NCBI GenBank assembly: GCA_016786725.1
Contig: JAEUVU010000007.1
Span: forward strand, 434,001-498,000
DNA: 64,000 nt
Direction: 5' to 3'
DNA from: Ferruginibacter sp.
GTDB taxonomy: Bacteria; Bacteroidota; Bacteroidia; Chitinophagales; Chitinophagaceae
The notes beneath the pieces were generated by a model. It had not been told where the DNA came from, made no database searches, and saw nothing but the letters and a program-made list of their open reading frames with translations. This document shows positions 1 through 64,000 of this stretch, in pieces. A program made the position numbers and the translations under genes. Positions within the stretch are counted from its first letter, which is position 1; each line of letters starts with the position of its first letter.

Positions 1-1034
1 TGAGTGCAACATTCAATCCAACATGGACGATGATCTTTGAAATGGTCATTGCAGGTGTTGCTGTGATTGGTTTGTTTGCAGTGTTGGGCCTTGTGCTTGT
101 GTTGATGGAAAGAAGGGTGGCTGCATGGATGCAGATTCGCCTTGGGCCAAACCGTGTGGGTCCCTTCGGGCTTATGCAATCAATGGCCGATACGCTGAAA
201 CTGCTGGTAAAAGAAGGAATGACACCGGATGGAGCAGATAAATTTCTGTTTAACCTGGCGCCATTTATTGCGATGATCGTCGCTATGCTGCTGATGGCGC
301 CCATCGCTTTTGCAAAAGATTTTCAGTTGTGGGATCTGAACATTGGTGTACTGTATATTTCAGCAGTTTCTTCCATCATGGTCATTAGTATTTTAATGGC
401 GGGATGGGCAAGCAATAACAAGTATTCTTTGATGGGAGCCATGCGCAGCGGGGCACAGATCGTGAGTTATGAATTATCCGCAGGGTTATCCATATTAACT
501 GTTGTGATCCTCACAGGTAGTTTAAATGTAAACGATATCATCAACGCCCAGGCAAATGGCTGGTGGATCTTTAAAGGACATGTACCGGTGATCATTTCAT
601 TTATCATTTTCATAATTGCAGTAACAGCAGAAACAAACCGGGCTCCTTTTGATCTTGCCGAAGCAGAATCAGAGTTAACGGCAGGTTTTCATACAGAATA
701 TTCAGGAATGAAGTTCGCATTGTTCTTCCTGGCAGAATACATCAATGTATTTATTGTGTGTGCCATTGGCGCTACCTTATTCCTGGGAGGATGGATGCCT
801 TTCCACATTGGTAGCTGGGATGCATTTAATCATGTGATGGATTATATTCCGTCGAGTGTATGGTTCTTTGGTAAAACCTTCTTCCTGATATTTGTGATCA
901 TGTGGTTCAGGTGGACATTCCCACGTTTGCGTATTGACCAGTTGCTGAATCTGGAGTGGAAATATTTATTACCGATAAGCATGTTCAATTTATTATTGGT
1001 AACGGCGATAGCAATTTTGGGCTGGCATTTTTAA
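1..1034 (+). CDS. nuoH: NADH-quinone oxidoreductase subunit H (5' end cut by one base)
   Basis: Membrane subunit of respiratory complex I that forms the quinone-access channel with NuoB/D. An internal ATG exists at 30, but the frame stays open to the window edge and reads (M)SATFNPTWT before it. The first visible bases 'tg' fit an ATG whose A lies one base outside, giving about 344 aa. That start is my preferred one and is an inference. Family motifs are clear: the IRLGPNRVGP loop near the N-terminus and the acidic ETNRAPFDLAEAESEL loop, with about eight hydrophobic segments. It is the first visible gene of a nuoH-I-J-K-L-M-N run; nuoA-G would be expected upstream. A palindromic repeat separates it from nuoI. 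Confidence 0.96.
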   Translation, partial: SATFNPTWTMIFEMVIAGVAVIGLFAVLGLVLVLMERRVAAWMQIRLGPNRVGPFGLMQSMADTLKLLVKEGMTPDGADKFLFNLAPFIAMIVAMLLMAPIAFAKDFQLWDLNIGVLYISAVSSIMVISILMAGWASNNKYSLMGAMRSGAQIVSYELSAGLSILTVVILTGSLNVNDIINAQANGWWIFKGHVPVIISFIIFIIAVTAETNRAPFDLAEAESELTAGFHTEYSGMKFALFFLAEYINVFIVCAIGATLFLGGWMPFHIGSWDAFNHVMDYIPSSVWFFGKTFFLIFVIMWFRWTFPRLRIDQLLNLEWKYLLPISMFNLLLVTAIAILGWHF

Positions 1035-1037
1035 TAT

Positions 1038-1109
1038 GAGGTTGAGAAGGTTTAGAAAGTTTAGGAGTTTAGACTAAACCTTCTCAACCCTCTAAACTTC
1101 TTAAACTTA
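1038..1109. repeat. Word-reiterated inverted repeat between nuoH and nuoI
   Basis: The whole nuoH-nuoI gap is an inverted repeat. Bases 1038-1055 pair with 1074-1092 with a single bulge (about 18 bp). The loop and the right flank carry further copies of the same short word, GTTTAG or its complement CTAAAC. It could act as an intra-operon hairpin; no T-tract follows the stem, so it is not a standard terminator. It shares its word and design with the element at the end of nuoN. Confidence 0.75.
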
Positions 1110-1113
1110 GTTG

Positions 1114-1590
1114 ATGTTTATAGTAAAATACATAAAAGATGTTTTCAGTGGATTAAAATCACTGCTTGTCGGCATGCGACGCACCGGTTATTATTTTACG
1201 CATCACAAAGAAATTATTACCGAGCAATATCCTGATAACCGGGATACGCTGGTGCTGGCCGAAAGGTTTAAAGGCGAAGTGGTAATGCCGCATGACGAGA
1301 ATAACGAACATCGTTGCACCGGATGTACGGCATGTGAACTGGCTTGCCCCAATGCAACATTAAAAGTGGTTACCAAATTTGATATAACACCTGAAGGCAA
1401 AAAGAAAAAAGCAATTGATAAACTGGTTTATCACCTGGAGCTTTGTACCATGTGCAACCTTTGTATCGTTGCCTGTCCATCAGATGCAATCGTAATGGCG
1501 CAAACATTTGAACACAGCGTTTTCAACAGGGCCGACCTGACTAAAATTTTAAATAAACCCGGTTCCAAAATAATGGACGGGGTAGAATGA
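1114..1590 (+). CDS. nuoI: NADH-quinone oxidoreductase subunit I (two 4Fe-4S clusters)
   Basis: Peripheral-arm subunit of complex I that carries clusters N6a/N6b and passes electrons towards NuoB. Two ferredoxin motifs are visible in the middle of the 158-aa protein: CTGCTACELACP and CTMCNLCIVACP, both of the CxxCxxCxxxCP type. The frame could start at TTG 1111, but the adjacent ATG at 1114 is preferred. A membrane-surface amphipathic N-terminus (IVKYIKDVFSGLKSLLVGM) is usual for the family. The gene lies between palindromic spacer DNA upstream and a 92-bp AT-rich spacer downstream. Confidence 0.97.
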   Translation: MFIVKYIKDVFSGLKSLLVGMRRTGYYFTHHKEIITEQYPDNRDTLVLAERFKGEVVMPHDENNEHRCTGCTACELACPNATLKVVTKFDITPEGKKKKAIDKLVYHLELCTMCNLCIVACPSDAIVMAQTFEHSVFNRADLTKILNKPGSKIMDGVE

Positions 1591-1682
1591 TGAATTAGGA
1601 ATTAAAAAGCAGGAATTAATAATTGAAGTCGTTTAATAACATAATAGTTTTAGAATTTTGACTTTTATTTTTTGACTTATTC

Positions 1683-2201
1683 ATGAGCGGAGCAAACATC
1701 ATATTTTATTTGCTGGCTGCAATTACCCTGGTAAGTGCAGTGCTGGCGGTTACCACCAGGATGATATTCCGTGCAGCGATCTATTTATTATTTTGCCTGA
1801 TCGGTATCGCCGGCATCTACTTCTGGTTGCAATACGAGTTTATTGCTGCAGTACAGATCGTAGTATATGTGGGTGGAATTGTAGTGCTCATCATTTTTTC
1901 AATCTTCCTTACACAACAGGCGGGTGAAGAATTGCCTAAACAAAAAATGGGCAGACAGCTTTTTTCAGCATTGGCTGCTTTTTGCGGAATGGCGCTGGTG
2001 ATGCTGCAACTGGTGCAACACAAGTTTACCACAACCGCTAATAAAGCAGTAGAACCAACTGTTTCCAATATCGGCAATCAAATGCTGGGTGTTGAGGAGG
2101 GCGGTTATTCATTGCCATTTGAAGTAGTGAGTATTTTATTACTGGCAGCCTTGATAGGCTGTATTGTGATCGCATTAAAAAGTAAACCAGAAGCCAAATG
2201 A
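1683..2201 (+). CDS. nuoJ: NADH-quinone oxidoreductase subunit J
   Basis: Hydrophobic complex I membrane subunit of 172 aa with about five transmembrane segments. The family-typical RAAIYLLFCLIGIAGIYF stretch and the VQIVVYVGGIVVLIIF helix, which carries the pi-bulge region in known structures, are both present. Its stop overlaps the nuoK start (ATGA at 2198-2201), so translational coupling is likely. Upstream, 1591-1682 is an AT-rich spacer with loosely repeated 'ggaatta' words on the left and their partial complement on the right. That spacer is a weaker version of the palindromic fillers elsewhere in the operon. Confidence 0.96.
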   Translation: MSGANIIFYLLAAITLVSAVLAVTTRMIFRAAIYLLFCLIGIAGIYFWLQYEFIAAVQIVVYVGGIVVLIIFSIFLTQQAGEELPKQKMGRQLFSALAAFCGMALVMLQLVQHKFTTTANKAVEPTVSNIGNQMLGVEEGGYSLPFEVVSILLLAALIGCIVIALKSKPEAK

Positions 2202-2512
2202 TGCAGCCCGGACTATATCATCTTTTATTCATCAGCACAGCACTGTTCTTTATTGGTGTGTATGGTTTCTTTACCAGGCGCAACCTGGTTACCATGCTGA
2301 TGAGTGTTGAGTTGATACTGAACAGTGTGAACCTGAATTTTATCGCTTTCAATAAATATTTGTGGTACGATAAAATGGATGGTTTGTTTTTTACCATATT
2401 TATTATTGCCATTGCTGCTGCAGAAGCGGCTGTTGCCATAGCGATCATTATAAATCTTTATAGAAGCCATCAGTCAATTGATGTAGAGAACACGGAAGAC
2501 TTAAGATATTAA
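2198..2512 (+). CDS. nuoK: NADH-quinone oxidoreductase subunit K
   Basis: Small complex I membrane subunit related to MrpC, 104 aa with three transmembrane helices. The glutamates that line the proton path are visible: one in helix 2 (MSVELILNSVNLNF) and one in helix 3 (AAAEAAVAIAII). Two ATG codons in tandem (2198 and 2201) are possible starts. The first overlaps the nuoJ stop by four bases. A 150-bp inverted-repeat element begins two bases after the stop codon. Confidence 0.96.
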   Translation: MMQPGLYHLLFISTALFFIGVYGFFTRRNLVTMLMSVELILNSVNLNFIAFNKYLWYDKMDGLFFTIFIIAIAAAEAAVAIAIIINLYRSHQSIDVENTEDLRY

Positions 2513-2514
2513 CA

Positions 2515-2666
2515 GCCTCACCCCAACCCCTCTCCAAAGGAGAGGGAACTGGCAGAAAGGAGCGAAGATGAATATAGAAAAAATGTTGAAATGCTTAATT
2601 ACAAATATTAATTAAAAAACAAAAGCCCGGCCTCCCTCTCTTTTGGAGAGGGAACGAGGGTGAGGC
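2515..2666. repeat. MITE-like element with terminal inverted repeats between nuoK and nuoL
   Basis: The ends GCCTCACCC (2515-2523) and GGGTGAGGC (2658-2666) are perfect 9-bp inverted repeats. Each end also contains its own hairpin (CCTCTCC-aa-GGAGAGG on the left, CCCTCTC-ttttg-GAGAGGG on the right). The core of about 80 bp is AT-rich and non-coding. A close relative of the left end, in reverse orientation, is embedded in nuoL at 4070-4100 (28 of 31 bases identical). No target duplication was evident. The pattern suggests a paired REP or MITE-type mobile unit; the copy number in the genome is unknown from this window. Confidence 0.8.
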
Positions 2667-2668
2667 CA

Positions 2669-4624
2669 ATGCCAAACGCAACCTACATAGCACTTATTCC
2701 TTTACTGCCTCTGGCAGGGTTCTTAATGCTTGGAATATTCGGAAGAAAATATTTTAAAAATACTTCTGGGGTTATTGGTGCTGCATTATTGCTGATATCA
2801 ACTGTACTGGCACTATATACTGCTTACGGTTATTTCTTTGAGTACGGCAAAGTAGATGGTGTTTATCAGAAACTGGTTCCACTTAAATATACCTGGTTAC
2901 AATTCTCCGAAAATGTTTCTATAGACATGGGCATTATCATTGATCCTGTTTCTGTGATGATGCTGGTGGTGGTAACTTTTGTTTCGCTGATGGTGCATAT
3001 TTACAGCCTGGGATATATGAAAGGCGATGAACGTTTCCCAACCTATTATGCTTTCCTTGGCTTGTTTACTTTTTCGATGCTGGGCCTGGTTGTATCTTCC
3101 AATATTTTTCAGATATACATTTTCTGGGAACTGGTAGGCGTTTCTTCCTTCTTATTGATAGGATACTATTATGATAAACCAAGCGCTGTTGCGGCATGCA
3201 AAAAAGCATTTATTGTAACACGCTTTGCCGATGTTGGATTTTTGATCGGTATTTTAATTCTTGCTTTCCATTCAGGTACCCTTGATTTTAATACATTGAT
3301 CACAACATTAACTTCGCCTGAAACGGAAGGGTATAAAAGTGCGGCTGCTGCATCTTTCATGGGTGTGTCTGCACTCACCTGGGGTTTGGCACTGGTATTT
3401 GTTGGCGGTGCCGGTAAAAGTGCGATGTTCCCCTTACATATCTGGCTGCCTGATGCCATGGAAGGCCCCACACCGGTTTCCGCATTGATACATGCTGCAA
3501 CAATGGTGGTCGCTGGTGTATTTTTAGTGGCAAGATTATTTCCTGTCTTCGCCATTTCCTCTCCCAATGCATTAACAATGGTTGGTTATGTGGGAGCGAT
3601 CTCTGCATTGATAGCAGCAATTATTGCCTGCACACAAACAGATATTAAAAGAGTGCTGGCCTATTCCACCATGAGCCAGATCGGCTATATGATGTTTGCC
3701 CTGGGCGTTTCAAAGTATGGTGGTGAAGAAGGATTGGGATACACTGCATCTATGTTCCATCTGTTTACACATGCCATGTTCAAAGCATTATTGTTCTTAG
3801 GCGCAGGCGCTGTGATACATTATATACACAGCAATGAAATGAAAGACATGGGCGGACTGAGAAAATATCTGCCAGTCACTCACATTACTTTCTTAATTGC
3901 ATGCCTGGCTATTGCCGGTGTGCCACCCTTTGCAGGCTTCTTCAGCAAAGAAGAGATATTGCTGGCTGCTTATGAACACAATACAGCCATTTACTGGATC
4001 GCATTGATAACTTCGGGTCTTACTGCCTTTTATATGTTCCGTTTGTATTTTAATATTTTCTGGAATGCTCCCTCTCCTTTGGAGAGGGCGGGGGGTGAGG
4101 TGCATGGAGAGCATCATGGCGAAGGCGGTTTTGTAATGATGATGCCATTGGTATTGCTGGCAGTTGGTGCAGCCGGTGCAGGCTTTATTCCATTTGGACA
4201 TTTTATCAGCTCAGATGGAAAACAATTGAATACTGAATTTCATTTGCAGTTTTCCATTGCACCTGTTGCACTGGGATTGGCAGGTATTTTTATCGCCATG
4301 TGGATGTATAAAAAGCAAAATAACAGGCCAGATAAAATTGCTGCTTCCTTAAGCAGCTTGTACAAAGCGGCTTATCATAAGTTCTATATTGATGAGATCT
4401 ATACTTTCATCACACAAAAAATAATTTTCAATCTGATAGGAAGACCGGCTGCATGGTTTGATAAGAATGTAGTAGATGGGATGATCAATGCAACCGGCAA
4501 TGGCACTAAAGATATTTCGGAATCTATAAAAGGGTTACAATCGGGCAAGGTACAATCCTATGCTATTTATTTTCTGGCAGGGGTTATAGGTTTGGCTTTA
4601 TTGTTTATCTACTGGTGGACATAG
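2669..4624 (+). CDS. nuoL: NADH-quinone oxidoreductase subunit L (antiporter-like, with repeat-derived segment)
   Basis: Distal proton-pumping subunit of complex I, 651 aa. It has the antiporter-family core (FPLHIWLPDAMEGPTPVSA, and conserved lysine/histidine residues in following helices) and a long C-terminal region with the lateral helix. The frame extends up to a GTG at 2660, but that codon lies in the terminal repeat of the upstream element. ATG 2669 (MPNATYIALIPLLPLAG) gives a normal NuoL N-terminus. Residues NAPSPLERAGGEV, in a hydrophilic loop, are encoded by a copy of the same repeat family (4070-4100). The frame stays open and the flanking helices look intact, so the protein is probably functional. 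Confidence 0.96.
   Translation: MPNATYIALIPLLPLAGFLMLGIFGRKYFKNTSGVIGAALLLISTVLALYTAYGYFFEYGKVDGVYQKLVPLKYTWLQFSENVSIDMGIIIDPVSVMMLVVVTFVSLMVHIYSLGYMKGDERFPTYYAFLGLFTFSMLGLVVSSNIFQIYIFWELVGVSSFLLIGYYYDKPSAVAACKKAFIVTRFADVGFLIGILILAFHSGTLDFNTLITTLTSPETEGYKSAAAASFMGVSALTWGLALVFVGGAGKSAMFPLHIWLPDAMEGPTPVSALIHAATMVVAGVFLVARLFPVFAISSPNALTMVGYVGAISALIAAIIACTQTDIKRVLAYSTMSQIGYMMFALGVSKYGGEEGLGYTASMFHLFTHAMFKALLFLGAGAVIHYIHSNEMKDMGGLRKYLPVTHITFLIACLAIAGVPPFAGFFSKEEILLAAYEHNTAIYWIALITSGLTAFYMFRLYFNIFWNAPSPLERAGGEVHGEHHGEGGFVMMMPLVLLAVGAAGAGFIPFGHFISSDGKQLNTEFHLQFSIAPVALGLAGIFIAMWMYKKQNNRPDKIAASLSSLYKAAYHKFYIDEIYTFITQKIIFNLIGRPAAWFDKNVVDGMINATGNGTKDISESIKGLQSGKVQSYAIYFLAGVIGLALLFIYWWT
4070..4100. repeat. 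REP-type palindrome embedded in the nuoL reading frame
   Basis: This 31-bp segment begins CCCTCTCCTTTGGAGAGGG and ends GGGGTGAGG. It matches the reverse complement of 2516-2546 at 28 of 31 positions. It is translated as roughly APSPLERAGGE, in a loop that follows the helix FYMFRLYFNIFW and precedes a histidine-rich stretch and the next helix. A non-coding repeat family therefore contributes protein sequence here. Confidence 0.85.
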
Positions 4625-4644
4625 TTAACAGATTAAGAGAAAAG

Positions 4645-6126
4645 ATGAATTTATCGTTATTGATATTGATACCATTACTCACTGCGGCAGCCGTGTTGCT
4701 CATGCGCAATGCTGCACAGGTAAGATGGGTATCGCTGCTGGGAGCTTCGGCTCAACTGGTGCTTGCATTTGTGTTGCTTTTTCTTTTTAACCAGCAAAGA
4801 GCTGCCGGCAACACGGCACAAATGTTATTTGAAACGCAGTACAATTGGTTCCCGTCATGGAATATCAGTTTTCATTTGGGTGTTGATGGTATTTCGGTAG
4901 CCATGATCTTGCTGACCGCTTTTGTTGTAATTGCCGGCGTACTCGTTTCCTGGAACGTTACCAAAATGACCAAAGAGTTTTACTTCCTGCTCATCTTATT
5001 AAGCATGGGAGCTTACGGTTTCTTTATTTCACTCGACCTGTTTATACTGTTCTTCTTCTTAGAAATTGCAGTGATACCAAAATATTTACTCATCGGTATT
5101 TGGGGCAGCGGCAAAAAAGAGTATGCGGCCAATAAACTGGCGCTGATGTTAATGGGGGGTTCTGCATTGGTGCTGGTGGGTTTACTGGGAATTTATTTTT
5201 CCGGTAAAGAACACAGTTTTGATCTGATGAAACTGGCAGCGCTAAACATTCCGCTGCAAATACAAATGATCTGCTTCCCTTTGTTGTTTGCAGGCTTTGG
5301 CGTGTTCACAGCATTGTTCCCATTGCATACGTGGGTGCCCGATGGTCACTCATCTGCGCCCACTGCAGGTTCTATGTTCCTTGCGGGGATATCCATGAAA
5401 CTGGGTGGCTATGGTTGTTTGCGTGTGGCAACCTTCCTCATGCCCGAAGGAGCAAAAGAATATGCAAACATTATTATCATACTTTCTGTCATAGCGATTT
5501 TATACGGCGCCTTTGCTACCATGATGCAGAAAGATCTGAAATACATCAACGCTTATTCATCTGTAAGTCATTGCGGTTTTGTGTTGCTGGGTATTGGTAT
5601 GCTCACCAAAACATCCATGACCGGTGCGGTAATGCAAATGGTTTCGCATGGTTTGATGACGGCCCTTTTCTTTGCGGTGATAGGCATGATATACGAACGT
5701 ACCCATACACGGCAGGTGAGTGAAATGGGAGGGCTGTTAAAGCGGATGCCTTTTATCGGTACCGTGTTGTTTATTGTCGGTCTGTGTTCGCTGGGCTTGC
5801 CGGGGTTGAGTGGTTTTGTTGCAGAAATGACCGTGTTCATGGGTTCCTGGCAGCATCCTGATACATTCAGAAGAATTGCAACCATACTTGCCTGTCTTTC
5901 CATCGTGGTAACGGCAGTATATATTTTAAGGGCCATTACAAAAACTGCGATGGGCCCGTTGAAAGAAGGATTTGAATTGTTGACTGATGCAACCTGGAAT
6001 GAAAAACTGGCGGCATTGATACTGATAGCAGGCATTATAGCGATCGGCATTGCGCCTTTCTGGCTGAACGATTTGATTGCTCCCGGCGCAGAAGTAATTA
6101 TGCAAAAATTGGCAATACCAAAATAG
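4645..6126 (+). CDS. nuoM: NADH-quinone oxidoreductase subunit M (antiporter-like)
   Basis: Proton-pumping membrane subunit of complex I, 493 aa from ATG 4645. The frame is open to a GTG at 4615 that overlaps the nuoL stop. MNLSLLILIPLLTAAAVLLM is the usual NuoM start, so 4645 is preferred. Visible features are about 14 hydrophobic helices, the conserved glutamate in FFLEIAVIPKYLLIGIWG, and the antiporter signature FPLHTWVPDGHSSAPTAGS. nuoN follows after eight bases, so the two are probably translated from one message. Confidence 0.97.
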   Translation: MNLSLLILIPLLTAAAVLLMRNAAQVRWVSLLGASAQLVLAFVLLFLFNQQRAAGNTAQMLFETQYNWFPSWNISFHLGVDGISVAMILLTAFVVIAGVLVSWNVTKMTKEFYFLLILLSMGAYGFFISLDLFILFFFLEIAVIPKYLLIGIWGSGKKEYAANKLALMLMGGSALVLVGLLGIYFSGKEHSFDLMKLAALNIPLQIQMICFPLLFAGFGVFTALFPLHTWVPDGHSSAPTAGSMFLAGISMKLGGYGCLRVATFLMPEGAKEYANIIIILSVIAILYGAFATMMQKDLKYINAYSSVSHCGFVLLGIGMLTKTSMTGAVMQMVSHGLMTALFFAVIGMIYERTHTRQVSEMGGLLKRMPFIGTVLFIVGLCSLGLPGLSGFVAEMTVFMGSWQHPDTFRRIATILACLSIVVTAVYILRAITKTAMGPLKEGFELLTDATWNEKLAALILIAGIIAIGIAPFWLNDLIAPGAEVIMQKLAIPK

Positions 6127-6134
6127 AGAATTGA

Positions 6135-7532
6135 ATGAATGAAATGCTGACATTGATGAAACCCGAACTGGTATTAACCGGTATCATTTTTCTCCTGCTG
6201 TTTATTAAACTGGGCAAGGGGATGAAGAATGAGACCCTGTTATTACTGATACAGGTTTTGTTATTGCTGAATTTTATTAGTGGCTTTTTCTTTAATGCAG
6301 AAGGCACATTGTTTGGCGGCATGTATCAAACAACTGGCCTAATGGTATTACAGAAAAATATTTTAAACCTGGGCGTTTACCTGATATCTTTATTGTTTGC
6401 AGACTGGTTTAAAAAATCAGAACACATGCCCGAGTTCTTCATGCTGATGCTTTCGGCGTTGCTGGGTATGTTCTTCCTGATCTCGAGCGGTAATTTGCTC
6501 ATGTTCTTCCTGGCGCTGGAACTGTCAACCATCCCGGTTGCAGCTATGGCCAATTTTGATTTGGAAAAAAGAAGATCTTCTGAAGCTGGTATGAAGATGA
6601 TCCTGTCTTCTGCATTCTCTTCCGGTATTTTGCTTTTTGGCACCTCCTTAATATACGGCGCAACCGGTACCATCAGCTTTGCAGAAATTCCGTTTCACCT
6701 GAATGGCAGCCCGCTGCAGATACTGGCATTGGTTTTTTTATTTTCAGCTTTTGCTTTTAAATTATCCATCGTGCCATTTCATTTATGGACGGCCGATGTA
6801 TATGAAGGTTCGCCCGTTGCTACCACCGCATTTTTATCGGTGATATCAAAAGGAGCAGTTGCATTTATTTTCATGGCAACGCTTTACAAAGTGTTTCAGC
6901 CGATGCAGGCAATCTGGTACAACCTCATCATGATACTGGCTGTTGCCACCATGGTTATTGGTAACCTGTTTGCATTGCGGCAACAGAATATAAAACGCTT
7001 TCTGGCTTTTTCATCCATTGCACAGGTTGGTTTTATACTGGTAGGTATCAGCAGCAACTCTACAGATGGAACAACATCGGTTGTTTATTTTATCCTCATC
7101 TATATTTTTTCGAACCTGGCAGCATTTGGTGTGGCAGCAGCCATTGCGGCCAAAGCCAACCGGGAGAATATTGATGATTACAAAGGATTGTATCAAAGCA
7201 ATCCGTTCCTGAGCTGGGTGCTGGCGCTGGCTTTATTCTCGCTGGCCGGCATTCCGCCAACAGCTGGGTTCTTCGGTAAACTATTCTTGCTTACAGCGGG
7301 GGCATCCAAAGGAAGTTACCTGTTCATCATCATTGCTGCGCTGAACATGATCATCTCGCTGTATTATTACCTGCGTGTGGTACGTTCGGTATTCATGGAT
7401 AAGAATGACCTGCCGATGGAGAAAATACAGATAGAACCATCCGCAAAATTGGCGTTGATCATCTGTAGCGCAGGTATTATTTTAGTTGGATTGTTGAGCT
7501 GGATATATGATTACATTCAGAATCTGGTTTAG
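6135..7532 (+). CDS. nuoN: NADH-quinone oxidoreductase subunit N (antiporter-like)
   Basis: Third antiporter-like pump subunit of complex I, 465 aa. Signature segments are FFLALELSTIPVAAMA (helix-5 glutamate), KLSIVPFHLWTADVYEGSP and SLAGIPPTAGFFGKLFL. The final codons CTG GTT TAG read into the first copy of the GTTTAG word that builds the following palindrome. The repeat therefore supplies the last residue and the stop codon. The native C-terminus may have been slightly different before the element arrived; that is inference. Confidence 0.97.
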   Translation: MNEMLTLMKPELVLTGIIFLLLFIKLGKGMKNETLLLLIQVLLLLNFISGFFFNAEGTLFGGMYQTTGLMVLQKNILNLGVYLISLLFADWFKKSEHMPEFFMLMLSALLGMFFLISSGNLLMFFLALELSTIPVAAMANFDLEKRRSSEAGMKMILSSAFSSGILLFGTSLIYGATGTISFAEIPFHLNGSPLQILALVFLFSAFAFKLSIVPFHLWTADVYEGSPVATTAFLSVISKGAVAFIFMATLYKVFQPMQAIWYNLIMILAVATMVIGNLFALRQQNIKRFLAFSSIAQVGFILVGISSNSTDGTTSVVYFILIYIFSNLAAFGVAAAIAAKANRENIDDYKGLYQSNPFLSWVLALALFSLAGIPPTAGFFGKLFLLTAGASKGSYLFIIIAALNMIISLYYYLRVVRSVFMDKNDLPMEKIQIEPSAKLALIICSAGIILVGLLSWIYDYIQNLV

Positions 7533-7604
7533 GAGTTTAGGGTTTAGAGGTTTAGTTGAACTGCATTCTCTGACCCTAAACTCCTAAACTACTAAACCCC
7601 TAAC
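7527..7604. repeat. GTTTAG/CTAAAC inverted repeat overlapping the nuoN stop
   Basis: Bases 7527-7542 (GTTTAGGAGTTTAGGG) are the perfect reverse complement of 7574-7589. Additional GTTTAG copies lie inside the left arm and CTAAAC copies beyond the right arm. The central 18-nt spacer is non-repetitive. The element runs from the nuoN stop codon to within eight bases of the next gene. It uses the same word as the nuoH-nuoI element, although the two are not copies of one another. Confidence 0.8.
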
Positions 7605-7611
7605 TTTTTTT

Positions 7612-8010
7612 ATGGCAATAAATAAGAATCACGAATTTGAAGAACTGGATGGCATTAAATGCGGTATCGTGGAAAAGAATGTGTCACCTGAAAGAGTTGC
7701 CTTCTTAAAAAAATTACTGGAGTTCAATAAATTCACCGTGGTGGTTGTTCCATCCCCGCCACCAAAAGTTGCTGCCGCTCCTGTAGCAAAAGTTGCAGAG
7801 GGGGAAGAGGCGCCTCCTCCTCCGCAACCAGAACCACCGGCTCCGGAAACCTTCACCGTTGGCGTAACAGATTATACATACAATACTATCAATGCTATTT
7901 ATGGTCGCCTGCTTAAAACCCCCGACGGACATGTGGTAACCATGGCTTACTGGCAGCAAAAGGAAGCTGTGAGCCAGGATGAGGTTCCTTATTATGAAGA
8001 TGTGAACTGA
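7612..8010 (+). CDS. Unknown proline-rich protein downstream of nuoN
   Basis: I do not recognise this 132-aa protein. It has no signal peptide or membrane segment. There are two apparently folded parts: residues 1-43, including EFEELDGIKCGIVEKNVSPE, and about 83-132, including TDYTYNTINAIYGRLLKTPD. They are joined by an Ala/Pro/Glu linker (PSPPPKVAAAPVAKVAEGEE, then PPPPQPEPPAPE). It follows nuoN on the same strand after a palindromic spacer and may be cotranscribed with complex I, but nothing in the sequence ties it to the enzyme. The N-terminal part could be an adaptor; this is speculation. The coding call rests on codon regularity and position. Confidence 0.75.
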   Translation: MAINKNHEFEELDGIKCGIVEKNVSPERVAFLKKLLEFNKFTVVVVPSPPPKVAAAPVAKVAEGEEAPPPPQPEPPAPETFTVGVTDYTYNTINAIYGRLLKTPDGHVVTMAYWQQKEAVSQDEVPYYEDVN

Positions 8011-8185
8011 GTTGAAAGCTGATTTTACTATTCCCGTTTATTCAGTTTTTCTACTGCATTTTCAATCATTTTTTTTTGCTTTTCCTGCCATCATTTTGAT
8101 GATAACAATCACTACTACAGGTGAGTCATGTTTTAAAAATTGACAGTAACAAGGCATAACTATGTGTCTGCAAAAAACACATTTT

Positions 8186-10942
8186 ATGTCAAAAACTATA
8201 AAAGCCGGAAAGTATGTTTACTTCTTTGGCGGCGGCAAAGCCGATGGAAATGAATCAATGAAAAACCTGCTGGGTGGTAAAGGGGCCAACCTGGCTGAAA
8301 TGGCCGGACATCCAAAACTAAAATTACCGGTACCTCCCGGTTTTACGGTTACCACAGAAGTCTGCACTTATTTTTACAAGAACAAAAAAACTTATCCTAA
8401 AGCTTTAAAAAGCCAGGTGGGAGAATCGCTGGCGAAAATGGAAAAACTCGCCGGCAAAAAATTTGGTGATGCAAAAAATCCATTGCTGGTTTCGATCCGT
8501 TCGGGCGCCAGGCGCAGTATGCCGGGCATGATGGAAACAGTCTTGAATGTGGGGCTTACAGATAAAACCATCGGCGGACTGATTGCACAAAGCGGCGATG
8601 AACGTTTTGCCTACGATGCCTACAGGCGGCTGATCATGATGTATGCTGATGTGGTGATGGAGAAAGGTGCCGGCATTGAAGTAAAGCATGGCAAAGGCAT
8701 CCGCAAACTGATGGATGAAAAGCTGGAGCATATCAAACAAAAACAAGGATATAAAAGCGATACCGACCTTACCGTTGCTGAACTGAAAGAACTGGTTGCC
8801 GATTACAAAAAAACGATCAAAAAAATGCTGGGCACCGAATTTCCCGATGATCCCTGGAAACAAATGTGGGGCGGCATCGGCGCTGTGTTCAGCAGCTGGA
8901 ATGGTAAGCGTGCCATTGAATACCGCAGGATAGAAAAAATTCCGGATGAATGGGGCACTGCTGTAAATGTGCAGAGTATGGTGTTTGGCAATATGGGCGA
9001 TGATAGCTGCACAGGTGTTGCTTTTACCCGCAATCCCGGCAATGGAGAAAATAAATTTTATGGAGAGTACCTGGTTAATGCGCAGGGCGAAGATGTGGTT
9101 GCTGGCATCCGTACTCCTGCACCGGTGAATCAGTATTCGATGAATGAGCAAAGCAAACAATTTACTTCGCTTGAAAAATTAATGCCTGCGCTGTATAAAG
9201 AATTGTTCAGCTACCAGAAAAGACTGGAACAGCATTATAAAGACATGCAGGATATTGAATTTACCATTGAAAAAGGAAAACTGTATATGCTGCAATGCCG
9301 TGTTGGTAAACGCAATGGTGTAGCCGCTGTTAGGATGGCTGCAGAAATGCATAAAGAAAAACTGATAGATGCCGGAACGGCTGTAATGCGTGTGGCACCC
9401 AATCAATTGGTTGAGCTGCTGTTACCGATGATAGATCCCAAAATCGAAATGGTTACCAAACCTATTGCTAAAGGTTTGCCTGCAGGCCCTGGTGGTGCAA
9501 GAGGCCGTGTGGTGTTTACATCAGATGAAGCAGTTACCTGGGCAGCCAAAGGCGAAAAAGTAATTTTAGTGCGTGAAGAAACATCACCTGAAGATGTGGA
9601 TGGTATGCACAAAGCACAGGCCATACTTACTACCAAGGGGGGCATGACATCTCATGCTGCACTGGTAGCCCGTGGCTGGGGTAAATGCTGTATTGTTGGC
9701 TGTTCAGATATTGAGATACATGCCGATACCAAAACATTCCACGCAAAGAATGGTGGTATCATCAAAGAAGGAGATTGGCTGAGTTTGAACGGCACAAAAG
9801 GTTTGGTGTATGAAGGCAGCCTTTCATTAACTGATATTGATCTGGATAAAAATCAATCGTACAACTACCTGATGAAGCTGGTAGATAAAATAAAACAGAT
9901 CGGTGTTCGTACCAATGCCGAAACACCGGAAGATGCAGCGCATGCCATGAAGTTTGGCGCCGAAGGTATTGGCCTGTTCCGTACCGAACATATGTTCTAT
10001 GGCGAGGGAAGCGAACAGCCATTGTTCCTGTTGCGTAAAATGATCGTTAGTAAAACTGAAACCGAAAGACGATCAGCCTTGAACGAACTGTTTAAATATG
10101 TGAAGAAGGATATTAAAGACACGATGATGGTAATGAAGGGTTACCCAGTTACCATCCGTTTGCTGGATCCGCCGCTGCATGAATTTGTGCCGCATGATAC
10201 CGATAAACTTCACCAGCTTGGAAAAGAACTGGGCATCAGCATGAGTGTGTTAAAAAGAAGGGTACTTGCCCTGCACGAGAACAACCCCATGCTGGGTCAC
10301 CGCGGTGTAAGACTGGGTATCAGTTTCCCGGAAATTACAGAGATGCAGGTTCGTGCTATCCTGGAAGCAACTGCAGAAATATTAAAGAGCGGTAAAAAAG
10401 CGTTCCCCGAAATTATGGTGCCTGTAACTGTTACAGTAAATGAACTGATAAACCAGAAAGTGATTGTTGACAGGGTGTACAATGAAGTGTGTGAAAAAAT
10501 GAAGATGAAAAAAATACCTTATCTCTACGGCACCATGATAGAAACACCGAGGGCTGCGTTGCGTGCAGAACTGATGGCGCATGTAGCAGACTTCTTCAGC
10601 TATGGTACCAATGATCTTACGCAAATGAGCTTTGGTTTTAGCCGTGATGATATTGGCGGTTTCTTACCCAAATATCTCGACCTTAAAATCCTTCCTTATG
10701 ATCCGTTCCAGACCATTGACCAGGACGGTGTGGGAGAACTGGTAAAAGCAGGCATCACGGGGGGAAGAAAATACAAGCCGCATTTAAAAGTGGGTATTTG
10801 CGGTGAGCATGGTGGTGATCCGGACAGTGTGAAATTCTTTCACAGGCTGGGAATGAATTATGTGAGTTGTTCTCCTTTCCGGGTACCGATTGCGAGGCTG
10901 GCTGCGGCGCAGGCGGCGTTGGAAGGAAAAGAGAATAAATGA
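8186..10942 (+). CDS. ppdK: Pyruvate, phosphate dikinase
   Basis: Catalyses pyruvate + ATP + Pi to PEP + AMP + PPi (reversible), in the cytosol. The protein is 918 aa from ATG 8186 (MSKTIKAGKYVYFFGGG), within the usual range for bacterial PPDK. An ATG at 8162 would add eight unlikely residues. The N-terminal nucleotide-binding part has LLGGKGANLAEMA and SIRSGARRSMPGMM. The swivelling phosphohistidine is in GGMTSHAALVARG (H490). The C-terminal PEP/pyruvate barrel shows GLFRTEHMFY, SYGTNDLTQMSFGFSRDD and the catalytic cysteine in CGEHGG (C872). It is convergent with the PFOR cluster, consistent with joint control of the pyruvate/PEP node. 8011-8185 holds no other gene. Confidence 0.97.
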   Translation: MSKTIKAGKYVYFFGGGKADGNESMKNLLGGKGANLAEMAGHPKLKLPVPPGFTVTTEVCTYFYKNKKTYPKALKSQVGESLAKMEKLAGKKFGDAKNPLLVSIRSGARRSMPGMMETVLNVGLTDKTIGGLIAQSGDERFAYDAYRRLIMMYADVVMEKGAGIEVKHGKGIRKLMDEKLEHIKQKQGYKSDTDLTVAELKELVADYKKTIKKMLGTEFPDDPWKQMWGGIGAVFSSWNGKRAIEYRRIEKIPDEWGTAVNVQSMVFGNMGDDSCTGVAFTRNPGNGENKFYGEYLVNAQGEDVVAGIRTPAPVNQYSMNEQSKQFTSLEKLMPALYKELFSYQKRLEQHYKDMQDIEFTIEKGKLYMLQCRVGKRNGVAAVRMAAEMHKEKLIDAGTAVMRVAPNQLVELLLPMIDPKIEMVTKPIAKGLPAGPGGARGRVVFTSDEAVTWAAKGEKVILVREETSPEDVDGMHKAQAILTTKGGMTSHAALVARGWGKCCIVGCSDIEIHADTKTFHAKNGGIIKEGDWLSLNGTKGLVYEGSLSLTDIDLDKNQSYNYLMKLVDKIKQIGVRTNAETPEDAAHAMKFGAEGIGLFRTEHMFYGEGSEQPLFLLRKMIVSKTETERRSALNELFKYVKKDIKDTMMVMKGYPVTIRLLDPPLHEFVPHDTDKLHQLGKELGISMSVLKRRVLALHENNPMLGHRGVRLGISFPEITEMQVRAILEATAEILKSGKKAFPEIMVPVTVTVNELINQKVIVDRVYNEVCEKMKMKKIPYLYGTMIETPRAALRAELMAHVADFFSYGTNDLTQMSFGFSRDDIGGFLPKYLDLKILPYDPFQTIDQDGVGELVKAGITGGRKYKPHLKVGICGEHGGDPDSVKFFHRLGMNYVSCSPFRVPIARLAAAQAALEGKENK

Positions 10943-11478
10943 GTTGATTGAGTGTATTCTTTTTCTTTAGCAGTATTCTTTTTCCTTTTTCTTTTTTGCT
11001 TCTCCAAAAAAGAAACAAAAAAGGAGCCCGACAAAGGATTACATCCCCTTTGTCGGAGGGTTCCCTGATTTGGCTTTTGTACTACTGTGGCTTGTACATC
11101 GGTAATTCTACTCTTAGGTGCAGTCAACCTAACTAAAATAAAAGCGGTTTACAATTTAAGTAATACTACATTTGATTTTTCTTGGGGAGAATGCGACCCC
11201 GGTATTTTTCGATTTTACTTTTACCTTTCCATGAGCTGCCATACTTTGATTATTGGGCTTAATAAATATTTTGTAAGCTCTTTAACTATGGTATTGGCTT
11301 TGTGGAAAATTTATAAGAAGTAAACTGGTCCGGTGGCGCTGGCCGGGCAAAACGGCGGAGCATTCGTTTTGCCTTGGTTTTTTTGGTTCTTTTTTTATCA
11401 AGAAAAAAAGAACAAGAAAGATTTTGAGAATGAAATTAGAAAAGATAATTGCATAGTATCTTTTACCTGCCAGCGATA
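10943..11478. repeat. Non-coding 0.5-kb region with nested perfect hairpins
   Basis: No convincing gene is present. Hairpins at both ends are perfect. On the left, 11028-11037 pairs with 11047-11056 (CCGACAAAGG), preceded by an A/T palindrome at 10991-11023. On the right, 11346-11354 pairs with 11365-11373 (GGCAAAACG) and 11386-11396 pairs with 11403-11413 (GTTCTTTTTTT). The two ends have the same plan, a GC hairpin plus an oligo-A/T hairpin in mirror order, and enclose about 290 bp. A GTG-started frame (11087-11323, 78 aa) fills most of the inside. It has no family resemblance I can see and may be chance or a relic. Confidence 0.6.
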
Positions 11479-11700
11479 TTACAAAATCTTAATCACCCTC
11501 ACCGGACAAGCCCTGGCAACATCTTGTGAATGAACAACCAATGCATCGGGAATAGATAAAATGAAAACATCTTTCTTACCGGTGCTTTTTAATAAAGTGG
11601 CTTTGCCGTCTTTTTTAGACATGCGCCAGAGCACCGGCTGTTGCTCGTGACATACACCGCAGCCAATGCATTTATTGCGGTAGTGGATTATTTTATGCAT
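11479..11700 (-). CDS. Small ferredoxin with one 4Fe-4S cluster
   Basis: A 73-aa electron carrier. The N-terminal CIGCGVC motif gives three ligands, and the fourth comes from ARACPVRVIKI at the C-terminus, the layout of monocluster bacterial ferredoxins. The middle SKKDGKATLLKS region replaces the second cluster. The start codon overlaps the end of the U32 gene by eight bases, so the two are translationally coupled. It probably serves the U32 protein or the flavoprotein upstream; it could also accept electrons from the nearby PFOR. The partner assignment is inference. Confidence 0.88.
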   Translation of the reverse strand: MHKIIHYRNKCIGCGVCHEQQPVLWRMSKKDGKATLLKSTGKKDVFILSIPDALVVHSQDVARACPVRVIKIL

Positions 11701-12940
11701 CAGCGGTTTCTACTATTTTATACAGCTTATCACTGGCGGTAACTTTGGTGGCAACAGGTAAGGTGATGAGATCGCCTTTGAATGCTTCTGCATTTTCAAC
11801 GCCATTTACAACCAGTTTGTTGATCTTTTCTTTGATCATGCCGCATTTGGGGCCGGTGATCATCAGGGTATCACCCTTTTTTAAACTGCCTGCTTCAATA
11901 ATGAATTCACCTACGGCGATCTTTGGATAGTATTTTGTGCCTTTGCCAACATAGATCTTTTTTTCAGTGGCGATGGAACCCGGCTTATCTGTCCATTCAC
12001 CCAAGGTTCTTCCCAAATAATATCCTTCCCAGAAACCACGGTTATATACTTTGCTCATCTCGGTTTTCCAGGCTGTAACTTTTTGTTGAGAAAAATTTTT
12101 GTCATGCACGGCCTGTATTGCTTCCTTGTAACATTGCGTAACCACCTGTACATAATCAGCCCCTTTTGTTCTGCCTTCAATCTTTAAAACATCTACGCCA
12201 CTTGCAATTACCTGGTCGAGTATATCAATGCAGCAAAGGTCTTTAGGCGACATGATATATTCGTTCTCAATCGCCAGCTCTTCACCACTTTCAGTATCTT
12301 TTACGGTATAGCTGCGGCGGCAGTTTTGTACACAGGCCCCACGGTTAGCAGAGGCATTTTGAGTGTGCAGGCTCAGGTAACATTTTCCGGAAACGGCCAT
12401 GCATAAAGCACCGTGTATAAATATCTCGATCTTAACCGGTTCTCCGGAAGGTCCTTTTATCTTCTTCCTTTTTATTTCAGCGCAGATGCTTTTTACCTGG
12501 TTGAGCGTAAGTTCCCGTGCCAGCACGATCACATCGGCAAATTTTGAAAAGAAGATCACCGATTCAATATTGCTTACATTGGCCTGGGTGGAGATGTGCA
12601 GGGGAACACCCAGCTCGATGCAATAATGTATAACAGAAAAATCAGCAGCGATCACCGCATCAATGCCCCGTTTTTTTATCTCTTTTAAAATAGATTTCAG
12701 CAATTGCATATCGTGTTCATACATCACGGTATTAAGGGTAATGTATGAGCGGATATTATTTGCCTTACAAATACTGCTTACTTCTTTTATATCATCAATG
12801 CTGAAAGTTCCTGCAGAACGGGTACGCATGTTCAGTTGCTCCACACCAAAGTAAATAGCATTGGCGCCGGCATTAATGGCTGCCTGCAGACTGTCGAACG
12901 AACCGGCAGGCGCTAAAAGTTCAATAGGTTTCTGTTTCAT
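11693..12940 (-). CDS. Peptidase U32 family protein (TrhP/YegQ-like)
   Basis: 415 aa. The N-terminal TIM-barrel signature ELLAPAGSFDSLQAAINAGA and ADVIVLARELTLNQVKSI are typical of U32 proteins. A cysteine set (HGALCMAVSGKC, GACVQNCRR, DLCCIDIL) matches the Fe-S-binding pattern of this family. Members such as E. coli TrhP and RlhA are RNA hydroxylases rather than demonstrated proteases; TrhP is needed for 5-hydroxyuridine at tRNA position 34. The length and presence of a C-terminal beta domain favour TrhP over RlhA, but I cannot be sure. The ATG directly follows the stop of the upstream flavoprotein gene with no gap, and a ferredoxin gene overlaps its end. Confidence 0.88.
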   Translation of the reverse strand: MKQKPIELLAPAGSFDSLQAAINAGANAIYFGVEQLNMRTRSAGTFSIDDIKEVSSICKANNIRSYITLNTVMYEHDMQLLKSILKEIKKRGIDAVIAADFSVIHYCIELGVPLHISTQANVSNIESVIFFSKFADVIVLARELTLNQVKSICAEIKRKKIKGPSGEPVKIEIFIHGALCMAVSGKCYLSLHTQNASANRGACVQNCRRSYTVKDTESGEELAIENEYIMSPKDLCCIDILDQVIASGVDVLKIEGRTKGADYVQVVTQCYKEAIQAVHDKNFSQQKVTAWKTEMSKVYNRGFWEGYYLGRTLGEWTDKPGSIATEKKIYVGKGTKYYPKIAVGEFIIEAGSLKKGDTLMITGPKCGMIKEKINKLVVNGVENAEAFKGDLITLPVATKVTASDKLYKIVETADA

Positions 12941-13930
12941 TTATTTCTGGCTTTCCAGCACTTTAATATAATTGGCCCTTTCGTAACCGGTAGGGTCGGA
13001 GATATGCTGCTGGCTCATAGCTCCTTTAAAAGCAATGATGTTTTCAAAACCTTTGGTATGCATCCAGGATTCCAGTTCTTTGTTCATGGTTTTTAAATAA
13101 CCAATACCATTTTTGTAAAGGGCAGAAGCTGTCATGGCAACATCTGCACCAGCTAAAATATACTTGATCACTTCAATAGAGCTTTGTACACCGGTTGTGG
13201 CCGCCAGTGAAATGGGTACACGGCCATAGAGCAAAGCAATCCACAAAAGTGGTAATCTTATTTCGTTGGATTCGCTGTACTGCAGATTATGTAGCAGGGT
13301 TAATTTGTTGATATCGAAATCGGGCTGATAAAAACGGTTGAACAAAACCAGTGCATCAGCTTTATATTCCTGCATGCGTTTTGCCATATTACCCATAGCG
13401 CTGAAATATGGATTAAGCTTTACAGCTACCGGGATTTTGACAGTTGCTTTTAATTCGTCAATAATATTTAGATAGCGATACTCAACAGCAGAGGTTGATA
13501 AATGAACATCAGCAGGAATAAAAAATATATTGATCTCCAGGCCGTCGGCGCCGGCCTGTTCCATCTGTTTGGCATAGTTTATCCAGCCTTCGTTGGTGAT
13601 GCCATTTAAACTGGCAATAATAGGGATATCAACTTTTTCCTTTGCCTTGCGGATGATTTCCAGGTATTGATCTGATCCTTTGTGATAGGCATCCAGGTCA
13701 GGAAAAAAATCACTGGCCTCAGCAAACATATTGCTGGTACTGCTTACAATGGCTTCGTATTTTGCTTCTTCTTTTTTTAGTTGCTCTTCAAACAATGAAA
13801 ATAATACCACGGCACCTGCACCAGAGTCTTCCATCTGAATAATGTTGCCCACCTCTTCAGATAATGTGCAGGCAGAAACCACGATGGGTGATTTCAATTG
13901 TAAGCCCATGTAATTAGTACTTAAATTCAT
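12941..13930 (-). CDS. Dihydroorotate dehydrogenase-like flavoprotein
   Basis: 329 aa, a predicted FMN-binding TIM barrel of the PyrD family. The N-terminus MGLQLKSPIVVSACTLSEE and the segments VDIPIIASLNGITNEGW, AGADGLEINIF and VKIPVAVKLNPYFSAMGNM follow the class 1 DHOD pattern. Family members are often annotated only as DHOD-like. Its context (PFOR upstream, U32 and ferredoxin downstream) does not suggest pyrimidine synthesis. The true substrate is unknown. A 130-bp gap with palindromic repeats separates it from nifJ, so it may have its own promoter. Confidence 0.85.
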   Translation of the reverse strand: MNLSTNYMGLQLKSPIVVSACTLSEEVGNIIQMEDSGAGAVVLFSLFEEQLKKEEAKYEAIVSSTSNMFAEASDFFPDLDAYHKGSDQYLEIIRKAKEKVDIPIIASLNGITNEGWINYAKQMEQAGADGLEINIFFIPADVHLSTSAVEYRYLNIIDELKATVKIPVAVKLNPYFSAMGNMAKRMQEYKADALVLFNRFYQPDFDINKLTLLHNLQYSESNEIRLPLLWIALLYGRVPISLAATTGVQSSIEVIKYILAGADVAMTASALYKNGIGYLKTMNKELESWMHTKGFENIIAFKGAMSQQHISDPTGYERANYIKVLESQK

Positions 13931-13974
13931 ACAGCAAAATTTAGTATTAAGTAATTGATTTGCCAGCGTGCTTG

Positions 13975-14050
13975 TCCCGACTATTTCGGGAAGCTTGTCG
14001 AAAGTGTATTCGTTCGATTAAACCGGGTTCGGCAAGCTCACCCTGACAAC
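13975..14050. repeat. TCCCGA...TCGGGA hairpin and flanking repeat-like sequence
   Basis: TCCCGA (13975-13980) pairs with TCGGGA (13986-13991) over a 5-nt loop. It is followed by AAGCTTGTCGAA and, about 30 bp on, its imperfect complement TTCGGCAAGCTCACCCTGAC. The segment fills the nifJ to DHOD-like gap. A related TCCCG-n8-CGGGA hairpin occurs before the BamA-like gene (45276-45293), so this looks like a dispersed family. Confidence 0.6.
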
Positions 14051-14059
14051 TCATTGAAA

Positions 14060-17000
14060 TCATGCTACCGGTGTAAAGTCGCTGGCGGTTTTTGTTGCCA
14101 GCTCTTCATAATTTTTCCAGCGCAGGTTCACCATTTCCTGTGCCAGCTTCATCAGTTCTTCTGCCTGTTCAGGATTGCTTTGTGTAAGCACTTTGTACCG
14201 CAATTCTTTATAAGCAAATTCTTTCAATGGCACATCAGGCCTGGTTGAATCGAGAATGAACGGATTCAGTTTCTTCATTCTTAAAACAGGGTTGTAACGC
14301 ATCAGTGGCCAGTAGCCGCTGGCAACTGCATTGTGCTGTTGTGTTAAGCCATCTTTCAGATCGTAACCGTGTGCAATGCAATGGCTGTAGGCCAGTATCA
14401 GCGATGGCCCGTCATAAGCTTCTGCTTCTCTCATCGCCAGCATGGTTTGCTGCGGATTAGCGCCAAAGGCAATTCTTGCTACATATACATTGCCATAAGA
14501 AACCGCCTGCAGCGCTAAATCTTTTTTGCCGCCACGTTTACCAGCCGATGCAAATTTTGCAGAAGCCGCTGTTGGTGTTGCCTTGGAACTTTGCCCGCCG
14601 GTATTGCTGTACACTTCGGTATCCAGTACCAGTATGTTTATATTTTTTCCGCTGGCCAATGCATGATCCAGTCCGCCATAACCAATATCATAAGCCCAAC
14701 CATCGCCGCCCACCAGCCACACGCTGCGGTGCACCAGTTGCTCACAAACAGAATATAAATGCTGTGCTGCGGCTTCATTAATGTTCAATAATTTTTCTTT
14801 CAGTATTTCAACTCTTTTTCGTTGCGCTGCAATTTCAGATTCCTGCAATTGCGGGGCAGTTATGATCTCTTTTACAAAATCTTCACCCAGTTGCGGCGCC
14901 AGTTGTTTTAATAAACGATGAGCAAGCGCCAGTTGATGATCGGCTGTCATCCTCATTCCTAAACCAAATTCTGCATTGTCTTCAAAGAGGGAGTTTGACC
15001 AGGCAGGTCCTTGCCCGGCTGCATTCATCGTCCAGGGTGTGGTTGGTAAATTACCACCGTAAATAGAAGAGCAGCCGGTTGCATTGGCAACCAGCAACCG
15101 GTCGCCAAACAACTGCGACAATAATTTGATGTAAGGTGTTTCGCCGCAACCGGCACAGGCGCCGGAGAATTCGAACAATGGTTCCATGAACTGTGCACCA
15201 TGCACGGTAGAGAAGTTGATCTCGGAGCGGTTGTTCCAGGGCAGGTCCTCAAAGAAACTGATCTGTTTTTTAATTTTCAGCGGGTCAGATTCTTTCTCAG
15301 TCATGTTAATGGCTTTGAAAGTGCGGTTTACTGGATCTGAAGCGGGACAAACTTCCACACATAAATTACAACCGGTACAATCCTCGGCATATACCTGCAG
15401 GGTGTACCGGGTTTCCGGAAATCCTCTTGAATTGATAGGGGCGGATTGAAAGCCATCGGGTACGTTCTTTAAAAATCCTTCGTTGTAAAATTTTGCACGT
15501 ATTACACTGTGCGGACAAACAAATGCACAGTTGCCGCATTGTATGCAAAGATCAGGTTGCCAAAAAGGCACCTGGTCGCTGATATTTCTTTTCTCCCATT
15601 TGGTAGTGCCGCTTGGATAGGTTCCGTCAACAGACATTTTGCTTACCGGTAATTCATCGCCATGGCCCGACATCATTTTTGAGGTAACATCTTTTACAAA
15701 ATCAGGTGCATCATTACCAACAACTGCCAGCATTTTTCCTGTGGAACTTGCTGCTACAGGAACAGTTACTTCAAATAAGTTGGCAAGCGTTGCATCTACT
15801 GCTTCAAAATTCTTCTCAACAACTGCACGGCCTTTTTTAGTATAGGTTTTTTCAATGGCGTGTTTGATCTGTTCTATCGCTTCTTCTTTTGGCAATACAC
15901 CACTTAAAGCGAAGTAGCAGGTTTGCATAATGGTGTTGATACGGCCATTCATGCCCGTATCTCTTGCTACCGTATTTGCATCAATAACATAAAAGGAAAG
16001 TTTTTTGCTGATGATCTCTTGTTGAACAGCGCCGGGCAGTTTATCCCAAACTTCTTCTTTATTGTAAGGACTGTTGAGTAAGAAAGTTCCGCCGGGTTTT
16101 ATAAAATTCAGCATCTCAACTTTTTCGGTGAAGTTGAACTGGTGAGCGGCAATAAAATCGGCTTTGCTGATAAGGTATGGCGCCCTGATGGGTTTGGGCC
16201 CAAAACGCAAGTGAGAAACAGTTCTTGCTCCAGATTTTTTTGAGTCATACACAAAATAACCCTGTGCATAGAGGTCGGTATTTTCGCCAATGATCTTAAT
16301 GGTATTTTTGTTTGCACCCACTGTACCATCTGCACCCAGGCCAAAGAATAACCCTTGCCGCCATTCAGATTCATCCAACGTGTAGGATTCATCATAAGGC
16401 AAACTGGTGTGCGTTACATCGTCATTAATGCCGATAGTGAAGTTATTTTTTGGATGATCTTTTTTTAACTCATCATACACCGCTTTTACCATGGCTGGTG
16501 TAAACTCTTTGGAAGAAAGACCGTAGCGACCGCCAACGATATTGGGCAGTTGTTTGATCTTGCCTTGCTGTAAAGCATTAACAAGTGTTGATAAAACATC
16601 CTGGTACATGGGTTCGCCGGATGCGCCTGATTCTTTGGTACGGTCCAGCACCGCAATTGATTTAACGGATGCAGGTAATGCTTTCACAAAATGTTCTAAT
16701 GAAAACGGACGATATAAACGAACCTGTATTACGCCAGTTTTTTCGCCGGATGCATTCAATGCTTTCACTGTTTCCTCCACTGTTTCTCCGCCGGAGCCCA
16801 TGATGATGATGACCCGTTCTGCATCAGCAGCGCCGGTGTATTCAAACAGTTCATATTTGCGGCCGGTAATTTTTTCAAATTCCTGCATTACTTCTTCAAC
16901 AATAGCTGCGGTATCATCATAAAATTTATTCACGGTTTCCCTGCCCTGGAAATATACATCAGGGTTTTGTGCCGTACCTCTTATAAAGGGATGATCAGGA

Positions 17001-17635
17001 TTTAAAGCTCTTTTGCGGTGGGCAAAAACAAATTCATCGGGTATCATCAATTTTATCTGTTCATCAGATAATAATTCCAGTTTATTCACTTCGTGTGATG
17101 TGCGGAAGCCATCAAAGAAATGCATGAAAGGAATGCGGGAACGAAGTGTTGCTGCCTGTGCAATCAAGGCAAAATCATGCGCCTCCTGCACACTTGCAGA
17201 ACTCAGCATGGCAAAGCCCGTTGTTCTTGCAGCCATCACATCCTGGTGATCGCCAAAAATAGAAAGGCCCTGTGCGGCCAGCGAACGGGCCGCAATATGG
17301 AAAACGGTTGGCGTAAGTTCACCGGCGATCTTATACATGTTGGGCAGCATCAGCATCAATCCTTGTGATGCTGTAAATGTTGTTGTTAAAGCGCCGGTCT
17401 GCAAGGCACCATGCACCGTGCCTGCAGCGCCGCCTTCGCTCTGCATTTCTAATACATCGGGTACATTGCCCCAGATATTTTTAATGCCTTTGGCGCTCCA
17501 TTCATCGGCCAGTTCGGCCATGGTGGAAGAAGGTGTGATGGGATAGATAGCGCAAATTTCATTTACCCGGTATGCCACATAAGCCGCTGCCTCGTTTCCA
17601 TCTATAGTTGCTATTAATTTATTTTTATTGGGCAT
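14060..17635 (-). CDS. nifJ: Pyruvate:ferredoxin (flavodoxin) oxidoreductase
   Basis: Single-chain PFOR of about 1190 aa, the usual length. It oxidises pyruvate to acetyl-CoA and CO2 and reduces ferredoxin, using thiamine diphosphate and three 4Fe-4S clusters. Domain I begins with YPITPSSTMAE (near residue 34). The ferredoxin domain carries CIQCGNCAFVCP (about 699-710) and CTGCNLCVEVCP (about 755-766). The proximal cluster ligands lie in CAGCGETPY and NATGCSSIYGG. The ThDP site is GDGWAYDIGYGG with VYSNTGGQSSKATP (about 978-1020). MPNKNKLIATIDGN at 17635 is a better start than the upstream TTG. Its start overlaps the end of the GltD-like gene by 11 bases. Confidence 0.97.
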   Translation of the reverse strand: MPNKNKLIATIDGNEAAAYVAYRVNEICAIYPITPSSTMAELADEWSAKGIKNIWGNVPDVLEMQSEGGAAGTVHGALQTGALTTTFTASQGLMLMLPNMYKIAGELTPTVFHIAARSLAAQGLSIFGDHQDVMAARTTGFAMLSSASVQEAHDFALIAQAATLRSRIPFMHFFDGFRTSHEVNKLELLSDEQIKLMIPDEFVFAHRKRALNPDHPFIRGTAQNPDVYFQGRETVNKFYDDTAAIVEEVMQEFEKITGRKYELFEYTGAADAERVIIIMGSGGETVEETVKALNASGEKTGVIQVRLYRPFSLEHFVKALPASVKSIAVLDRTKESGASGEPMYQDVLSTLVNALQQGKIKQLPNIVGGRYGLSSKEFTPAMVKAVYDELKKDHPKNNFTIGINDDVTHTSLPYDESYTLDESEWRQGLFFGLGADGTVGANKNTIKIIGENTDLYAQGYFVYDSKKSGARTVSHLRFGPKPIRAPYLISKADFIAAHQFNFTEKVEMLNFIKPGGTFLLNSPYNKEEVWDKLPGAVQQEIISKKLSFYVIDANTVARDTGMNGRINTIMQTCYFALSGVLPKEEAIEQIKHAIEKTYTKKGRAVVEKNFEAVDATLANLFEVTVPVAASSTGKMLAVVGNDAPDFVKDVTSKMMSGHGDELPVSKMSVDGTYPSGTTKWEKRNISDQVPFWQPDLCIQCGNCAFVCPHSVIRAKFYNEGFLKNVPDGFQSAPINSRGFPETRYTLQVYAEDCTGCNLCVEVCPASDPVNRTFKAINMTEKESDPLKIKKQISFFEDLPWNNRSEINFSTVHGAQFMEPLFEFSGACAGCGETPYIKLLSQLFGDRLLVANATGCSSIYGGNLPTTPWTMNAAGQGPAWSNSLFEDNAEFGLGMRMTADHQLALAHRLLKQLAPQLGEDFVKEIITAPQLQESEIAAQRKRVEILKEKLLNINEAAAQHLYSVCEQLVHRSVWLVGGDGWAYDIGYGGLDHALASGKNINILVLDTEVYSNTGGQSSKATPTAASAKFASAGKRGGKKDLALQAVSYGNVYVARIAFGANPQQTMLAMREAEAYDGPSLILAYSHCIAHGYDLKDGLTQQHNAVASGYWPLMRYNPVLRMKKLNPFILDSTRPDVPLKEFAYKELRYKVLTQSNPEQAEELMKLAQEMVNLRWKNYEELATKTASDFTPVA

Positions 17636-19271
17636 CTTCAATTGATTTAACAGGTTCTGAAATCATTTCAATGGCGTGGCAGGGGCATTGCTCGTAGCAA
17701 ACGGCACAACCGGTGCAGGCATCATAATTAAATTTGTACCGATTACCTGCACCCAGTTTTATAATTGCATCTTCGGGGCATGCACCAAAACAGCCATCGC
17801 ATTCAAAACAGTTGCCGCAGCTAAGGCAGCGCTGTGCTTCGTAGCGGCTTTCTTTTTCAGAAAGCCCTGCATTCACTTCGTCAAAATTCTGAATGGCAAG
17901 TTCCGGCGCCAGTTTATCCTGCTCTTTTTGCGGTGCATCTGTTTTGTACCACATGTGCAGTTTTTTGTAACTGGCTGTAAGGTGTTTTTCAGGTTTTTGA
18001 TAAGCAGCTCCTTTCAAAAAACCATCAATATATTTTGCGGCTTTTTTTCCCTGGCCGATTGCGATGGTAGCGCTGCGGTTTTCTCCGGGCAGCATATCGC
18101 CACCGGCGAAAATTCCTTCGTAGCCGGTCATGCGTTGTGTATCTATTTTAATGGTGCCATCTTCATTAATAACCATGCCTGTTACCGAACGCAGGAAGCC
18201 GGAATCCGTTTCCTGCTTATTGGCAACGATGAGCACATCTGCATCAATGGCTTCAAATTCGTTGCAGCCCACGGCTTTTCCTTTTTCCACTTTCATCTGC
18301 TCCAGCGTGATCTTGTTTTTGCTGATGCTTTTGATACTTTTTAAAAGCTGCACATCTACCCCTTCAGCCAATGCATCTTCGGTTTCATAATCATAGGCTG
18401 GCATTAATTTTTTATCGCCGGCAAAATATACAGTGGCTTCCGAGCCAAATCTTTTTACCATCCTTGCCAGGTACATCGGGAGCTTGCCACCGCCATATAT
18501 CACTACCTTCTTATTCATATAAGGAGAGGGGTTCGATTTAACTTCAGTGAAGAAGCTAAAGGCATCGGTGATGTAAACAGAAGCATCATCTGCAATATCT
18601 TCCTGGTGAATGAGGTTTGCGCCGATACCGAGGTACACAGCATCAAAGCCACCGGCCTCTTTTTCCTGCAGCACATCTTCTACTTTATGGTTCAGTTCTA
18701 TTTTTACACCGGCTTTCACAATGCGGTCAATTTCAAAATCGAGAATTTCTTTTGGCAGGCGATAATCGGGGATGCCGGTCCACATTAAACCTCCTGCATG
18801 ATCCCCTGCTTCATACACTGTTACGCTATGGCCCATTCGGGTAAGATGATAAGCAGCAGATAATCCGGATGGCCCGGCACCAACCACCATTACTTTTTTA
18901 TTGCTGGCAGCAGCTTTAAATACAACCGGCCATTTCATGGCGATAGCTTCATCGCCGATATAGCGCTCAACAGCATGTATGTTTACTGTGGTATCAATAT
19001 GATTGCGGTTGCAGCCCGTTTCGCAGGGCTTTACACATACACGCCCCATGATGGCGGGAAATGGATTGTCTTCCATGAGCGTTTGAAAAGCAGAAAAATA
19101 ATCTCCTGCCTGTGCAAAGCTTAGCCATGCCTGGATGTTTTCTCCTGCCGGGCAGGCGCTGTTGCAGGGAGGCATAAAATCAACGTATAAAGGGCGTTGT
19201 TTTCTTAGCGGGCCTGTACCATCAGCATGCGCTGTAAGGTCCGCCGGTTTGGTGATGTCGGTTGTTGACAT
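17625..19271 (-). CDS. GltD-like NAD(P)-binding protein with C-terminal 2x(4Fe-4S) domain
   Basis: 548 aa. The N-terminus has the cysteine-rich GltD/BeiF-type domain (PPCNSACPAGENIQAWL, then GRVCVKPCETGCNR). The FAD site GAGPSGLSAAYHLTRMG (about 131-147) and a second nucleotide-binding region (VVIYGGGKLPMYLARMV) follow. A ferredoxin-type tail has CLSCGNCFECDGCFGACP and CTGCAVCYEQCP. The protein lacks the glutaminase and synthase parts of glutamate synthase. Its overlap with nifJ suggests it moves electrons between PFOR-reduced ferredoxin and NAD(P)H; this is inference from context. Glutamate synthase small subunit is the alternative, but no gltB is nearby. Confidence 0.9.
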   Translation of the reverse strand: MSTTDITKPADLTAHADGTGPLRKQRPLYVDFMPPCNSACPAGENIQAWLSFAQAGDYFSAFQTLMEDNPFPAIMGRVCVKPCETGCNRNHIDTTVNIHAVERYIGDEAIAMKWPVVFKAAASNKKVMVVGAGPSGLSAAYHLTRMGHSVTVYEAGDHAGGLMWTGIPDYRLPKEILDFEIDRIVKAGVKIELNHKVEDVLQEKEAGGFDAVYLGIGANLIHQEDIADDASVYITDAFSFFTEVKSNPSPYMNKKVVIYGGGKLPMYLARMVKRFGSEATVYFAGDKKLMPAYDYETEDALAEGVDVQLLKSIKSISKNKITLEQMKVEKGKAVGCNEFEAIDADVLIVANKQETDSGFLRSVTGMVINEDGTIKIDTQRMTGYEGIFAGGDMLPGENRSATIAIGQGKKAAKYIDGFLKGAAYQKPEKHLTASYKKLHMWYKTDAPQKEQDKLAPELAIQNFDEVNAGLSEKESRYEAQRCLSCGNCFECDGCFGACPEDAIIKLGAGNRYKFNYDACTGCAVCYEQCPCHAIEMISEPVKSIEDAQ

Positions 19272-19377
19272 AATATCAGATTAGTGAATAACAGAATAGC
19301 GGCTCAAGGTAGAATGTAGCCCTGCATTTTTCATTGACTTAGTTCACAGGCAATGCTGATATAAATCATAGGTACAT

Positions 19378-19408
19378 AAAAAAGCTGCCGGCGTTTAACT
19401 GGCAGCTT
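19378..19408 (-). terminator. Rho-independent terminator after glyS
   Basis: On the minus strand AAGCTGCC and GGCAGCTT form an 8-bp stem with an 11-nt loop, followed by a run of six T. It lies about 25 bases past the glyS stop codon. Confidence 0.85.
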
Positions 19409-19430
19409 AATGTATAATAAGGTAAGATTT

Positions 19431-20903
19431 TTAACTGATCTTTTCCAGCACCAGTTTCTTTACATCACTCAGTGCAATCCTTTCCTGCACCATCGTATCC
19501 CGGTAACGAATGGTTACGGTGTTGTCTTCTTTGGTCTGGTGATCAATGGTTACACAGAAAGGTGTGCCAATGGCATCCATACGGCGGTATCTTTTACCGA
19601 TGGCATCTTTCTCTTCATAAAAACACATGAAGCTGCTCTTGCACTCGTCCATTAACTGGCGTGCAATTTCGGGCAGTCCGTCTTTTTTTACCAGTGGAAG
19701 AATAGCCAGTTTAGTAGGGGCGATCTTTGCGGGAATTTTTAATACTACACGGCTGTCTTCTGTACCATCTTCTTTATTCCATTTTTCTTCGGCATACGAA
19801 AGGCTGATGATGGTTAAGAACAGGCGATCCAAACCAACCGAGGTTTCAACCACATAAGGAATGTAGTTGCCGTAAGGTTTGTTTGTGACAGGATCAATAT
19901 CATTATCGAAATACTGCATTTTCTTTTTGCTGTACTCCTGGTGTTGCTTAAGGTCGAAGTCGGTGCGGCTGTGGATACCTTCCAGTTCTTTCCAGCCAAA
20001 GGGGAATTCAAACTCAATATCTAAAGCCGCATCGGCATAATGCGCAAGTTTTACATGATCATGAAAGCGTAATTTTTCTGCAGGGATGCCAATGCTCTCA
20101 TGCCATTTCTTTCTTTCATTTTTCCAGAAATTATACCACTCCATCTGTGAACCGGGGCGGATGAAGAACTGCATTTCCATCTGCTCAAACTCCCTCATGC
20201 GGAAAATAAACTGCCTTGCAACAATTTCATTTCTGAAAGCCTTACCGGTTTGTGCAATACCAAAAGGGATTTTCATCCTACCGGTTTTTTGCACATTTAA
20301 AAAGTTAACGAAAATACCTTGTGCAGTTTCGGGCCGCAGGTACACTTTATTATCATCCGGATTATCGCTTGCAACAGCGCCAAACTCTGTTGAGAACATC
20401 AGGTTGAACTGGCGTACCTCCGTCCAGTTGCAGGTTTTACTGATAGAGCATTTCATCTTGTTGTCTTCGATCAGTTTCTTTAAACCTGCATAATCATCTT
20501 TAGCAAGTAAAGCATCCATTGATTTTAAAACTTCTTCTGCCAACTGTCCATTGCCGGCTGCCGACTGCTCATCTGCAAAACCTTCTATCAAATGATCAAC
20601 CCTGTATCTTTTGTTGCTGTCTTTGTTATCAATCATCGGGTCGCTGAAATTGTCAACGTGGCCACTGGCCTTCCAGGTGGTTGGGTGCATAAAAATAGCT
20701 GCATCAATACCCACAATATTGTCGTGCATTTGTGTCATACTCTTCCACCAGTAATCACGTATGTTCTTTTTCAGTTGGGCACCGTTCTGTCCGTAATCAT
20801 ATACCGCCGCCAGGCCATCATAAATTTCTGATGACTGAAAAATGTAACCGTATTCTTTGCAATGGGAAATCAGTTCCGCAAAATTGTTTGTTTCGTTTGC
20901 CAT
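19431..20903 (-). CDS. glyS: Glycyl-tRNA synthetase (dimeric, class II)
   Basis: Charges tRNA-Gly. This is the eukaryote/archaea-like alpha2 form, about 490 aa. Visible class II elements include EIYDGLAAVYDYGQNG, LRPETAQGIFVNF, RMREFEQMEMQFF and ETSVGLDRLFLT (motif 3). The C-terminal anticodon-binding domain begins near AKIAPTKLAILPLV. ATG 20903 (MANETNNFAEL) is preferred to a TTG nine bases upstream. A TATCTTTG box (minus strand, 20917-20910) ends only six bases before this ATG, so the transcript may be nearly leaderless. The eukaryote-type enzyme is common in Bacteroidota. Confidence 0.97.
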   Translation of the reverse strand: MANETNNFAELISHCKEYGYIFQSSEIYDGLAAVYDYGQNGAQLKKNIRDYWWKSMTQMHDNIVGIDAAIFMHPTTWKASGHVDNFSDPMIDNKDSNKRYRVDHLIEGFADEQSAAGNGQLAEEVLKSMDALLAKDDYAGLKKLIEDNKMKCSISKTCNWTEVRQFNLMFSTEFGAVASDNPDDNKVYLRPETAQGIFVNFLNVQKTGRMKIPFGIAQTGKAFRNEIVARQFIFRMREFEQMEMQFFIRPGSQMEWYNFWKNERKKWHESIGIPAEKLRFHDHVKLAHYADAALDIEFEFPFGWKELEGIHSRTDFDLKQHQEYSKKKMQYFDNDIDPVTNKPYGNYIPYVVETSVGLDRLFLTIISLSYAEEKWNKEDGTEDSRVVLKIPAKIAPTKLAILPLVKKDGLPEIARQLMDECKSSFMCFYEEKDAIGKRYRRMDAIGTPFCVTIDHQTKEDNTVTIRYRDTMVQERIALSDVKKLVLEKIS

Positions 20904-20956
20904 AGGGCGCAAAGATAAGCAGTGAGGCCAATACTTTAAAGCAGGAAGAATAAATC

Positions 20957-21292
20957 CTATTTGAGTTTTTCATTTTGCAGGTGCCTGTCCCCATCCCGTA
21001 AATTCTTTTTCTCAAAATTCTTTTCCAAAGCCTCTGTTAGGTTAACCCCGGTTTGGTTGGCCAGGCATATCAGCACCCAAAGTACATCCGCCATTTCATC
21101 TGCCAGTTCTTTTCCTTTGTCAGATTCTTTAAAGGATTGCTCACCATATTTACGAACCATCAGCCGGCTTAACTCTCCAACCTCCTCCATTAGTATGCCA
21201 AGGTTTGTCAGTTCGCTGAAATATTTTACGCCAACGGTCTTAATCCATTGGTCAACTTGCTCTTGTGCCTGTTTGATTGTTATATCATTCAT
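20957..21292 (-). CDS. MazG-like nucleotide pyrophosphohydrolase
   Basis: A 111-aa, all-alpha NTP pyrophosphohydrolase of the MazG/iMazG type, expected to hydrolyse non-canonical nucleoside triphosphates. The metal-binding motif EEVGELSRL followed by ELADEMADVLW gives the ExxE...ExxD pattern. The single-domain length fits the short family. It follows dtd by eight bases on the same strand, so the two quality-control genes are probably cotranscribed, with glyS 54 bases downstream. Confidence 0.9.
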   Translation of the reverse strand: MNDITIKQAQEQVDQWIKTVGVKYFSELTNLGILMEEVGELSRLMVRKYGEQSFKESDKGKELADEMADVLWVLICLANQTGVNLTEALEKNFEKKNLRDGDRHLQNEKLK

Positions 21293-21300
21293 AATTAAGA

Positions 21301-21753
21301 TTATTCTTTTTGTTTTGAATCAATGATGATCGTTACCGGTCCATCATTCAATAAAGAAACCTTCATATCTGCACCAAATTGCCCTGTAAAAATCTTTTTG
21401 TTGAGATCTGTTTCCAGTTGAGCGATCATTTGTTCATACAATGGTATTGCAATATCCGGCTTACTTGCTTTTATATATGAAGGGCGGTTTCCTTTTTTAG
21501 TAGCTGCATGTAAAGTGAACTGGCTTACCAGTAAAATATCACCACCCATATCTTTCACTGAAATGTTAGGCACTTTATTTTCATCGTCAAAAATGCGGAG
21601 GTTAACGATCTTGTTGCTCAGCCACTCAATGTCATCTGTAGTGTCGGCATCTTCAATACCAATTAAAACAAGCATTCCTTTTTTAATCTGAGATCTTATA
21701 ACGCCACCAATGCTTACACTGGCCTGTGTTACTCTTTGTATTATAACCCTCAT
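21301..21753 (-). CDS. dtd: D-aminoacyl-tRNA deacylase
   Basis: Removes D-amino acids (and glycine from tRNA-Ala) from tRNA. The protein is 150 aa, the standard length. Both active-site signatures are present: SQFTLHAATKKGNRPS, and the cross-subunit motif NDGPVT near the C-terminus. The N-terminus MRVIIQRVTQASV is typical. It sits directly upstream of the MazG-like gene and glyS, a translation-fidelity grouping. Confidence 0.97.
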   Translation of the reverse strand: MRVIIQRVTQASVSIGGVIRSQIKKGMLVLIGIEDADTTDDIEWLSNKIVNLRIFDDENKVPNISVKDMGGDILLVSQFTLHAATKKGNRPSYIKASKPDIAIPLYEQMIAQLETDLNKKIFTGQFGADMKVSLLNDGPVTIIIDSKQKE

Positions 21754-21893
21754 AATGGTTTATTTATAAAAATGCCGGAAAACAGTATTTTTTTGCTTCA
21801 ACCAAAAATACCCTTTTACGGGATTGACACGGCAGTATTTTTTGGTTCTTTTTGTGTTGTAATAAATTATTAACCGATTTAATGACTACCAGC

Positions 21894-22241
21894 ATGAAAA
21901 AATTATTTCTATTGGCCGTAACCACTTTGTTTACAGTAGCTGCCATAGCACAGCCGCCACGTAAAAAAGATGATAAAAACCCTAATGAGAACACCCTGCT
22001 AGAAAGCCGCCGCAACCACAAGCAACGCATACAGGAAGGCATACAAAGCGGAGACCTTACCAAATCGGAAGCAAAACAACTAACCGACCAGGAAGATAAA
22101 ATTAAACAGGCCATGTATAAAGCCAAGCAAAGTGGCGGCGTTATTGATGCTTCGGAAAGAGATGCCATTGAAAGGATGCTGCTCGACCTGAGTAAAAGAA
22201 TTGAAGAACTGAAACGTAATAGTGACAGACGCACAAAATAA
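21894..22241 (+). CDS. Small exported helical protein, unknown
   Basis: 115 aa from ATG 21894. MKKLFLLAVTTLFTVAAIAQ is a clear signal peptide; earlier in-frame codons would place basic and polar residues before it. The mature part is short, charged and helical, with two related units: RIQEGIQSGDLTKSEAKQL and AKQSGGVIDASERDAIERML. Each is a Gly-containing turn followed by a Thr/Ser-x-x-Glu helix cap. I know of no assigned function. It is the first of three closely spaced genes for exported proteins (gaps of 23 and 2 bases). Confidence 0.8.
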   Translation: MKKLFLLAVTTLFTVAAIAQPPRKKDDKNPNENTLLESRRNHKQRIQEGIQSGDLTKSEAKQLTDQEDKIKQAMYKAKQSGGVIDASERDAIERMLLDLSKRIEELKRNSDRRTK

Positions 22242-22264
22242 TCATCAATAACATACTTAATAAT

Positions 22265-23617
22265 ATGAAAAAAGCGATTGCAGCAACAGCAGTTATGCTG
22301 GTGGCGGCTATAGCCCGGGCGCAGCCATCGGCCACACAGGTAAAAAATGATTTTATGGGTGGAGGCGTAATTGCTGTGGAAGGTATAGTGATCAATAAGG
22401 AATGGTACAAAGACCATTATTTATGGAAAGCATCCTTTCGCACAGTGTTGCCGGTTAAGCCAGAGGAAGTGGATGGGCTTAAAGGAGTAACACTGGTAAG
22501 GCATGTAGTGGCGCACTACGAGTGTACCGGAAGTTGTGGCAAAACATGGAGCGGCCTGGCATATACCGAGTACAGGGGAATAAACCTGCCTGCGCCTTCC
22601 AATGCTGAAATAAATCAATTTCTGAAGAACGAAAGCACGGCCAACCCGTCTTCCTTTTTCCGCAGCATGAGCGGCAAGTTTGCCATAACCGAAACCGGTG
22701 TGAATGAAAAGGAACCTAAATTCGAATGGTTGAATCCGCGTAAGCTTACATTTAAAGCCTGGAAGAAAAATTATGAAGAGGTTAGTTACAATGATGTGGC
22801 GCTGGTACAAACCCCGTTAACTGTTACCTTAAAACGTGATGGCCTGAAACTTCCCTGGAAAATAGATTTTATACAGGAAGAAAGAGAAAGTCTTGAAGAA
22901 ATAAAGCGCATTCCCAAATCGGAAATGAAGAACCTGGTTGCTGGGTCTGATGCCGGCGAAGAGTCTAAAATAAAAGCAGAAGCGGATCGCCTGCATGTAC
23001 CTGCACCACCCTTGTTTATTACCGCTGAAGCTGCCGCCAGCGATTTTTATACCATGCTGTTTAATTTAAGCAGGGAGCAGTTTAAGATTTATGTGGCGCA
23101 GATGATGAACCCCGAAATGCGCTGCTATAATTGTAAATACACATTGAATGGTAACGGACAGCCCAAAGTAGATTACATACTTAAAAATGCATACGACGGC
23201 CCAGGGTTGTTTAAAGACCAGTTTTGCATGACCCCTTCTTTTTCGATAGAAGGCAGCGCTGTGTATTTTAAAAACAAAGAGGCAGCGGGAATGGACTCGT
23301 ACATTATGCTGGACAAAGTGGGCAGTTACTATTACATCAATTCAGCCACATTGCAGGTAAGTAAAGATGCTGCCACCAACACAAAATTTAAAAGCATAAG
23401 CTGCGGCAGTAATGATGGAGCTGCCGGCATGGCAAGTGAGACCCAACCAAAGCAGGGGGGCTGGAAAAAAGGCGATAAGGTGCTGGTGGAAGAAAACGGC
23501 AAATGGTATCCCGCCACCGTGCTGGACACAAGACCCGGCGAGTGGTTCATCCATTACGATGGCTATGCTTCCAAATACGACCTGTGGGTAAATATTTCAC
23601 GAATTAAAAACAAATAA
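22265..23617 (+). CDS. Exported protein with C-terminal Tudor-knot-like domain
   Basis: 450 aa, function unknown. Signal peptide MKKAIAATAVMLVAAIARAQ. The central part has paired cysteines (ECTGSCGKTW, and RCYNCKY) and no family I can name. The last ~45 residues (WKKGDKVLVEENGKWYPATV, then EWFIHYDGYASKYDLWV) have the barrel pattern of the Tudor-knot/agenet/chromo-barrel group, with aromatic residues at the expected places. Such domains are best known from nuclear proteins but also occur in Bacteroidota exported proteins, probably as peptide- or ligand-binding beta barrels. It is likely periplasmic and cotranscribed with its neighbours. Confidence 0.8.
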   Translation: MKKAIAATAVMLVAAIARAQPSATQVKNDFMGGGVIAVEGIVINKEWYKDHYLWKASFRTVLPVKPEEVDGLKGVTLVRHVVAHYECTGSCGKTWSGLAYTEYRGINLPAPSNAEINQFLKNESTANPSSFFRSMSGKFAITETGVNEKEPKFEWLNPRKLTFKAWKKNYEEVSYNDVALVQTPLTVTLKRDGLKLPWKIDFIQEERESLEEIKRIPKSEMKNLVAGSDAGEESKIKAEADRLHVPAPPLFITAEAAASDFYTMLFNLSREQFKIYVAQMMNPEMRCYNCKYTLNGNGQPKVDYILKNAYDGPGLFKDQFCMTPSFSIEGSAVYFKNKEAAGMDSYIMLDKVGSYYYINSATLQVSKDAATNTKFKSISCGSNDGAAGMASETQPKQGGWKKGDKVLVEENGKWYPATVLDTRPGEWFIHYDGYASKYDLWVNISRIKNK

Positions 23618-23619
23618 AA

Positions 23620-23958
23620 ATGAAAAAGTACTTATTGATCATCATCACTTCAGCAGCTATTGCGTCATGCAGTTCGGGCAGCAAAGAATCAAAACAAAAA
23701 GAAACCGCATCTTCATCAGGCTGGACAGCCGAACAAAAGAAAAAGCAGTTTGATGATTGCATGGTTAGTTTAACAATGACGGCAGAAAATAATAAACTGC
23801 CTGAAGAAACCAAAAAGGCAGTATGTGATTGCATGGTAGAAAAAAAGTCGGCTGCTTATCCTAACGGCGAAACAGCTAACCTGGACATGGCCGCTAAGGA
23901 AGGGATAGAAAATGTACACCGTTACAGAAACGACTGTATTAAAGAACTGGTTAAATAA
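23620..23958 (+). CDS. Small cysteine-containing lipoprotein, unknown
   Basis: 112 aa with a lipoprotein signal (MKKYLLIIITSAAIASC, lipobox AIASC). The mature domain has four cysteines spaced as two pairs (DDCMVSL, VCDCMVEKK, RNDCIKEL), suggesting disulfides in the periplasm. A short Ser/Lys linker follows the lipid anchor. It starts two bases after the Tudor-knot gene stop, so the three genes from 21894 form one unit. The gene ends at a bidirectional terminator shared with the convergent histidine kinase. Confidence 0.82.
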   Translation: MKKYLLIIITSAAIASCSSGSKESKQKETASSSGWTAEQKKKQFDDCMVSLTMTAENNKLPEETKKAVCDCMVEKKSAAYPNGETANLDMAAKEGIENVHRYRNDCIKELVK

Positions 23959-23977
23959 ACAACCGGCAATACTGGCG

Positions 23978-24010
23978 AATAACCTGCCTTGCCAGGCAGG
24001 TTATTTTTTT
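23978..24010. terminator. Bidirectional terminator between convergent genes
   Basis: An 11-bp perfect stem (AATAACCTGCC at 23978-23988 with 23995-24005), loop TTGCCA, then a T-run on the plus strand. The stop codon of the histidine kinase on the minus strand lies inside the stem. Confidence 0.85.
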
Positions 24011-25830
24011 AGTGTTACAGTAAAACAGCTTCCTTTTCCTTCCTGGCTTGAAACCGCAATGCTCCCGTTCAGCTCATCTGCCATTCGTTTTACAATAGAC
24101 AGCCCCAGGCCGTTAGAAGCCTCGCCGGCTGTTGGTTTGGAAGATATGCTGCTGTATTTTACAAAAAGATGCGGCAGTTCATCTGCAGGTATGCCTACAC
24201 CCTCGTCTTTTATTTCGATGCAAACATTATTGCCATCCTCATAAAGTTTTGTGTAAATATTTTTTCCGGGCGGGGAGAATTTGATTGCATTGCTCAACAG
24301 GTTTTCGGCAATGCGGCGCAATAGTTCTTTATCGGTAAGCAAAGGAATATTTTCAGGGCCGGCAGTAAAATGAAGCTGTAAATTTTTTTCAAGCGCTTTG
24401 TTGCTGAAACTGCTTACTGTTTCCTGCATCATGTTTACGGCATTTATGTTTTCAAGCTTTAGCTGATGGCTGGCCATTTCAATACGGTCAATATCAAGTA
24501 TGCGTTTAATAAGCTGTTCACCATTTTGTACGCTCATTTTTATTTTTGAAACTGCCAGCACCTGCTCATCAGACAAAGTATCTGTATCTTTTGCCAGCAC
24601 ATTGTTCCAGGTGCTGATGCTGGCAAACGGCGAACTAAGATCGTGGCTTACTACGCTGATGAGTGAATTTTTTTCTGCATTCAGTTCGGTAAGTTTGCTG
24701 TTCTGCTTTTGGATCAGGGCGTTCTGTTCTTCTGCCTTACGCCTGGCTTTTTTATTTTGACGCAACGCAAAACCGATGGCTATAGCAACAAGTACAGCCC
24801 CCAATGCACCAATACCATAGAGTGTTTTCTGCAGTTTGCTTTCCTTAAGGTTTGCCTGCAGCAGGCTGTTATCTTTTTCCCTGGTTCCGGCATCGTATTT
24901 TTCCTGCATTTCGGCAATGGCATTGTGACTTTTCTCATCTATAAATTCTTTGTAAGCTACCTGATATTTTTCTACATAATCATAAGCCAGGTTCCATATT
25001 TTTTTCTTTTTGTAATAGCCTGAAAATTGCTCGTAACAGGCTGCTTCTTTTTCTTTGCTGCCTGTTCTTTTGGCGCAGGCAAGAGCGCTGTCATAGTACT
25101 GCAGGGCTTTGTTATCATTACCTGTGCCTTCATAAGCTGCGCCCATATTCACGTAATCAAAATAGAGATCAGCATCGGTGCCATTCACTTTGTCATATTC
25201 ATAATTCTCTAAAAAATAGGGCAGGGCCTGGTTGTGCCTGTCGGTAAAAATGTACAACGATCCTATATTGTTTTTGGCGGCCACCAATCCTTTGGTATCA
25301 CCAATGCTTTTTTTTAAAGCTTCCGCCTGCTTGTACATGGCAATGGCCTCATCATATTTTTTCTGGTGGCGCAGGCAAATGCCCAGGCTGTTATAGCAAA
25401 TGCTTTCTATCTTGTAGTCATTAAGTTCTTTAGCAATTGTAAGAGCCCTGTTATAAGCATCAATGGCCTTGTCGTAGAACTGGAGTGTAATAAAGGAAGA
25501 GCCAATATCCGTATGTGCGTTGGATGCAAGCTGCTTCAGGTTATTTTCTTCGGCGTACTTAATGGCTTCCAAAAAAAAAGCTATGGCTTTTTTATTGTCT
25601 TCTTCGTTTTGCGATGCAATACCTTTCAGCCTCAGTGCAAAAAAAATACCTTCCCGGTATTTTATTGTTTCTGATGAAGCCTGTATCTGCCCGGCATAAT
25701 AGCGGATGGAATCATTCCTGTCGTAATAATTCTTCACTTTTTTATATAATGCATTGATAGAAGCCGTGTCCATTTGTGCATACAATGAAAAAGCAACCAT
25801 TAATAAAATGGCAGTAAGCAGTTTTTGCAT
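24001..25830 (-). CDS. TPR-containing sensor histidine kinase
   Basis: 609 aa. Signal peptide MQKLLTAILLMVAFSLYAQ, then periplasmic TPR repeats to about residue 300 (examples: YDKAIDAYNRALTIAKELND, YDEAIAMYKQAEALKK). One membrane helix follows (about 337-356), then a short coiled coil, HisKA with phospho-acceptor His396 in SVVSHDLSSPF, and HATPase_c with NLLSNAIKFSPPG, DEGVGIP and GLGLSIVKRM. It is encoded nine bases downstream of a NarL-type regulator, its probable partner. HisKA with a NarL-type regulator is a mixed pairing found in Bacteroidota. The signal sensed is unknown. Confidence 0.93.
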   Translation of the reverse strand: MQKLLTAILLMVAFSLYAQMDTASINALYKKVKNYYDRNDSIRYYAGQIQASSETIKYREGIFFALRLKGIASQNEEDNKKAIAFFLEAIKYAEENNLKQLASNAHTDIGSSFITLQFYDKAIDAYNRALTIAKELNDYKIESICYNSLGICLRHQKKYDEAIAMYKQAEALKKSIGDTKGLVAAKNNIGSLYIFTDRHNQALPYFLENYEYDKVNGTDADLYFDYVNMGAAYEGTGNDNKALQYYDSALACAKRTGSKEKEAACYEQFSGYYKKKKIWNLAYDYVEKYQVAYKEFIDEKSHNAIAEMQEKYDAGTREKDNSLLQANLKESKLQKTLYGIGALGAVLVAIAIGFALRQNKKARRKAEEQNALIQKQNSKLTELNAEKNSLISVVSHDLSSPFASISTWNNVLAKDTDTLSDEQVLAVSKIKMSVQNGEQLIKRILDIDRIEMASHQLKLENINAVNMMQETVSSFSNKALEKNLQLHFTAGPENIPLLTDKELLRRIAENLLSNAIKFSPPGKNIYTKLYEDGNNVCIEIKDEGVGIPADELPHLFVKYSSISSKPTAGEASNGLGLSIVKRMADELNGSIAVSSQEGKGSCFTVTLKK

Positions 25831-25839
25831 ATATAAGGT

Positions 25840-26493
25840 TTAATCGAGTAAATTATTTTTAAGAGCAAAACGAACCATGCCTACCGTGTTATTAACGCCC
25901 AGTTTGCCCATGATGTTTTTGCGGTGTGTATCAACCGTACCCACGCTAATAAAAAGCCGGGCAGCAATTTCTGAATTTGAGAATTCGCTGCAAATGAGTT
26001 TTAATATCTCCACTTCTCTTTTGGTAAGTATCTCATTTACTTTGTTATCATCCAGGCTAATGGTGTTGCGGTGATCATTTTCTTCTGTAAGTATATTTAT
26101 TTCTTCGCTGAAATAAGTGCCGCCTGTCGCCACTGTTTTAATAGCACCCAGCAGTTCGTGCACCGGAGCGCTTTTTAAAATGTATCCCTGTATGTTTTTG
26201 CTGATGAGCTTGTGTACATTGCGGGTGCCCCTCATCATGGTAAGGTAGATGATTTTTAATGCGGGTGCCAGTTTGCGTATTTCCGGCAGTAATTGTTCAG
26301 GCTTATAATCCGGCAGGTTTACATCCAGCAACAGGATATCACATGCTGTACCTGGTAATTTCTGCAGCAACATACTTCCTGTTGAGGCCATGCCCGTTAC
26401 CTGTACACCTTCTTTATCTTTCAAAAGCAGGGAGGTGCCTTCCAGGTGCATTTCATGGTCATCACAAATAAAAATCTGCACAGGTTGGTTCAT
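25840..26493 (-). CDS. LuxR/NarL-family response regulator
   Basis: 217 aa. The receiver domain has acidic residues D11/D12, phospho-acceptor D57 in LLLDVNLP and the switch lysine in YILKSAP. The C-terminal GerE-type HTH has LTKREVEILKLI and ISVGTVDTHRKNIMGKLGV. It should bind DNA as a dimer when phosphorylated by the downstream kinase. A perfect 14-bp inverted repeat 28 bases upstream of the start codon is a candidate operator. Confidence 0.94.
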   Translation of the reverse strand: MNQPVQIFICDDHEMHLEGTSLLLKDKEGVQVTGMASTGSMLLQKLPGTACDILLLDVNLPDYKPEQLLPEIRKLAPALKIIYLTMMRGTRNVHKLISKNIQGYILKSAPVHELLGAIKTVATGGTYFSEEINILTEENDHRNTISLDDNKVNEILTKREVEILKLICSEFSNSEIAARLFISVGTVDTHRKNIMGKLGVNNTVGMVRFALKNNLLD

Positions 26494-26520
26494 TTTTTTT
26501 TGGTATAGGCTAAAAATACG

Positions 26521-26559
26521 GCATTCAAATAAATTTACAGGTGTTATTTATTTGAATGC
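26521..26559. promoter_or_regulatory. Perfect 14-bp inverted repeat upstream of the regulator-kinase operon
   Basis: GCATTCAAATAAAT (26521-26534) and its exact complement (26546-26559) flank an 11-nt spacer. On the minus strand a TATTTTTA box, close to the Bacteroidota -7 consensus, lies just downstream of it. The ATG of the response regulator is 28 bases from the palindrome. It could be an operator or a hairpin in the leader; I cannot decide which. Confidence 0.6.
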
Positions 26560-26635
26560 GTAAAACAAGCCACGCTGCATTACATAGCTTGTATCAAGAA
26601 AATGAAACAAACAAAATTAAAAGATCGTGCTGCTT

Positions 26636-26803
26636 TTATTTCCTGCTTGCCATCAGCAGCGCCAGTGCGCCTAACGGCAATGGTATCCACCAAAAATCTT
26701 TTAGCTCTGACAAATGGCTGGAATCTTTTCCGATAAAGTACATAGCAGCAGAAGCTACCAGGCATAATACGCCAAGAATGTAAAACAGTGATTTTTTGTT
26801 CAT
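26636..26803 (-). CDS. Small two-helix membrane protein
   Basis: 55 aa from ATG 26803 (MNKKSLFYILGVLCLVASAA). Two hydrophobic helices are separated by the short polar loop GKDSSHLSELKD; the second ends with WWIPLPLGALALLMASRK. The frame is open further upstream but those residues are not protein-like. Function unknown. It is isolated between the two-component operon and the long nrdJ leader. Confidence 0.65.
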   Translation of the reverse strand: MNKKSLFYILGVLCLVASAAMYFIGKDSSHLSELKDFWWIPLPLGALALLMASRK

Positions 26804-27275
26804 ATCAGTTGGGTTTTTTATAAATCTACTCAATAAGATTTGCCTGTGCAATAGCCCGGTAAATTTATTTTGTTGCTTACACGAAAACCGCAGATCATAA
26901 GCAATCATGTAGTTGAATAAATACCTGGTTCGTAAATAGATTATTCAGAAAAACTCACAGAACTGCTTAAGGAAAACCCAAGCCGGTTTATGCAAATAAT
27001 CCTGGAATAAATTATTGCAGAAAAACGCAAAAAAGCAATAAAACCTACTAAAACCGGCACATTGAATTATTAGGGAAATTTCCAAGATTTTAAACAAACA
27101 TTTTTTAAAAATAATGGGGAAAAGTGCGCAAATCCAATACCCGTACAGCTCTTCAAAATTATCCACCGCTTTTATGCACAGGTGTTAATATTTATAAGTT
27201 TGATTCTTCAGGCAATACAAATATTTTCGTTTGCTTAACATTTACATAACCCATTTTTCAAAGCGATATAGTCTT
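26804..27275 (+). promoter_or_regulatory. Long AT-rich leader of nrdJ with two DnaA-box-like sites
   Basis: This 470-bp gap has no supported gene. TTATGCACA (27173-27181) matches the DnaA-box consensus TTATNCACA exactly. TTATCCACC (27160-27168) matches at eight of nine positions, is in the same orientation and starts 13 bp earlier. TAAGTTTG (27196-27203) fits the Bacteroidota -7 element TAnnTTTG, although no good -33 element precedes it. I saw no cobalamin-riboswitch-like conserved box. Confidence 0.5.
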
Positions 27276-30200
27276 ATGCCAAAAAAATCAAAACCTGTTC
27301 AGGGCCTGCAGTTTACCCGCCAGTTTACAAAGGATGACGTTAGTCCTTTCGATATGTTTGAGTACGACTACCGTACTTCTGTAATTAAAAATCCAACCGG
27401 GGAAGTTGTTTTCCAGATGGATAATGTAGAGGTTCCGAAACAGTGGAGCCAGATCGCTACGGATATCCTGGCACAAAAATATTTTCGAAAGGCAGGTGTT
27501 CCGAAAGAAGACGGAACAACAGGAAGAGAAACAACAGTAAAACAAGTGGCTCACCGTATGGCTCATTGCTGGCGTGTTTGGGGCGAACGCTATAACTATT
27601 TTGCAACAGCCAATGATGCACAGATATTTTATGATGAACTGGTTTACTCCATTTTAAACCAGGCCTGCGTACCAAACAGCCCGCAATGGTTTAATACTGG
27701 CTTACACGAAGTGTATGGTATTACCGGCAAACCACAGGGCCACTATTATGTAGATGCTGTGGATGGCCAGTTAAAAAAATCGGCCAACGCCTATGAGCGC
27801 CCCCAGCCACACGCTTGTTTTATACTAAGTGTGAATGATGACCTGGTGAACGAAGGCGGCATCATGGATCTTTGGGTACGTGAAGCAAGGATATTTAAAT
27901 ACGGAAGCGGTGTGGGTACCAACTTCAGCAGCATACGTGGCGAAGGCGAAAAATTAAGCGGTGGCGGTACCTCAAGCGGCCTGATGAGCTTCTTGAAAAT
28001 TGGCGACCGTGCAGCAGGCGCTATTAAAAGCGGTGGCACAACACGCAGGGCAGCTAAAATGGTTTGCTTAGATCTTGATCACCCCGAAATTGAAAAATTC
28101 ATCAACTGGAAAGTTGAGGAAGAAGATAAAGTAGCTGCCCTGATTGCTGCTGGTTATGCAAGCGATTATGAAGGGGAAGCTTACCGTACAGTGAGCGGGC
28201 AAAACAGCAACAACTCCATCCGCATACCAAACGAATTCTTTAATATTTTAGATGAAGACGGCGAGTGGGAACTGAAAGCAAGAAGCGATGGAAGGGTGAT
28301 GAAAAAAGTAAGAGCAAAAGAACTGTGGGACCAGATCAACTATGCTGCATGGCGTTGTGCTGACCCAGGTACACAATATGATACCACAATCAACGAATGG
28401 CATACCTGCCCTGAAGGTGGGCCCATCAGGGCTTCCAATCCTTGCAGTGAATATATGTTCTTAGATAACACCGCTTGTAATTTAGCCAGTGTTAATCTTC
28501 GCCAGTTCTTCGATGAAAGCAGCAATACATTTAATGTAGCAGGTTTTGAACATACCTGCCGCTTATGGACAGTGGTGCTGGAAATCTCTGTGTTAATGGC
28601 GCAGTTCCCTTCAAAAGAAGTTGCCCAGCTTTCCTACGATTACAGAACGCTTGGTTTAGGTTTTGCAAATCTTGGTTCTATGTTAATGGTAAGCGGTATT
28701 GCTTACGACAGCGAAGAAGCAAGAGGTATTGCCGGCGCTATCACCGCCATCATGACCGGTGTTTCTTATAAAACATCTGCAGAGCTTGCCAGCTTCCTGG
28801 GTGCTTTTGACAAGTACGAAGAGAACAAAGAGCACATGCTACGTGTAATGCGTAACCACCGTGCTGCTGCGTACGATGCAAGTGATGCATACGAAGGCAT
28901 ACAAATAAAACCACAAGGTATCAATGCAAAATATTGCCCTGATTATTTATTGAAAGCCGCCACCAAAGCCTGGGATGATGCGGTACAACTGGGAGAGAAA
29001 TACGGATACCGCAACGCACAAACAACCGTTATTGCACCTACCGGCACCATCGGTTTGGTAATGGATTGCGATACAACGGGTGTTGAACCTGATTTTGCTT
29101 TAGTGAAATTTAAAAAATTAAGCGGTGGTGGTTATTTCAAGATCATCAACCAAAGCGTGCCACAGGCATTGCGTAATTTAAAATACAGCGAAGCAGAGAT
29201 AGAAGAGATTGTTGCTTACGCAAAAGGACATGCTTCTTTGGATAAAGCCCCTTTCATCAACACTAAAACATTGATGGAAAAAGGTTTTTTACAGGAAGAC
29301 ATTGATAAGCTGAATAATGTGCTGGGTGCAGCTTTCGAAATTGGTTTTGTGTTCAATGTTTATACTTTGGGAGAAACCTGCCTGGAAAGATTAGGCTTTA
29401 AACCAGAGCAATACCAGGATTTTGGATGGAGCTTATTGGAAGCTCTTGGTTTCAGCGATGAAGAAATTGACGCAGCCAATATATATATATGCGGTACGAT
29501 GACGGTGGAAGGCGCCCCTCACTTAAAAGAAGAACACCTGCCGGTTTTTGATTGCGCCAACAAATGCGGCCAATTAGGCGAACGCTACATTCATGCACAC
29601 GGGCACATCCGCATGATGGGTGCAGCGCAACCTTTCTTAAGCGGCGCTATTTCAAAAACCATTAACCTGCCAAACGAAGCAACGCAGGAAGAAATCGCAG
29701 ATTCATATCGCCTGAGTTGGGAGCTTGGTTTAAAAGCCTGCGCTCTTTATCGTGATGGTTCTAAATTGTCTCAACCTTTAAGTAACAAGAGCGATAAGAA
29801 AAAGAATAGTTCGACTTCGCTCACTATGGACTCACCCGTTTCGGAAGATACCGCAGCAGCAATGGCCAACGAACTGGCTACTATGGTTGATATGGGCAAA
29901 CTAACCATTGATGACCTGCTGGATGAAATGAACAAACGTGTACAGAGCAGTGCCGATACAACTTTAAAACGCCAGCTGGCAATGATCGTTGAAAGGCGTG
30001 CATTACCGGCCAAGCGCCGCGGCTTTACACAAAAGGCAAAAATAAACGGGCAGGCTTTGTTCCTGCGTACCGGCGAATACAACGATGGTACTTTGGGAGA
30101 GATCTTCATTGATATGGCGAAGGAAGGCGCTACCATGCGTAGTATGCTCAACTGTTTTGCCATTGCCATTTCTATCGGCCTGCAATACGGTGTGCCTCTG

Positions 30201-30659
30201 GAAGAGTATGTTGAGAAATTTGTTTTCACACGCTTTGAACCAAGCGGCATGGTTGATCATCCAAACATTAAAACAACCACTTCTATCATTGACTTTATGT
30301 TCCGTTCACTGGCGTATGAGTACCTGGGACGTAATGATTTAGTTCATGTACTGGATACACCTGAAGTAAAGAATATGGGCCAGGAAGACTGGGATGTGGA
30401 CTCACCAACCATTGGCGACCGCAAACCCGAACTGAGCGAAGTAAGAGTGATGGGAGCGGCGAAACCCGCCACCACGCCTGCAACAGCGCAGCACCGCACC
30501 GCACATAAAAAAACAGAAGGCAGCATGGATGCCGTGAATGCAGCAGCCAAAAGCATGCAGAGCGATGCACCAGCATGTAACACCTGCGGGCACATAACAG
30601 TACGCAGCGGCACCTGCTACAAATGTTTGAATTGCGGAAACAGCATGGGCTGCAGTTAG
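27276..30659 (+). CDS. nrdJ: Adenosylcobalamin-dependent ribonucleoside-diphosphate reductase (class II)
   Basis: Makes deoxyribonucleotides using coenzyme B12, with or without oxygen. 1127 aa from ATG 27276 (MPKKSKPVQGLQF); 15 upstream in-frame codons are discarded. Class II features are NSPQWFNTGL, ACFILSVNDDLVNEGG, KYGSGVGTNFS, the active-site SNPCSEYMFLDNTACNLAS and APTGTIGLVMDCDTTG. A C-terminal TSCPD domain (RTGEYNDGTLGEIFIDM) follows. The extreme C-terminus has CNTCGH and CYKCLNCGNSMGCS, for disulfide re-reduction and probably zinc binding. Residues around NSSTSLTMDSPVS form an odd low-complexity linker before the TSCPD domain. Terminator at 30717-30745. Confidence 0.96.
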   Translation: MPKKSKPVQGLQFTRQFTKDDVSPFDMFEYDYRTSVIKNPTGEVVFQMDNVEVPKQWSQIATDILAQKYFRKAGVPKEDGTTGRETTVKQVAHRMAHCWRVWGERYNYFATANDAQIFYDELVYSILNQACVPNSPQWFNTGLHEVYGITGKPQGHYYVDAVDGQLKKSANAYERPQPHACFILSVNDDLVNEGGIMDLWVREARIFKYGSGVGTNFSSIRGEGEKLSGGGTSSGLMSFLKIGDRAAGAIKSGGTTRRAAKMVCLDLDHPEIEKFINWKVEEEDKVAALIAAGYASDYEGEAYRTVSGQNSNNSIRIPNEFFNILDEDGEWELKARSDGRVMKKVRAKELWDQINYAAWRCADPGTQYDTTINEWHTCPEGGPIRASNPCSEYMFLDNTACNLASVNLRQFFDESSNTFNVAGFEHTCRLWTVVLEISVLMAQFPSKEVAQLSYDYRTLGLGFANLGSMLMVSGIAYDSEEARGIAGAITAIMTGVSYKTSAELASFLGAFDKYEENKEHMLRVMRNHRAAAYDASDAYEGIQIKPQGINAKYCPDYLLKAATKAWDDAVQLGEKYGYRNAQTTVIAPTGTIGLVMDCDTTGVEPDFALVKFKKLSGGGYFKIINQSVPQALRNLKYSEAEIEEIVAYAKGHASLDKAPFINTKTLMEKGFLQEDIDKLNNVLGAAFEIGFVFNVYTLGETCLERLGFKPEQYQDFGWSLLEALGFSDEEIDAANIYICGTMTVEGAPHLKEEHLPVFDCANKCGQLGERYIHAHGHIRMMGAAQPFLSGAISKTINLPNEATQEEIADSYRLSWELGLKACALYRDGSKLSQPLSNKSDKKKNSSTSLTMDSPVSEDTAAAMANELATMVDMGKLTIDDLLDEMNKRVQSSADTTLKRQLAMIVERRALPAKRRGFTQKAKINGQALFLRTGEYNDGTLGEIFIDMAKEGATMRSMLNCFAIAISIGLQYGVPLEEYVEKFVFTRFEPSGMVDHPNIKTTTSIIDFMFRSLAYEYLGRNDLVHVLDTPEVKNMGQEDWDVDSPTIGDRKPELSEVRVMGAAKPATTPATAQHRTAHKKTEGSMDAVNAAAKSMQSDAPACNTCGHITVRSGTCYKCLNCGNSMGCS

Positions 30660-30661
30660 GC

Positions 30662-30683
30662 TCCTAACCCCTGAAGGGGAACA
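30662..30683. repeat. CCCCTGAAGGGG-type palindrome after nrdJ
   Basis: Directly after the nrdJ stop, CCTAACCCCTGAAGGGGAAC contains the palindrome CCCCTgaAGGGG. It is short and carries no T-tract, and resembles the GC-rich palindromes found elsewhere in the window rather than a terminator. Confidence 0.45.
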
Positions 30684-30716
30684 AAAAAAGATTTGAATAA
30701 GCACTAACATAAATTA

Positions 30717-30745
30717 ACCATCGGTGTAAAGGCCGGTGGTTTTTT
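30717..30745 (+). terminator. Rho-independent terminator of nrdJ
   Basis: ACCATCGG (30717-30724) pairs with CCGGTGGT (30733-30740) with one G-U pair, followed by TTTTTT. It lies 58 bases past the stop codon. Confidence 0.75.
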
Positions 30746-30879
30746 GTGGAACGAATATTTGTTCTTTGGTCATCATCGTTGTCACTCACTTGTACATTAT
30801 ATCTTAGGAATCTTTTATCTCAGCGTTTTTTCCCTCAATCCAAACATAATATTACCTTTAAGCACCCTATTACCGGTAA

Positions 30880-32397
30880 ATGAAAGATTGTACCCAACAT
30901 CTTGCCCACATTAAAAGAGTATTGTTTCTATCGGTATTCTTGTTGATTAATTCATTTTGCCATGCACAATCCTATTCCGGTTATCATACATCGCCTTATG
31001 CTGGTGTATATTCTATTTTGAACAACCCAGCCGATATTTTGAATCACCGGGTAAGGGCTGATATTAACCTTGTTGGCGTATCAGCAGGTGTTGGCAATAA
31101 TATATTCACTTTTAAATACAACAAAATAAACAGTGATGATGAGGATGATGAAGCACTAACGTTTCCCAGCCCAATTAAAAGAAATGGTAAATTAAACCTG
31201 AACACAGATGTGTTTGGTCCTTCGGTGCTTGTAAGATTATCAGATAAACATGCCATAGCGCTTACAACCCGTGCAAGGGTAATGGCAAACCTCCGTGGCG
31301 CTGATGAAAACCTGCTGAACACCCTTTTCCAGGATAGTATAGGCAGGGAACTTATTGGCAGTACCCTCAATATACACGACATGAATATTAATGCCCACGC
31401 CTGGAAGGAGATCGCTCTCAGTTATAGCAGGCAGATCGGCATATCTGATTATGGTGTGTGGAAGTTTGGCGCTTCGGTAAAATATCTTGGCGGCGTTGCA
31501 GCTTTTTCAATGCATAGTATCAACTTGTCTTTTGCGCACGATTCTATTTTTGATATCAGTACCGGAAGCATGAAAGATGCAGTGCTGAGCCCGAAAGGAA
31601 GTATTGCAATAGGGTACACCAAAAATCTTGATTCACTTTCTGATGGTTTCAGCGATTATATGAGTTTTAAGAACTGGGGTATTGGAGCTGATATCGGCAT
31701 CAGCTATGAATACCGGGATGAGATGCAGGTGTATGGAACTGCCTACAGCGAAAAAACAGCCAATTATATCTGGAAAGCAGGTGTATCTATTACCGATATC
31801 GGCTCAATCCGTTATCGAAAACCACAAACAAAAGGTATAACCACAAAATTAAACGGCAATAACTACACAGTTGATCAACTTGAGCCTCCATCAGATTCAA
31901 GTGATTTTTACCAGATGTCGAACTATTATAAAAAGCTGTTTAATTCGAACACCGAATCGCCGGATATAACCATGCAACTTCCCACAACGCTTCATCTTTC
32001 TTACGACCGGTATTTTAATAAATGGCTTGGTGTGCAGGGGCAATTGAACATTCCTTTGATGTTTTCGCCGGTGGCATATCAAACAGGAAATTACAATCCT
32101 GCCTCGCTTGTAATTACGCCGAGAGCAGAAATTCCGCAGGCAGGTTTGTATGTGCCGTTAACTTATGCAGCAGGTTCAGGTTTCCAGATGGGAGCGGCCT
32201 TGCGCCTTGGGCCTTTAACTGTTGGTTCTGCATCGCTTATCAATACCAGGATATTAAGCAGAACAAAAGCTGCTGATGTTTATTTTATTTTACGGGTACC
32301 ATTATTTGGTTATCGTGAATATAAAGACTCAGAACCTAAATTTCAATGGCCAAAACTTTCACGTAAAGAACGCCATAAACTTAATTGCCCTAAGTAA
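30880..32397 (+). CDS. Outer-membrane beta-barrel protein, DUF5723-like
   Basis: 505 aa. A cleavable signal ends near NSFCHAQ. The mature N-terminus (GYHTSPYAGVYSILNNPADI followed by RADINLVGVSAGVGNN) resembles the DUF5723 family of Bacteroidota beta-barrel proteins. The rest consists of alternating amphipathic strands, with the C-terminus rich in tyrosine and phenylalanine (YFILRVPLFGYREY). Its role is unknown; family members are predicted outer-membrane proteins. It is alone on its strand and converges on the unknown lipoprotein pair, with a palindromic insertion between the two 3' ends. The family name is from memory of the pattern and should be checked by a profile search. Confidence 0.7.
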   Translation: MKDCTQHLAHIKRVLFLSVFLLINSFCHAQSYSGYHTSPYAGVYSILNNPADILNHRVRADINLVGVSAGVGNNIFTFKYNKINSDDEDDEALTFPSPIKRNGKLNLNTDVFGPSVLVRLSDKHAIALTTRARVMANLRGADENLLNTLFQDSIGRELIGSTLNIHDMNINAHAWKEIALSYSRQIGISDYGVWKFGASVKYLGGVAAFSMHSINLSFAHDSIFDISTGSMKDAVLSPKGSIAIGYTKNLDSLSDGFSDYMSFKNWGIGADIGISYEYRDEMQVYGTAYSEKTANYIWKAGVSITDIGSIRYRKPQTKGITTKLNGNNYTVDQLEPPSDSSDFYQMSNYYKKLFNSNTESPDITMQLPTTLHLSYDRYFNKWLGVQGQLNIPLMFSPVAYQTGNYNPASLVITPRAEIPQAGLYVPLTYAAGSGFQMGAALRLGPLTVGSASLINTRILSRTKAADVYFILRVPLFGYREYKDSEPKFQWPKLSRKERHKLNCPK

Positions 32398-32405
32398 ACT
32401 ATTTA

Positions 32406-32522
32406 TTCTTTACAAAATCTCTTTGATAGCTGCAATTCCTTTACAGACTTCCGAAGTTTTAAAAACTTCGGAAGTCTTAAATATCACTTCTTCTTTACAA
32501 AATCTCTTAAATAGCTGCAACT
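32406..32522. repeat. Perfect 33-bp palindrome flanked by a 32-bp direct repeat
   Basis: Bases 32445-32460 (AGACTTCCGAAGTTTT) pair perfectly with 32462-32477 around one central A. The palindrome lies between direct repeats 32406-32437 and 32491-32522, which agree at 29 of 32 positions. The right copy encodes the C-terminus of the 796-aa lipoprotein (minus strand, ...SYLRDFVKKK). The left copy reads ...CSYQRDFVKNK followed by a stop. This looks like insertion of a palindrome that duplicated the gene end. Confidence 0.8.
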
Positions 32523-34874
32523 GTTAAATGCTTCTTTATAAAAAGCAGTGCTGCTGTATTCTTTTATGAACTGAGGAAAGTATTTGTTGTTAGTAAATTT
32601 AGGCCAGTAAGCTTTCTGGGCCTCGTCGTATTTATCCCAATTGGTTGAGTATTCACTGTATTGTGGCTGATGCACCTGTTTTTGGGCACATTTAGCCATC
32701 ATGAATAAGCAACGGGCTTTAAAATTTTTATCGGCGCTTGCATTCATGGCTTTCTCAAAATAATCAAGCGCTTTAGTAACACCGTAATATTCTTTTTGAA
32801 AACCGGTGGCATCTTTTGGAATATAATAACCGTCGCTGCCACTGCGGTAATATTGCACCAGCTCCCAGGTGTGGCCATAATAACTCATGTTGTACATACC
32901 CAATGCAAGTTTGTAATAACTCTGTGCTGCGGTGGCTGGTTGTTTTGCTGCCTGCTCCAGTTTCTGCATTTCCTGTGCAAAAGCAAGTTTGGTTGTGCTG
33001 AATTTCTTTTCGGCAGGTAATTGCTCTTCACGGTCGTACAGCAGGTCAACAAACGGGTTTTTATTGATTGTTTTTTTATCAGCCGATCTTTTAAACCAAT
33101 CAATGGCTTTGGCATAATCATATTCACGCAGGTAAGAAGTGCCGGCAAAATCAACTACTTCTTTTTTAGTAACAGAGTTGTGGGTTAAAAGATAGTTTTC
33201 AAATTTAGATGGTTTTTTACTGTCAACCAGGGCAAACAGCATTTCAACATCGGCACTCATCAGGTTATTCCTCAAAAACTCAATACCGTTTATCGAACCA
33301 TAGTAATCCTGTTTGCTTTTCATCATCCAGTCGGCATTACCAATGCACAGGGTTTCTTTGGCAATATCGCCTTGCTGGTGGTACCGCTTTGCCAGCACTT
33401 CGCTTAGCACATTGCGGTAAATGCTGCGCCATTGCTGTATCTGCCAGTAGTCCATTGTAACGGCTTTTTCCGACTTTGCTTTTTCTTCCAGCCATTGCAG
33501 CGAGGGCAGCAACTGCTCTTCAAAAGCCGCATCAATTTTTTCTTTTTCATTTATTGTAACCAGCAGGTTTGTTAAGGCCCACTGGTCTTTTACTTTTTGT
33601 GTAAGCTGCATTTTATCAGCAGCAGATAAATATTTTTTAGCTTTTGTATAATCACGGGTCATATAGGCAGCGTATGCAGCAGCGGTTTCAAACAGGCCGG
33701 CATTGGTAACGGGTTTTGTTTGGGCAGCATCGTGTAAGAACGAAGCCAGGGCTGTTACTTCTTTTTCACTTTCTCTCATTATGCTGTCACGGCTTTCATC
33801 TTCCCAGTTAAAATAAAAAGATTTGCCGCCGGGTACTTTTTGCATGGCTGGGGTAAGGTATTTTTCTTCCAGCTTGTTTATTTCACGTACAACCAGCACT
33901 TCCAGTTCTTCGCCCGAGGGATTTAGTTTTAAGATATCCTTCATCTCGGCCAGGTTATCTCCGCTGCTGCTTAATGCAAACAACGATAGCATGGCTGCTT
34001 TTTCTTTATCATTTTTACACAAGGCCAGGTAATTCTTTTTATCGGTCTTTGAATCAACACTCCAGATAAAACCATTAAAGTTAGAAATGCGTTTGGCGGT
34101 GCTTGCTGTAAATGCTTTACTGAAAAGATAAGCCGCTTCTTTGCCCTGTCCACTGCGGAACAAAGCCCCGGCTTTTAAAGCAAGGCACAGCGGCTGTAAC
34201 ACGCTGCTGCTGGTTGTTTTAGCGGCATACCCATCATACCAGTTAATAACATCGGTGTACCTGCCGCTGTAATGTGCCAGGCGTAAAAACTGGTAAGCAT
34301 ATTTTTGTTTGAAAAGATCTTTTTTGGCAGCGCCGTACAATTGCTGCCCGCTTTTGATGAGTTTGGCCATTTTCAAACTGTCACGGTTGATGCTGTTCCA
34401 GTCATCATCGCCACCCAAAACATACGGTTCAACTTGTTTTGCATACATAATATAGCCCAGCGCTTCCAGGTCTTTGCTCTGTATAAAATAACCCGTCATG
34501 CTATTTTGCTTTACCGAATCGGGTATTTTTAAAGGTTGATTTTTTTCAAGATGGTAATAGAGGTTGTTCAGGTCTTTCCAGGCAAACTTGTTCACTAATT
34601 TTTTTGCATCTGCTTTTTTTACAGTTGAGCCACAGTAAGCAGCCCATTCATCGGCCAATACATCGCTTAACTGAGTTGGCTCTGTAGGGTCGTAAAAAGA
34701 CTGGTAGCCTATATAATAGAAAGGCTTGTATCCTTTTGCTTCGGGCAATTGCTGATGAAAGAAAGAGGTATAATAATCATACGGGTCTGCTTCGGGGCCG
34801 CAACCAATAATGTTTTGAGGAAAAGAAACGATGGCGGCGCTAACGCAGGCTGTTATAAATGCTTTCCAGTTCAT
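32484..34874 (-). CDS. Large lipoprotein with helical repeats, unknown
   Basis: 796 aa. The N-terminal signal ends in a lipobox-like FPQNIIGC, followed by GPEADPYDYYTSFF. Much of the chain is predicted helical with TPR-like hairpins (for example YLREYDYAKAIDWFKRSA, ALDYFEKAMNASADKNFKAR). I cannot assign a family or an activity. Its start lies 35 bases inside the upstream gene, so the pair is translationally coupled and the products may work together at the cell envelope. The C-terminus appears to have been rebuilt by a palindrome insertion with duplication of its last codons. Confidence 0.8.
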   Translation of the reverse strand: MNWKAFITACVSAAIVSFPQNIIGCGPEADPYDYYTSFFHQQLPEAKGYKPFYYIGYQSFYDPTEPTQLSDVLADEWAAYCGSTVKKADAKKLVNKFAWKDLNNLYYHLEKNQPLKIPDSVKQNSMTGYFIQSKDLEALGYIMYAKQVEPYVLGGDDDWNSINRDSLKMAKLIKSGQQLYGAAKKDLFKQKYAYQFLRLAHYSGRYTDVINWYDGYAAKTTSSSVLQPLCLALKAGALFRSGQGKEAAYLFSKAFTASTAKRISNFNGFIWSVDSKTDKKNYLALCKNDKEKAAMLSLFALSSSGDNLAEMKDILKLNPSGEELEVLVVREINKLEEKYLTPAMQKVPGGKSFYFNWEDESRDSIMRESEKEVTALASFLHDAAQTKPVTNAGLFETAAAYAAYMTRDYTKAKKYLSAADKMQLTQKVKDQWALTNLLVTINEKEKIDAAFEEQLLPSLQWLEEKAKSEKAVTMDYWQIQQWRSIYRNVLSEVLAKRYHQQGDIAKETLCIGNADWMMKSKQDYYGSINGIEFLRNNLMSADVEMLFALVDSKKPSKFENYLLTHNSVTKKEVVDFAGTSYLREYDYAKAIDWFKRSADKKTINKNPFVDLLYDREEQLPAEKKFSTTKLAFAQEMQKLEQAAKQPATAAQSYYKLALGMYNMSYYGHTWELVQYYRSGSDGYYIPKDATGFQKEYYGVTKALDYFEKAMNASADKNFKARCLFMMAKCAQKQVHQPQYSEYSTNWDKYDEAQKAYWPKFTNNKYFPQFIKEYSSTAFYKEAFNSCSYLRDFVKKK

Positions 34875-35898
34875 GTGTGGAGTATTTGCTTAAAATTACA
34901 GAATCGAGGTGGTAGAGCGATACCCTCAAGGGGGTATTTTTTAAGTACCGGTCAATTTCACTGGCCGCTTTAAGCACTTCTTTGATGCCGCTTTGCTCAT
35001 CACGTATCATATCGCCTTTTTTAAGGCCGTAACCCTGCAGCAACGTATCTTTTAACACGTAATAGCGATTGTTTTTTTGAGTGCAGAACGAACTGGTGAA
35101 TACTGATTGTGGTAAACCTTCTATAAGGCCGGTGTAAACATTGTTTCGGTATAGAACCTTCCAGTTGAATAAAGGGAACGCAATATCAAGCGGTAAAGGA
35201 TATGCTGAAAGGTTGCCCGTGTATTTTTTTAATTCATCCGTTTCTAAAATAGAGTTTCTTGTTTCGGGATTTTTAAGGTTGCCCATATTGTAGCACATCA
35301 ATAATCCTCTGTCAACAGGCGGTACACCGGTTTTGGTGATGAACTTGATTTGATGCAGGCGGATGGTAGCAGAGAGTTTTGTGTCAGGGGTTTGGTGTTT
35401 TGTGTTGTTTAGAAGCTGAAAGTATTTTTCTTTGGTGGATTCTGTCCAGTCGCAGTCAATTTGAATTTCGGTAATGGAATCAACACCATTGGCCTGTTTA
35501 ATTTCGAGGATGAGGCTGTAAATATTTTCAGATAGTTTTTTGATCTGTGATTTGTCGGTCTTTTGAATACATTCATTGGTAATAAAAACCGTTGGAATAA
35601 TTGAGAAGCCACTTTGCGGCTTGTAGCTTATAGCTTGCCATTTGGCTGCCGGCAAAGGTTTTCCTGTTGCCTCATCCCAGGCTACATCAAAAAATTTAAC
35701 GTAGATCGTTTTTACTTTTAGTGAATCGAGTTTTTGTTTCTCAAAACCGGTGATGTTCCAAACAGATTTCCAATAGTAGAAGGAAGGTTCAACTGTTCTG
35801 GATTGTCTTTTTTCGTTACAGGAAAAAAGAAAGCATAATATCATCAGCTTTAATAAAATTGAGCATATCCGGTTATCTGATCTTAGTAAAAACATCAT
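34840..35898 (-). CDS. Lipoprotein with possible TIM-barrel fold, unknown
   Basis: 352 aa with a lipoprotein signal (LMILCFLFSC). The pattern of short buried strands is barrel-like: VKTIYVKFFDVAWDE, FSIIPTVFITNE, SITEIQIDCDWTES, LSATIRLHQI, GLLMCYNMG and PLDIAFPLFNW. DCDW and MCYNMG resemble strand ends of glycoside-hydrolase-type or DUF3142-type barrels; that is a guess. Two segments, KHQTPDTKL and NPETRNSILETDELKK, are encoded by DNA with reiterated short words (35377-35410 and 35239-35268) and may be repeat-derived. It overlaps the 796-aa gene by 35 bases. Confidence 0.78.
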   Translation of the reverse strand: MMFLLRSDNRICSILLKLMILCFLFSCNEKRQSRTVEPSFYYWKSVWNITGFEKQKLDSLKVKTIYVKFFDVAWDEATGKPLPAAKWQAISYKPQSGFSIIPTVFITNECIQKTDKSQIKKLSENIYSLILEIKQANGVDSITEIQIDCDWTESTKEKYFQLLNNTKHQTPDTKLSATIRLHQIKFITKTGVPPVDRGLLMCYNMGNLKNPETRNSILETDELKKYTGNLSAYPLPLDIAFPLFNWKVLYRNNVYTGLIEGLPQSVFTSSFCTQKNNRYYVLKDTLLQGYGLKKGDMIRDEQSGIKEVLKAASEIDRYLKNTPLRVSLYHLDSVILSKYSTHELESIYNSLR

Positions 35899-36023
35899 CT
35901 CAAAAGTATAGTAATAATAAAATCAACCGGCAGTTTAGTTTCTAAAATAAAACAAAATACCCTGTAACCGGTAGGCAATTTTTGAAATTAATATTTCATC
36001 TTTACACCATAAAAATATCAGTT

Positions 36024-36512
36024 ATGAAATGGTTCTTAACAATCCTGCTTGCATCCTTTGTTGTTACATTACAGGCGCAGGATTATAAACTGGAAGGCAG
36101 TGAAATAAAGATCAGCAAACCTGTTTTGTTTGAAACCGGCTCGGCTAAATTAAAGCCCGAAAGCATTGCTGCGCTGGAGATCATCAAACAATACCTTACA
36201 GACAAATCTTACATAACACAGTTAAGGGTTGAGTGCCATACCGATAACAGCGGCGATGCAAACATAAATCAGGCGCTTACCGAAAAAAGGGCCATGGTAA
36301 TTTGCAGAAAATTAATTGAAATGGGGGTTGATTGCAAAAGACTTATTGCTGTTGGTTTTGGAGATACCAAACCGGTAGCTGATAACAGCACAATGGAAGG
36401 CAAGGCAGAAAACCGTAGGGTAAATTTTGTGAATGTTGCTTTGAGAGGAAGGGTTATTGGTGGGTTACCGGTTGATGGGGGTGGTAAAATTGCAGGAGAG
36501 CTTTGTAATTAA
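36024..36512 (+). CDS. OmpA-family peptidoglycan-binding protein
   Basis: 162 aa from ATG 36024. MKWFLTILLASFVVTLQAQ is the signal peptide; 14 upstream in-frame codons are discarded. The OmpA C-terminal domain covers most of the mature protein: VLFETGSAKLKPESIAALE, VECHTDNSGDANINQALTEK and GKAENRRVNF, with the aspartate/arginine pair used to bind diaminopimelate. There is no beta-barrel part, so this is a periplasmic or membrane-tethered peptidoglycan-binding protein. It converges on the LytTR regulator gene, whose stop follows immediately. Confidence 0.9.
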   Translation: MKWFLTILLASFVVTLQAQDYKLEGSEIKISKPVLFETGSAKLKPESIAALEIIKQYLTDKSYITQLRVECHTDNSGDANINQALTEKRAMVICRKLIEMGVDCKRLIAVGFGDTKPVADNSTMEGKAENRRVNFVNVALRGRVIGGLPVDGGGKIAGELCN

Positions 36513-37271
36513 TTATTGTCCCAGCCAATCTTTAAAACCATTCACCCGTTCACGGCTTACAATGGTTTCAGCAGTTGTAACAGGACTGATCTCCAGCTTC
36601 AATCTTCCGCCAAGCCAGGTATGCACTTTTTTGATGGCATCAATATTAACCAGTAAATGCCGGTTGATGCGGTAAAATTTGCTGGGCTGCAGTTGCTCTT
36701 CTAACTGCGATAGGTTTATTTCGAGCAGGTGTTTGTTATTGCTGAAATCTACAGCGTAACAAAGTTTGCCATCTGCATAGCAAAATGCAGTGGCTTCTGT
36801 TTTTATATAAGTCAGTTGCTGCCCACGTTTTACCAGCAGCCGTTCTTTAAATCTGGTGCTGTTCATTTCCTGAAATGCCTTCAGTATCTTTTCAGAAAAA
36901 TCACTTTCTTTTTTTACGTAGAGCTGACGGTATTTTTCTACCGCCTTAACCAGTTCTTCTTCGTGTATGGGCTTGAGTAAATAATCAATGCTGTTTACTT
37001 TAAAAGCTTTTAAAGTATATTGATCAAATGCTGTGGTAAAGATGACCGGTGTTTTTATCTGCACCTGCGAAAAAATATCAAAGCTTAAACCATCGGCAAG
37101 CTGTATGTCCATGAAGATAAGATCGGGCTGTGGTGACGTTTGAAAATAATGCACAGCAGCGGCAACACTGTCGAGCTTTGCTATAACCCCTATCTCATCG
37201 CTGATAGAAGCAAGCAACTTACCAAGCCTGTTGGCTGCAGGTGTTTCATCTTCTATGATTATTACCTTCAT
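36513..37271 (-). CDS. LytTR-family response regulator
   Basis: 252 aa from ATG 37271 (MKVIIIEDETPAANRLGKLL); upstream in-frame codons belong to the kinase gene. The receiver domain has the acidic pocket (EDE), phospho-acceptor D55 in LIFMDIQLADG and YLLKPIHEEEL. A LytTR DNA-binding domain follows (FKERLLVKRGQQLTYIKT, SKFYRINRHLLVNID, LGGRLKLEISP). It starts one base after the stop of the LytS-type kinase, so they form one operon. Its regulatory target is unknown. Confidence 0.94.
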   Translation of the reverse strand: MKVIIIEDETPAANRLGKLLASISDEIGVIAKLDSVAAAVHYFQTSPQPDLIFMDIQLADGLSFDIFSQVQIKTPVIFTTAFDQYTLKAFKVNSIDYLLKPIHEEELVKAVEKYRQLYVKKESDFSEKILKAFQEMNSTRFKERLLVKRGQQLTYIKTEATAFCYADGKLCYAVDFSNNKHLLEINLSQLEEQLQPSKFYRINRHLLVNIDAIKKVHTWLGGRLKLEISPVTTAETIVSRERVNGFKDWLGQ

Positions 37272-37272
37272 G

Positions 37273-38319
37273 TTAGTTTGATATGAGAGGAATAGAAACT
37301 GTAAAACTTTCGCCATTGGCATTAACCATCACTTCATCATTACTTAACAGTTTATACCGGTTGCGTATATTATCAAGGCCGATACCGGTTGATTCAATCA
37401 TCTGGTTTTTTACCTGCAGATTATTGCTTACCAGCAAATGGCCATTTTCTGCAAATACTTTTATTTTTAACGGCTTTGCCGATGAAACAATATTGTGTTT
37501 TATTGCATTTTCCATCAGCAACTGAAGCGATAATGGTACAATTTTTTGCTGTAATTTTTCGGCGGGTACATCAATATCAATATCCAGGTTATCGCCAAAT
37601 CTTGTCTTTAACAAAAAACCATAGGCTTTTAAAACATCCAGCTCATCATGTAAAGGAATTGTTTTTTCATCCTGCACTTCCAGTATATGGCGATACACTT
37701 TTGACATTTGCTGCACAAACTCAATGGCCTGGTCGGGTGTATCAGGGATAATGGCAGTAAGTGTATTCAGGTTATTAAACAGGAAGTGAGGGTTCACCTG
37801 CGTTTTAAGCGCATTCAACTGGGCTTTCAAACTTTCCCTTTTCAATGTTTCTTTTTCTTCCACCGATTTTTTCAGCTCATTCATAAAATAAATGCTTTCA
37901 TAAATGGCGATGATCATAATGGTACAAAAAATAGCGGCCGAGTTGGATTTTATGAGTATGTCTGTTTTAAAATGGCTTCCTTTATTAGCAATAAAAACAA
38001 AATCATCCATTATCCAGCCAATAAGGTTATTGCCAATAATGGTAAAAAGCAACATGCTTACCGACTGGTGAAATAAACGTTTGCGTACATCTTTAAATAA
38101 TGGGTATTTGGTGCGGCTCCATATCATGATCAGCCGGTCGCCGAGCCACAGGGGTATAGTAACAAAGAGGCAGGTAAAAAAATTGTGCCAGCCAAAAAAA
38201 GGCTCCCTGTCGAGGCGGCAACCCATAAATACAAAAGGCACAATAAAACTTAAAGCCGGGATGGTGAATAACATCAGCGGTACGTCATTGAATCCTATTT
38301 TGCAATTGGTTTGCCTCAT
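37273..38319 (-). CDS. LytS-type sensor histidine kinase
   Basis: 348 aa. Four hydrophobic segments in residues 1-145 form the membrane part, then a helical linker. The His_kinase domain has phospho-acceptor H178 in QVNPHFLFNNLNTL and an ATPase domain with LLMENAIKHN and GIGLDNIRNRYKLL. There is no separate sensory domain, so the signal is probably sensed in or at the membrane. It is cotranscribed with the LytTR regulator directly downstream. Confidence 0.93.
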   Translation of the reverse strand: MRQTNCKIGFNDVPLMLFTIPALSFIVPFVFMGCRLDREPFFGWHNFFTCLFVTIPLWLGDRLIMIWSRTKYPLFKDVRKRLFHQSVSMLLFTIIGNNLIGWIMDDFVFIANKGSHFKTDILIKSNSAAIFCTIMIIAIYESIYFMNELKKSVEEKETLKRESLKAQLNALKTQVNPHFLFNNLNTLTAIIPDTPDQAIEFVQQMSKVYRHILEVQDEKTIPLHDELDVLKAYGFLLKTRFGDNLDIDIDVPAEKLQQKIVPLSLQLLMENAIKHNIVSSAKPLKIKVFAENGHLLVSNNLQVKNQMIESTGIGLDNIRNRYKLLSNDEVMVNANGESFTVSIPLISN

Positions 38320-38334
38320 GTAGTAAAGATATAA

Positions 38335-38361
38335 AAACCCACAGGTTTTATCTGTGGGTTT
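38335..38361 (-). terminator. Hairpin between the LytS gene and the gene at 38382
   Basis: AAACCCACAG (38335-38344) and CTGTGGGTTT (38352-38361) form a perfect 10-bp stem with a 7-nt loop; a T-rich stretch follows on the minus strand. It probably ends transcription of the 38382-38933 gene. Confidence 0.8.
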
Positions 38362-38381
38362 AATTTTATAGATAGTGGTTT

Positions 38382-38933
38382 TTATTTTTCATTGCGGCTG
38401 TTGTAGGTTTCAACAGCAATTTTTAACTGTGCAATATCAGTTTGTGCTGCTTTAGCTTTTTCAATGGCAGGAGCGTAAGTGCCGAAACTGCTGGCCACAA
38501 CTGTGTTCAGTGTTTTCTTTGAAACCAGCTTCAGTTGCTGGTTTTTGGTTTCGTAAATAAAATAATCCCCGGGTTTACCTTCTGTACCGCTTAAGAAGAA
38601 TACTTCGTTGCCAACAGTAGTTGGTTTTGATGATGCATCGCTTGCTTTTTGTAAAAAAGTAAGTTCGCCATTACAAACAACTTTAAAGAAATCACCTTTT
38701 ATGCAGGTGTAATCTGTTTCGCCCACTGTTGCCGAAGTAATATCAGCACCATGGTATTTTTTTTCTTTTCCGTCAGCGATCAGTACCACCGACGCATCTT
38801 TACGGATATTATCTTTAACCAGTCCGGTTAAAACGGTATTGTCTGCTAATGTGATCTTTCCGTTGGTTTGTGCTTTTGCCTGCAGAACGAAGAGGCTTAA
38901 AATAAAAGCCGGTACTAATTTAAGAGTTTTCAT
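38382..38933 (-). CDS. Exported protein of unknown function
   Basis: 183 aa from ATG 38933. MKTLKLVPAFILSLFVLQAKAQ is a signal peptide. The mature part begins TNGKITLADNTVLTGLVKDN, a short beta-rich segment that resembles the start of proteins annotated as having a hydrophobic barrel followed by a helical C-terminus (IEKAKAAQTDIAQLKIAVETY). It has two cysteines (YTCIKGDFFKVVCNG). I know no function. It is a single gene with its own terminator. Confidence 0.78.
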   Translation of the reverse strand: MKTLKLVPAFILSLFVLQAKAQTNGKITLADNTVLTGLVKDNIRKDASVVLIADGKEKKYHGADITSATVGETDYTCIKGDFFKVVCNGELTFLQKASDASSKPTTVGNEVFFLSGTEGKPGDYFIYETKNQQLKLVSKKTLNTVVASSFGTYAPAIEKAKAAQTDIAQLKIAVETYNSRNEK

Positions 38934-39072
38934 GACTGTAGTTTTTAGTTTGATAATTATGTAAAGGAATTTGTTTCGGTACACAATAGTATTATGTATT
39001 TGCAGCGGCTTCAATCAAAAAGGAGTGAATTGCAGAAAAAGGGGAGTGAATTGTAGAAATGAAATTGCCTAA

Positions 39073-39218
39073 GGCCCGTAGGGCCGAAATGTTAGTAGAA
39101 AATAAAATGAATCAAATAGGTTGAGCTCCATCGGAGCGATATGGTAACATATCGCTCCGATGGAGCTCTGAAAATTTTTTGGTATCTGTTTGCTACTGGC
39201 ATATCGCCTCTACGAGGC
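39073..39218. repeat. Cluster of three distinct REP-like palindromes
   Basis: Within 150 bp there are GGCCC-gta-GGGCC (39073-39085), a perfect 21-bp inverted repeat with a 4-nt GTAA loop (39123-39143 with 39148-39168), and GCCTC-tac-GAGGC (39206-39218). The large one could extrude as a cruciform. There is no open reading frame. Such palindromes are a familiar type of dispersed repeat in Bacteroidota genomes; here three different ones lie side by side upstream of the YcxB-like gene. Confidence 0.8.
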
Positions 39219-39274
39219 TTGAAAAAAAATTTATAAAAGTTAGCTGCAATAGCGTATCCTTTATCTTTGCTTTC

Positions 39275-39751
39275 ATGACTTCAGCATTTTTTACCTACGA
39301 TAAGAAAAAAGTTATACAGGCATTGCGCTATCATTTTATTACCCGCCGGGAGATAAAAGTGATGATGATACTGGTAAATGTTTTTGCGCTGCTTTCGGCG
39401 GGGCTGTTCTTTTTTAAGAAGATCTCCCCCTTTGCTTTTTTGATCAGTTCCATTTTGTGGTTTGGGTTGATGATCACGTTTTGGTTTTTAATGCCATATA
39501 TGGTGTACCGCAAAGCAGAAACATTTAAAGACAGGTTCCGGGCTATTTTAAATGATGATGTTTTCAGGATAGAAAATGAAAGAGGCGGCCGAAGCTGGGG
39601 CTGGGGCGATTTCAGCACCTGGATAGAGAGCCCGCATTTTTATCATCTTTATTTTAATACCCGTTCATTCTTTATTGTGCCCAAAGATGCTTTTGAAGGT
39701 GATGATGTGCATGAGGCCAGGAGGATATTGAGAGAGAAGATAAAGAAATAG
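39275..39751 (+). CDS. YcxB-like membrane protein
   Basis: 158 aa from ATG 39275 (MTSAFFTYDKKKVIQALRYH). Two membrane helices lie at about residues 31-70 (VNVFALLSAGLFFFKK, and SSILWFGLMITFWFLMPYMV). The cytoplasmic part after them (RAILNDDVFRIENERGGRSW followed by FYLHLYF-type strands and a C-terminal helix) fits the YcxB-like domain. Function is not known for the family. The stop codon TAG is the first part of the AGTCATTG repeat that fills the gap to the convergent acetyltransferase gene. Confidence 0.8.
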   Translation: MTSAFFTYDKKKVIQALRYHFITRREIKVMMILVNVFALLSAGLFFFKKISPFAFLISSILWFGLMITFWFLMPYMVYRKAETFKDRFRAILNDDVFRIENERGGRSWGWGDFSTWIESPHFYHLYFNTRSFFIVPKDAFEGDDVHEARRILREKIKK

Positions 39752-39843
39752 TCATTGGTCATTAAGTCAATGGCCATTGGCTTAAATTATTTGGAGAGTG
39801 CATTAAATTCAGAATCGCTTAAATGACTCAATGACAAATGACT
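39750..39843. repeat. AGTCATTG/CAATGACT inverted repeat between convergent genes
   Basis: Bases 39750-39769 are complementary to 39824-39843 at 18 of 20 positions. Each arm reiterates a 6-8 bp word (gtcatt, or its complement aatgac). The element spans the whole gap: its left end overlaps the YcxB-like stop and its right end touches the acetyltransferase stop. It may serve as a shared terminator. Confidence 0.75.
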
Positions 39844-40271
39844 TATAGTTTTTTTTCCATCACAAAATGCGGAATGGTAACTTCGGTAAAACGATCCCCT
39901 GCCACTTTATAACCCAGTTTCTCGTAAAAACCTACCGCGGTTTCCCGGGCGTGCATAGTTAGTTTTTTATACCCCTTGTCTCTTGCAACCAACTCGGCAA
40001 AATTCATCATACTGGCGCCAATTCCCTTACCCTGCAAATTGTTCTGCACGGCCATCTGCCTCAGGCGCAGGCTGTTATTATCCGCCCTTGTAAGCATGCA
40101 GCAGGCCAGCATTTCATCCTCATCAAAAGCGCCTATCAGTATATCATCTTTCTCTCTTGCCAGCTCTTCCGGTGAAAAACTTAATCCGAGCGGCTTACGC
40201 AAAATTTCGTTGCGGAGGTTTACCATTTGCTGATATTCCTTGCTGCCGTGGTCTATTTGTTTTAAGGCCAT
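39843..40271 (-). CDS. GNAT-family N-acetyltransferase
   Basis: 142 aa from ATG 40271 (MALKQIDHGSKEYQQMVNLR). The GNAT fold is seen in MLACCMLTRADNNSLRLRQMAV, the acetyl-CoA loop QNNLQGKGIGASMM (Q-x-x-G-x-G), AELVARDKGYKKLTMHAR and AVGFYEKLGYKV. This resembles the ElaA/YjcF-like branch of small acetyltransferases. Substrate unknown. Single gene, divergent from the acpP operon. Confidence 0.9.
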   Translation of the reverse strand: MALKQIDHGSKEYQQMVNLRNEILRKPLGLSFSPEELAREKDDILIGAFDEDEMLACCMLTRADNNSLRLRQMAVQNNLQGKGIGASMMNFAELVARDKGYKKLTMHARETAVGFYEKLGYKVAGDRFTEVTIPHFVMEKKL

Positions 40272-40451
40272 AACGGGATATAGTTTTAATGATTGGTTGA
40301 GGTTTTGGTAAGGGACGGGTTTACAATATACAATTTTTTTCTTACAGGATTTATACAAAAAAACTCAATTGATTTGTTTTCTATATTTTAGCCGGTAAAT
40401 TGAGGTAATTACTATACATAAAAAGGTTATTTATCAAACAATATCTATTTC

Positions 40452-40481
40452 TTTGTAATTACTTCAAAATGTATATTTTTG
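40452..40481 (+). promoter_or_regulatory. Bacteroidota-type promoter for acpP-fabF
   Basis: TTTG (40452-40455), an 18-bp spacer, then TATTTTTG (40474-40481) matching the TAnnTTTG -7 consensus. Transcription would begin near 40488, leaving a leader of about 22 nt before the acpP ATG. Confidence 0.75.
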
Positions 40482-40509
40482 CAACCAATACAAACTAAAT
40501 TTTATTATC

Positions 40510-40746
40510 ATGTCAGACATTGCAACAAGAGTAAAGAAAATAATTGTTGACAAATTAGGAGTAGATGAAGCAGAGGTTACACCGGAAGCTTCTTTTACCA
40601 ACGATTTAGGTGCCGATAGCTTGGACACCGTAGAACTTATTATGGAATTTGAAAAAGAATTTAATATTTCTATTCCCGATGAGCAGGCCGAAACTATTAC
40701 TACAGTAGGCCAGGCCAATGCTTACTTAGAAGAGCATGCCAAGTAA
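40510..40746 (+). CDS. acpP: Acyl carrier protein
   Basis: 78 aa, acidic, four-helix carrier for fatty-acid synthesis. The phosphopantetheine attachment serine is S37 in [17 protein letters not shown] strong promoter lies just upstream and fabF starts 28 bases downstream, the common acpP-fabF-rnc order in Bacteroidota. Length and composition are normal. Confidence 0.98.
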
Positions 40747-40774
40747 TTAAACTTAACTATCACAGGCAAATTTT

Positions 40775-42037
40775 ATGGAATTAAAACGGGTTGTAGTTAC
40801 CGGATTGGGAGCACTAACTCCATTGGGCAAAACTGTTGATGAATATTGGCAGGGATTGCAGGACGGCGTTAGTGGTTGTGATTTTATCAAACAATTCGAC
40901 TGCAGCAAGTTTAAAACCAGGTTTGCCTGTGAGGTTAAAGATTTTGAACCTACCAATTACCTCGACAGGAAGGAAGCCCGTAAAATTGACCGCTTTACCC
41001 AGTTTGCATTAATTGCCAGCGACGAAGCTGTAAAAGATGCAGGTATCAGTAAAGATAATGTTGATGTTGACCGTGTCGGCGTCATATTCGCCAGCGGCAT
41101 CGGCGGTTTAATTACCTTCCAGGAAGAAGTGGTGAATTTTGCTTTAGGCGATGGTACACCACGTTTCAATCCCTTCTTTATCCCAAAAATGATATTGGAT
41201 ATTGCCGCAGGGCAAATATCCATGCGTCATGGTTTTCGTGGGCCTAATTACGCAGTTGTAAGCGCCTGTGCTTCATCTACCAACGCCATCATAGATGCAT
41301 TCGATAATATACGTTTAGGTAAAGCAGATGTAATTATAACCGGAGGCAGTGAAGCCGTTGTAAGCGCTGCCGGCGTTGGTGGCTTTAATGCCATGAAAGC
41401 ACTAAGCGAAAGAAACGACAGCCCTTCAACCGCAAGCCGCCCGTTTGATAAAGACAGGGATGGTTTTGTGATGGGGGAGGGCGCCGGTGTTATCATTGTT
41501 GAAAGCCTTGATCATGCACTGGCAAGAGGCGCAAAAATTTATTGCGAAATAGCCGGTGGCGGCGCTACTGCAGATGCTCATCATATCACTGCCCCGCACC
41601 CTGAAGGATTGGGAGCACAAAATGTAATGAATGCTGCACTAAAAGATGCCGGCATGAAACCGGAAGATATTGATTACATCAATGTACATGGTACATCAAC
41701 TCCATTGGGAGACCTGGCAGAAACGAAAGCGATCTTAAATGTATTTGGCGACCATGCTTACAATTTAAATATCAGCTCCACTAAAAGTATGACCGGGCAT
41801 TGCCTGGGCGCTGCGGGAGCGTTAGAGGCGTTGGCCTGTATTATGGCGGTTACAAAAGATGTTGTTCCTCCAACCATCAATCACTTTACTGATGATCCGG
41901 AACTGGACCCTAAACTTAATTTTACTTTTAACAAAGCTGAACACCGTACAGTTAATGCTGCCCTCAGCAATACCTTTGGTTTTGGCGGACACAATGCTTC
42001 TGTAATTGTAAAAAAGTACAAAGCCGGATTATCTTAA
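40775..42037 (+). CDS. fabF: 3-oxoacyl-[acyl-carrier-protein] synthase II
   Basis: Elongating condensing enzyme of fatty-acid synthesis, 420 aa. The active-site cysteine is C165 in VVSACASSTNAI; the two histidines are in NVHGTSTPLGD and GHCLGAAGALE. The N-terminus KRVVVTGLGALTPLG and the C-terminal NTFGFGGHNASVI are family hallmarks. It is cotranscribed with acpP and followed by rnc. Confidence 0.98.
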   Translation: MELKRVVVTGLGALTPLGKTVDEYWQGLQDGVSGCDFIKQFDCSKFKTRFACEVKDFEPTNYLDRKEARKIDRFTQFALIASDEAVKDAGISKDNVDVDRVGVIFASGIGGLITFQEEVVNFALGDGTPRFNPFFIPKMILDIAAGQISMRHGFRGPNYAVVSACASSTNAIIDAFDNIRLGKADVIITGGSEAVVSAAGVGGFNAMKALSERNDSPSTASRPFDKDRDGFVMGEGAGVIIVESLDHALARGAKIYCEIAGGGATADAHHITAPHPEGLGAQNVMNAALKDAGMKPEDIDYINVHGTSTPLGDLAETKAILNVFGDHAYNLNISSTKSMTGHCLGAAGALEALACIMAVTKDVVPPTINHFTDDPELDPKLNFTFNKAEHRTVNAALSNTFGFGGHNASVIVKKYKAGLS

Positions 42038-42130
42038 GTATCATCCTTTCTTCTTTTTAATTTAATCCAGATTTTTTTTAATTTTATTTGGTCTTAAATA
42101 AGATTAATTTCACGGAAACTATTCAAGCGT

Positions 42131-42841
42131 TTGCAATTCATAAAAGATTTTTTTAAAAGCCAGTCTCATAACCGGGAGTTTAAAAAGCAACTGAGTAATG
42201 TGCTTGGTTTTACACCCGGTGAGATAACGCTTTATAAAACGGCACTCAGTCACCGCAGTGTAAGAGAGGGCGCTGATGAGAACAATGAAAGGCTGGAGTT
42301 TTTGGGAGATGCGGTTTTGAGTTCGGTGGTAGCACATTATCTTTTCAGAAAATATCCCTACAAAGGCGAGGGCTTTTTAACTGAGATGAGAAGCAAAATG
42401 GTGAACCGCCAGAAGCTGAATGATATTGCGTTGAAGATGGGGCTTAAAAAAATTACCTTTTATAACAAGTATGATAACGCACTGAAAATATCGCAGATAT
42501 TCGGTAACACACTTGAGGCATTGATCGGCGCTGTTTATCTGGACAAAGGATATTCCGGCACTCATAAATGGGTAGAGAAACGCATCATTATGCCGCACAT
42601 GTTTATTGACGACCTGGAAGAACTTGAAATTAATGTAAAGAACAAATTATACGGCTGGGCCAATAAAAATGGTAAGGCGCTTGAATTTGAGACCCTCGAT
42701 GAAAAGTTCGAGAATGGCCGGCGCTTGTTCACCATTGGCGCAACGGTTGATGGCGAACTGATTGCAGAAGCAAAAGGGTACAATAAAAAAGATGCCAGCC
42801 AGATTGCGGCGCAGCTGGCGGTGGATAAATTAGGGTTATAA
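42131..42841 (+). CDS. rnc: Ribonuclease III
   Basis: Double-stranded RNA endonuclease for rRNA and mRNA processing, 236 aa. The catalytic signature is NNERLEFLGDAVLSSVV, with a second acidic site at GNTLEALIGAVYLDKG. The dsRNA-binding domain occupies the C-terminal ~70 residues (NVKNKLYGWANKNGKALEF to KKDASQIAAQLAVDKLG). The start appears to be TTG 42131 (MQFIKDFFKSQ): no ATG lies upstream in frame and the next ATG would remove the catalytic motif. Confidence 0.96.
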   Translation: MQFIKDFFKSQSHNREFKKQLSNVLGFTPGEITLYKTALSHRSVREGADENNERLEFLGDAVLSSVVAHYLFRKYPYKGEGFLTEMRSKMVNRQKLNDIALKMGLKKITFYNKYDNALKISQIFGNTLEALIGAVYLDKGYSGTHKWVEKRIIMPHMFIDDLEELEINVKNKLYGWANKNGKALEFETLDEKFENGRRLFTIGATVDGELIAEAKGYNKKDASQIAAQLAVDKLGL

Positions 42842-42845
42842 AAAT

Positions 42846-42958
42846 GTTTCTCGTTGCTTGTTACTCGTTTCTTCAAATTCAGGCTTTTTTGAGTAAACAA
42901 ATGCAGTTTTAATTTAACCAACGGGAAACGATTAACATTTAACAAGAAACCAGAAACG
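42846..42958. repeat. CGTTTC/GAAACG inverted-repeat filler between rnc and gpsA
   Basis: The left arm (GTTTCTCGTTGCTTGTTACT, then CGTTTC) is an imperfect complement of the right arm (AACGGGAAACG ... AACAAGAAACCAGAAACG). Both arms reiterate the word CGTTTC or GAAACG together with CTTGTTA. The right arm ends exactly at the gpsA ATG, so the ribosome-binding region of gpsA lies in the element. Confidence 0.65.
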
Positions 42959-43996
42959 ATGACCTTTGGAATTTTAGGAAGCGGAAGCTGGGGAACTGCA
43001 CTGGCAAAAATTTTAACCGATAACGGCAATACTATTTATTGGTGGAACAGGAATGAAGCCCATATAAAATACATCCGGGAACGGCATCACAATCCTCAAT
43101 ACTTACCTGCAGCTCATCTTGATACTTCAAAACTAAAACTTACAACCGATCCTGCTGAAGTAATTACAAACTGCGATTGCATTGTTGTATCGATACCATC
43201 AGCCTATACTGATAATGCATTACAGGGGCTGGACAGGAATATTTTTTCTGGGAAAAAGATCATCTCTGCTATCAAAGGAATTTTACCCGAAAGTAATTTA
43301 CTGCTGAATGAATATCTGAAAAACGAATTTGCCGTTGATCTGAAAAATTATTTTGCTGTGCTTGGCCCCTGCCATGCAGAAGAAGTGGCGGCCGAAAAAT
43401 TATCTTACCTAACTTTTTCGGGCATTGATGAAAAAGCAACACATGAAATTTCGGGATGCTTCAAAACCCGCTATTTGAATACGGTTGAAAATGATGATAT
43501 TTTTGGTGTTCAGTATGCGGCGGTGCTAAAAAATATTTATGCTGTTGGTTCAGGTATTGCCCATGGGCTCGATTACGGCGATAATTTTTTAAGTGTGTTA
43601 ATTGCCAATGCCGCCGATGAAATGGCTGGCTTTTTAAAGAGGGCAGGAATAAAAAATATAGAAGTAGGCCATACCGACATCCGTAAACCGGCCGATGAGC
43701 ATCGCTCTAATAATTACGCTGCGTCTGTTTATTTGGGCGATTTGCTGGTTACCTGTTACTCACTGCACAGCCGCAACCGTGCCTTTGGCAATATGATCGG
43801 CAAAGGCTATTCTGTAAAAGCGGCACAGCTTGAAATGAGCATGGTAGCAGAAGGATATAATGCCAGTAAATGCATGCATACAATCAACCAGAAGATATTA
43901 GCTGATATGCCCATTGCAGAAACCGTTTATAAAATTTTATGGGAAAACCTGCCGGCGGCAGTAGGTTTTAACAGTATAGAGTTGCGTTTGGTGTAA
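42959..43996 (+). CDS. gpsA: Glycerol-3-phosphate dehydrogenase [NAD(P)+]
   Basis: Makes sn-glycerol 3-phosphate from DHAP for phospholipid synthesis; cytosolic. 345 aa. The N-terminal Rossmann motif is GILGSGSWGTALAKIL. The GPCHAEEVAAEK and KNIYAVGSGIAHGLDYGDN segments hold the catalytic and substrate residues. The start codon directly abuts a repeat arm and no Shine-Dalgarno is seen. Together with acpP, fabF and rnc it makes up a lipid-synthesis block. Confidence 0.96.
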   Translation: MTFGILGSGSWGTALAKILTDNGNTIYWWNRNEAHIKYIRERHHNPQYLPAAHLDTSKLKLTTDPAEVITNCDCIVVSIPSAYTDNALQGLDRNIFSGKKIISAIKGILPESNLLLNEYLKNEFAVDLKNYFAVLGPCHAEEVAAEKLSYLTFSGIDEKATHEISGCFKTRYLNTVENDDIFGVQYAAVLKNIYAVGSGIAHGLDYGDNFLSVLIANAADEMAGFLKRAGIKNIEVGHTDIRKPADEHRSNNYAASVYLGDLLVTCYSLHSRNRAFGNMIGKGYSVKAAQLEMSMVAEGYNASKCMHTINQKILADMPIAETVYKILWENLPAAVGFNSIELRLV

Positions 43997-44029
43997 AAAC
44001 AGCGTAGCTTTATACCAGAAAATGAAACA

Positions 44030-44146
44030 ATGCCAATTTCATTCTCAAATATCAGTTCAACCGTTTTGCTTTTTATGGTGGCTTGCTTAAGCATTGCTGA
44101 GCTTGTTAAATATTTGCACAGGCGTTACAACCACTCAGAAAAATAG
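44030..44146 (+). CDS. Possible 38-aa single-helix membrane peptide
   Basis: A short frame starting at ATG 44030 encodes MPISFSNISSTVLLFMVACL followed by SIAELVKYLHRRYNHSEK. It has one membrane helix with a positively charged cytoplasmic tail, so a plausible small membrane protein. It begins 33 bases after gpsA and overlaps the 3' end of hemW on the other strand by 12 bases. There is no homology evidence; it could be chance. Confidence 0.35.
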   Translation: MPISFSNISSTVLLFMVACLSIAELVKYLHRRYNHSEK

Positions 44147-45259
44147 ATCTGCTGCAATTCCATCAGCAAATAATTTTCCTTCTTTTGTTAAAATAAGTTT
44201 TCTGTCTATTACCGCTAGTTTTCCTGTAAGCTCATGCTTGCTACTTACTTCTTTGATCTTGCTACTTTTTTCTTCTCCAAAAATGCTGTTTACATGATCC
44301 AGGGCCAATCCTTCTATCGTTCTCAGCGAAGTCATAATGTATTCATTCAGCTGCTGTGTTTTGGTAAGTATTTCTTCTTCAAAATGAATGACATTGTTTT
44401 GCAGAGATTGAATGTATAAACTGTTGTTGGCAATATTCCATCTTCTCCGCTTTCCGTCAAATGAATGGGCAGCGGGGCCAAAAGCGTAGTAAGGCTCGCC
44501 ACGCCAATAACTGCTGTTGTGTTTGCTTCGCAAACCCGGCTTTGCAAAATTGCTGATCTCGTAGTGTTCATAACCGGTCTGCTGCATCCAATCCATCAGC
44601 AATAAAAACTGGCGGGCTTGTTTTTCTGCATCTACATTTTCTTTTTTATGCTGTGCGATCATTTTAGCCAAAGCTGTTTTGGGTTCAACAGTTAAAGCAT
44701 AACAGGAAACGTGCGGAATGTTTTTTTCAATAACGATATCAACATTTCTTTTCCAGTATTCATCACTCAAAAGGGGTGAGCCATAAATCAGATCAACAGA
44801 AAAATTTGTGAAACCCGAAGCTTTTATTTTGTCAATGCAGATCAATGATTCTTCAGCATTATGAGCCCTGTTCATCCATTTTAATTCTTCTTCTGCAAAA
44901 CTCTGTATGCCTACGCTAAACCGGTTAATGCCAATGTTTTTCCAGTCTTTCAGTTTTCCATCGGTGATGTCATCAGGGTTTGCTTCGAGGGTTATTTCAA
45001 TATCATCTGCAAAAACAAAACGCTTTTGTAATGAGTTAAAGATCGATCCCAGTTCGTCAATCGTTAAAATACTGGGCGTACCTCCCCCAAAATAAAGTGT
45101 TGAAATAATTTCATTTGCTGAACTTAATTCTGCTAACTGTATTTCTTTAATTATAGCCTCAATCATTTTTTCTTTTTGCCACATCGAAGTTGAGAAATGA
45201 AAGTTGCAGTAATGGCAGGCCTGTTTGCAAAAAGGGATATGAATATAAATGCCCGGCAA
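44135..45259 (-). CDS. hemW: Heme chaperone HemW (radical SAM)
   Basis: 374 aa. The radical-SAM motif CKQACHYCNF (CxxxCxxC) lies at the N-terminus, followed by YFGGGTPSIL and the HemW-type C-terminal domain. HemW proteins bind haem and deliver it to respiratory enzymes; they were formerly annotated as oxygen-independent coproporphyrinogen oxidase. The CNFHF form, rather than the HemN-type motif with an additional cysteine, supports HemW. Convergent with gpsA, divergent from the BamA-like gene. Confidence 0.93.
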   Translation of the reverse strand: MPGIYIHIPFCKQACHYCNFHFSTSMWQKEKMIEAIIKEIQLAELSSANEIISTLYFGGGTPSILTIDELGSIFNSLQKRFVFADDIEITLEANPDDITDGKLKDWKNIGINRFSVGIQSFAEEELKWMNRAHNAEESLICIDKIKASGFTNFSVDLIYGSPLLSDEYWKRNVDIVIEKNIPHVSCYALTVEPKTALAKMIAQHKKENVDAEKQARQFLLLMDWMQQTGYEHYEISNFAKPGLRSKHNSSYWRGEPYYAFGPAAHSFDGKRRRWNIANNSLYIQSLQNNVIHFEEEILTKTQQLNEYIMTSLRTIEGLALDHVNSIFGEEKSSKIKEVSSKHELTGKLAVIDRKLILTKEGKLFADGIAADLFF

Positions 45260-45275
45260 AGAATTTAGGTTTTAG

Positions 45276-45293
45276 TCCCGTTAAGTATCGGGA
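45276..45293. repeat. TCCCG...CGGGA palindrome between hemW and the BamA-like gene
   Basis: TCCCG (45276-45280) pairs with CGGGA (45289-45293) over an 8-nt loop, in the 57-bp divergent gap. It is similar to the hairpin at 13975-13991. Confidence 0.5.
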
Positions 45294-45316
45294 TATTATT
45301 TTAGATTTGATTATTA

Positions 45317-47143
45317 ATGACTCCCGTTAAATTAATAAGCTGTAAAATTCTGTTTCCGGCACTTTTGTGTATCGGCTTTTTAATTACTACATTAACCGGC
45401 AACGCACAGGTTACAAAAAATCTTCCCTACCAATTAAACGTTCAGTTTGTTGACAAAGATAATTCCTTTAAGGTGGCATCTTTAAAATTGCAGACGGCAT
45501 TTGCAAATAAGAATGCCTGCAATGTTTATGTTCAGGGATTGATTACTATACTGAGTTCAAAAGGTTATCCAACTGCTTCCGTGGATAGTATTTTCGAAAA
45601 TGAAAATACCTCCACCATTCATTTGTTTCTGGGCAAACAATATCAATGGATAAAACTAACTCCTGACGGTATTGAAAAAGCCGCAATGGAAGACAGCCGG
45701 TTCAGGGAAAAAGATTATGAAGGAAAACTGCTCAATATTCAGCAATTGCTTGCTTTACAGCAAAAAATATTAGACTATTATGAAAAAAACGGTTACCCAT
45801 TTGCAGAAATATTTTTAGACAGCATCAGGCTTGATGATAATAAAATGGATGCGTTGCTGAGAGCAAAAAAGGGGCCTTTGTATCATGTTGACAGCATCCG
45901 GGTTTTAGGTAAAGCAAAGATCTCAAAACAATTTCTCAGGCATTATTTAGGGATACCTAATGGCAGCTTGTATAATAAAGAAAAACTTGACCAGGTAAGT
46001 AAACGATTGCTGGAACTTCCTTATCTGCAGGAAGTGCAACCGGCTGATGTTACTATGTTGGGCTCAGGTTCAATCCTTAATCTTTATCTGGCGCCCAAAA
46101 GGAGCAGCCAGGCAAATTTCTTGATCGGGTTTTTACCCAGCGGTGATCAATCGGGAAAACTACAGCTTACAGCCGATGTAAATCTCGATCTTAAAAATGC
46201 ACTTGCCAACGGCGAAACTATTTTATTAAAATGGCAGCAGTTGCAACCCAAATCTCCAAGGCTCAACCTGGGGTTTCAGCAACCCTATATATTTAACACC
46301 AATTTCGGCCTCGACTTTGCGTTTGATCTTTTTAAAAAAGATTCAACCTTTTTACAGATCAATGCATTACTTGGTTTGCAATATCTTTTATCAGCAAATC
46401 AATCCGGAAAGATATTCGGCCAATGGCAAAAAAGCTTTTTACTGGGTACAGGTGTAGATACTAATCTTGTAAAATCAACTAAACAGCTTCCTCCTAACAT
46501 TGATGTAAGTGCTGTAAATATTGGCCTGGAATATGAGTGGAATAAAACCGATTACAGGCTTAACCCCCGCAAGGGCAACGAAATTAAGCTGACTGGCTCG
46601 GTAGGCATTAAAAATATTAAGAAGAACAACGAAATACTGGCTTTACAGGACCCCAATTTTAATTATGCAAGTTTGTACGATTCGGTGAAGGAACGTTCTT
46701 ACCAGTTCAGGGTAAAACTTGGTGCAGCACACTATTTTCCGGTTGGCAAGCAGGCAACGGTAAAAGCTGCAATCAATGGGGGCTTGTTTATCAGCCCCAA
46801 TACCTTCCGCAACGAACTTTTTCAGATAGGAGGGTATAAACTGTTACGCGGTTTTAATGAAGAGAGTATTTATGCAACCCAATACGCCGTGCTAACTGCC
46901 GAGTACCGGTACAGGCTTAAGCTTAATTCGTATATGTTTGCCTTTGCTGATGGGGGCCTGGTTAAAAATAAATATCAGACCATAAACCTCAACAATAATT
47001 TTATTGGCGCAGGCCTGGGGCTTGCTTTTGAAACCCGGTTTGGACTGTTGAACATCAGTTATGCTATTGGCAAGCGGGATGATGTAAAGTTCAATCTTCG
47101 TGAAGCATCCAAAATACACTTTGGGTACGTCAATTATTTTTAA
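45317..47143 (+). CDS. BamA/TamA-family outer-membrane protein
   Basis: 608 aa. Signal sequence to about residue 30 (TTLTGNAQ), then POTRA-like modules (for example GPLYHVDSIRVLGKAKISKQ and FLRHYLGIPNGSLYNKEKLD) and a C-terminal Omp85 barrel with GGYKLLRGFNEESIYATQYA and the end GYVNYF. It is too short for BamA and the second half fits TamA-like or surface-antigen-domain proteins. It probably inserts or exports specific outer-membrane proteins. The TTG-started DUF4271 frame begins 25 bases downstream. Confidence 0.88.
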   Translation: MTPVKLISCKILFPALLCIGFLITTLTGNAQVTKNLPYQLNVQFVDKDNSFKVASLKLQTAFANKNACNVYVQGLITILSSKGYPTASVDSIFENENTSTIHLFLGKQYQWIKLTPDGIEKAAMEDSRFREKDYEGKLLNIQQLLALQQKILDYYEKNGYPFAEIFLDSIRLDDNKMDALLRAKKGPLYHVDSIRVLGKAKISKQFLRHYLGIPNGSLYNKEKLDQVSKRLLELPYLQEVQPADVTMLGSGSILNLYLAPKRSSQANFLIGFLPSGDQSGKLQLTADVNLDLKNALANGETILLKWQQLQPKSPRLNLGFQQPYIFNTNFGLDFAFDLFKKDSTFLQINALLGLQYLLSANQSGKIFGQWQKSFLLGTGVDTNLVKSTKQLPPNIDVSAVNIGLEYEWNKTDYRLNPRKGNEIKLTGSVGIKNIKKNNEILALQDPNFNYASLYDSVKERSYQFRVKLGAAHYFPVGKQATVKAAINGGLFISPNTFRNELFQIGGYKLLRGFNEESIYATQYAVLTAEYRYRLKLNSYMFAFADGGLVKNKYQTINLNNNFIGAGLGLAFETRFGLLNISYAIGKRDDVKFNLREASKIHFGYVNYF

Positions 47144-47179
47144 AACTCTCGTTCCCCATATCTATTTTTGCTTAAAATT

Positions 47180-48079
47180 ATGTTGTTAGTGAAGCCGATT
47201 TTTTTCCTGGGATTGTTGCTGTTAATTTTTTCTGCCTCACTATGTGCTCAAAACGCCGATACGGCTATTCTTACCAGGGATTCAACAAAAGCATCGCCAC
47301 TTCCAGATTCCGCTGTTACTATAAAACCCGTTGTTAAAGAAAAGGATACCGTTCTGCTTAAAAACAAATTACTCAATTTGGATGCAGCGCCGGTTTCGCT
47401 GGCTGTGCAATTAAAAAAAGACAGGTCGGAAAATGGATTTTTTTACCTGGTTGCGGGGTTGGCGCTTCTGCTTGCTTTTTTAAAATATTTTTACGACCGC
47501 TATTTTACCAATCTTTTCAGGGTGTTTTTTAATACTTCTCTCAGGCAAAGCCAAATAACAGATCAGCTTTTGCAGGCAAAACTTCCTTCCTTTCTTTTTA
47601 ATATTTTTTTTGTAGTCAGCGGGGGTATTTATGTATATGTCATTTTATCTCATTATCAATTAACGGGTACCGGAAACGAATGGATCTTTATTATATCTTG
47701 TGTAGCATTAACCGGATTAATTTATACAGTAAAATATTGCACATTAAAATTTACGGGGTGGATCAGCGGGCAAACCGAAGCAGTGGATATTTATGTGTTT
47801 GTAATTTTCCTCATCAATAAGATCATTGGTGTTTTCCTGGTGCCATTTACAATAATTCTATCTTTTTCAGATATGCCGGTTATTAATGTGGCAGCCTTAG
47901 TTTCGTTACTGGGTACGGGTATTTTTCTTTTGTTACGCTTTTTCCGTTCGTATGGGTTAATTCAAAATCAATTAAAAATCAGCAAATTCCACTTTCTTCT
48001 ATACATAATTGGGCTGGAAATATTACCACTATTGTTGATTTACAAGGGTTTAATGATTTATTTGAATAAAAATCTGTAA
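47180..48079 (+). CDS. DUF4271 membrane protein
   Basis: 299 aa from ATG 47180. After a signal-like helix (FFLGLLLLIFSASLCAQ) and a polar linker there are about five membrane helices (FFYLVAGLALLLAFLKYFYD; SFLFNIFFVVSGGIYVYVI; IFIISCVALTGLIYTVKY; VIFLINKIIGVFLVPFTII; LLYIIGLEILPLLLIYKG). Its position directly before hemD and near gld genes matches the usual place of DUF4271 genes in Bacteroidota. No function is established. Confidence 0.85.
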   Translation: MLLVKPIFFLGLLLLIFSASLCAQNADTAILTRDSTKASPLPDSAVTIKPVVKEKDTVLLKNKLLNLDAAPVSLAVQLKKDRSENGFFYLVAGLALLLAFLKYFYDRYFTNLFRVFFNTSLRQSQITDQLLQAKLPSFLFNIFFVVSGGIYVYVILSHYQLTGTGNEWIFIISCVALTGLIYTVKYCTLKFTGWISGQTEAVDIYVFVIFLINKIIGVFLVPFTIILSFSDMPVINVAALVSLLGTGIFLLLRFFRSYGLIQNQLKISKFHFLLYIIGLEILPLLLIYKGLMIYLNKNL

Positions 48080-48098
48080 TTTTGCATACCACGCAGCA

Positions 48099-48896
48099 AT
48101 GATTATGGTTAAAAATGGTTCAACAAGCACTGTAACCTCTGGTAAAACAGTAAAAAAAGTACTCATTACCCAACCTAAGCCCGAGGGCGACAAATCTCCT
48201 TATTTTGACCTGGCCAAAAAGCATAATCTAAACCTTGATTTTTACCCTTTTATAGTGGTAGATGGCATACCTGCCAAGGAGTTTCGTAAACAAAAGATAG
48301 ATATTGCAAGCTTTTCGGCAGTGATATTCACCAGCCGCAATGCTATTGATCATTTCTTTCGTATTTGCGACGAAATGAAGGTAAATGTATCACAAGAAAC
48401 CAAGTATTTCTGTATCACAGAAGCAGTTGCCCTTTATCTTCAAAAATTCATTTTATATCGCAAGCGTAAGGTTTTTTACAGTGCCGATGGTACTAATAAG
48501 TGCCTTTTTGATGTTATTAATAAACATAAGGATAATGAAAAGTTCCTCTATCCATGTTCTGAATCTTTTGATAGTGAAATAACCAACTGGCTTAAAATGC
48601 ATAATTGTGAATATGCAACGCCTGTATTATATAGGATAATCAGTAACGATATCAAAGATGTAATTGCCAGAAATTACGATCTGATCTGCTTTTTCACTCC
48701 TGGCGGAGTTAAAAGCCTTATGGAAAATTTTCCGGCATTTAAACAAAACGGTACCACTATTGGTGCTTTTGGTGCCAATACTTTTAAAGCCGCAGAAGAA
48801 GCCGGTCTTATTTTAGAAATAAAAGCCCCTCAGCCCCAGGCGCCCAGCATGGTAAGTGCTTTGGAAATTTACCTCTCTTCAGGTAAAAGGAAGTAG
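48099..48896 (+). CDS. hemD: Uroporphyrinogen-III synthase
   Basis: 265 aa. Cyclises hydroxymethylbilane to uroporphyrinogen III in tetrapyrrole synthesis. Sequence is weakly conserved in this family; the two-domain pattern is visible: KKVLITQPKPEGDKSPYFDL, SAVIFTSRNAIDHFF, FCITEAVALYL, ATPVLYRI and LICFFTPGGVKSLMENFPAF with a C-terminal TFKAAEEAGL. It starts 20 bases after the DUF4271 gene. An N-terminal Ser/Thr-rich stretch precedes the first strand. Haem made here would supply the cytochrome and haem proteins in the window. Confidence 0.88.
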   Translation: MIMVKNGSTSTVTSGKTVKKVLITQPKPEGDKSPYFDLAKKHNLNLDFYPFIVVDGIPAKEFRKQKIDIASFSAVIFTSRNAIDHFFRICDEMKVNVSQETKYFCITEAVALYLQKFILYRKRKVFYSADGTNKCLFDVINKHKDNEKFLYPCSESFDSEITNWLKMHNCEYATPVLYRIISNDIKDVIARNYDLICFFTPGGVKSLMENFPAFKQNGTTIGAFGANTFKAAEEAGLILEIKAPQPQAPSMVSALEIYLSSGKRK

Positions 48897-49359
48897 TATT
48901 ATTATTTTAAGTTAGTGGATTCCCTTAAGTAAGTTTTCGAAAATATCCCGGGAGTCATTATCATGCCATACTTTTCTTCTAATAAAATAGTTTTTATGTT
49001 TTTTTTAACATTTGATAATATCCTGCTTTATCAGTATTGGTTTTAGGTATTGTTAACAAATCAACATCAAGAAATTACTTGTTTTTTTTTGCTGGTAAAT
49101 AAAAACGAACGAAATTACAGCTCCAATTATCCTTATTGATAAAGCTATTCCTTATCAGCCCTTAATACTGCCTCAATCAATTGAAGCTATTGTAAAACGT
49201 GGTAGAACTTTTGAACTTGTAAACACAATATTTGGTTTTTTCTTTCGTTTACAACTTTCAGGGCTTATTTTACCTAAAATAATAATTGAATCAATCATAA
49301 AAATGATGATAAACCAAAATAATCATTACATTTGCCCCATACCCTCAAAGTTAAAAACA
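48897..49359 (+). promoter_or_regulatory. Long AT-rich region upstream of gldK
   Basis: 463 bp between hemD and gldK without a supported gene. TACATTTG (49327-49334) fits the -7 consensus and lies 25 bases before the gldK ATG; a matching -33 element is not clear. The gldK frame stays open upstream to 49099 (87 codons) with ATGs only at 49303 and 49306, which is more than expected in DNA this AT-rich. I found no terminator after hemD, although an oligo-T stretch exists at 49082-49090. Confidence 0.4.
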
Positions 49360-50661
49360 ATGAAGTACAGGCTGTTTTATTTAGTAGCTTTTATAGCTAT
49401 CACAACATTATCTACCAGTTGTAAAAAATCGGGTAGTAAATCCGGTGGCGGTTATGCTGTTGATAAGGGTCAGCTTATTGGGGCTGCACCGGGGTCCAGA
49501 TGGAGTTTGCCAAAACCTCCGGGAATGGTTTATATACCACCAGGAACATTTCATATGGGTTCAAGCGACGAAGACCTGAGTTATGCACTTACCGCCAGAA
49601 ACAAATCTGTTTCTATTAATGGTTTTTGGATGGATGCCACTGAAATTACTAATAACGAATATCGCCAGTTCACCAATTGGGTGAGAGATTCTATAGCTGC
49701 TAAATTGATGGGGTATGTTAAGCAAGGTTCTGATGGTAATGAGTATATTGACTGGAAAAAAGCCAATACCATCAAGTGGGGCGATAAGGCTACAATGGAG
49801 AAAATAGATGCAATTATTGTTACTCCGGATAACCGCCTTTTTGGAAAAAAAGAACTGGATGCCAATAAGATTGTATATCAGTCGGAGATATTTGACTACA
49901 AAGCTGCATCACAGAACAGGGATGTTACTGTTCCCCGCTCTAAATTCATCATAAAAAAATCAATACCTGTTTATCCAGATTCTCTATGCTGGGTACGGGA
50001 TTTTGCTTACTCATATAATGAGCCAATGGCAAAAAAATACTTTAACCATCCGGCATTCGGCAATTATCCTGTTGTAGGTGTTAGCTGGAAACAGGCTACA
50101 GCTTTCTGCGAATGGAGAACCCATTATCTGAATGCTTACCTGGAATCTAAAAAAAGAACAGCTGAATCTGATTTCAGGTTACCAACAGAAGCGGAGTGGG
50201 AATACGCTGCAAGAGGTGGTCGTTCACAGGCAGATTATCCCTGGGGAGGTTACTACCTGAGGAACCGGAAAGGATGTTTGCTGGCTAATTTCAAGCCTGG
50301 CCGCGGTAATTATCCAGAAGATGGTGGGTTTTACACAGTAAGGGCTGACGCCTACTGGCCAAATGATTTTGGTTTGTATAATATGGCTGGTAATGTTGCC
50401 GAATGGACCTCGTCTTTATATTATGAAGGAGCTTACAATTTTCAGCATGATATGAACCCGGATATCAGGTATGATGCCAAAGAAACGGATAAACCACGGG
50501 ATAAGCGAAAGGTATTACGTGGCGGTAGCTGGAAAGATGTTGGCTATTATTTAAGAACAGGATCCCGTTCCTACGAATATCAGGATACAGCTAAGTCTTA
50601 TATAGGTTTCCGTTGTGCAATTGATTTACCACCAGCTCCAAAAAAGGGCAAGAAAAAGTAA
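49360..50661 (+). CDS. gldK: Gliding motility/T9SS lipoprotein GldK
   Basis: 433 aa from ATG 49360 (MKYRLFYLVAFIAITTLSTSC), a lipoprotein with a cysteine at position 21. The mature protein is an FGE/sulfatase-modifying-factor fold (FHMGSSDEDLSYAL, DATEITNNEYRQFTNW, RLPTEAEWEYAARGGRS, NVAEWTSSLYY, VLRGGSWKDV, GFRCAID). GldK with GldN forms the periplasmic ring of the type IX secretion system. Being first in a K-L-M-N row distinguishes it from the paralogue GldJ. The ATGs at 49303/49306 would put a non-signal segment before the lipobox. A strong hairpin separates it from gldL. Confidence 0.95.
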   Translation: MKYRLFYLVAFIAITTLSTSCKKSGSKSGGGYAVDKGQLIGAAPGSRWSLPKPPGMVYIPPGTFHMGSSDEDLSYALTARNKSVSINGFWMDATEITNNEYRQFTNWVRDSIAAKLMGYVKQGSDGNEYIDWKKANTIKWGDKATMEKIDAIIVTPDNRLFGKKELDANKIVYQSEIFDYKAASQNRDVTVPRSKFIIKKSIPVYPDSLCWVRDFAYSYNEPMAKKYFNHPAFGNYPVVGVSWKQATAFCEWRTHYLNAYLESKKRTAESDFRLPTEAEWEYAARGGRSQADYPWGGYYLRNRKGCLLANFKPGRGNYPEDGGFYTVRADAYWPNDFGLYNMAGNVAEWTSSLYYEGAYNFQHDMNPDIRYDAKETDKPRDKRKVLRGGSWKDVGYYLRTGSRSYEYQDTAKSYIGFRCAIDLPPAPKKGKKK

Positions 50662-50694
50662 CATTTTATTTCAAAATTTCTAATTTAATTTATT

Positions 50695-50732
50695 AAAAGT
50701 ACCTGGATGTGAAATTATTCACAGGTACTTTT
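50695..50732 (+). terminator. Strong hairpin between gldK and gldL
   Basis: AAAAGTACCTG (50695-50705) pairs perfectly with CAGGTACTTTT (50722-50732). The interior continues as GTGAA-atta-TTCAC, so the full stem is nearly continuous. A short T-rich stretch follows. Within an operon it would act as an attenuator, partial terminator or RNA-stability element. Confidence 0.7.
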
Positions 50733-50787
50733 GATTTATATACTAAACTTTAAATAACCACCAATTAAAACTCTAAATTTTTAAACC

Positions 50788-51543
50788 ATGGCTCACAACA
50801 AAAGAACCTTCTTAACTTTAATTGATGTTTTGGTAAGTGCCGGCGCTGCTGTAATCATCTTCGCTGCATGGGCAAAACTTACACACCAGTCATATGCCGA
50901 TATGATGTTAACCATTGGAATGTGGACAGAAACTGCAATCTTCCTTGTGTATGCCATAATTGAGTGGGTTAAACCAAAGCACCATGAAGAAGATGACCAG
51001 CCGGCAGATGCCGTTAAAAACCCATCTCTGGAATCAATGGATAAAATGCTGCAAAGCGCCGACATTACACCAACTAACCTGAAAAAGTTGGGCGAAGGTT
51101 TCCAGAAATTATCAAGTACTGTAGGCAACATGCACGAAATTGGCGATGTAGTAAAAAACACCGGCGATTTCAGCAATAAAACAAAAGAAGCTACCACAGC
51201 GTTGGGTAATATGTCAACAGCTTTTGCCAGCAGTGCAGCCACTATGAGCAGTTTCAGCAGTGCTGCTGACAGCGCTAAAGGTTTTCACGAGCAGGTTCAG
51301 GTGTTAACCAAAAACCTTGGTTCTTTAAATACTATTTACGAGTTGGAATTAAAAGAAAGCAATAATCATTTAAAATCACTGAACACATTTTATGGAAAAC
51401 TGGCCGAAGCAAGCCAGACCATGATGGGTACTGTTGAAGATGCAGGAAAAGCCAAAGAGCAGATCAGTGTTTTAGCCAACAACCTGGGTAAATTAAACTC
51501 AGTGTACGGCAATATGCTGAGCGCTATGCAGGGAGGCCGTTAA
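50788..51543 (+). CDS. gldL: Gliding motility/T9SS motor protein GldL
   Basis: 251 aa. Two N-terminal membrane helices (LIDVLVSAGAAVIIFAAWAK and MMLTIGMWTETAIFLVYAII) are typical; the glutamate in the second (WTETAIF) is the conserved proton-path residue. The long cytoplasmic tail is coiled-coil-like (GNMHEIGDVVKNTGDFSNKT to KAKEQISVLANNLGKLNSVY). GldL forms the pentameric stator around GldM. Its stop codon is inside a perfect 11-bp palindrome. Confidence 0.96.
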   Translation: MAHNKRTFLTLIDVLVSAGAAVIIFAAWAKLTHQSYADMMLTIGMWTETAIFLVYAIIEWVKPKHHEEDDQPADAVKNPSLESMDKMLQSADITPTNLKKLGEGFQKLSSTVGNMHEIGDVVKNTGDFSNKTKEATTALGNMSTAFASSAATMSSFSSAADSAKGFHEQVQVLTKNLGSLNTIYELELKESNNHLKSLNTFYGKLAEASQTMMGTVEDAGKAKEQISVLANNLGKLNSVYGNMLSAMQGGR

Positions 51544-51561
51544 TATCATTGATATTAACGG
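51537..51561 (+). promoter_or_regulatory. Perfect palindrome over the gldL stop codon
   Basis: CCGTTAATATC (51537-51547), spacer ATT, GATATTAACGG (51551-51561). It includes the gldL TAA and lies 64 bases before gldM. There is no T-run, so a role in RNA stability, or as a binding site, is more likely than termination. Confidence 0.6.
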
Positions 51562-51624
51562 GTTTAAATAACCAACTCCCAAACCAAAACATTTTTAACT
51601 TAACAACTGTAAATATAAAATACT

Positions 51625-53130
51625 ATGGCTTTACCTAGAGAGCCCCGGCAAAAGATGATCAACATTATGTATCTGGTGTTGACAGCTATCCTGGCGCTTA
51701 ACGTATCGAACGAGGTTATTGAAGCTTTCAAAACCGTAGATAAAAGCTTGCAGGGTTCTTCTACGAACTTAGGCAAGGCAACAGATGATGTTTATAAATC
51801 TTTAGAACAAAAAAAGAACGATGCCCAGTATAGGGAACAGGCCGCAAAATGGGCGCCCAAAGCAGACCAGGTAAAAGTACTTTCTGCTGAAGTTTATAAA
51901 TACCTTGATGGACTGAAAGATGAATTAAAGAAAGGATCAGGACTTAAAGAAGATGGTTCTTTTAAAGAAGATAACCTGGATGCTTCTACCAGGATTTTTG
52001 AAACAGCTAAAAGAGGCGACGAATTGAAAAAGAAGCTTGACGACTACAAAGCGGCAGTAATAGCGGTTGATCCTGAATTCAAGCAGTTTGAGGCTAATTT
52101 TCCTGTAAGTACTGAAGGTGTAATTGGTAAAGAAGGGAAAAAGAAAGACTTTACAGCATCTTATTTCCACATGACTCCTACAGTTGCGGCTTTGACTATT
52201 ATAAGTAAGTTTCAAAATAATGTAAAAAATGCAGAAAATACTTTGGTAAACTATGCTCACAGCAAAATTGGTTCGGTTCAATTTGTGTACGACAAGTTTG
52301 CTGCTGTGGTCGGACAAAGTTCGAACTATGTAATGCCTGGCGAAAAAGTAACTATAACTGCAGGTGTTGGGGCTTACAGCACAGCAGCCCAGCCACAAAT
52401 AACTATAGGCGGTTCAGGTGTCCCTGTAAATGCCGATGGCGTTGCAACAAAAGAATTTACAGCAGAAGGTGGTGGAGAAAAAAGTGTAACTGTAAATGTT
52501 GCGTACACCAAACCTGACGGTACCAAAGAATCTAAACCATTCACCATCAAATATACTGTTGGTACACCTGGTGGAGCCGCTGTAATGCTTGATAAAATGA
52601 ATGTGTTTTATATAGGAGTAGATAACCCTATTACTATTGGTTCTCCTACCGGCTGGGATAAAACTACAGTTTCTATGAGCGGAGGAACAATCAGTGGCAC
52701 GGGTTCAAAACGTGTGGTAAGGGTATCAGCAATCGGTAATGCAAGTATTACAGTTACAGCAGATGGCAAGCCTACTACATTCAGTTTCCGTATTAAGCGA
52801 ATTCCTGACCCAATCATAAAAGTTGGGCCAAGTTCAGGTGGCAGGATGCAGGCAGTAGTATTCAGAGGCCAGCAGTTTGTACGTGCCGATCTGGAGAACT
52901 TTGATTTTGAAGCAAAATTCAGCGTAACAGGTGGTACAGTTTATTTTATGAATCCCGGCGACAGAAATGTTAAGCAAGTATCATTAACCAGCGGAAGTTT
53001 GGCAGGTGCAGGCGATTACATGAAAAGCTTAGCTCCCGGTTCAACTGTGATTTTTGATAATATCCGTGTTGTAGGTCCCGACGGGCAACCAAGAACAATT
53101 CAAAACCCTCCGGGATTCTCATTATATTAA
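51625..53130 (+). CDS. gldM: Gliding motility/T9SS motor protein GldM
   Basis: 501 aa. One membrane helix near the N-terminus (KMINIMYLVLTAILALNVSNE), then a periplasmic shaft of four domains. The first is helical (PKADQVKVLSAEVYKYLDGL); the others are beta-rich, ending LRGQQF-type strands (VVFRGQQFVRADLENFDFEA) and RTIQNPPGFSLY. GldM dimers cross the periplasm and turn against the GldK-GldN ring. Start MALPREPRQ is normal. gldN follows by 21 bases. Confidence 0.96.
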   Translation: MALPREPRQKMINIMYLVLTAILALNVSNEVIEAFKTVDKSLQGSSTNLGKATDDVYKSLEQKKNDAQYREQAAKWAPKADQVKVLSAEVYKYLDGLKDELKKGSGLKEDGSFKEDNLDASTRIFETAKRGDELKKKLDDYKAAVIAVDPEFKQFEANFPVSTEGVIGKEGKKKDFTASYFHMTPTVAALTIISKFQNNVKNAENTLVNYAHSKIGSVQFVYDKFAAVVGQSSNYVMPGEKVTITAGVGAYSTAAQPQITIGGSGVPVNADGVATKEFTAEGGGEKSVTVNVAYTKPDGTKESKPFTIKYTVGTPGGAAVMLDKMNVFYIGVDNPITIGSPTGWDKTTVSMSGGTISGTGSKRVVRVSAIGNASITVTADGKPTTFSFRIKRIPDPIIKVGPSSGGRMQAVVFRGQQFVRADLENFDFEAKFSVTGGTVYFMNPGDRNVKQVSLTSGSLAGAGDYMKSLAPGSTVIFDNIRVVGPDGQPRTIQNPPGFSLY

Positions 53131-53151
53131 GCGTTATTAAAAATAGAAACT

Positions 53152-54195
53152 ATGAAACAGAGGTATTTCAAGTATTTTTTGCTGGCAATATGCCTAGGTT
53201 TATTTGTAAATATAGCAGAGGCACAAACCAAAAAGAAATCTACAAGGTCATCGTCAAAACGTACCACTCGTAAAAACACTGCTTCAAAAACAAAAGCAAA
53301 AATTCAGCCTACAGAACCGCAGGTTGATACAGTTGCAGCAGTAGTGCAAGCTCCTGCACCGGCTTTTTTCAATGATAGCCTGCCCATTAAGCAGGTAAAA
53401 AAATCGTTGCGCCCTGATGAAGCTGTGGAAACAACTACGCTTAAAGACAGAACGCCGTTGGCTTACGAAAACCTTAGGGCTGATGATGCCATGTATCGCC
53501 ATAAAATATGGAGAGAGATTGATGCCAGGGAAAAAATAAACCTGCCTTTCAGGTATGCTGCCGATGAAAACAACGGTAACCAGCGTTTTATCTCTATACT
53601 TTTTAAAGCCATCCAGGACAGTGCTGTAACAGTTTTTGATCCTGTGGATGACAGGTTTACTACACCATTAACGAGGGCTGATATTGTACGAAATATGGCT
53701 GGAGATCCTGTTATAGTTCCAATTTACGATTCATTAGGTAACGTTATCAGGTACGATACAACTTCCCGTGATATTGTACTTGATTCATTTTATAGATTTA
53801 GGATAAAAGAAGAAGTGATTTTTGATAAGGAAAGTTCTCGTTTATTCTGGCGCATCCTTGGTATTGCACCAGTAATGAATGTTTATACTGCTCAGGGAAA
53901 TCAATTCGTTGGTACCAAAGAATTATTTTGGGTTTATTATCCCGATATGAGGCCGATATTTTCAAAGTATGATGTGTACAACGGCAAAAACTATGGAGCC
54001 CGTATGAGCTGGGAAGACCTTTTTGAAAGCCGGATGTTTTATGGACGTATTACAAAGAGTACCCTTGATAATCCTTATGACAGGTTTATTGATCAATATC
54101 CCGGCTTAAAAGATAAGAGTATACTTCAATTACTGGAAGGAGAAAATATCAAAGAAAAGATATTTAATTACGAGCAGGATCTATGGGCATACTAA
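53152..54195 (+). CDS. gldN: Gliding motility/T9SS ring protein GldN
   Basis: 347 aa. Signal peptide (MKQRYFKYFLLAICLGLFVN), then a Lys/Arg/Ser/Thr-rich linker (KKKSTRSSSKRTTRKNTASK). The conserved part begins at MYRHKIWREIDAREKINLPF and contains ILGIAPVMNVYTAQGNQF, TKELFWVYYPDMRPI and RMSWEDLFESRMFYGRITK. GldN partners GldK in the periplasmic ring. It ends the operon: a strong terminator follows after 25 bases. Confidence 0.95.
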   Translation: MKQRYFKYFLLAICLGLFVNIAEAQTKKKSTRSSSKRTTRKNTASKTKAKIQPTEPQVDTVAAVVQAPAPAFFNDSLPIKQVKKSLRPDEAVETTTLKDRTPLAYENLRADDAMYRHKIWREIDAREKINLPFRYAADENNGNQRFISILFKAIQDSAVTVFDPVDDRFTTPLTRADIVRNMAGDPVIVPIYDSLGNVIRYDTTSRDIVLDSFYRFRIKEEVIFDKESSRLFWRILGIAPVMNVYTAQGNQFVGTKELFWVYYPDMRPIFSKYDVYNGKNYGARMSWEDLFESRMFYGRITKSTLDNPYDRFIDQYPGLKDKSILQLLEGENIKEKIFNYEQDLWAY

Positions 54196-54220
54196 ATTAA
54201 ATATGCCAGATAAATTACTT

Positions 54221-54252
54221 AAGCCTCCGTTTTTTTACGGAGGCTTTTTATT
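54221..54252 (+). terminator. Terminator of the gldKLMN operon
   Basis: AAGCCTCCG (54221-54229) and CGGAGGCTT (54238-54246) form a perfect 9-bp stem with an 8-nt T-rich loop, followed by TTTATTT. Confidence 0.92.
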
Positions 54253-54381
54253 TATGCACTTAACAGTGTTTAGTTATAAACAATTTGGTAAATAAAACAA
54301 CTACCCACAAAAGGGTATTGGGGGTACTCATTTGAAAGATTAACTTTGTCTTGGTTTTTCATAGGATATTGGATTTTAAAC

Positions 54382-54411
54382 GGGGCCGGATTTCTATCCA
54401 GGCCCCTTTTT
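54382..54411. terminator. Second hairpin between gldN and uvrC
   Basis: GGGGCCGG (54382-54389) pairs with CCaGGCCCC (54398-54406) with one bulged base; TTTTT follows on the plus strand. It is immediately downstream of the uvrC stop and may terminate transcription from both directions. Confidence 0.7.
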
Positions 54412-54412
54412 A

Positions 54413-56218
54413 CTACTCACTTTGTAATGCTTTCAGCAATAAACCAGCTTTAGCTTTTCCGATAACCGCTGCAATATCTTCAAGTGATTTTGTTTTTATG
54501 TTTTTTACCGATTTAAACTCTTTAAGTAACAGATCGGCTGTTGATTTGCCAATGCCTTTTACTTGTTCCAGTTCATTCACAAAAGTTCCTTTGCTGCGCA
54601 AATGCCGATGATAAGTAATACCGTAATTATGCACTTCATCCCTTATCCTGCGGATTAGTTTCAGGCTTTCGCTATCCCAGGGTAGTTTTACAGATTCAGT
54701 ATCGCCCGGAAAAAATATTTCTTCTTCATTTTTTGCCAAACCAACGACTGATGTGGTACCTGGTAAATTTAAAGCCGAAATACTCTGCATCGCTGCGCTT
54801 AACTGCCCTTTGCCCCCATCAATAATAATTAACTGGGGCAGTGACTGCTTTTCATCCAAGAGCCTTTTATAACGCCTGTAAACCACTTCTGTCATGGTTG
54901 CAAAGTCATTGATACCGGTTACAGTTTTTACTTTAAACCGCCTGTATGCTGTTTTACTTGGTTCGCCATTTTTAAAACAAACCATTGCCGATACCGGGTA
55001 ACTGCCCTGGAAATTTGAATTATCGAAACACTCAATATGCAAGGGTACAACTGGTAACTGAAGATCAGCTTTCATTTGTTCCAGCACTTTTATTTTCTCA
55101 TCATTGCTTTTATCTTCCAGCTTCAGCATTTTTCTTTTTCTTATTTCTTCCCTGAAATGGTTTACATTTTTTTCGGACAGATCCAGCAGTTTTCTCTTAT
55201 CTCCTCCTTTAGGTACAGTAATAATAATATCCTGTTGTGGATAATCAATCGCAAAAGGAACAATGATCTCACTGGCATTACTGTTAAAACTGTTTCTTAA
55301 TTGTGCAATACCAAAAGCCAGTACCTCGGCAGCAGTTTCTTCGAGTTGCTTTTCAAGCATAATAGTTTTTGTTTGTACAATAGCTCCGGCATTAACGGCC
55401 AGGTAATTTACGTAAGCAACGTTGCCGTCTTCTAAAATAGAAAAAACATCAACAGAGCCTATACGGGTATTAACAACAGTTGAGCGGGACTGGTAATTTT
55501 TTACATGCTCTATCTTCTTTTTTATTACTGCTGCCTTTTCAAACTCCAGGTTGTTTACATGAACCTGCATATCTTTTTTTAAATGCTTAATTACCGGCGA
55601 TATATTTCCCTTTAAAATATTAACAAGCTGCTGCAATTCTTCATTGTAATCTTCCAATGATTGTAAACCCTCGCAAGGCCCTTTACAATTGCCCAAATGA
55701 TATTCGAGACATACTTTAAACTTGCCTTTGGTAATATTATTTTCAGATAAGTTAAGATTGCAGGTACGCAGTAAAATTGTTTGCTTAATAAAATCAAGCA
55801 GATCTCTTACTTTTTCAACTGACGTATAAGGGCCTAAGTATTGTGATCCGTCTTTAATAACCCTTCTTGTAAAGAAAACCCGGGAGAACTTTTCATTTTT
55901 TATTACAATGTAGGGGTAGCTTTTATCATCTTTTAAATTGATATTGAAAAGTGGCTGAAATTCTTTGATCAGTGTATTTTCAAGCAAAAAGGCATCCTGC
56001 TCATTATTAACAATAGTAAATTCTATATGATGTATGCGTTGAACAAGTTCGTGGGTTTTATAGTTGGTAAAAGTTTTTGAAAAGTAGGAACTCACTCTTT
56101 TACGCAAATGCTTTGCTTTTCCAACATATAACAATTCATTTGCGGCATTAAAGTATTTATAAATACCCGGTTGAGCGGGAATGGTTGCAACTATGGCTGA
56201 GAATTCTTTTTGTGTCAT
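54413..56218 (-). CDS. uvrC: UvrABC system protein C
   Basis: Dual-incision endonuclease of nucleotide excision repair, 601 aa. GIY-YIG domain at the N-terminus (PGIYKYFNAANELLYVGKAK), UvrB-interacting UVR motif (VNNLEFEKAAVIKKKIEHV), RNase-H-like 5'-incision domain (ECFDNSNFQGSYPVSAMVCF; LPQLIIIDGGKGQLSAAM) and helix-hairpin-helix C-terminus (LEQVKGIGKSTADLLLKEF). Cysteines for an Fe-S cluster (CNLNL, CLEYHLGNCKGPCEGL) are present. A lipoprotein gene ends five bases upstream. Confidence 0.97.
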   Translation of the reverse strand: MTQKEFSAIVATIPAQPGIYKYFNAANELLYVGKAKHLRKRVSSYFSKTFTNYKTHELVQRIHHIEFTIVNNEQDAFLLENTLIKEFQPLFNINLKDDKSYPYIVIKNEKFSRVFFTRRVIKDGSQYLGPYTSVEKVRDLLDFIKQTILLRTCNLNLSENNITKGKFKVCLEYHLGNCKGPCEGLQSLEDYNEELQQLVNILKGNISPVIKHLKKDMQVHVNNLEFEKAAVIKKKIEHVKNYQSRSTVVNTRIGSVDVFSILEDGNVAYVNYLAVNAGAIVQTKTIMLEKQLEETAAEVLAFGIAQLRNSFNSNASEIIVPFAIDYPQQDIIITVPKGGDKRKLLDLSEKNVNHFREEIRKRKMLKLEDKSNDEKIKVLEQMKADLQLPVVPLHIECFDNSNFQGSYPVSAMVCFKNGEPSKTAYRRFKVKTVTGINDFATMTEVVYRRYKRLLDEKQSLPQLIIIDGGKGQLSAAMQSISALNLPGTTSVVGLAKNEEEIFFPGDTESVKLPWDSESLKLIRRIRDEVHNYGITYHRHLRSKGTFVNELEQVKGIGKSTADLLLKEFKSVKNIKTKSLEDIAAVIGKAKAGLLLKALQSE

Positions 56219-56223
56219 TGGGG

Positions 56224-56808
56224 TTAAAAATCCAGGATGAATTTTTCTTCTTTTTCAATTTTTGATTCTCCCTTTTCATTGGTGATAATGGCTACAATTT
56301 TGCACCACTGATTGCTTAACCACGTTAGTTGTAAAGTTTTGGCATTATCTGTTTCCTTTACCATATAAATGCGCCTTACATTATTGGTTTTAGGGTCAAT
56401 GTAAATATCCCACCGCTTTAAATGCATACTGTGTGGTAATATGCCCGATGGCTCATAAGTGAGTGTGATGGCATTAATGGACTGGTCTAAAAAGCTTTTT
56501 TCAGTAAAAAGAGAAACTAAATTTGCGGAATCAATTTCAGGATTTAAAAATTCACGCAAAGCTGTATCCAGTTCTTCGATTTTTATCCAGGCCGAATCGG
56601 TGTGATCCTTTACAGTTGTATATTTTAAGGGATTGATACCACTTTGTTTAAGGTTGAATATTTCTCCCTTAAGAAATGCAGTAACAGGGAAAAACTTTTG
56701 TTTCTCAGCCGTATCGGCAACAGGAGGTTTTTCTGCACCAGGCTTGCCGGAATTGTTACAGGCAGATAAAAAAAAGCCACTGGTCAGCAGATAAATAATC
56801 ATTTTCAT
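56224..56808 (-). CDS. Small lipoprotein of unknown function
   Basis: 194 aa with lipoprotein signal MKMIIYLLTSGFFLSAC. A polar linker (NNSGKPGAEKPPVADTAEK) leads to an alpha/beta domain with YTTVKDHTDSAWIKIEELD, AITLTYEPSGILPHSMHLKR and YIDPKTNNVRRIYMVKETDN. I do not recognise a family with known function. It precedes uvrC by five bases on the same strand and may share its transcript, although the functions need not be linked. Confidence 0.8.
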   Translation of the reverse strand: MKMIIYLLTSGFFLSACNNSGKPGAEKPPVADTAEKQKFFPVTAFLKGEIFNLKQSGINPLKYTTVKDHTDSAWIKIEELDTALREFLNPEIDSANLVSLFTEKSFLDQSINAITLTYEPSGILPHSMHLKRWDIYIDPKTNNVRRIYMVKETDNAKTLQLTWLSNQWCKIVAIITNEKGESKIEKEEKFILDF

Positions 56809-56888
56809 TTTTCAAATTTAAAAGGAAAGGGTGGTATTGCAAAAACACAGGTTGCCGATACTGTTTCAGCCTGGCCTGCCAAATAAAA

Positions 56889-56919
56889 AACGCAACAGTA
56901 CTTTACGTATTGCTGCGTT
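56889..56919 (-). terminator. Terminator after the sigma/anti-sigma gene pair
   Basis: On the minus strand AACGCA and TGCGTT pair at the base of an interrupted stem, followed by TTTTTTATTT. It lies just past the stop of the 521-aa protein gene. Confidence 0.65.
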
Positions 56920-56940
56920 AGAGGTTTCAAAATTGTTAAA

Positions 56941-58506
56941 CTAAAATCCCTTGGTTAAACCAAATTTAAGACCAATGGCATATGGCTTTTCTATAAGGGC
57001 AAGATTTTTTTTGTAAGTTGAATTTAGTTGGTAACGCACCTGGGGCCCAACCTGTAAATTATAAGTTCCCAGCTTAAAATTCATGTAGGTTTCAAAACCC
57101 AAATTTAAATTGAAGCTGTTTATTGAAGACGGTTCCGAAACATAGCTCTTAAGGTCGGAAGAAATGAGGTGTGCCTTGCCACCAAAATAATAAGTGGGTT
57201 GAACTGTTGCACCTGCAAACCATTCTACGTTATTTTCGCTGGAAAGCTTATAGCCAAAACCAATGGGCAAAGAAATCTGGTAGGTTCTGTTATGTAAAGT
57301 AACCGGCCTGGAAGCAGTACCATTAAATGTATTTGAAGTGGTGGAGGTTCTTGCAGCCGAATAGGAAAAACCGGTAGAAGGGTCATTTAATAAAATAGTG
57401 GTTGCAACCGGCTGATTTGCCTGCCCGGCCGAAATATTATAGTTTGTATAGTTAAACTGAACACCTGCTTTTACATGTAACCGCCTTGCAGCAGCATAGT
57501 TTAATCCCAGCCCTGCCTCAAACCCAAAGCCAGGTTTTTGACTTATGGAATGATTTATATCTCCATTGGCAAAGGGTGTTGCAGAACCTTTTACCTTGGT
57601 AGATAATTTGCGATAATTAACAGCGGGTGTAACATACACCTGGTAGCTCAGGCGGCCTTTCCATTTTTTTGCGGGAGACTTGTTCTCAAATGCATAGTTT
57701 TCTATCCAGGCCTTTTCTTCATTTTTTGCTGTATTGTTTTCCTGGTCAGGGTTTGCATTTATAACTGCTTTTGATTCCTGCAAAGTAAATTCCTGGGCTT
57801 TGTTATTATTAGCTGTCTGGCTGCTTACTATATTTTTAGAATTATTGATTGATGATACATTTAATTCATCAGGATTATCAGTTATGGAAGTGCTGTTGCC
57901 AACATGATTATCCATCTTTGAAGACAAAACTTTATTTTTTTTGTTTAAAATGGCTACATCAGCAAAAATCTGATTTGACTTTATATAAGCATCAACGTCC
58001 TGTATAACATTTTCGTTATTGTTATTTGTTTCGGCAGTTTCAGCTATTGATTTAACATCAGGTGATGTTACATTATTAAAAAGATGAACCGGCCTGTTAC
58101 TTTTAACAATCGTATAATCATAAAAATCTGTTTCGTTGGTAATTACATCTGAAAAAACATTGCTGTAAATCTGCTGGCCCTGCTGCTTTTTTGGTTTTGA
58201 AGATGTGCCACCCTTGTTTATACCACTCATGCTTTGCGAAACAGTAATTTGTTCATCGGGAGCGTTAATGAAAGTTCCTTCAGTATTAATTTGCCTGGTA
58301 ATAGAATTTTCCCCGGCGTTTAAATAACCAATTAATATTAATGAACTGATAAAAAATAAACTGATAACCACAGAAGGCCACCTGCGGCTTGGATGTAAAT
58401 TATTATAAATGCTGTACCAAACCCTTCTGGAAGGATACATGCTGAACTGATCTGATTTTTCTTTCAGAAATTGTTCAAACTCATCCGTGTAAAATTCATT
58501 CTCCAT
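56941..58506 (-). CDS. Probable anti-sigma factor fused to an outer-membrane beta-barrel
   Basis: 521 aa. Residues 1-42 are short, acidic and cytoplasmic (MENEFYTDEFEQFLKEKSDQ, then SMYPSRRVWYSIYNNLHPSR), followed by one membrane helix (about 44-64). Residues ~65-275 are an Asn/Ser/Lys-rich, low-complexity stretch with no visible domain. From ~278 there is a PorT-like/outer-membrane beta-barrel pattern (LSYQVYVTPAVNYRKL, FGFEAGLGLNYAAARRLHVK, LNLGFETYMNFKLGTYNLQV, ending GLKFGLTKGF). The gene follows an ECF sigma factor by 65 bases. This architecture would physically link the inner and outer membranes; the anti-sigma role is inferred. Confidence 0.75.
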   Translation of the reverse strand: MENEFYTDEFEQFLKEKSDQFSMYPSRRVWYSIYNNLHPSRRWPSVVISLFFISSLILIGYLNAGENSITRQINTEGTFINAPDEQITVSQSMSGINKGGTSSKPKKQQGQQIYSNVFSDVITNETDFYDYTIVKSNRPVHLFNNVTSPDVKSIAETAETNNNNENVIQDVDAYIKSNQIFADVAILNKKNKVLSSKMDNHVGNSTSITDNPDELNVSSINNSKNIVSSQTANNNKAQEFTLQESKAVINANPDQENNTAKNEEKAWIENYAFENKSPAKKWKGRLSYQVYVTPAVNYRKLSTKVKGSATPFANGDINHSISQKPGFGFEAGLGLNYAAARRLHVKAGVQFNYTNYNISAGQANQPVATTILLNDPSTGFSYSAARTSTTSNTFNGTASRPVTLHNRTYQISLPIGFGYKLSSENNVEWFAGATVQPTYYFGGKAHLISSDLKSYVSEPSSINSFNLNLGFETYMNFKLGTYNLQVGPQVRYQLNSTYKKNLALIEKPYAIGLKFGLTKGF

Positions 58507-58571
58507 CTTTTAACAAACAACATAGTAATTGGTAATTCCGGACTGATCTGTTTTTATACAGGCCACACCGG

Positions 58572-59144
58572 TTATACAGCCCCAAAGAAATTCGTTTTTT
58601 TCTTTGTCTTTTGAATTATCTTTTTCCTGACCAATACTTCCTCCAGCATTGATTTCGCCCTCGTATATTGGCTCCGGCTTGTACTTTCTTCAATATCCAG
58701 CATAAAAGCTATCTCTTTATGAGAATATCCTTCAATGGCATACAGGTTTAAAACCGTTTTATATCCAAGTGGTAAACTCCTGATACATTCAACTACCTGC
58801 TTGGCCTGCATAATTGATGGTATCATTTCTTCCCTGATATGAATACTGTGTGCATTGGTAATATCAATACTGTCTGAGAACTTTTTATTTTTCTTTAAAA
58901 TATTAATACAGGTATGTACTATGATACGCCTTATCCACCCTTCAAGAGCCCCTTCATTTCTGTATTGGTGCATTTGTGAAAACACTTTGATAAAACCCTC
59001 CTGCAACATATCTTCTGCATCTTCCCTGTTTTTGGCAAACCTGTAGCATACGCCAAGCATTCTTGGGCTGAAACGGTTGTATAATGCCTCCTGTGCAGTG
59101 GCATTATTTTTAAGGCATCCGCTAAGCATAAGCTCTTCCGTCAT
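58572..59144 (-). CDS. ECF-family RNA polymerase sigma factor
   Basis: 190 aa. Region 2 is CYRFAKNREDAEDMLQEGF followed by GWIRRIIVHTCINILKK; region 4 is SLPLGYKTVLNLYAIEG and YSHKEIAFMLDIEESTSRSQ. These are typical of Bacteroidota ECF sigma factors (SigP-like). It is transcribed with, and probably held in check by, the membrane protein encoded downstream. No promoter sequence that clearly matches its own target could be identified. Confidence 0.93.
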   Translation of the reverse strand: MTEELMLSGCLKNNATAQEALYNRFSPRMLGVCYRFAKNREDAEDMLQEGFIKVFSQMHQYRNEGALEGWIRRIIVHTCINILKKNKKFSDSIDITNAHSIHIREEMIPSIMQAKQVVECIRSLPLGYKTVLNLYAIEGYSHKEIAFMLDIEESTSRSQYTRAKSMLEEVLVRKKIIQKTKKKTNFFGAV

Positions 59145-59205
59145 ATCTGCTTGATTTACCCTATAAATATAGACAAATAAGCGTTAAGATTTGCTGCATA
59201 GATAT

Positions 59206-59241
59206 AAAAAAACATCTCCGCTTTTAGGGAGATGTTTTTTA
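59206..59241 (-). terminator. Terminator after the TonB-receptor gene
   Basis: AACATCTCC and GGGAGATGTT form a 9-bp stem with a 7-nt loop, with T-runs on both strands, so it can work in either direction. It separates the TonB-receptor gene from the upstream region of the sigma-factor gene. Confidence 0.85.
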
Positions 59242-59319
59242 TATGTATTTGATTTAACTGCTTGATTATTAGTGATCTGTAAAAAACCAAGATGCCAGTA
59301 AGTACACCTTAACAGTAAA

Positions 59320-61626
59320 TTACCAGTTTGCCCTCAGGCCAATTATTAAATTTCTGCCCCCCGCAGAAAAGCCGGAAGCAAAAGCACGGTAGTTTCTATC
59401 CAGGATATTTTCTACCCCAAGCTGTACCTGTAATTTTTTTATTACCTGTACACTTCCTTTACAGTTAAGGGTCATCCAGGAAGGCATGCCGTCTGCAGTT
59501 GCATACTGAGCATTGTCCTCACCATCTGCATTATATTGATCCAGGCGTTTCCAGCCATTGTATAGCAGGTAAACTTCGGTATTAAAAATCTTATGCTGAT
59601 AAGTAATACTTGTTTTGCCCATCAATGGCGGAATGTGATCTAATGGCTTGCTGGATACATTCCTGTTTACAAGTGCATATGTGCCATTGGATTGTTTTTC
59701 GTAAACAGAATTGGTTTTAGAAGCATCAGTTTTAAAACGGCCTTTTGTATAAGACAGGGTACTGTTAAAACCAAGACCCTTGTAAACATTTGCGGCAATA
59801 TTAAAAGTAAAGCCATAAAGGTTTGCCTTATTTACATTCTGGCTTGCCAAAACCTGGCTTTTTACACCGTTATAGATAATTGAATCCTGGCCATTTAGTT
59901 TGAAAGGTGCTTTTATAATTGCATTTCTGAACAATGTATAAAATCCGGTTAGTTCTATATTTACTTTTTCGGCAATGCGCTGACCGATGGTAAGATCAAA
60001 ATTGTAAGTGTACTCAGGTTTAAGGTCAGCATTTGGAACCACAACCTGTCTTGCAGCTGTTGCTGATTCAAATATCTTGGCAAGGTCATCAATATTAGGC
60101 GCCCTGAAGCCTGAAGAAACTGATGCTTTTATTGTAGTGTTTGCAACAGGATTATATACAATACCAATATTGCCTGTAACAGCAAAACTGTTTTGTTTTA
60201 CTGCTGTATCAGGCAAGTTTAAAAAAGAATTATCCTGCACATTGCTTTGCAGGCTGATGGATTGAAAACGGATACCATCATTCAGCACCATTTTTTTATT
60301 TTTGAATTTATATAAGTGCTGGGCAAAAATGCCAAAGTTGTTCATTTTGTTTTTACCGTCAGGATAGCGGGTAGGTATTTTGGTAACCGCACCGGTATTT
60401 AAATTTGTTCTGGTTGCCTTCGATTTTACATCGTTTAACTGTGCATCCACGCCAACAGCAAGTTCACTGTTGCCAATATCTTTTCTGCCGCTTATACTTA
60501 TTCCGAATACTTTCACTTTTTCAACCTGGCTGTCAAAACGGTCGTAACGCCTGTATTCCCTGGTTTGCCTGCTTTCCTCGATATCCTGGTAATTGATATT
60601 GGCTTTAAGTGCATCTACAAAACCCAGTTTGGTTGCGTTTAGTTCATAGGCGCCCAGTATTCTTTTTTGCGGACCGTAATACCATTCTGCATAGCGGAGT
60701 GTAGTGCCAATAGAACCGCCAAAATTCCTGATATCCTGCAACCTGTCATACCGGGGAACATCAGTGGTATTCGATAATTGAAAATTCAACGAGTGAGAAA
60801 CGTGTTCATTCTGCTTAAACAAAAGTTTTTGAATGATATCCCATTGCTTGTATCCCGAAAATTTTTGTACCCTGTCATCTTTGTTTGTTAATACGGTATC
60901 AATCCCGTTTATCCTGTCAATATAATTGCTTCTTCTTCCAAAACCGGGATATTTATCCAGGTATCTGCTTCCCATTTTCATATCGCCAAAATCGCTGTAA
61001 TTATAAGATTGAAACCACGCAAATTTTTTACCGCCAATACTTGCGTCGGCATGTATGGTTTTTTCGTTATTGACGCTGCTGTACCTGGTAAATGCAGAGC
61101 CTGTTGTAAGAAATTTTTTATCGCCTGATAATACAGGAGATTTGGTTATGAGGTGAACGATACCGCCCAATGCATCGCTGCCATAAATGGTAGAGGAGGG
61201 GCCATACATCACTTCCACACGGCTCATTGAGTTTTGATCGGTAGTGATTACATTTTGCAAATGACCGCTTCTGTAAATGGCATTATTCATTCTCACGCCA
61301 TCTACAACCAATAACACACGACTGGCTTCAAAACCACGCAATACCGGGCTGCTGCCGCCTTGCTGGCTTTTTTGTACAAACACTTTTCCGGTATTGATCA
61401 GCAGGTCGCCTGTATTCTGGGCATTGCTTTGTGCAATGGTTTTAGCGCTGATGACATCTATTTTTTGAGCTATATTTTTTCTTTTTTCTGCAAAATTGCT
61501 TGCAGAAATAACTACTTCTTCCAGGTTAAGTTCCTTTATGGTTGTATCCTTTGAATTTTTATTTTGCTGGGCAAAACCGCTACAGGCAAAAAACAGTATG
61601 CCACATGATATAAATATTTTCTTCAT
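59320..61626 (-). CDS. TonB-dependent outer-membrane receptor (haem-receptor-like)
   Basis: 768 aa from ATG 61626; signal MKKIFISCGILFFACSGFAQ. The plug has LNLEEVVISASNFAEKRKNI, SSPVLRGFEASRVLLVVDGV and VEVMYGPSSTIYGSDALGG; the barrel ends GRNLIIGLRANW. There is no N-terminal carboxypeptidase-like domain and no SusD gene nearby, so it is not a SusC. The plug wording and a FRAP box (SGFRAPNIDDL) followed by PNADL resemble haem/haemoglobin receptors, whose second box is NPNL, but I see no histidine between them. A haem-binding c-type protein gene lies upstream in the same direction, which favours a haem or metal substrate. Confidence 0.9.
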   Translation of the reverse strand: MKKIFISCGILFFACSGFAQQNKNSKDTTIKELNLEEVVISASNFAEKRKNIAQKIDVISAKTIAQSNAQNTGDLLINTGKVFVQKSQQGGSSPVLRGFEASRVLLVVDGVRMNNAIYRSGHLQNVITTDQNSMSRVEVMYGPSSTIYGSDALGGIVHLITKSPVLSGDKKFLTTGSAFTRYSSVNNEKTIHADASIGGKKFAWFQSYNYSDFGDMKMGSRYLDKYPGFGRRSNYIDRINGIDTVLTNKDDRVQKFSGYKQWDIIQKLLFKQNEHVSHSLNFQLSNTTDVPRYDRLQDIRNFGGSIGTTLRYAEWYYGPQKRILGAYELNATKLGFVDALKANINYQDIEESRQTREYRRYDRFDSQVEKVKVFGISISGRKDIGNSELAVGVDAQLNDVKSKATRTNLNTGAVTKIPTRYPDGKNKMNNFGIFAQHLYKFKNKKMVLNDGIRFQSISLQSNVQDNSFLNLPDTAVKQNSFAVTGNIGIVYNPVANTTIKASVSSGFRAPNIDDLAKIFESATAARQVVVPNADLKPEYTYNFDLTIGQRIAEKVNIELTGFYTLFRNAIIKAPFKLNGQDSIIYNGVKSQVLASQNVNKANLYGFTFNIAANVYKGLGFNSTLSYTKGRFKTDASKTNSVYEKQSNGTYALVNRNVSSKPLDHIPPLMGKTSITYQHKIFNTEVYLLYNGWKRLDQYNADGEDNAQYATADGMPSWMTLNCKGSVQVIKKLQVQLGVENILDRNYRAFASGFSAGGRNLIIGLRANW

Positions 61627-61724
61627 GAAAATTGATTTAATGAAATAATAAATGTTCACTATGCCTCAGCATAACGAACCTGCACTTTTACAAGTGCTTA
61701 AAAAAAGCTTGGAATATGAAACCT

Positions 61725-62231
61725 TTAGCAGGGCGGGTGTATGGGCAGCCGGCAGGGGGCAGCCGGTATCATTTCATCAAACTGGTAGTATTGTTGAGAA
61801 ATAAATTTCCAGCTAATGTCAGAAATTACCTCATATTTAATAATAAAGGCAGGAAAAAAAAGAAATTCAATTGCCTGGTTATTAAACGGGTTGCCTGATT
61901 TGTTTTTTTGCAAAGCAAGCTTTACTATCTGTTGCACCAGTTTATCTTCCTTATGATCAAAAAAACCTGTTAACGATATTTCGTTTGCATTTACCGAAAA
62001 AGATTTTACGTCAAACAGTTTTCCATCATACAGTATTTCTTTATCGGGCTTTACCCAGTAAATTGCTGAAGCAGAAACGGTGATGGTAACAAGGGTTTCT
62101 TTGCTGAACCGTTCATTGCGCTGATGCTGTGCAATCCGTTGCTTTACCAATACTGCTACAGCAAAAAAAAGCGGTATTGCCAATATGAGCAATAGTATAA
62201 AAGCAGCGGTTATTTTTTTTAAGCAGCGCAT
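61725..62231 (-). CDS. Membrane-anchored protein of unknown function
   Basis: 168 aa from ATG 62231 (MRCLKKITAAFILLLILAIP). One N-terminal membrane helix, then a periplasmic domain: ETLVTITVSASAIYWVKPDK, FDVKSFSVNANEISLTGFFD, HKEDKLVQQIVKLALQ and YEVISDISWKF. The C-terminus has CRLPIHPPC. Unknown family. It lies between the TonB-receptor and haem-binding genes and may be part of the same transport function. Confidence 0.75.
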   Translation of the reverse strand: MRCLKKITAAFILLLILAIPLFFAVAVLVKQRIAQHQRNERFSKETLVTITVSASAIYWVKPDKEILYDGKLFDVKSFSVNANEISLTGFFDHKEDKLVQQIVKLALQKNKSGNPFNNQAIEFLFFPAFIIKYEVISDISWKFISQQYYQFDEMIPAAPCRLPIHPPC

Positions 62232-62259
62232 TAAAATGAGTAGAGAGCAAATGTAGCCC

Positions 62260-62757
62260 TTATTTTTTTCTGATAAGGCTGTCAATGGGGTGCCTGGCTT
62301 TCATCGTGTCCATAACACTGTTAACCCAATTGGCCACTGTAAGTTTCTGCTCTTTATTAAGGCTGGCATCTGTGTGAACCCATAAGTAAGAATTCAGCGG
62401 CATCTCACCCTCTTTTACCATTTCATTTGTTTCTTCAAGTTTGTGATATTGTTTGCGTAAAGAGTAAGCAGCAAACTCAGAAAAGTTTAGATGTTTTTTA
62501 CCATCCACCACATGGTTATTCAACCACCAGGCAACAGGTTGTACTTCGGCGTACCAGGGATAAACAGTGTTATTGCTGTGGCAATCATTGCAACTGGTTT
62601 TTAAAATAGACTGCACATCTGCCGGTACGGCATACAATGTGCTGATATCATTTTTGCTTATCCCTTCAGCTTTATTTTTTGTTGGGCGAAAAAACTGGAT
62701 AATAACAAAAGCAAGCAACAATACCTGAAAACTCCTTTTTAAAATTTTTTTAAACAT
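62260..62757 (-). CDS. Haem-binding domain (c-type) protein
   Basis: 165 aa. One N-terminal membrane anchor (QVLLLAFVIIQFF), then a haem-binding domain with the CNDCH motif (CxxCH) in LKTSCNDCHSNNTVYPWYAE. Conserved WWLNNHVVDGKKHLNFSEF and MPLNSYLWVHTDASLN, with a methionine as a likely second ligand, match the Haem_bd family. It is membrane-tethered in the periplasm and probably carries electrons. gpmI ends 11 bases upstream, but the partner is unclear. Confidence 0.9.
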   Translation of the reverse strand: MFKKILKRSFQVLLLAFVIIQFFRPTKNKAEGISKNDISTLYAVPADVQSILKTSCNDCHSNNTVYPWYAEVQPVAWWLNNHVVDGKKHLNFSEFAAYSLRKQYHKLEETNEMVKEGEMPLNSYLWVHTDASLNKEQKLTVANWVNSVMDTMKARHPIDSLIRKK

Positions 62758-62768
62758 AGTTGGTGTAT

Positions 62769-64000
62769 TTAATCAATTAAAATATTTCCTGTCATTTCTT
62801 TTGGTACCGGCAGATCCATCAGTTTTAAAATTGTTGGTGCAATATCGCCCAGTTTTCCAGGCTTAATAGTTCCATTCCAGTTGTTGTCAATTAAAAAAAG
62901 CGGAACCAGGTTTAAAGTATGTGCTGTATTGGGTGTTCCATCTTCATTTATTGCATAATCAGCATTGCCATGATCAGCCGTTAAAAAAACAGCATAGTCA
63001 TTTTGCAAAGCAGCCGTAACAACTTTTTCAACACAGCTATCAACGGTTTCAACAGCCTTAATAACCGCTTCCCAAACACCCGTATGGCCTACCATATCTG
63101 CATTTGCAAAGTTGAGGCAGATAAAATCTGCCGACTTGTTATTGATCTCCGCAACAATAGCATCCGTTACTGCGAGGGCGCTCATCTCTGGCTGCAGATC
63201 ATATGTAGCAACTTTGGGAGATGGAATCATGATCCTTTTTTCGCCTTCAAAGGGTACTTCTCTGCCGCCGCTGAAAAAGAAACTTACATGCGGATATTTT
63301 TCTGTTTCAGCAATGCGTATCTGTGTTTTTTGGTTTTGAGCCAGTATCTCACCAAGCGTATTTTTCAGGTCATCATTATCAAAAATGATATTTACATTTT
63401 TAAATTTCTGATCATACTGTGTCATGGTCGTATAATGAAGCGCCATTTTTTTCATGCCAAATTCCGTCATATCGGTTTGCGTAAGTACTTCGGTAATTTC
63501 CCTGCACCTGTCGGTTCTGAAATTAAAGCAGATCACGGCATCTCCATCCGCAATTTTTGTATTTGAAAGGTTTTGATTAATGATGGGCTTGATAAACTCA
63601 TCTGTTATTCCTTCCTGGTAAGATCTTTCAACAGCAGCCAGTACATCGTAAGTTTTGTTGCCACCGTCATTAACCAATGCATCGTAGGCAAGTTTTATCC
63701 GTTCCCAACGCTTGTCACGGTCCATTGCATAATAGCGGCCGGTGATGCTGGCAATTTTACCAACCGTTGCATCAAGATGATTTTGCAGATCGGTTAAAAA
63801 TCCAAGCCCGCTTTTAGGGTCTGTATCCCTCCCATCAGTAAAAGCATGAATCAAAACATTGCTCAATCCGGCATCTTTGCAGATGTTGGTTAAGGCTTTA
63901 AGATGATTTAAATGAGAATGTACGCCGCCATCGCTTACCAAACCAATAAGATGAAGGGGCTTGTTATTTTCGCTGGCATAACGGATAGCATTTTGCAGTG
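62769..64000 (-). CDS. gpmI: 2,3-bisphosphoglycerate-independent phosphoglycerate mutase (N-terminus outside window)
   Basis: Interconverts 3- and 2-phosphoglycerate using two metal ions. At least 410 codons are visible; the frame runs off the right edge with ...LQNAIRYASENNKPLHLIGL, so about the first 100 residues, with the catalytic serine, are missing. Visible family motifs include LVSDGGVHSHLNHL, HAFTDGRDTDPKSG, YYAMDRDKRWERIKLAY, FNFRTDRCREITEV and LTADHGNADYAINEDG. The ATG-like start seen at 63941 is internal and should not be used. It overlaps no other gene. Confidence 0.96.
   Translation of the reverse strand, partial: LQNAIRYASENNKPLHLIGLVSDGGVHSHLNHLKALTNICKDAGLSNVLIHAFTDGRDTDPKSGLGFLTDLQNHLDATVGKIASITGRYYAMDRDKRWERIKLAYDALVNDGGNKTYDVLAAVERSYQEGITDEFIKPIINQNLSNTKIADGDAVICFNFRTDRCREITEVLTQTDMTEFGMKKMALHYTTMTQYDQKFKNVNIIFDNDDLKNTLGEILAQNQKTQIRIAETEKYPHVSFFFSGGREVPFEGEKRIMIPSPKVATYDLQPEMSALAVTDAIVAEINNKSADFICLNFANADMVGHTGVWEAVIKAVETVDSCVEKVVTAALQNDYAVFLTADHGNADYAINEDGTPNTAHTLNLVPLFLIDNNWNGTIKPGKLGDIAPTILKLMDLPVPKEMTGNILID

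Follow-up and report, generated by a model that had tools for sequence, protein, structure and literature searches.

REP and REPIN elements with their RAYT transposases are known as short inverted doublets that form hairpins and lie dispersed between genes, near gene ends and around Y1 transposase genes (PMC3116915, PMC8266576). Among them, the "double foot" REPs of TnpA_REP subclass 2.4 are known from Bacteroidetes, with palindromes described around and inside the Y1 gene (PMC6006769).

The window analyzed here, a stretch of 64,000 nucleotides from Ferruginibacter sp., carries a palindrome at the 3' end of a gene for a 796-aa protein. An earlier note on this DNA had proposed that insertion of the palindrome duplicated 32 bp of that gene end. 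The repeat is indeed of a mobile type and the gene end is duplicated around it, but we do not read the duplicate as the insertion's target duplication. Instead, we think it probable that a replication or recombination event duplicated the gene end and that a REPIN-class palindrome lies at or in the joint, the duplicate not being its footprint.

A gene end present twice in the window

As the earlier note had described, a perfect 16+1+16 palindrome, AGACTTCCGAAGTTTT-A-AAAACTTCGGAAGTCT, lies between direct repeats, at 32445-32477. The repeats, given there as 32 bp with 29/32 matches, are real and extend further: they cover 33 bp at 32403-32435 and 32488-32520 with 30/33 positions identical, and the two copies, termed A and B, align through their stop codons with 30/36 identical. 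This 33-bp pair is the strongest short-range direct repeat of the whole 64-kb window, and it is not a product of chance, since a flanking repeat with such a score is absent from all 279 control gene ends. The features of the locus are as follows.

30880-32397, plus strand: gene for a DUF5723 protein, convergent, ending next to copy B
32399-32435, minus strand: copy B, a diverged, untranslated second gene end reading CSYQRDFVKNK, with stop TAG at 32399-32401
32439-32444, minus strand: GTAAAG directly after the palindrome, which the palindrome's last T completes to the TGTAAAG found in both A and B
32445-32477, no strand: palindrome with arms that are each near-palindromic (AGACTTC-C-GAAGTTT), a dispersed REP/REPIN-type element
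32478-32483, minus strand: TATTTA directly before the palindrome, which with the palindrome's AGA repeats TATTTAAGA of copy A
32484-32520, minus strand: copy A, functional 3' terminus of the gene for the 796-aa protein, reading CSYLRDFVKKK with stop TGA, a C-terminus shared by relatives
32484-34874, minus strand: gene for the 796-aa protein, with no Pfam family above the cut-off and with orthologues in many genomes of the genus

The repeat ending in VKKK and a stop, previously recognized as the C-terminus of the 796-aa protein, is thus copy A, and it represents the conserved functional end because the genes of relatives terminate at the same position in SCSYLRDFVKKK and a stop, or a close variant. 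The earlier idea that copy B is the older end is supported in part: it does read VKNK and a stop, and it ends in AAATA, common to many relatives, where copy A has AAGTG. Nevertheless, it has Gln at a position that is Leu in every relative read by eye, and we therefore consider it to have decayed as non-coding DNA. Besides, the flanks of the palindrome repeat two short gene-end motifs with their order kept, an arrangement that simulation gave at 0.0017 and 0.005 for the motifs singly and in 0 of 20,000 runs for both, the motifs having been noticed before testing. The flanks have the look of a third, incomplete gene-end copy that would have lost about 9 nt to the palindrome.

Copies A and B differ at 6/36 positions, while copy A differs from the gene ends of other species at 5-11/36 (25-31/36 identical). 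Since the divergence between the copies is of between-species size, either the duplication is ancient or one of the copies derives from a related lineage. The 796-aa gene of the nearest relative has 79% DNA identity, and the genus genomes searched include none so closely related that it would reveal how the locus looked before. At this gene end, relatives have neither palindrome nor second copy, except for one genome (G060) that has a second, foreign copy and no palindrome. There, the second gene end lies 664 bp downstream and is 91% identical to that of another genome (G022) and 79% to its own. At this locus (L115, 3549-5089), the 796-aa orthologue is followed by a RelB-like antitoxin-type gene, the second, foreign-looking end and a 265-aa ORF without a Pfam match. 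A further genome, in which the full gene was not found, holds a degraded lone 3'-end fragment of it (L116, G045:C94, about 4610-4730).

Such a history might be proposed for the window as well, with DNA of a related species recombining at the conserved gene end, so that copy B (or A) is foreign and a second end is left behind. The G060 locus, with its antitoxin-type gene between the ends, would be a precedent without any palindrome, and both the between-species divergence of A and B and the widespread AAATA of copy B agree with this origin. We hold it to be rather unlikely, however, as the window has only 36 nt, too short to place, and no foreign gene between the copies, and as copy B is closest to copy A over its first 33 nt (91%). 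An integrase att site at the gene's 3' end, an idea taken from G060, was rejected because no element lies between the window copies; no att-like repeat was found in other relatives.

The palindrome and RAYT genes of the genus

The palindrome is an inverted doublet of short hairpin-forming units, and as a single strand it gives a stable hairpin (DNA fold of -16.4 kcal/mol, z of -7.6). Its own genome has 8 copies, counted with up to 3 mismatches, and the palindrome is present in 8/93 genomes of the genus (about 9%), that is, this genome and 7 others, whereas a control search with the reversed pattern found no copies. The dispersed copies are extragenic and often follow genes: those of the own genome mostly lie 5-85 nt past a stop codon, often between convergent genes, and across the genus the sites are mostly just 3' of stop codons.

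One genome of the genus (G118) has a cognate RAYT gene with copies of the element at its flanks. This gene, for a 199-aa Y1/IS200-like transposase with a Pfam PF01797 match just above the cut-off, has 5 palindrome copies inside, behind and upstream of it, all within 1.2 kb. One palindrome stands directly behind the gene and another lies within it, in frame; upstream there is a small array of palindrome-plus-spacer units (L117, 2157-3343). Because copies bracket a RAYT-type transposase gene and one sits in frame within it, we assign the palindrome to the REP/REPIN class as a small non-autonomous element, despite its missing GTAG foot, and it would be mobilized in the genus by RAYT (TnpA_REP, Y1/HUH) transposases, which as a rule produce no target duplication. 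Against this assignment stand the absence of the classical REP foot GT[AG]G, with no constant GTAG or GTGG at the palindrome's edge, and the lack of an intact cognate RAYT beside the palindromes of its own genome, where the only candidate, about 0.7 kb away from a copy, is a Y1-transposase-like gene with a frameshift (L038, G000:C2, 562-1079). RAYT genes or their remnants elsewhere in the genus (L174, L175, L179, L180, L154) adjoin palindromes of 33-38 bp with differing sequences, which suggests that the genus holds several REPIN families.

Several other identities were considered and rejected. The palindrome is not an intrinsic terminator, having no GC-rich stem followed by a T run, and against Rfam it gave sub-threshold matches only, none over the gathering score of a known structured RNA. 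Nor do its arms appear to be the TIRs of a transposon with lost cargo, as the sole split copy of the own genome (L076, G000:C25, 5262-9124) results from insertion of an IS1595-family transposon (376-aa transposase, PF12762), not a parent element. That transposon has an apparent 8-bp target duplication, TTTGAAAA, at the palindrome's centre, and it may target such palindromes.

Flanks of the other palindrome copies

The earlier note had also advised searching other palindrome copies for flanking duplications. Copies were found, and we compared 120 nt to the left and right of 44 distinct ones, followed by about 8 more with longer flanks; among the approximately 50 inspected, REP arrays left aside, long repeats flank the palindrome only in the window and at one further locus (G002:C195). 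At the latter, the palindrome lies behind sucD, and the flanking repeat, gapped and with many mismatches, is about 107 bp long and spans the last codons, the 3' untranslated region and the terminator. None of the 11 sucD relatives checked has a second copy; in G067 one related terminator is present and the palindrome is absent. Set against the 279 control gene ends, the association of gene-end duplications with palindromes (Fisher p of about 0.014-0.02, resting on two loci) is suggestive.

Flanking repeats at G052 (L174) and G118 were set aside, being extensions of the element or REP arrays and not duplicated gene ends. Separately, a REP palindrome of another family beside a RAYT gene lies between diverged direct repeats of about 90 nt near the 3' end of leuS (L154, G006:C52, 2167-2386), possibly a third case of the palindrome-between-repeats layout. 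The flanking similarity at L154 and L149 was left out of the count, since it may represent RAYT-upstream repeats.

These flanks bear directly on the original proposal, namely that the palindrome was inserted through staggered cuts and fill-in that split one gene end into two 32-bp copies. The A-palindrome-B layout fits such a long target duplication, and sucD in G002 has the same layout. Yet no flanking repeat accompanies about 40 further palindrome copies, the repeat length varies (33 versus about 107 bp), and copies A and B are strongly diverged, as between species. In addition, IS200/IS605-type transposases are not known to make target duplications, which also argues against the proposal; we regard it as quite improbable. 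With two cases in about 45 non-array copies, of unequal lengths (33 and about 107 bp), the palindrome does not behave as a transposon with a constant-length target-site duplication, and, judged from its flanks, such duplication is not its habit.

Origin of the second gene end and comparison with known systems

The same earlier note had named replication-based copying or recombination as an alternative, and we judge this the better half of its suggestion. Under the duplication that we favor, a replication error (slippage or template-switch) or a one-sided recombination would have duplicated the 3' end of the 796-aa gene, with the REPIN sitting at or inside the new joint between the gene-end copies. 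The order of the two events may be either: the REPIN could have inserted into a gene-end copy that was already redundant, where it took the place of about 9 nt between TATTTA and GTAAAG, or it could have helped provoke the duplication.

A more elaborate sequence places the palindrome first, its hairpin causing slippage that duplicated a unit of gene end plus palindrome, after which the second palindrome was deleted between TGTAAAG repeats. The deletion would need TGTAAAG in two places, and it is indeed present both within copy B and just behind the palindrome; REP-plus-spacer arrays exist in G118. However, two steps are needed at one site, and our searches found no intermediate in which both the palindrome and the gene end are doubled, so we give this sequence of events only a modest chance.

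Returning to a duplication by replication or recombination, a bolder extension is that RAYT-mobilized REPINs actively drive small duplications at the 3' ends of neighboring genes, leaving spare, evolvable ends; lagging-strand stalling or template switching during ssDNA transposition might offer a route. We consider this extension unlikely. If such duplications are indeed seeded by REPINs, these elements would supply new gene ends and terminators; if not, the present loci caution against calling such repeats target-site duplications. In either case, our analysis records, for this Bacteroidota genus, a REPIN family with one member inserted in frame in a RAYT gene, and two gene ends independent of each other, that of the 796-aa gene and that of sucD, at which a REPIN-type element lies between diverged 3'-end duplicates. 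The element class itself is known (REP/REPIN), and the association with gene ends is modestly interesting.

Compared with described REPINs (PMC3116915, PMC8266576), the palindrome differs in that its arms almost touch (1-nt centre), its copies are few (8), it has no GTAG foot, and no intact cognate RAYT was seen beside the copies of its own genome. Compared with subclass 2.4 (PMC6006769), it lacks the GT[AG]G / C[TC]AC feet, and the G118 protein has YIHANP as its Y motif where the subclass has YIxNNP. With local gene-end duplications by slippage or one-sided recombination, the locus shares an intact gene and an extra degenerate end downstream; the G060 example has no palindrome, while the window and sucD of G002 have a REPIN at the joint.
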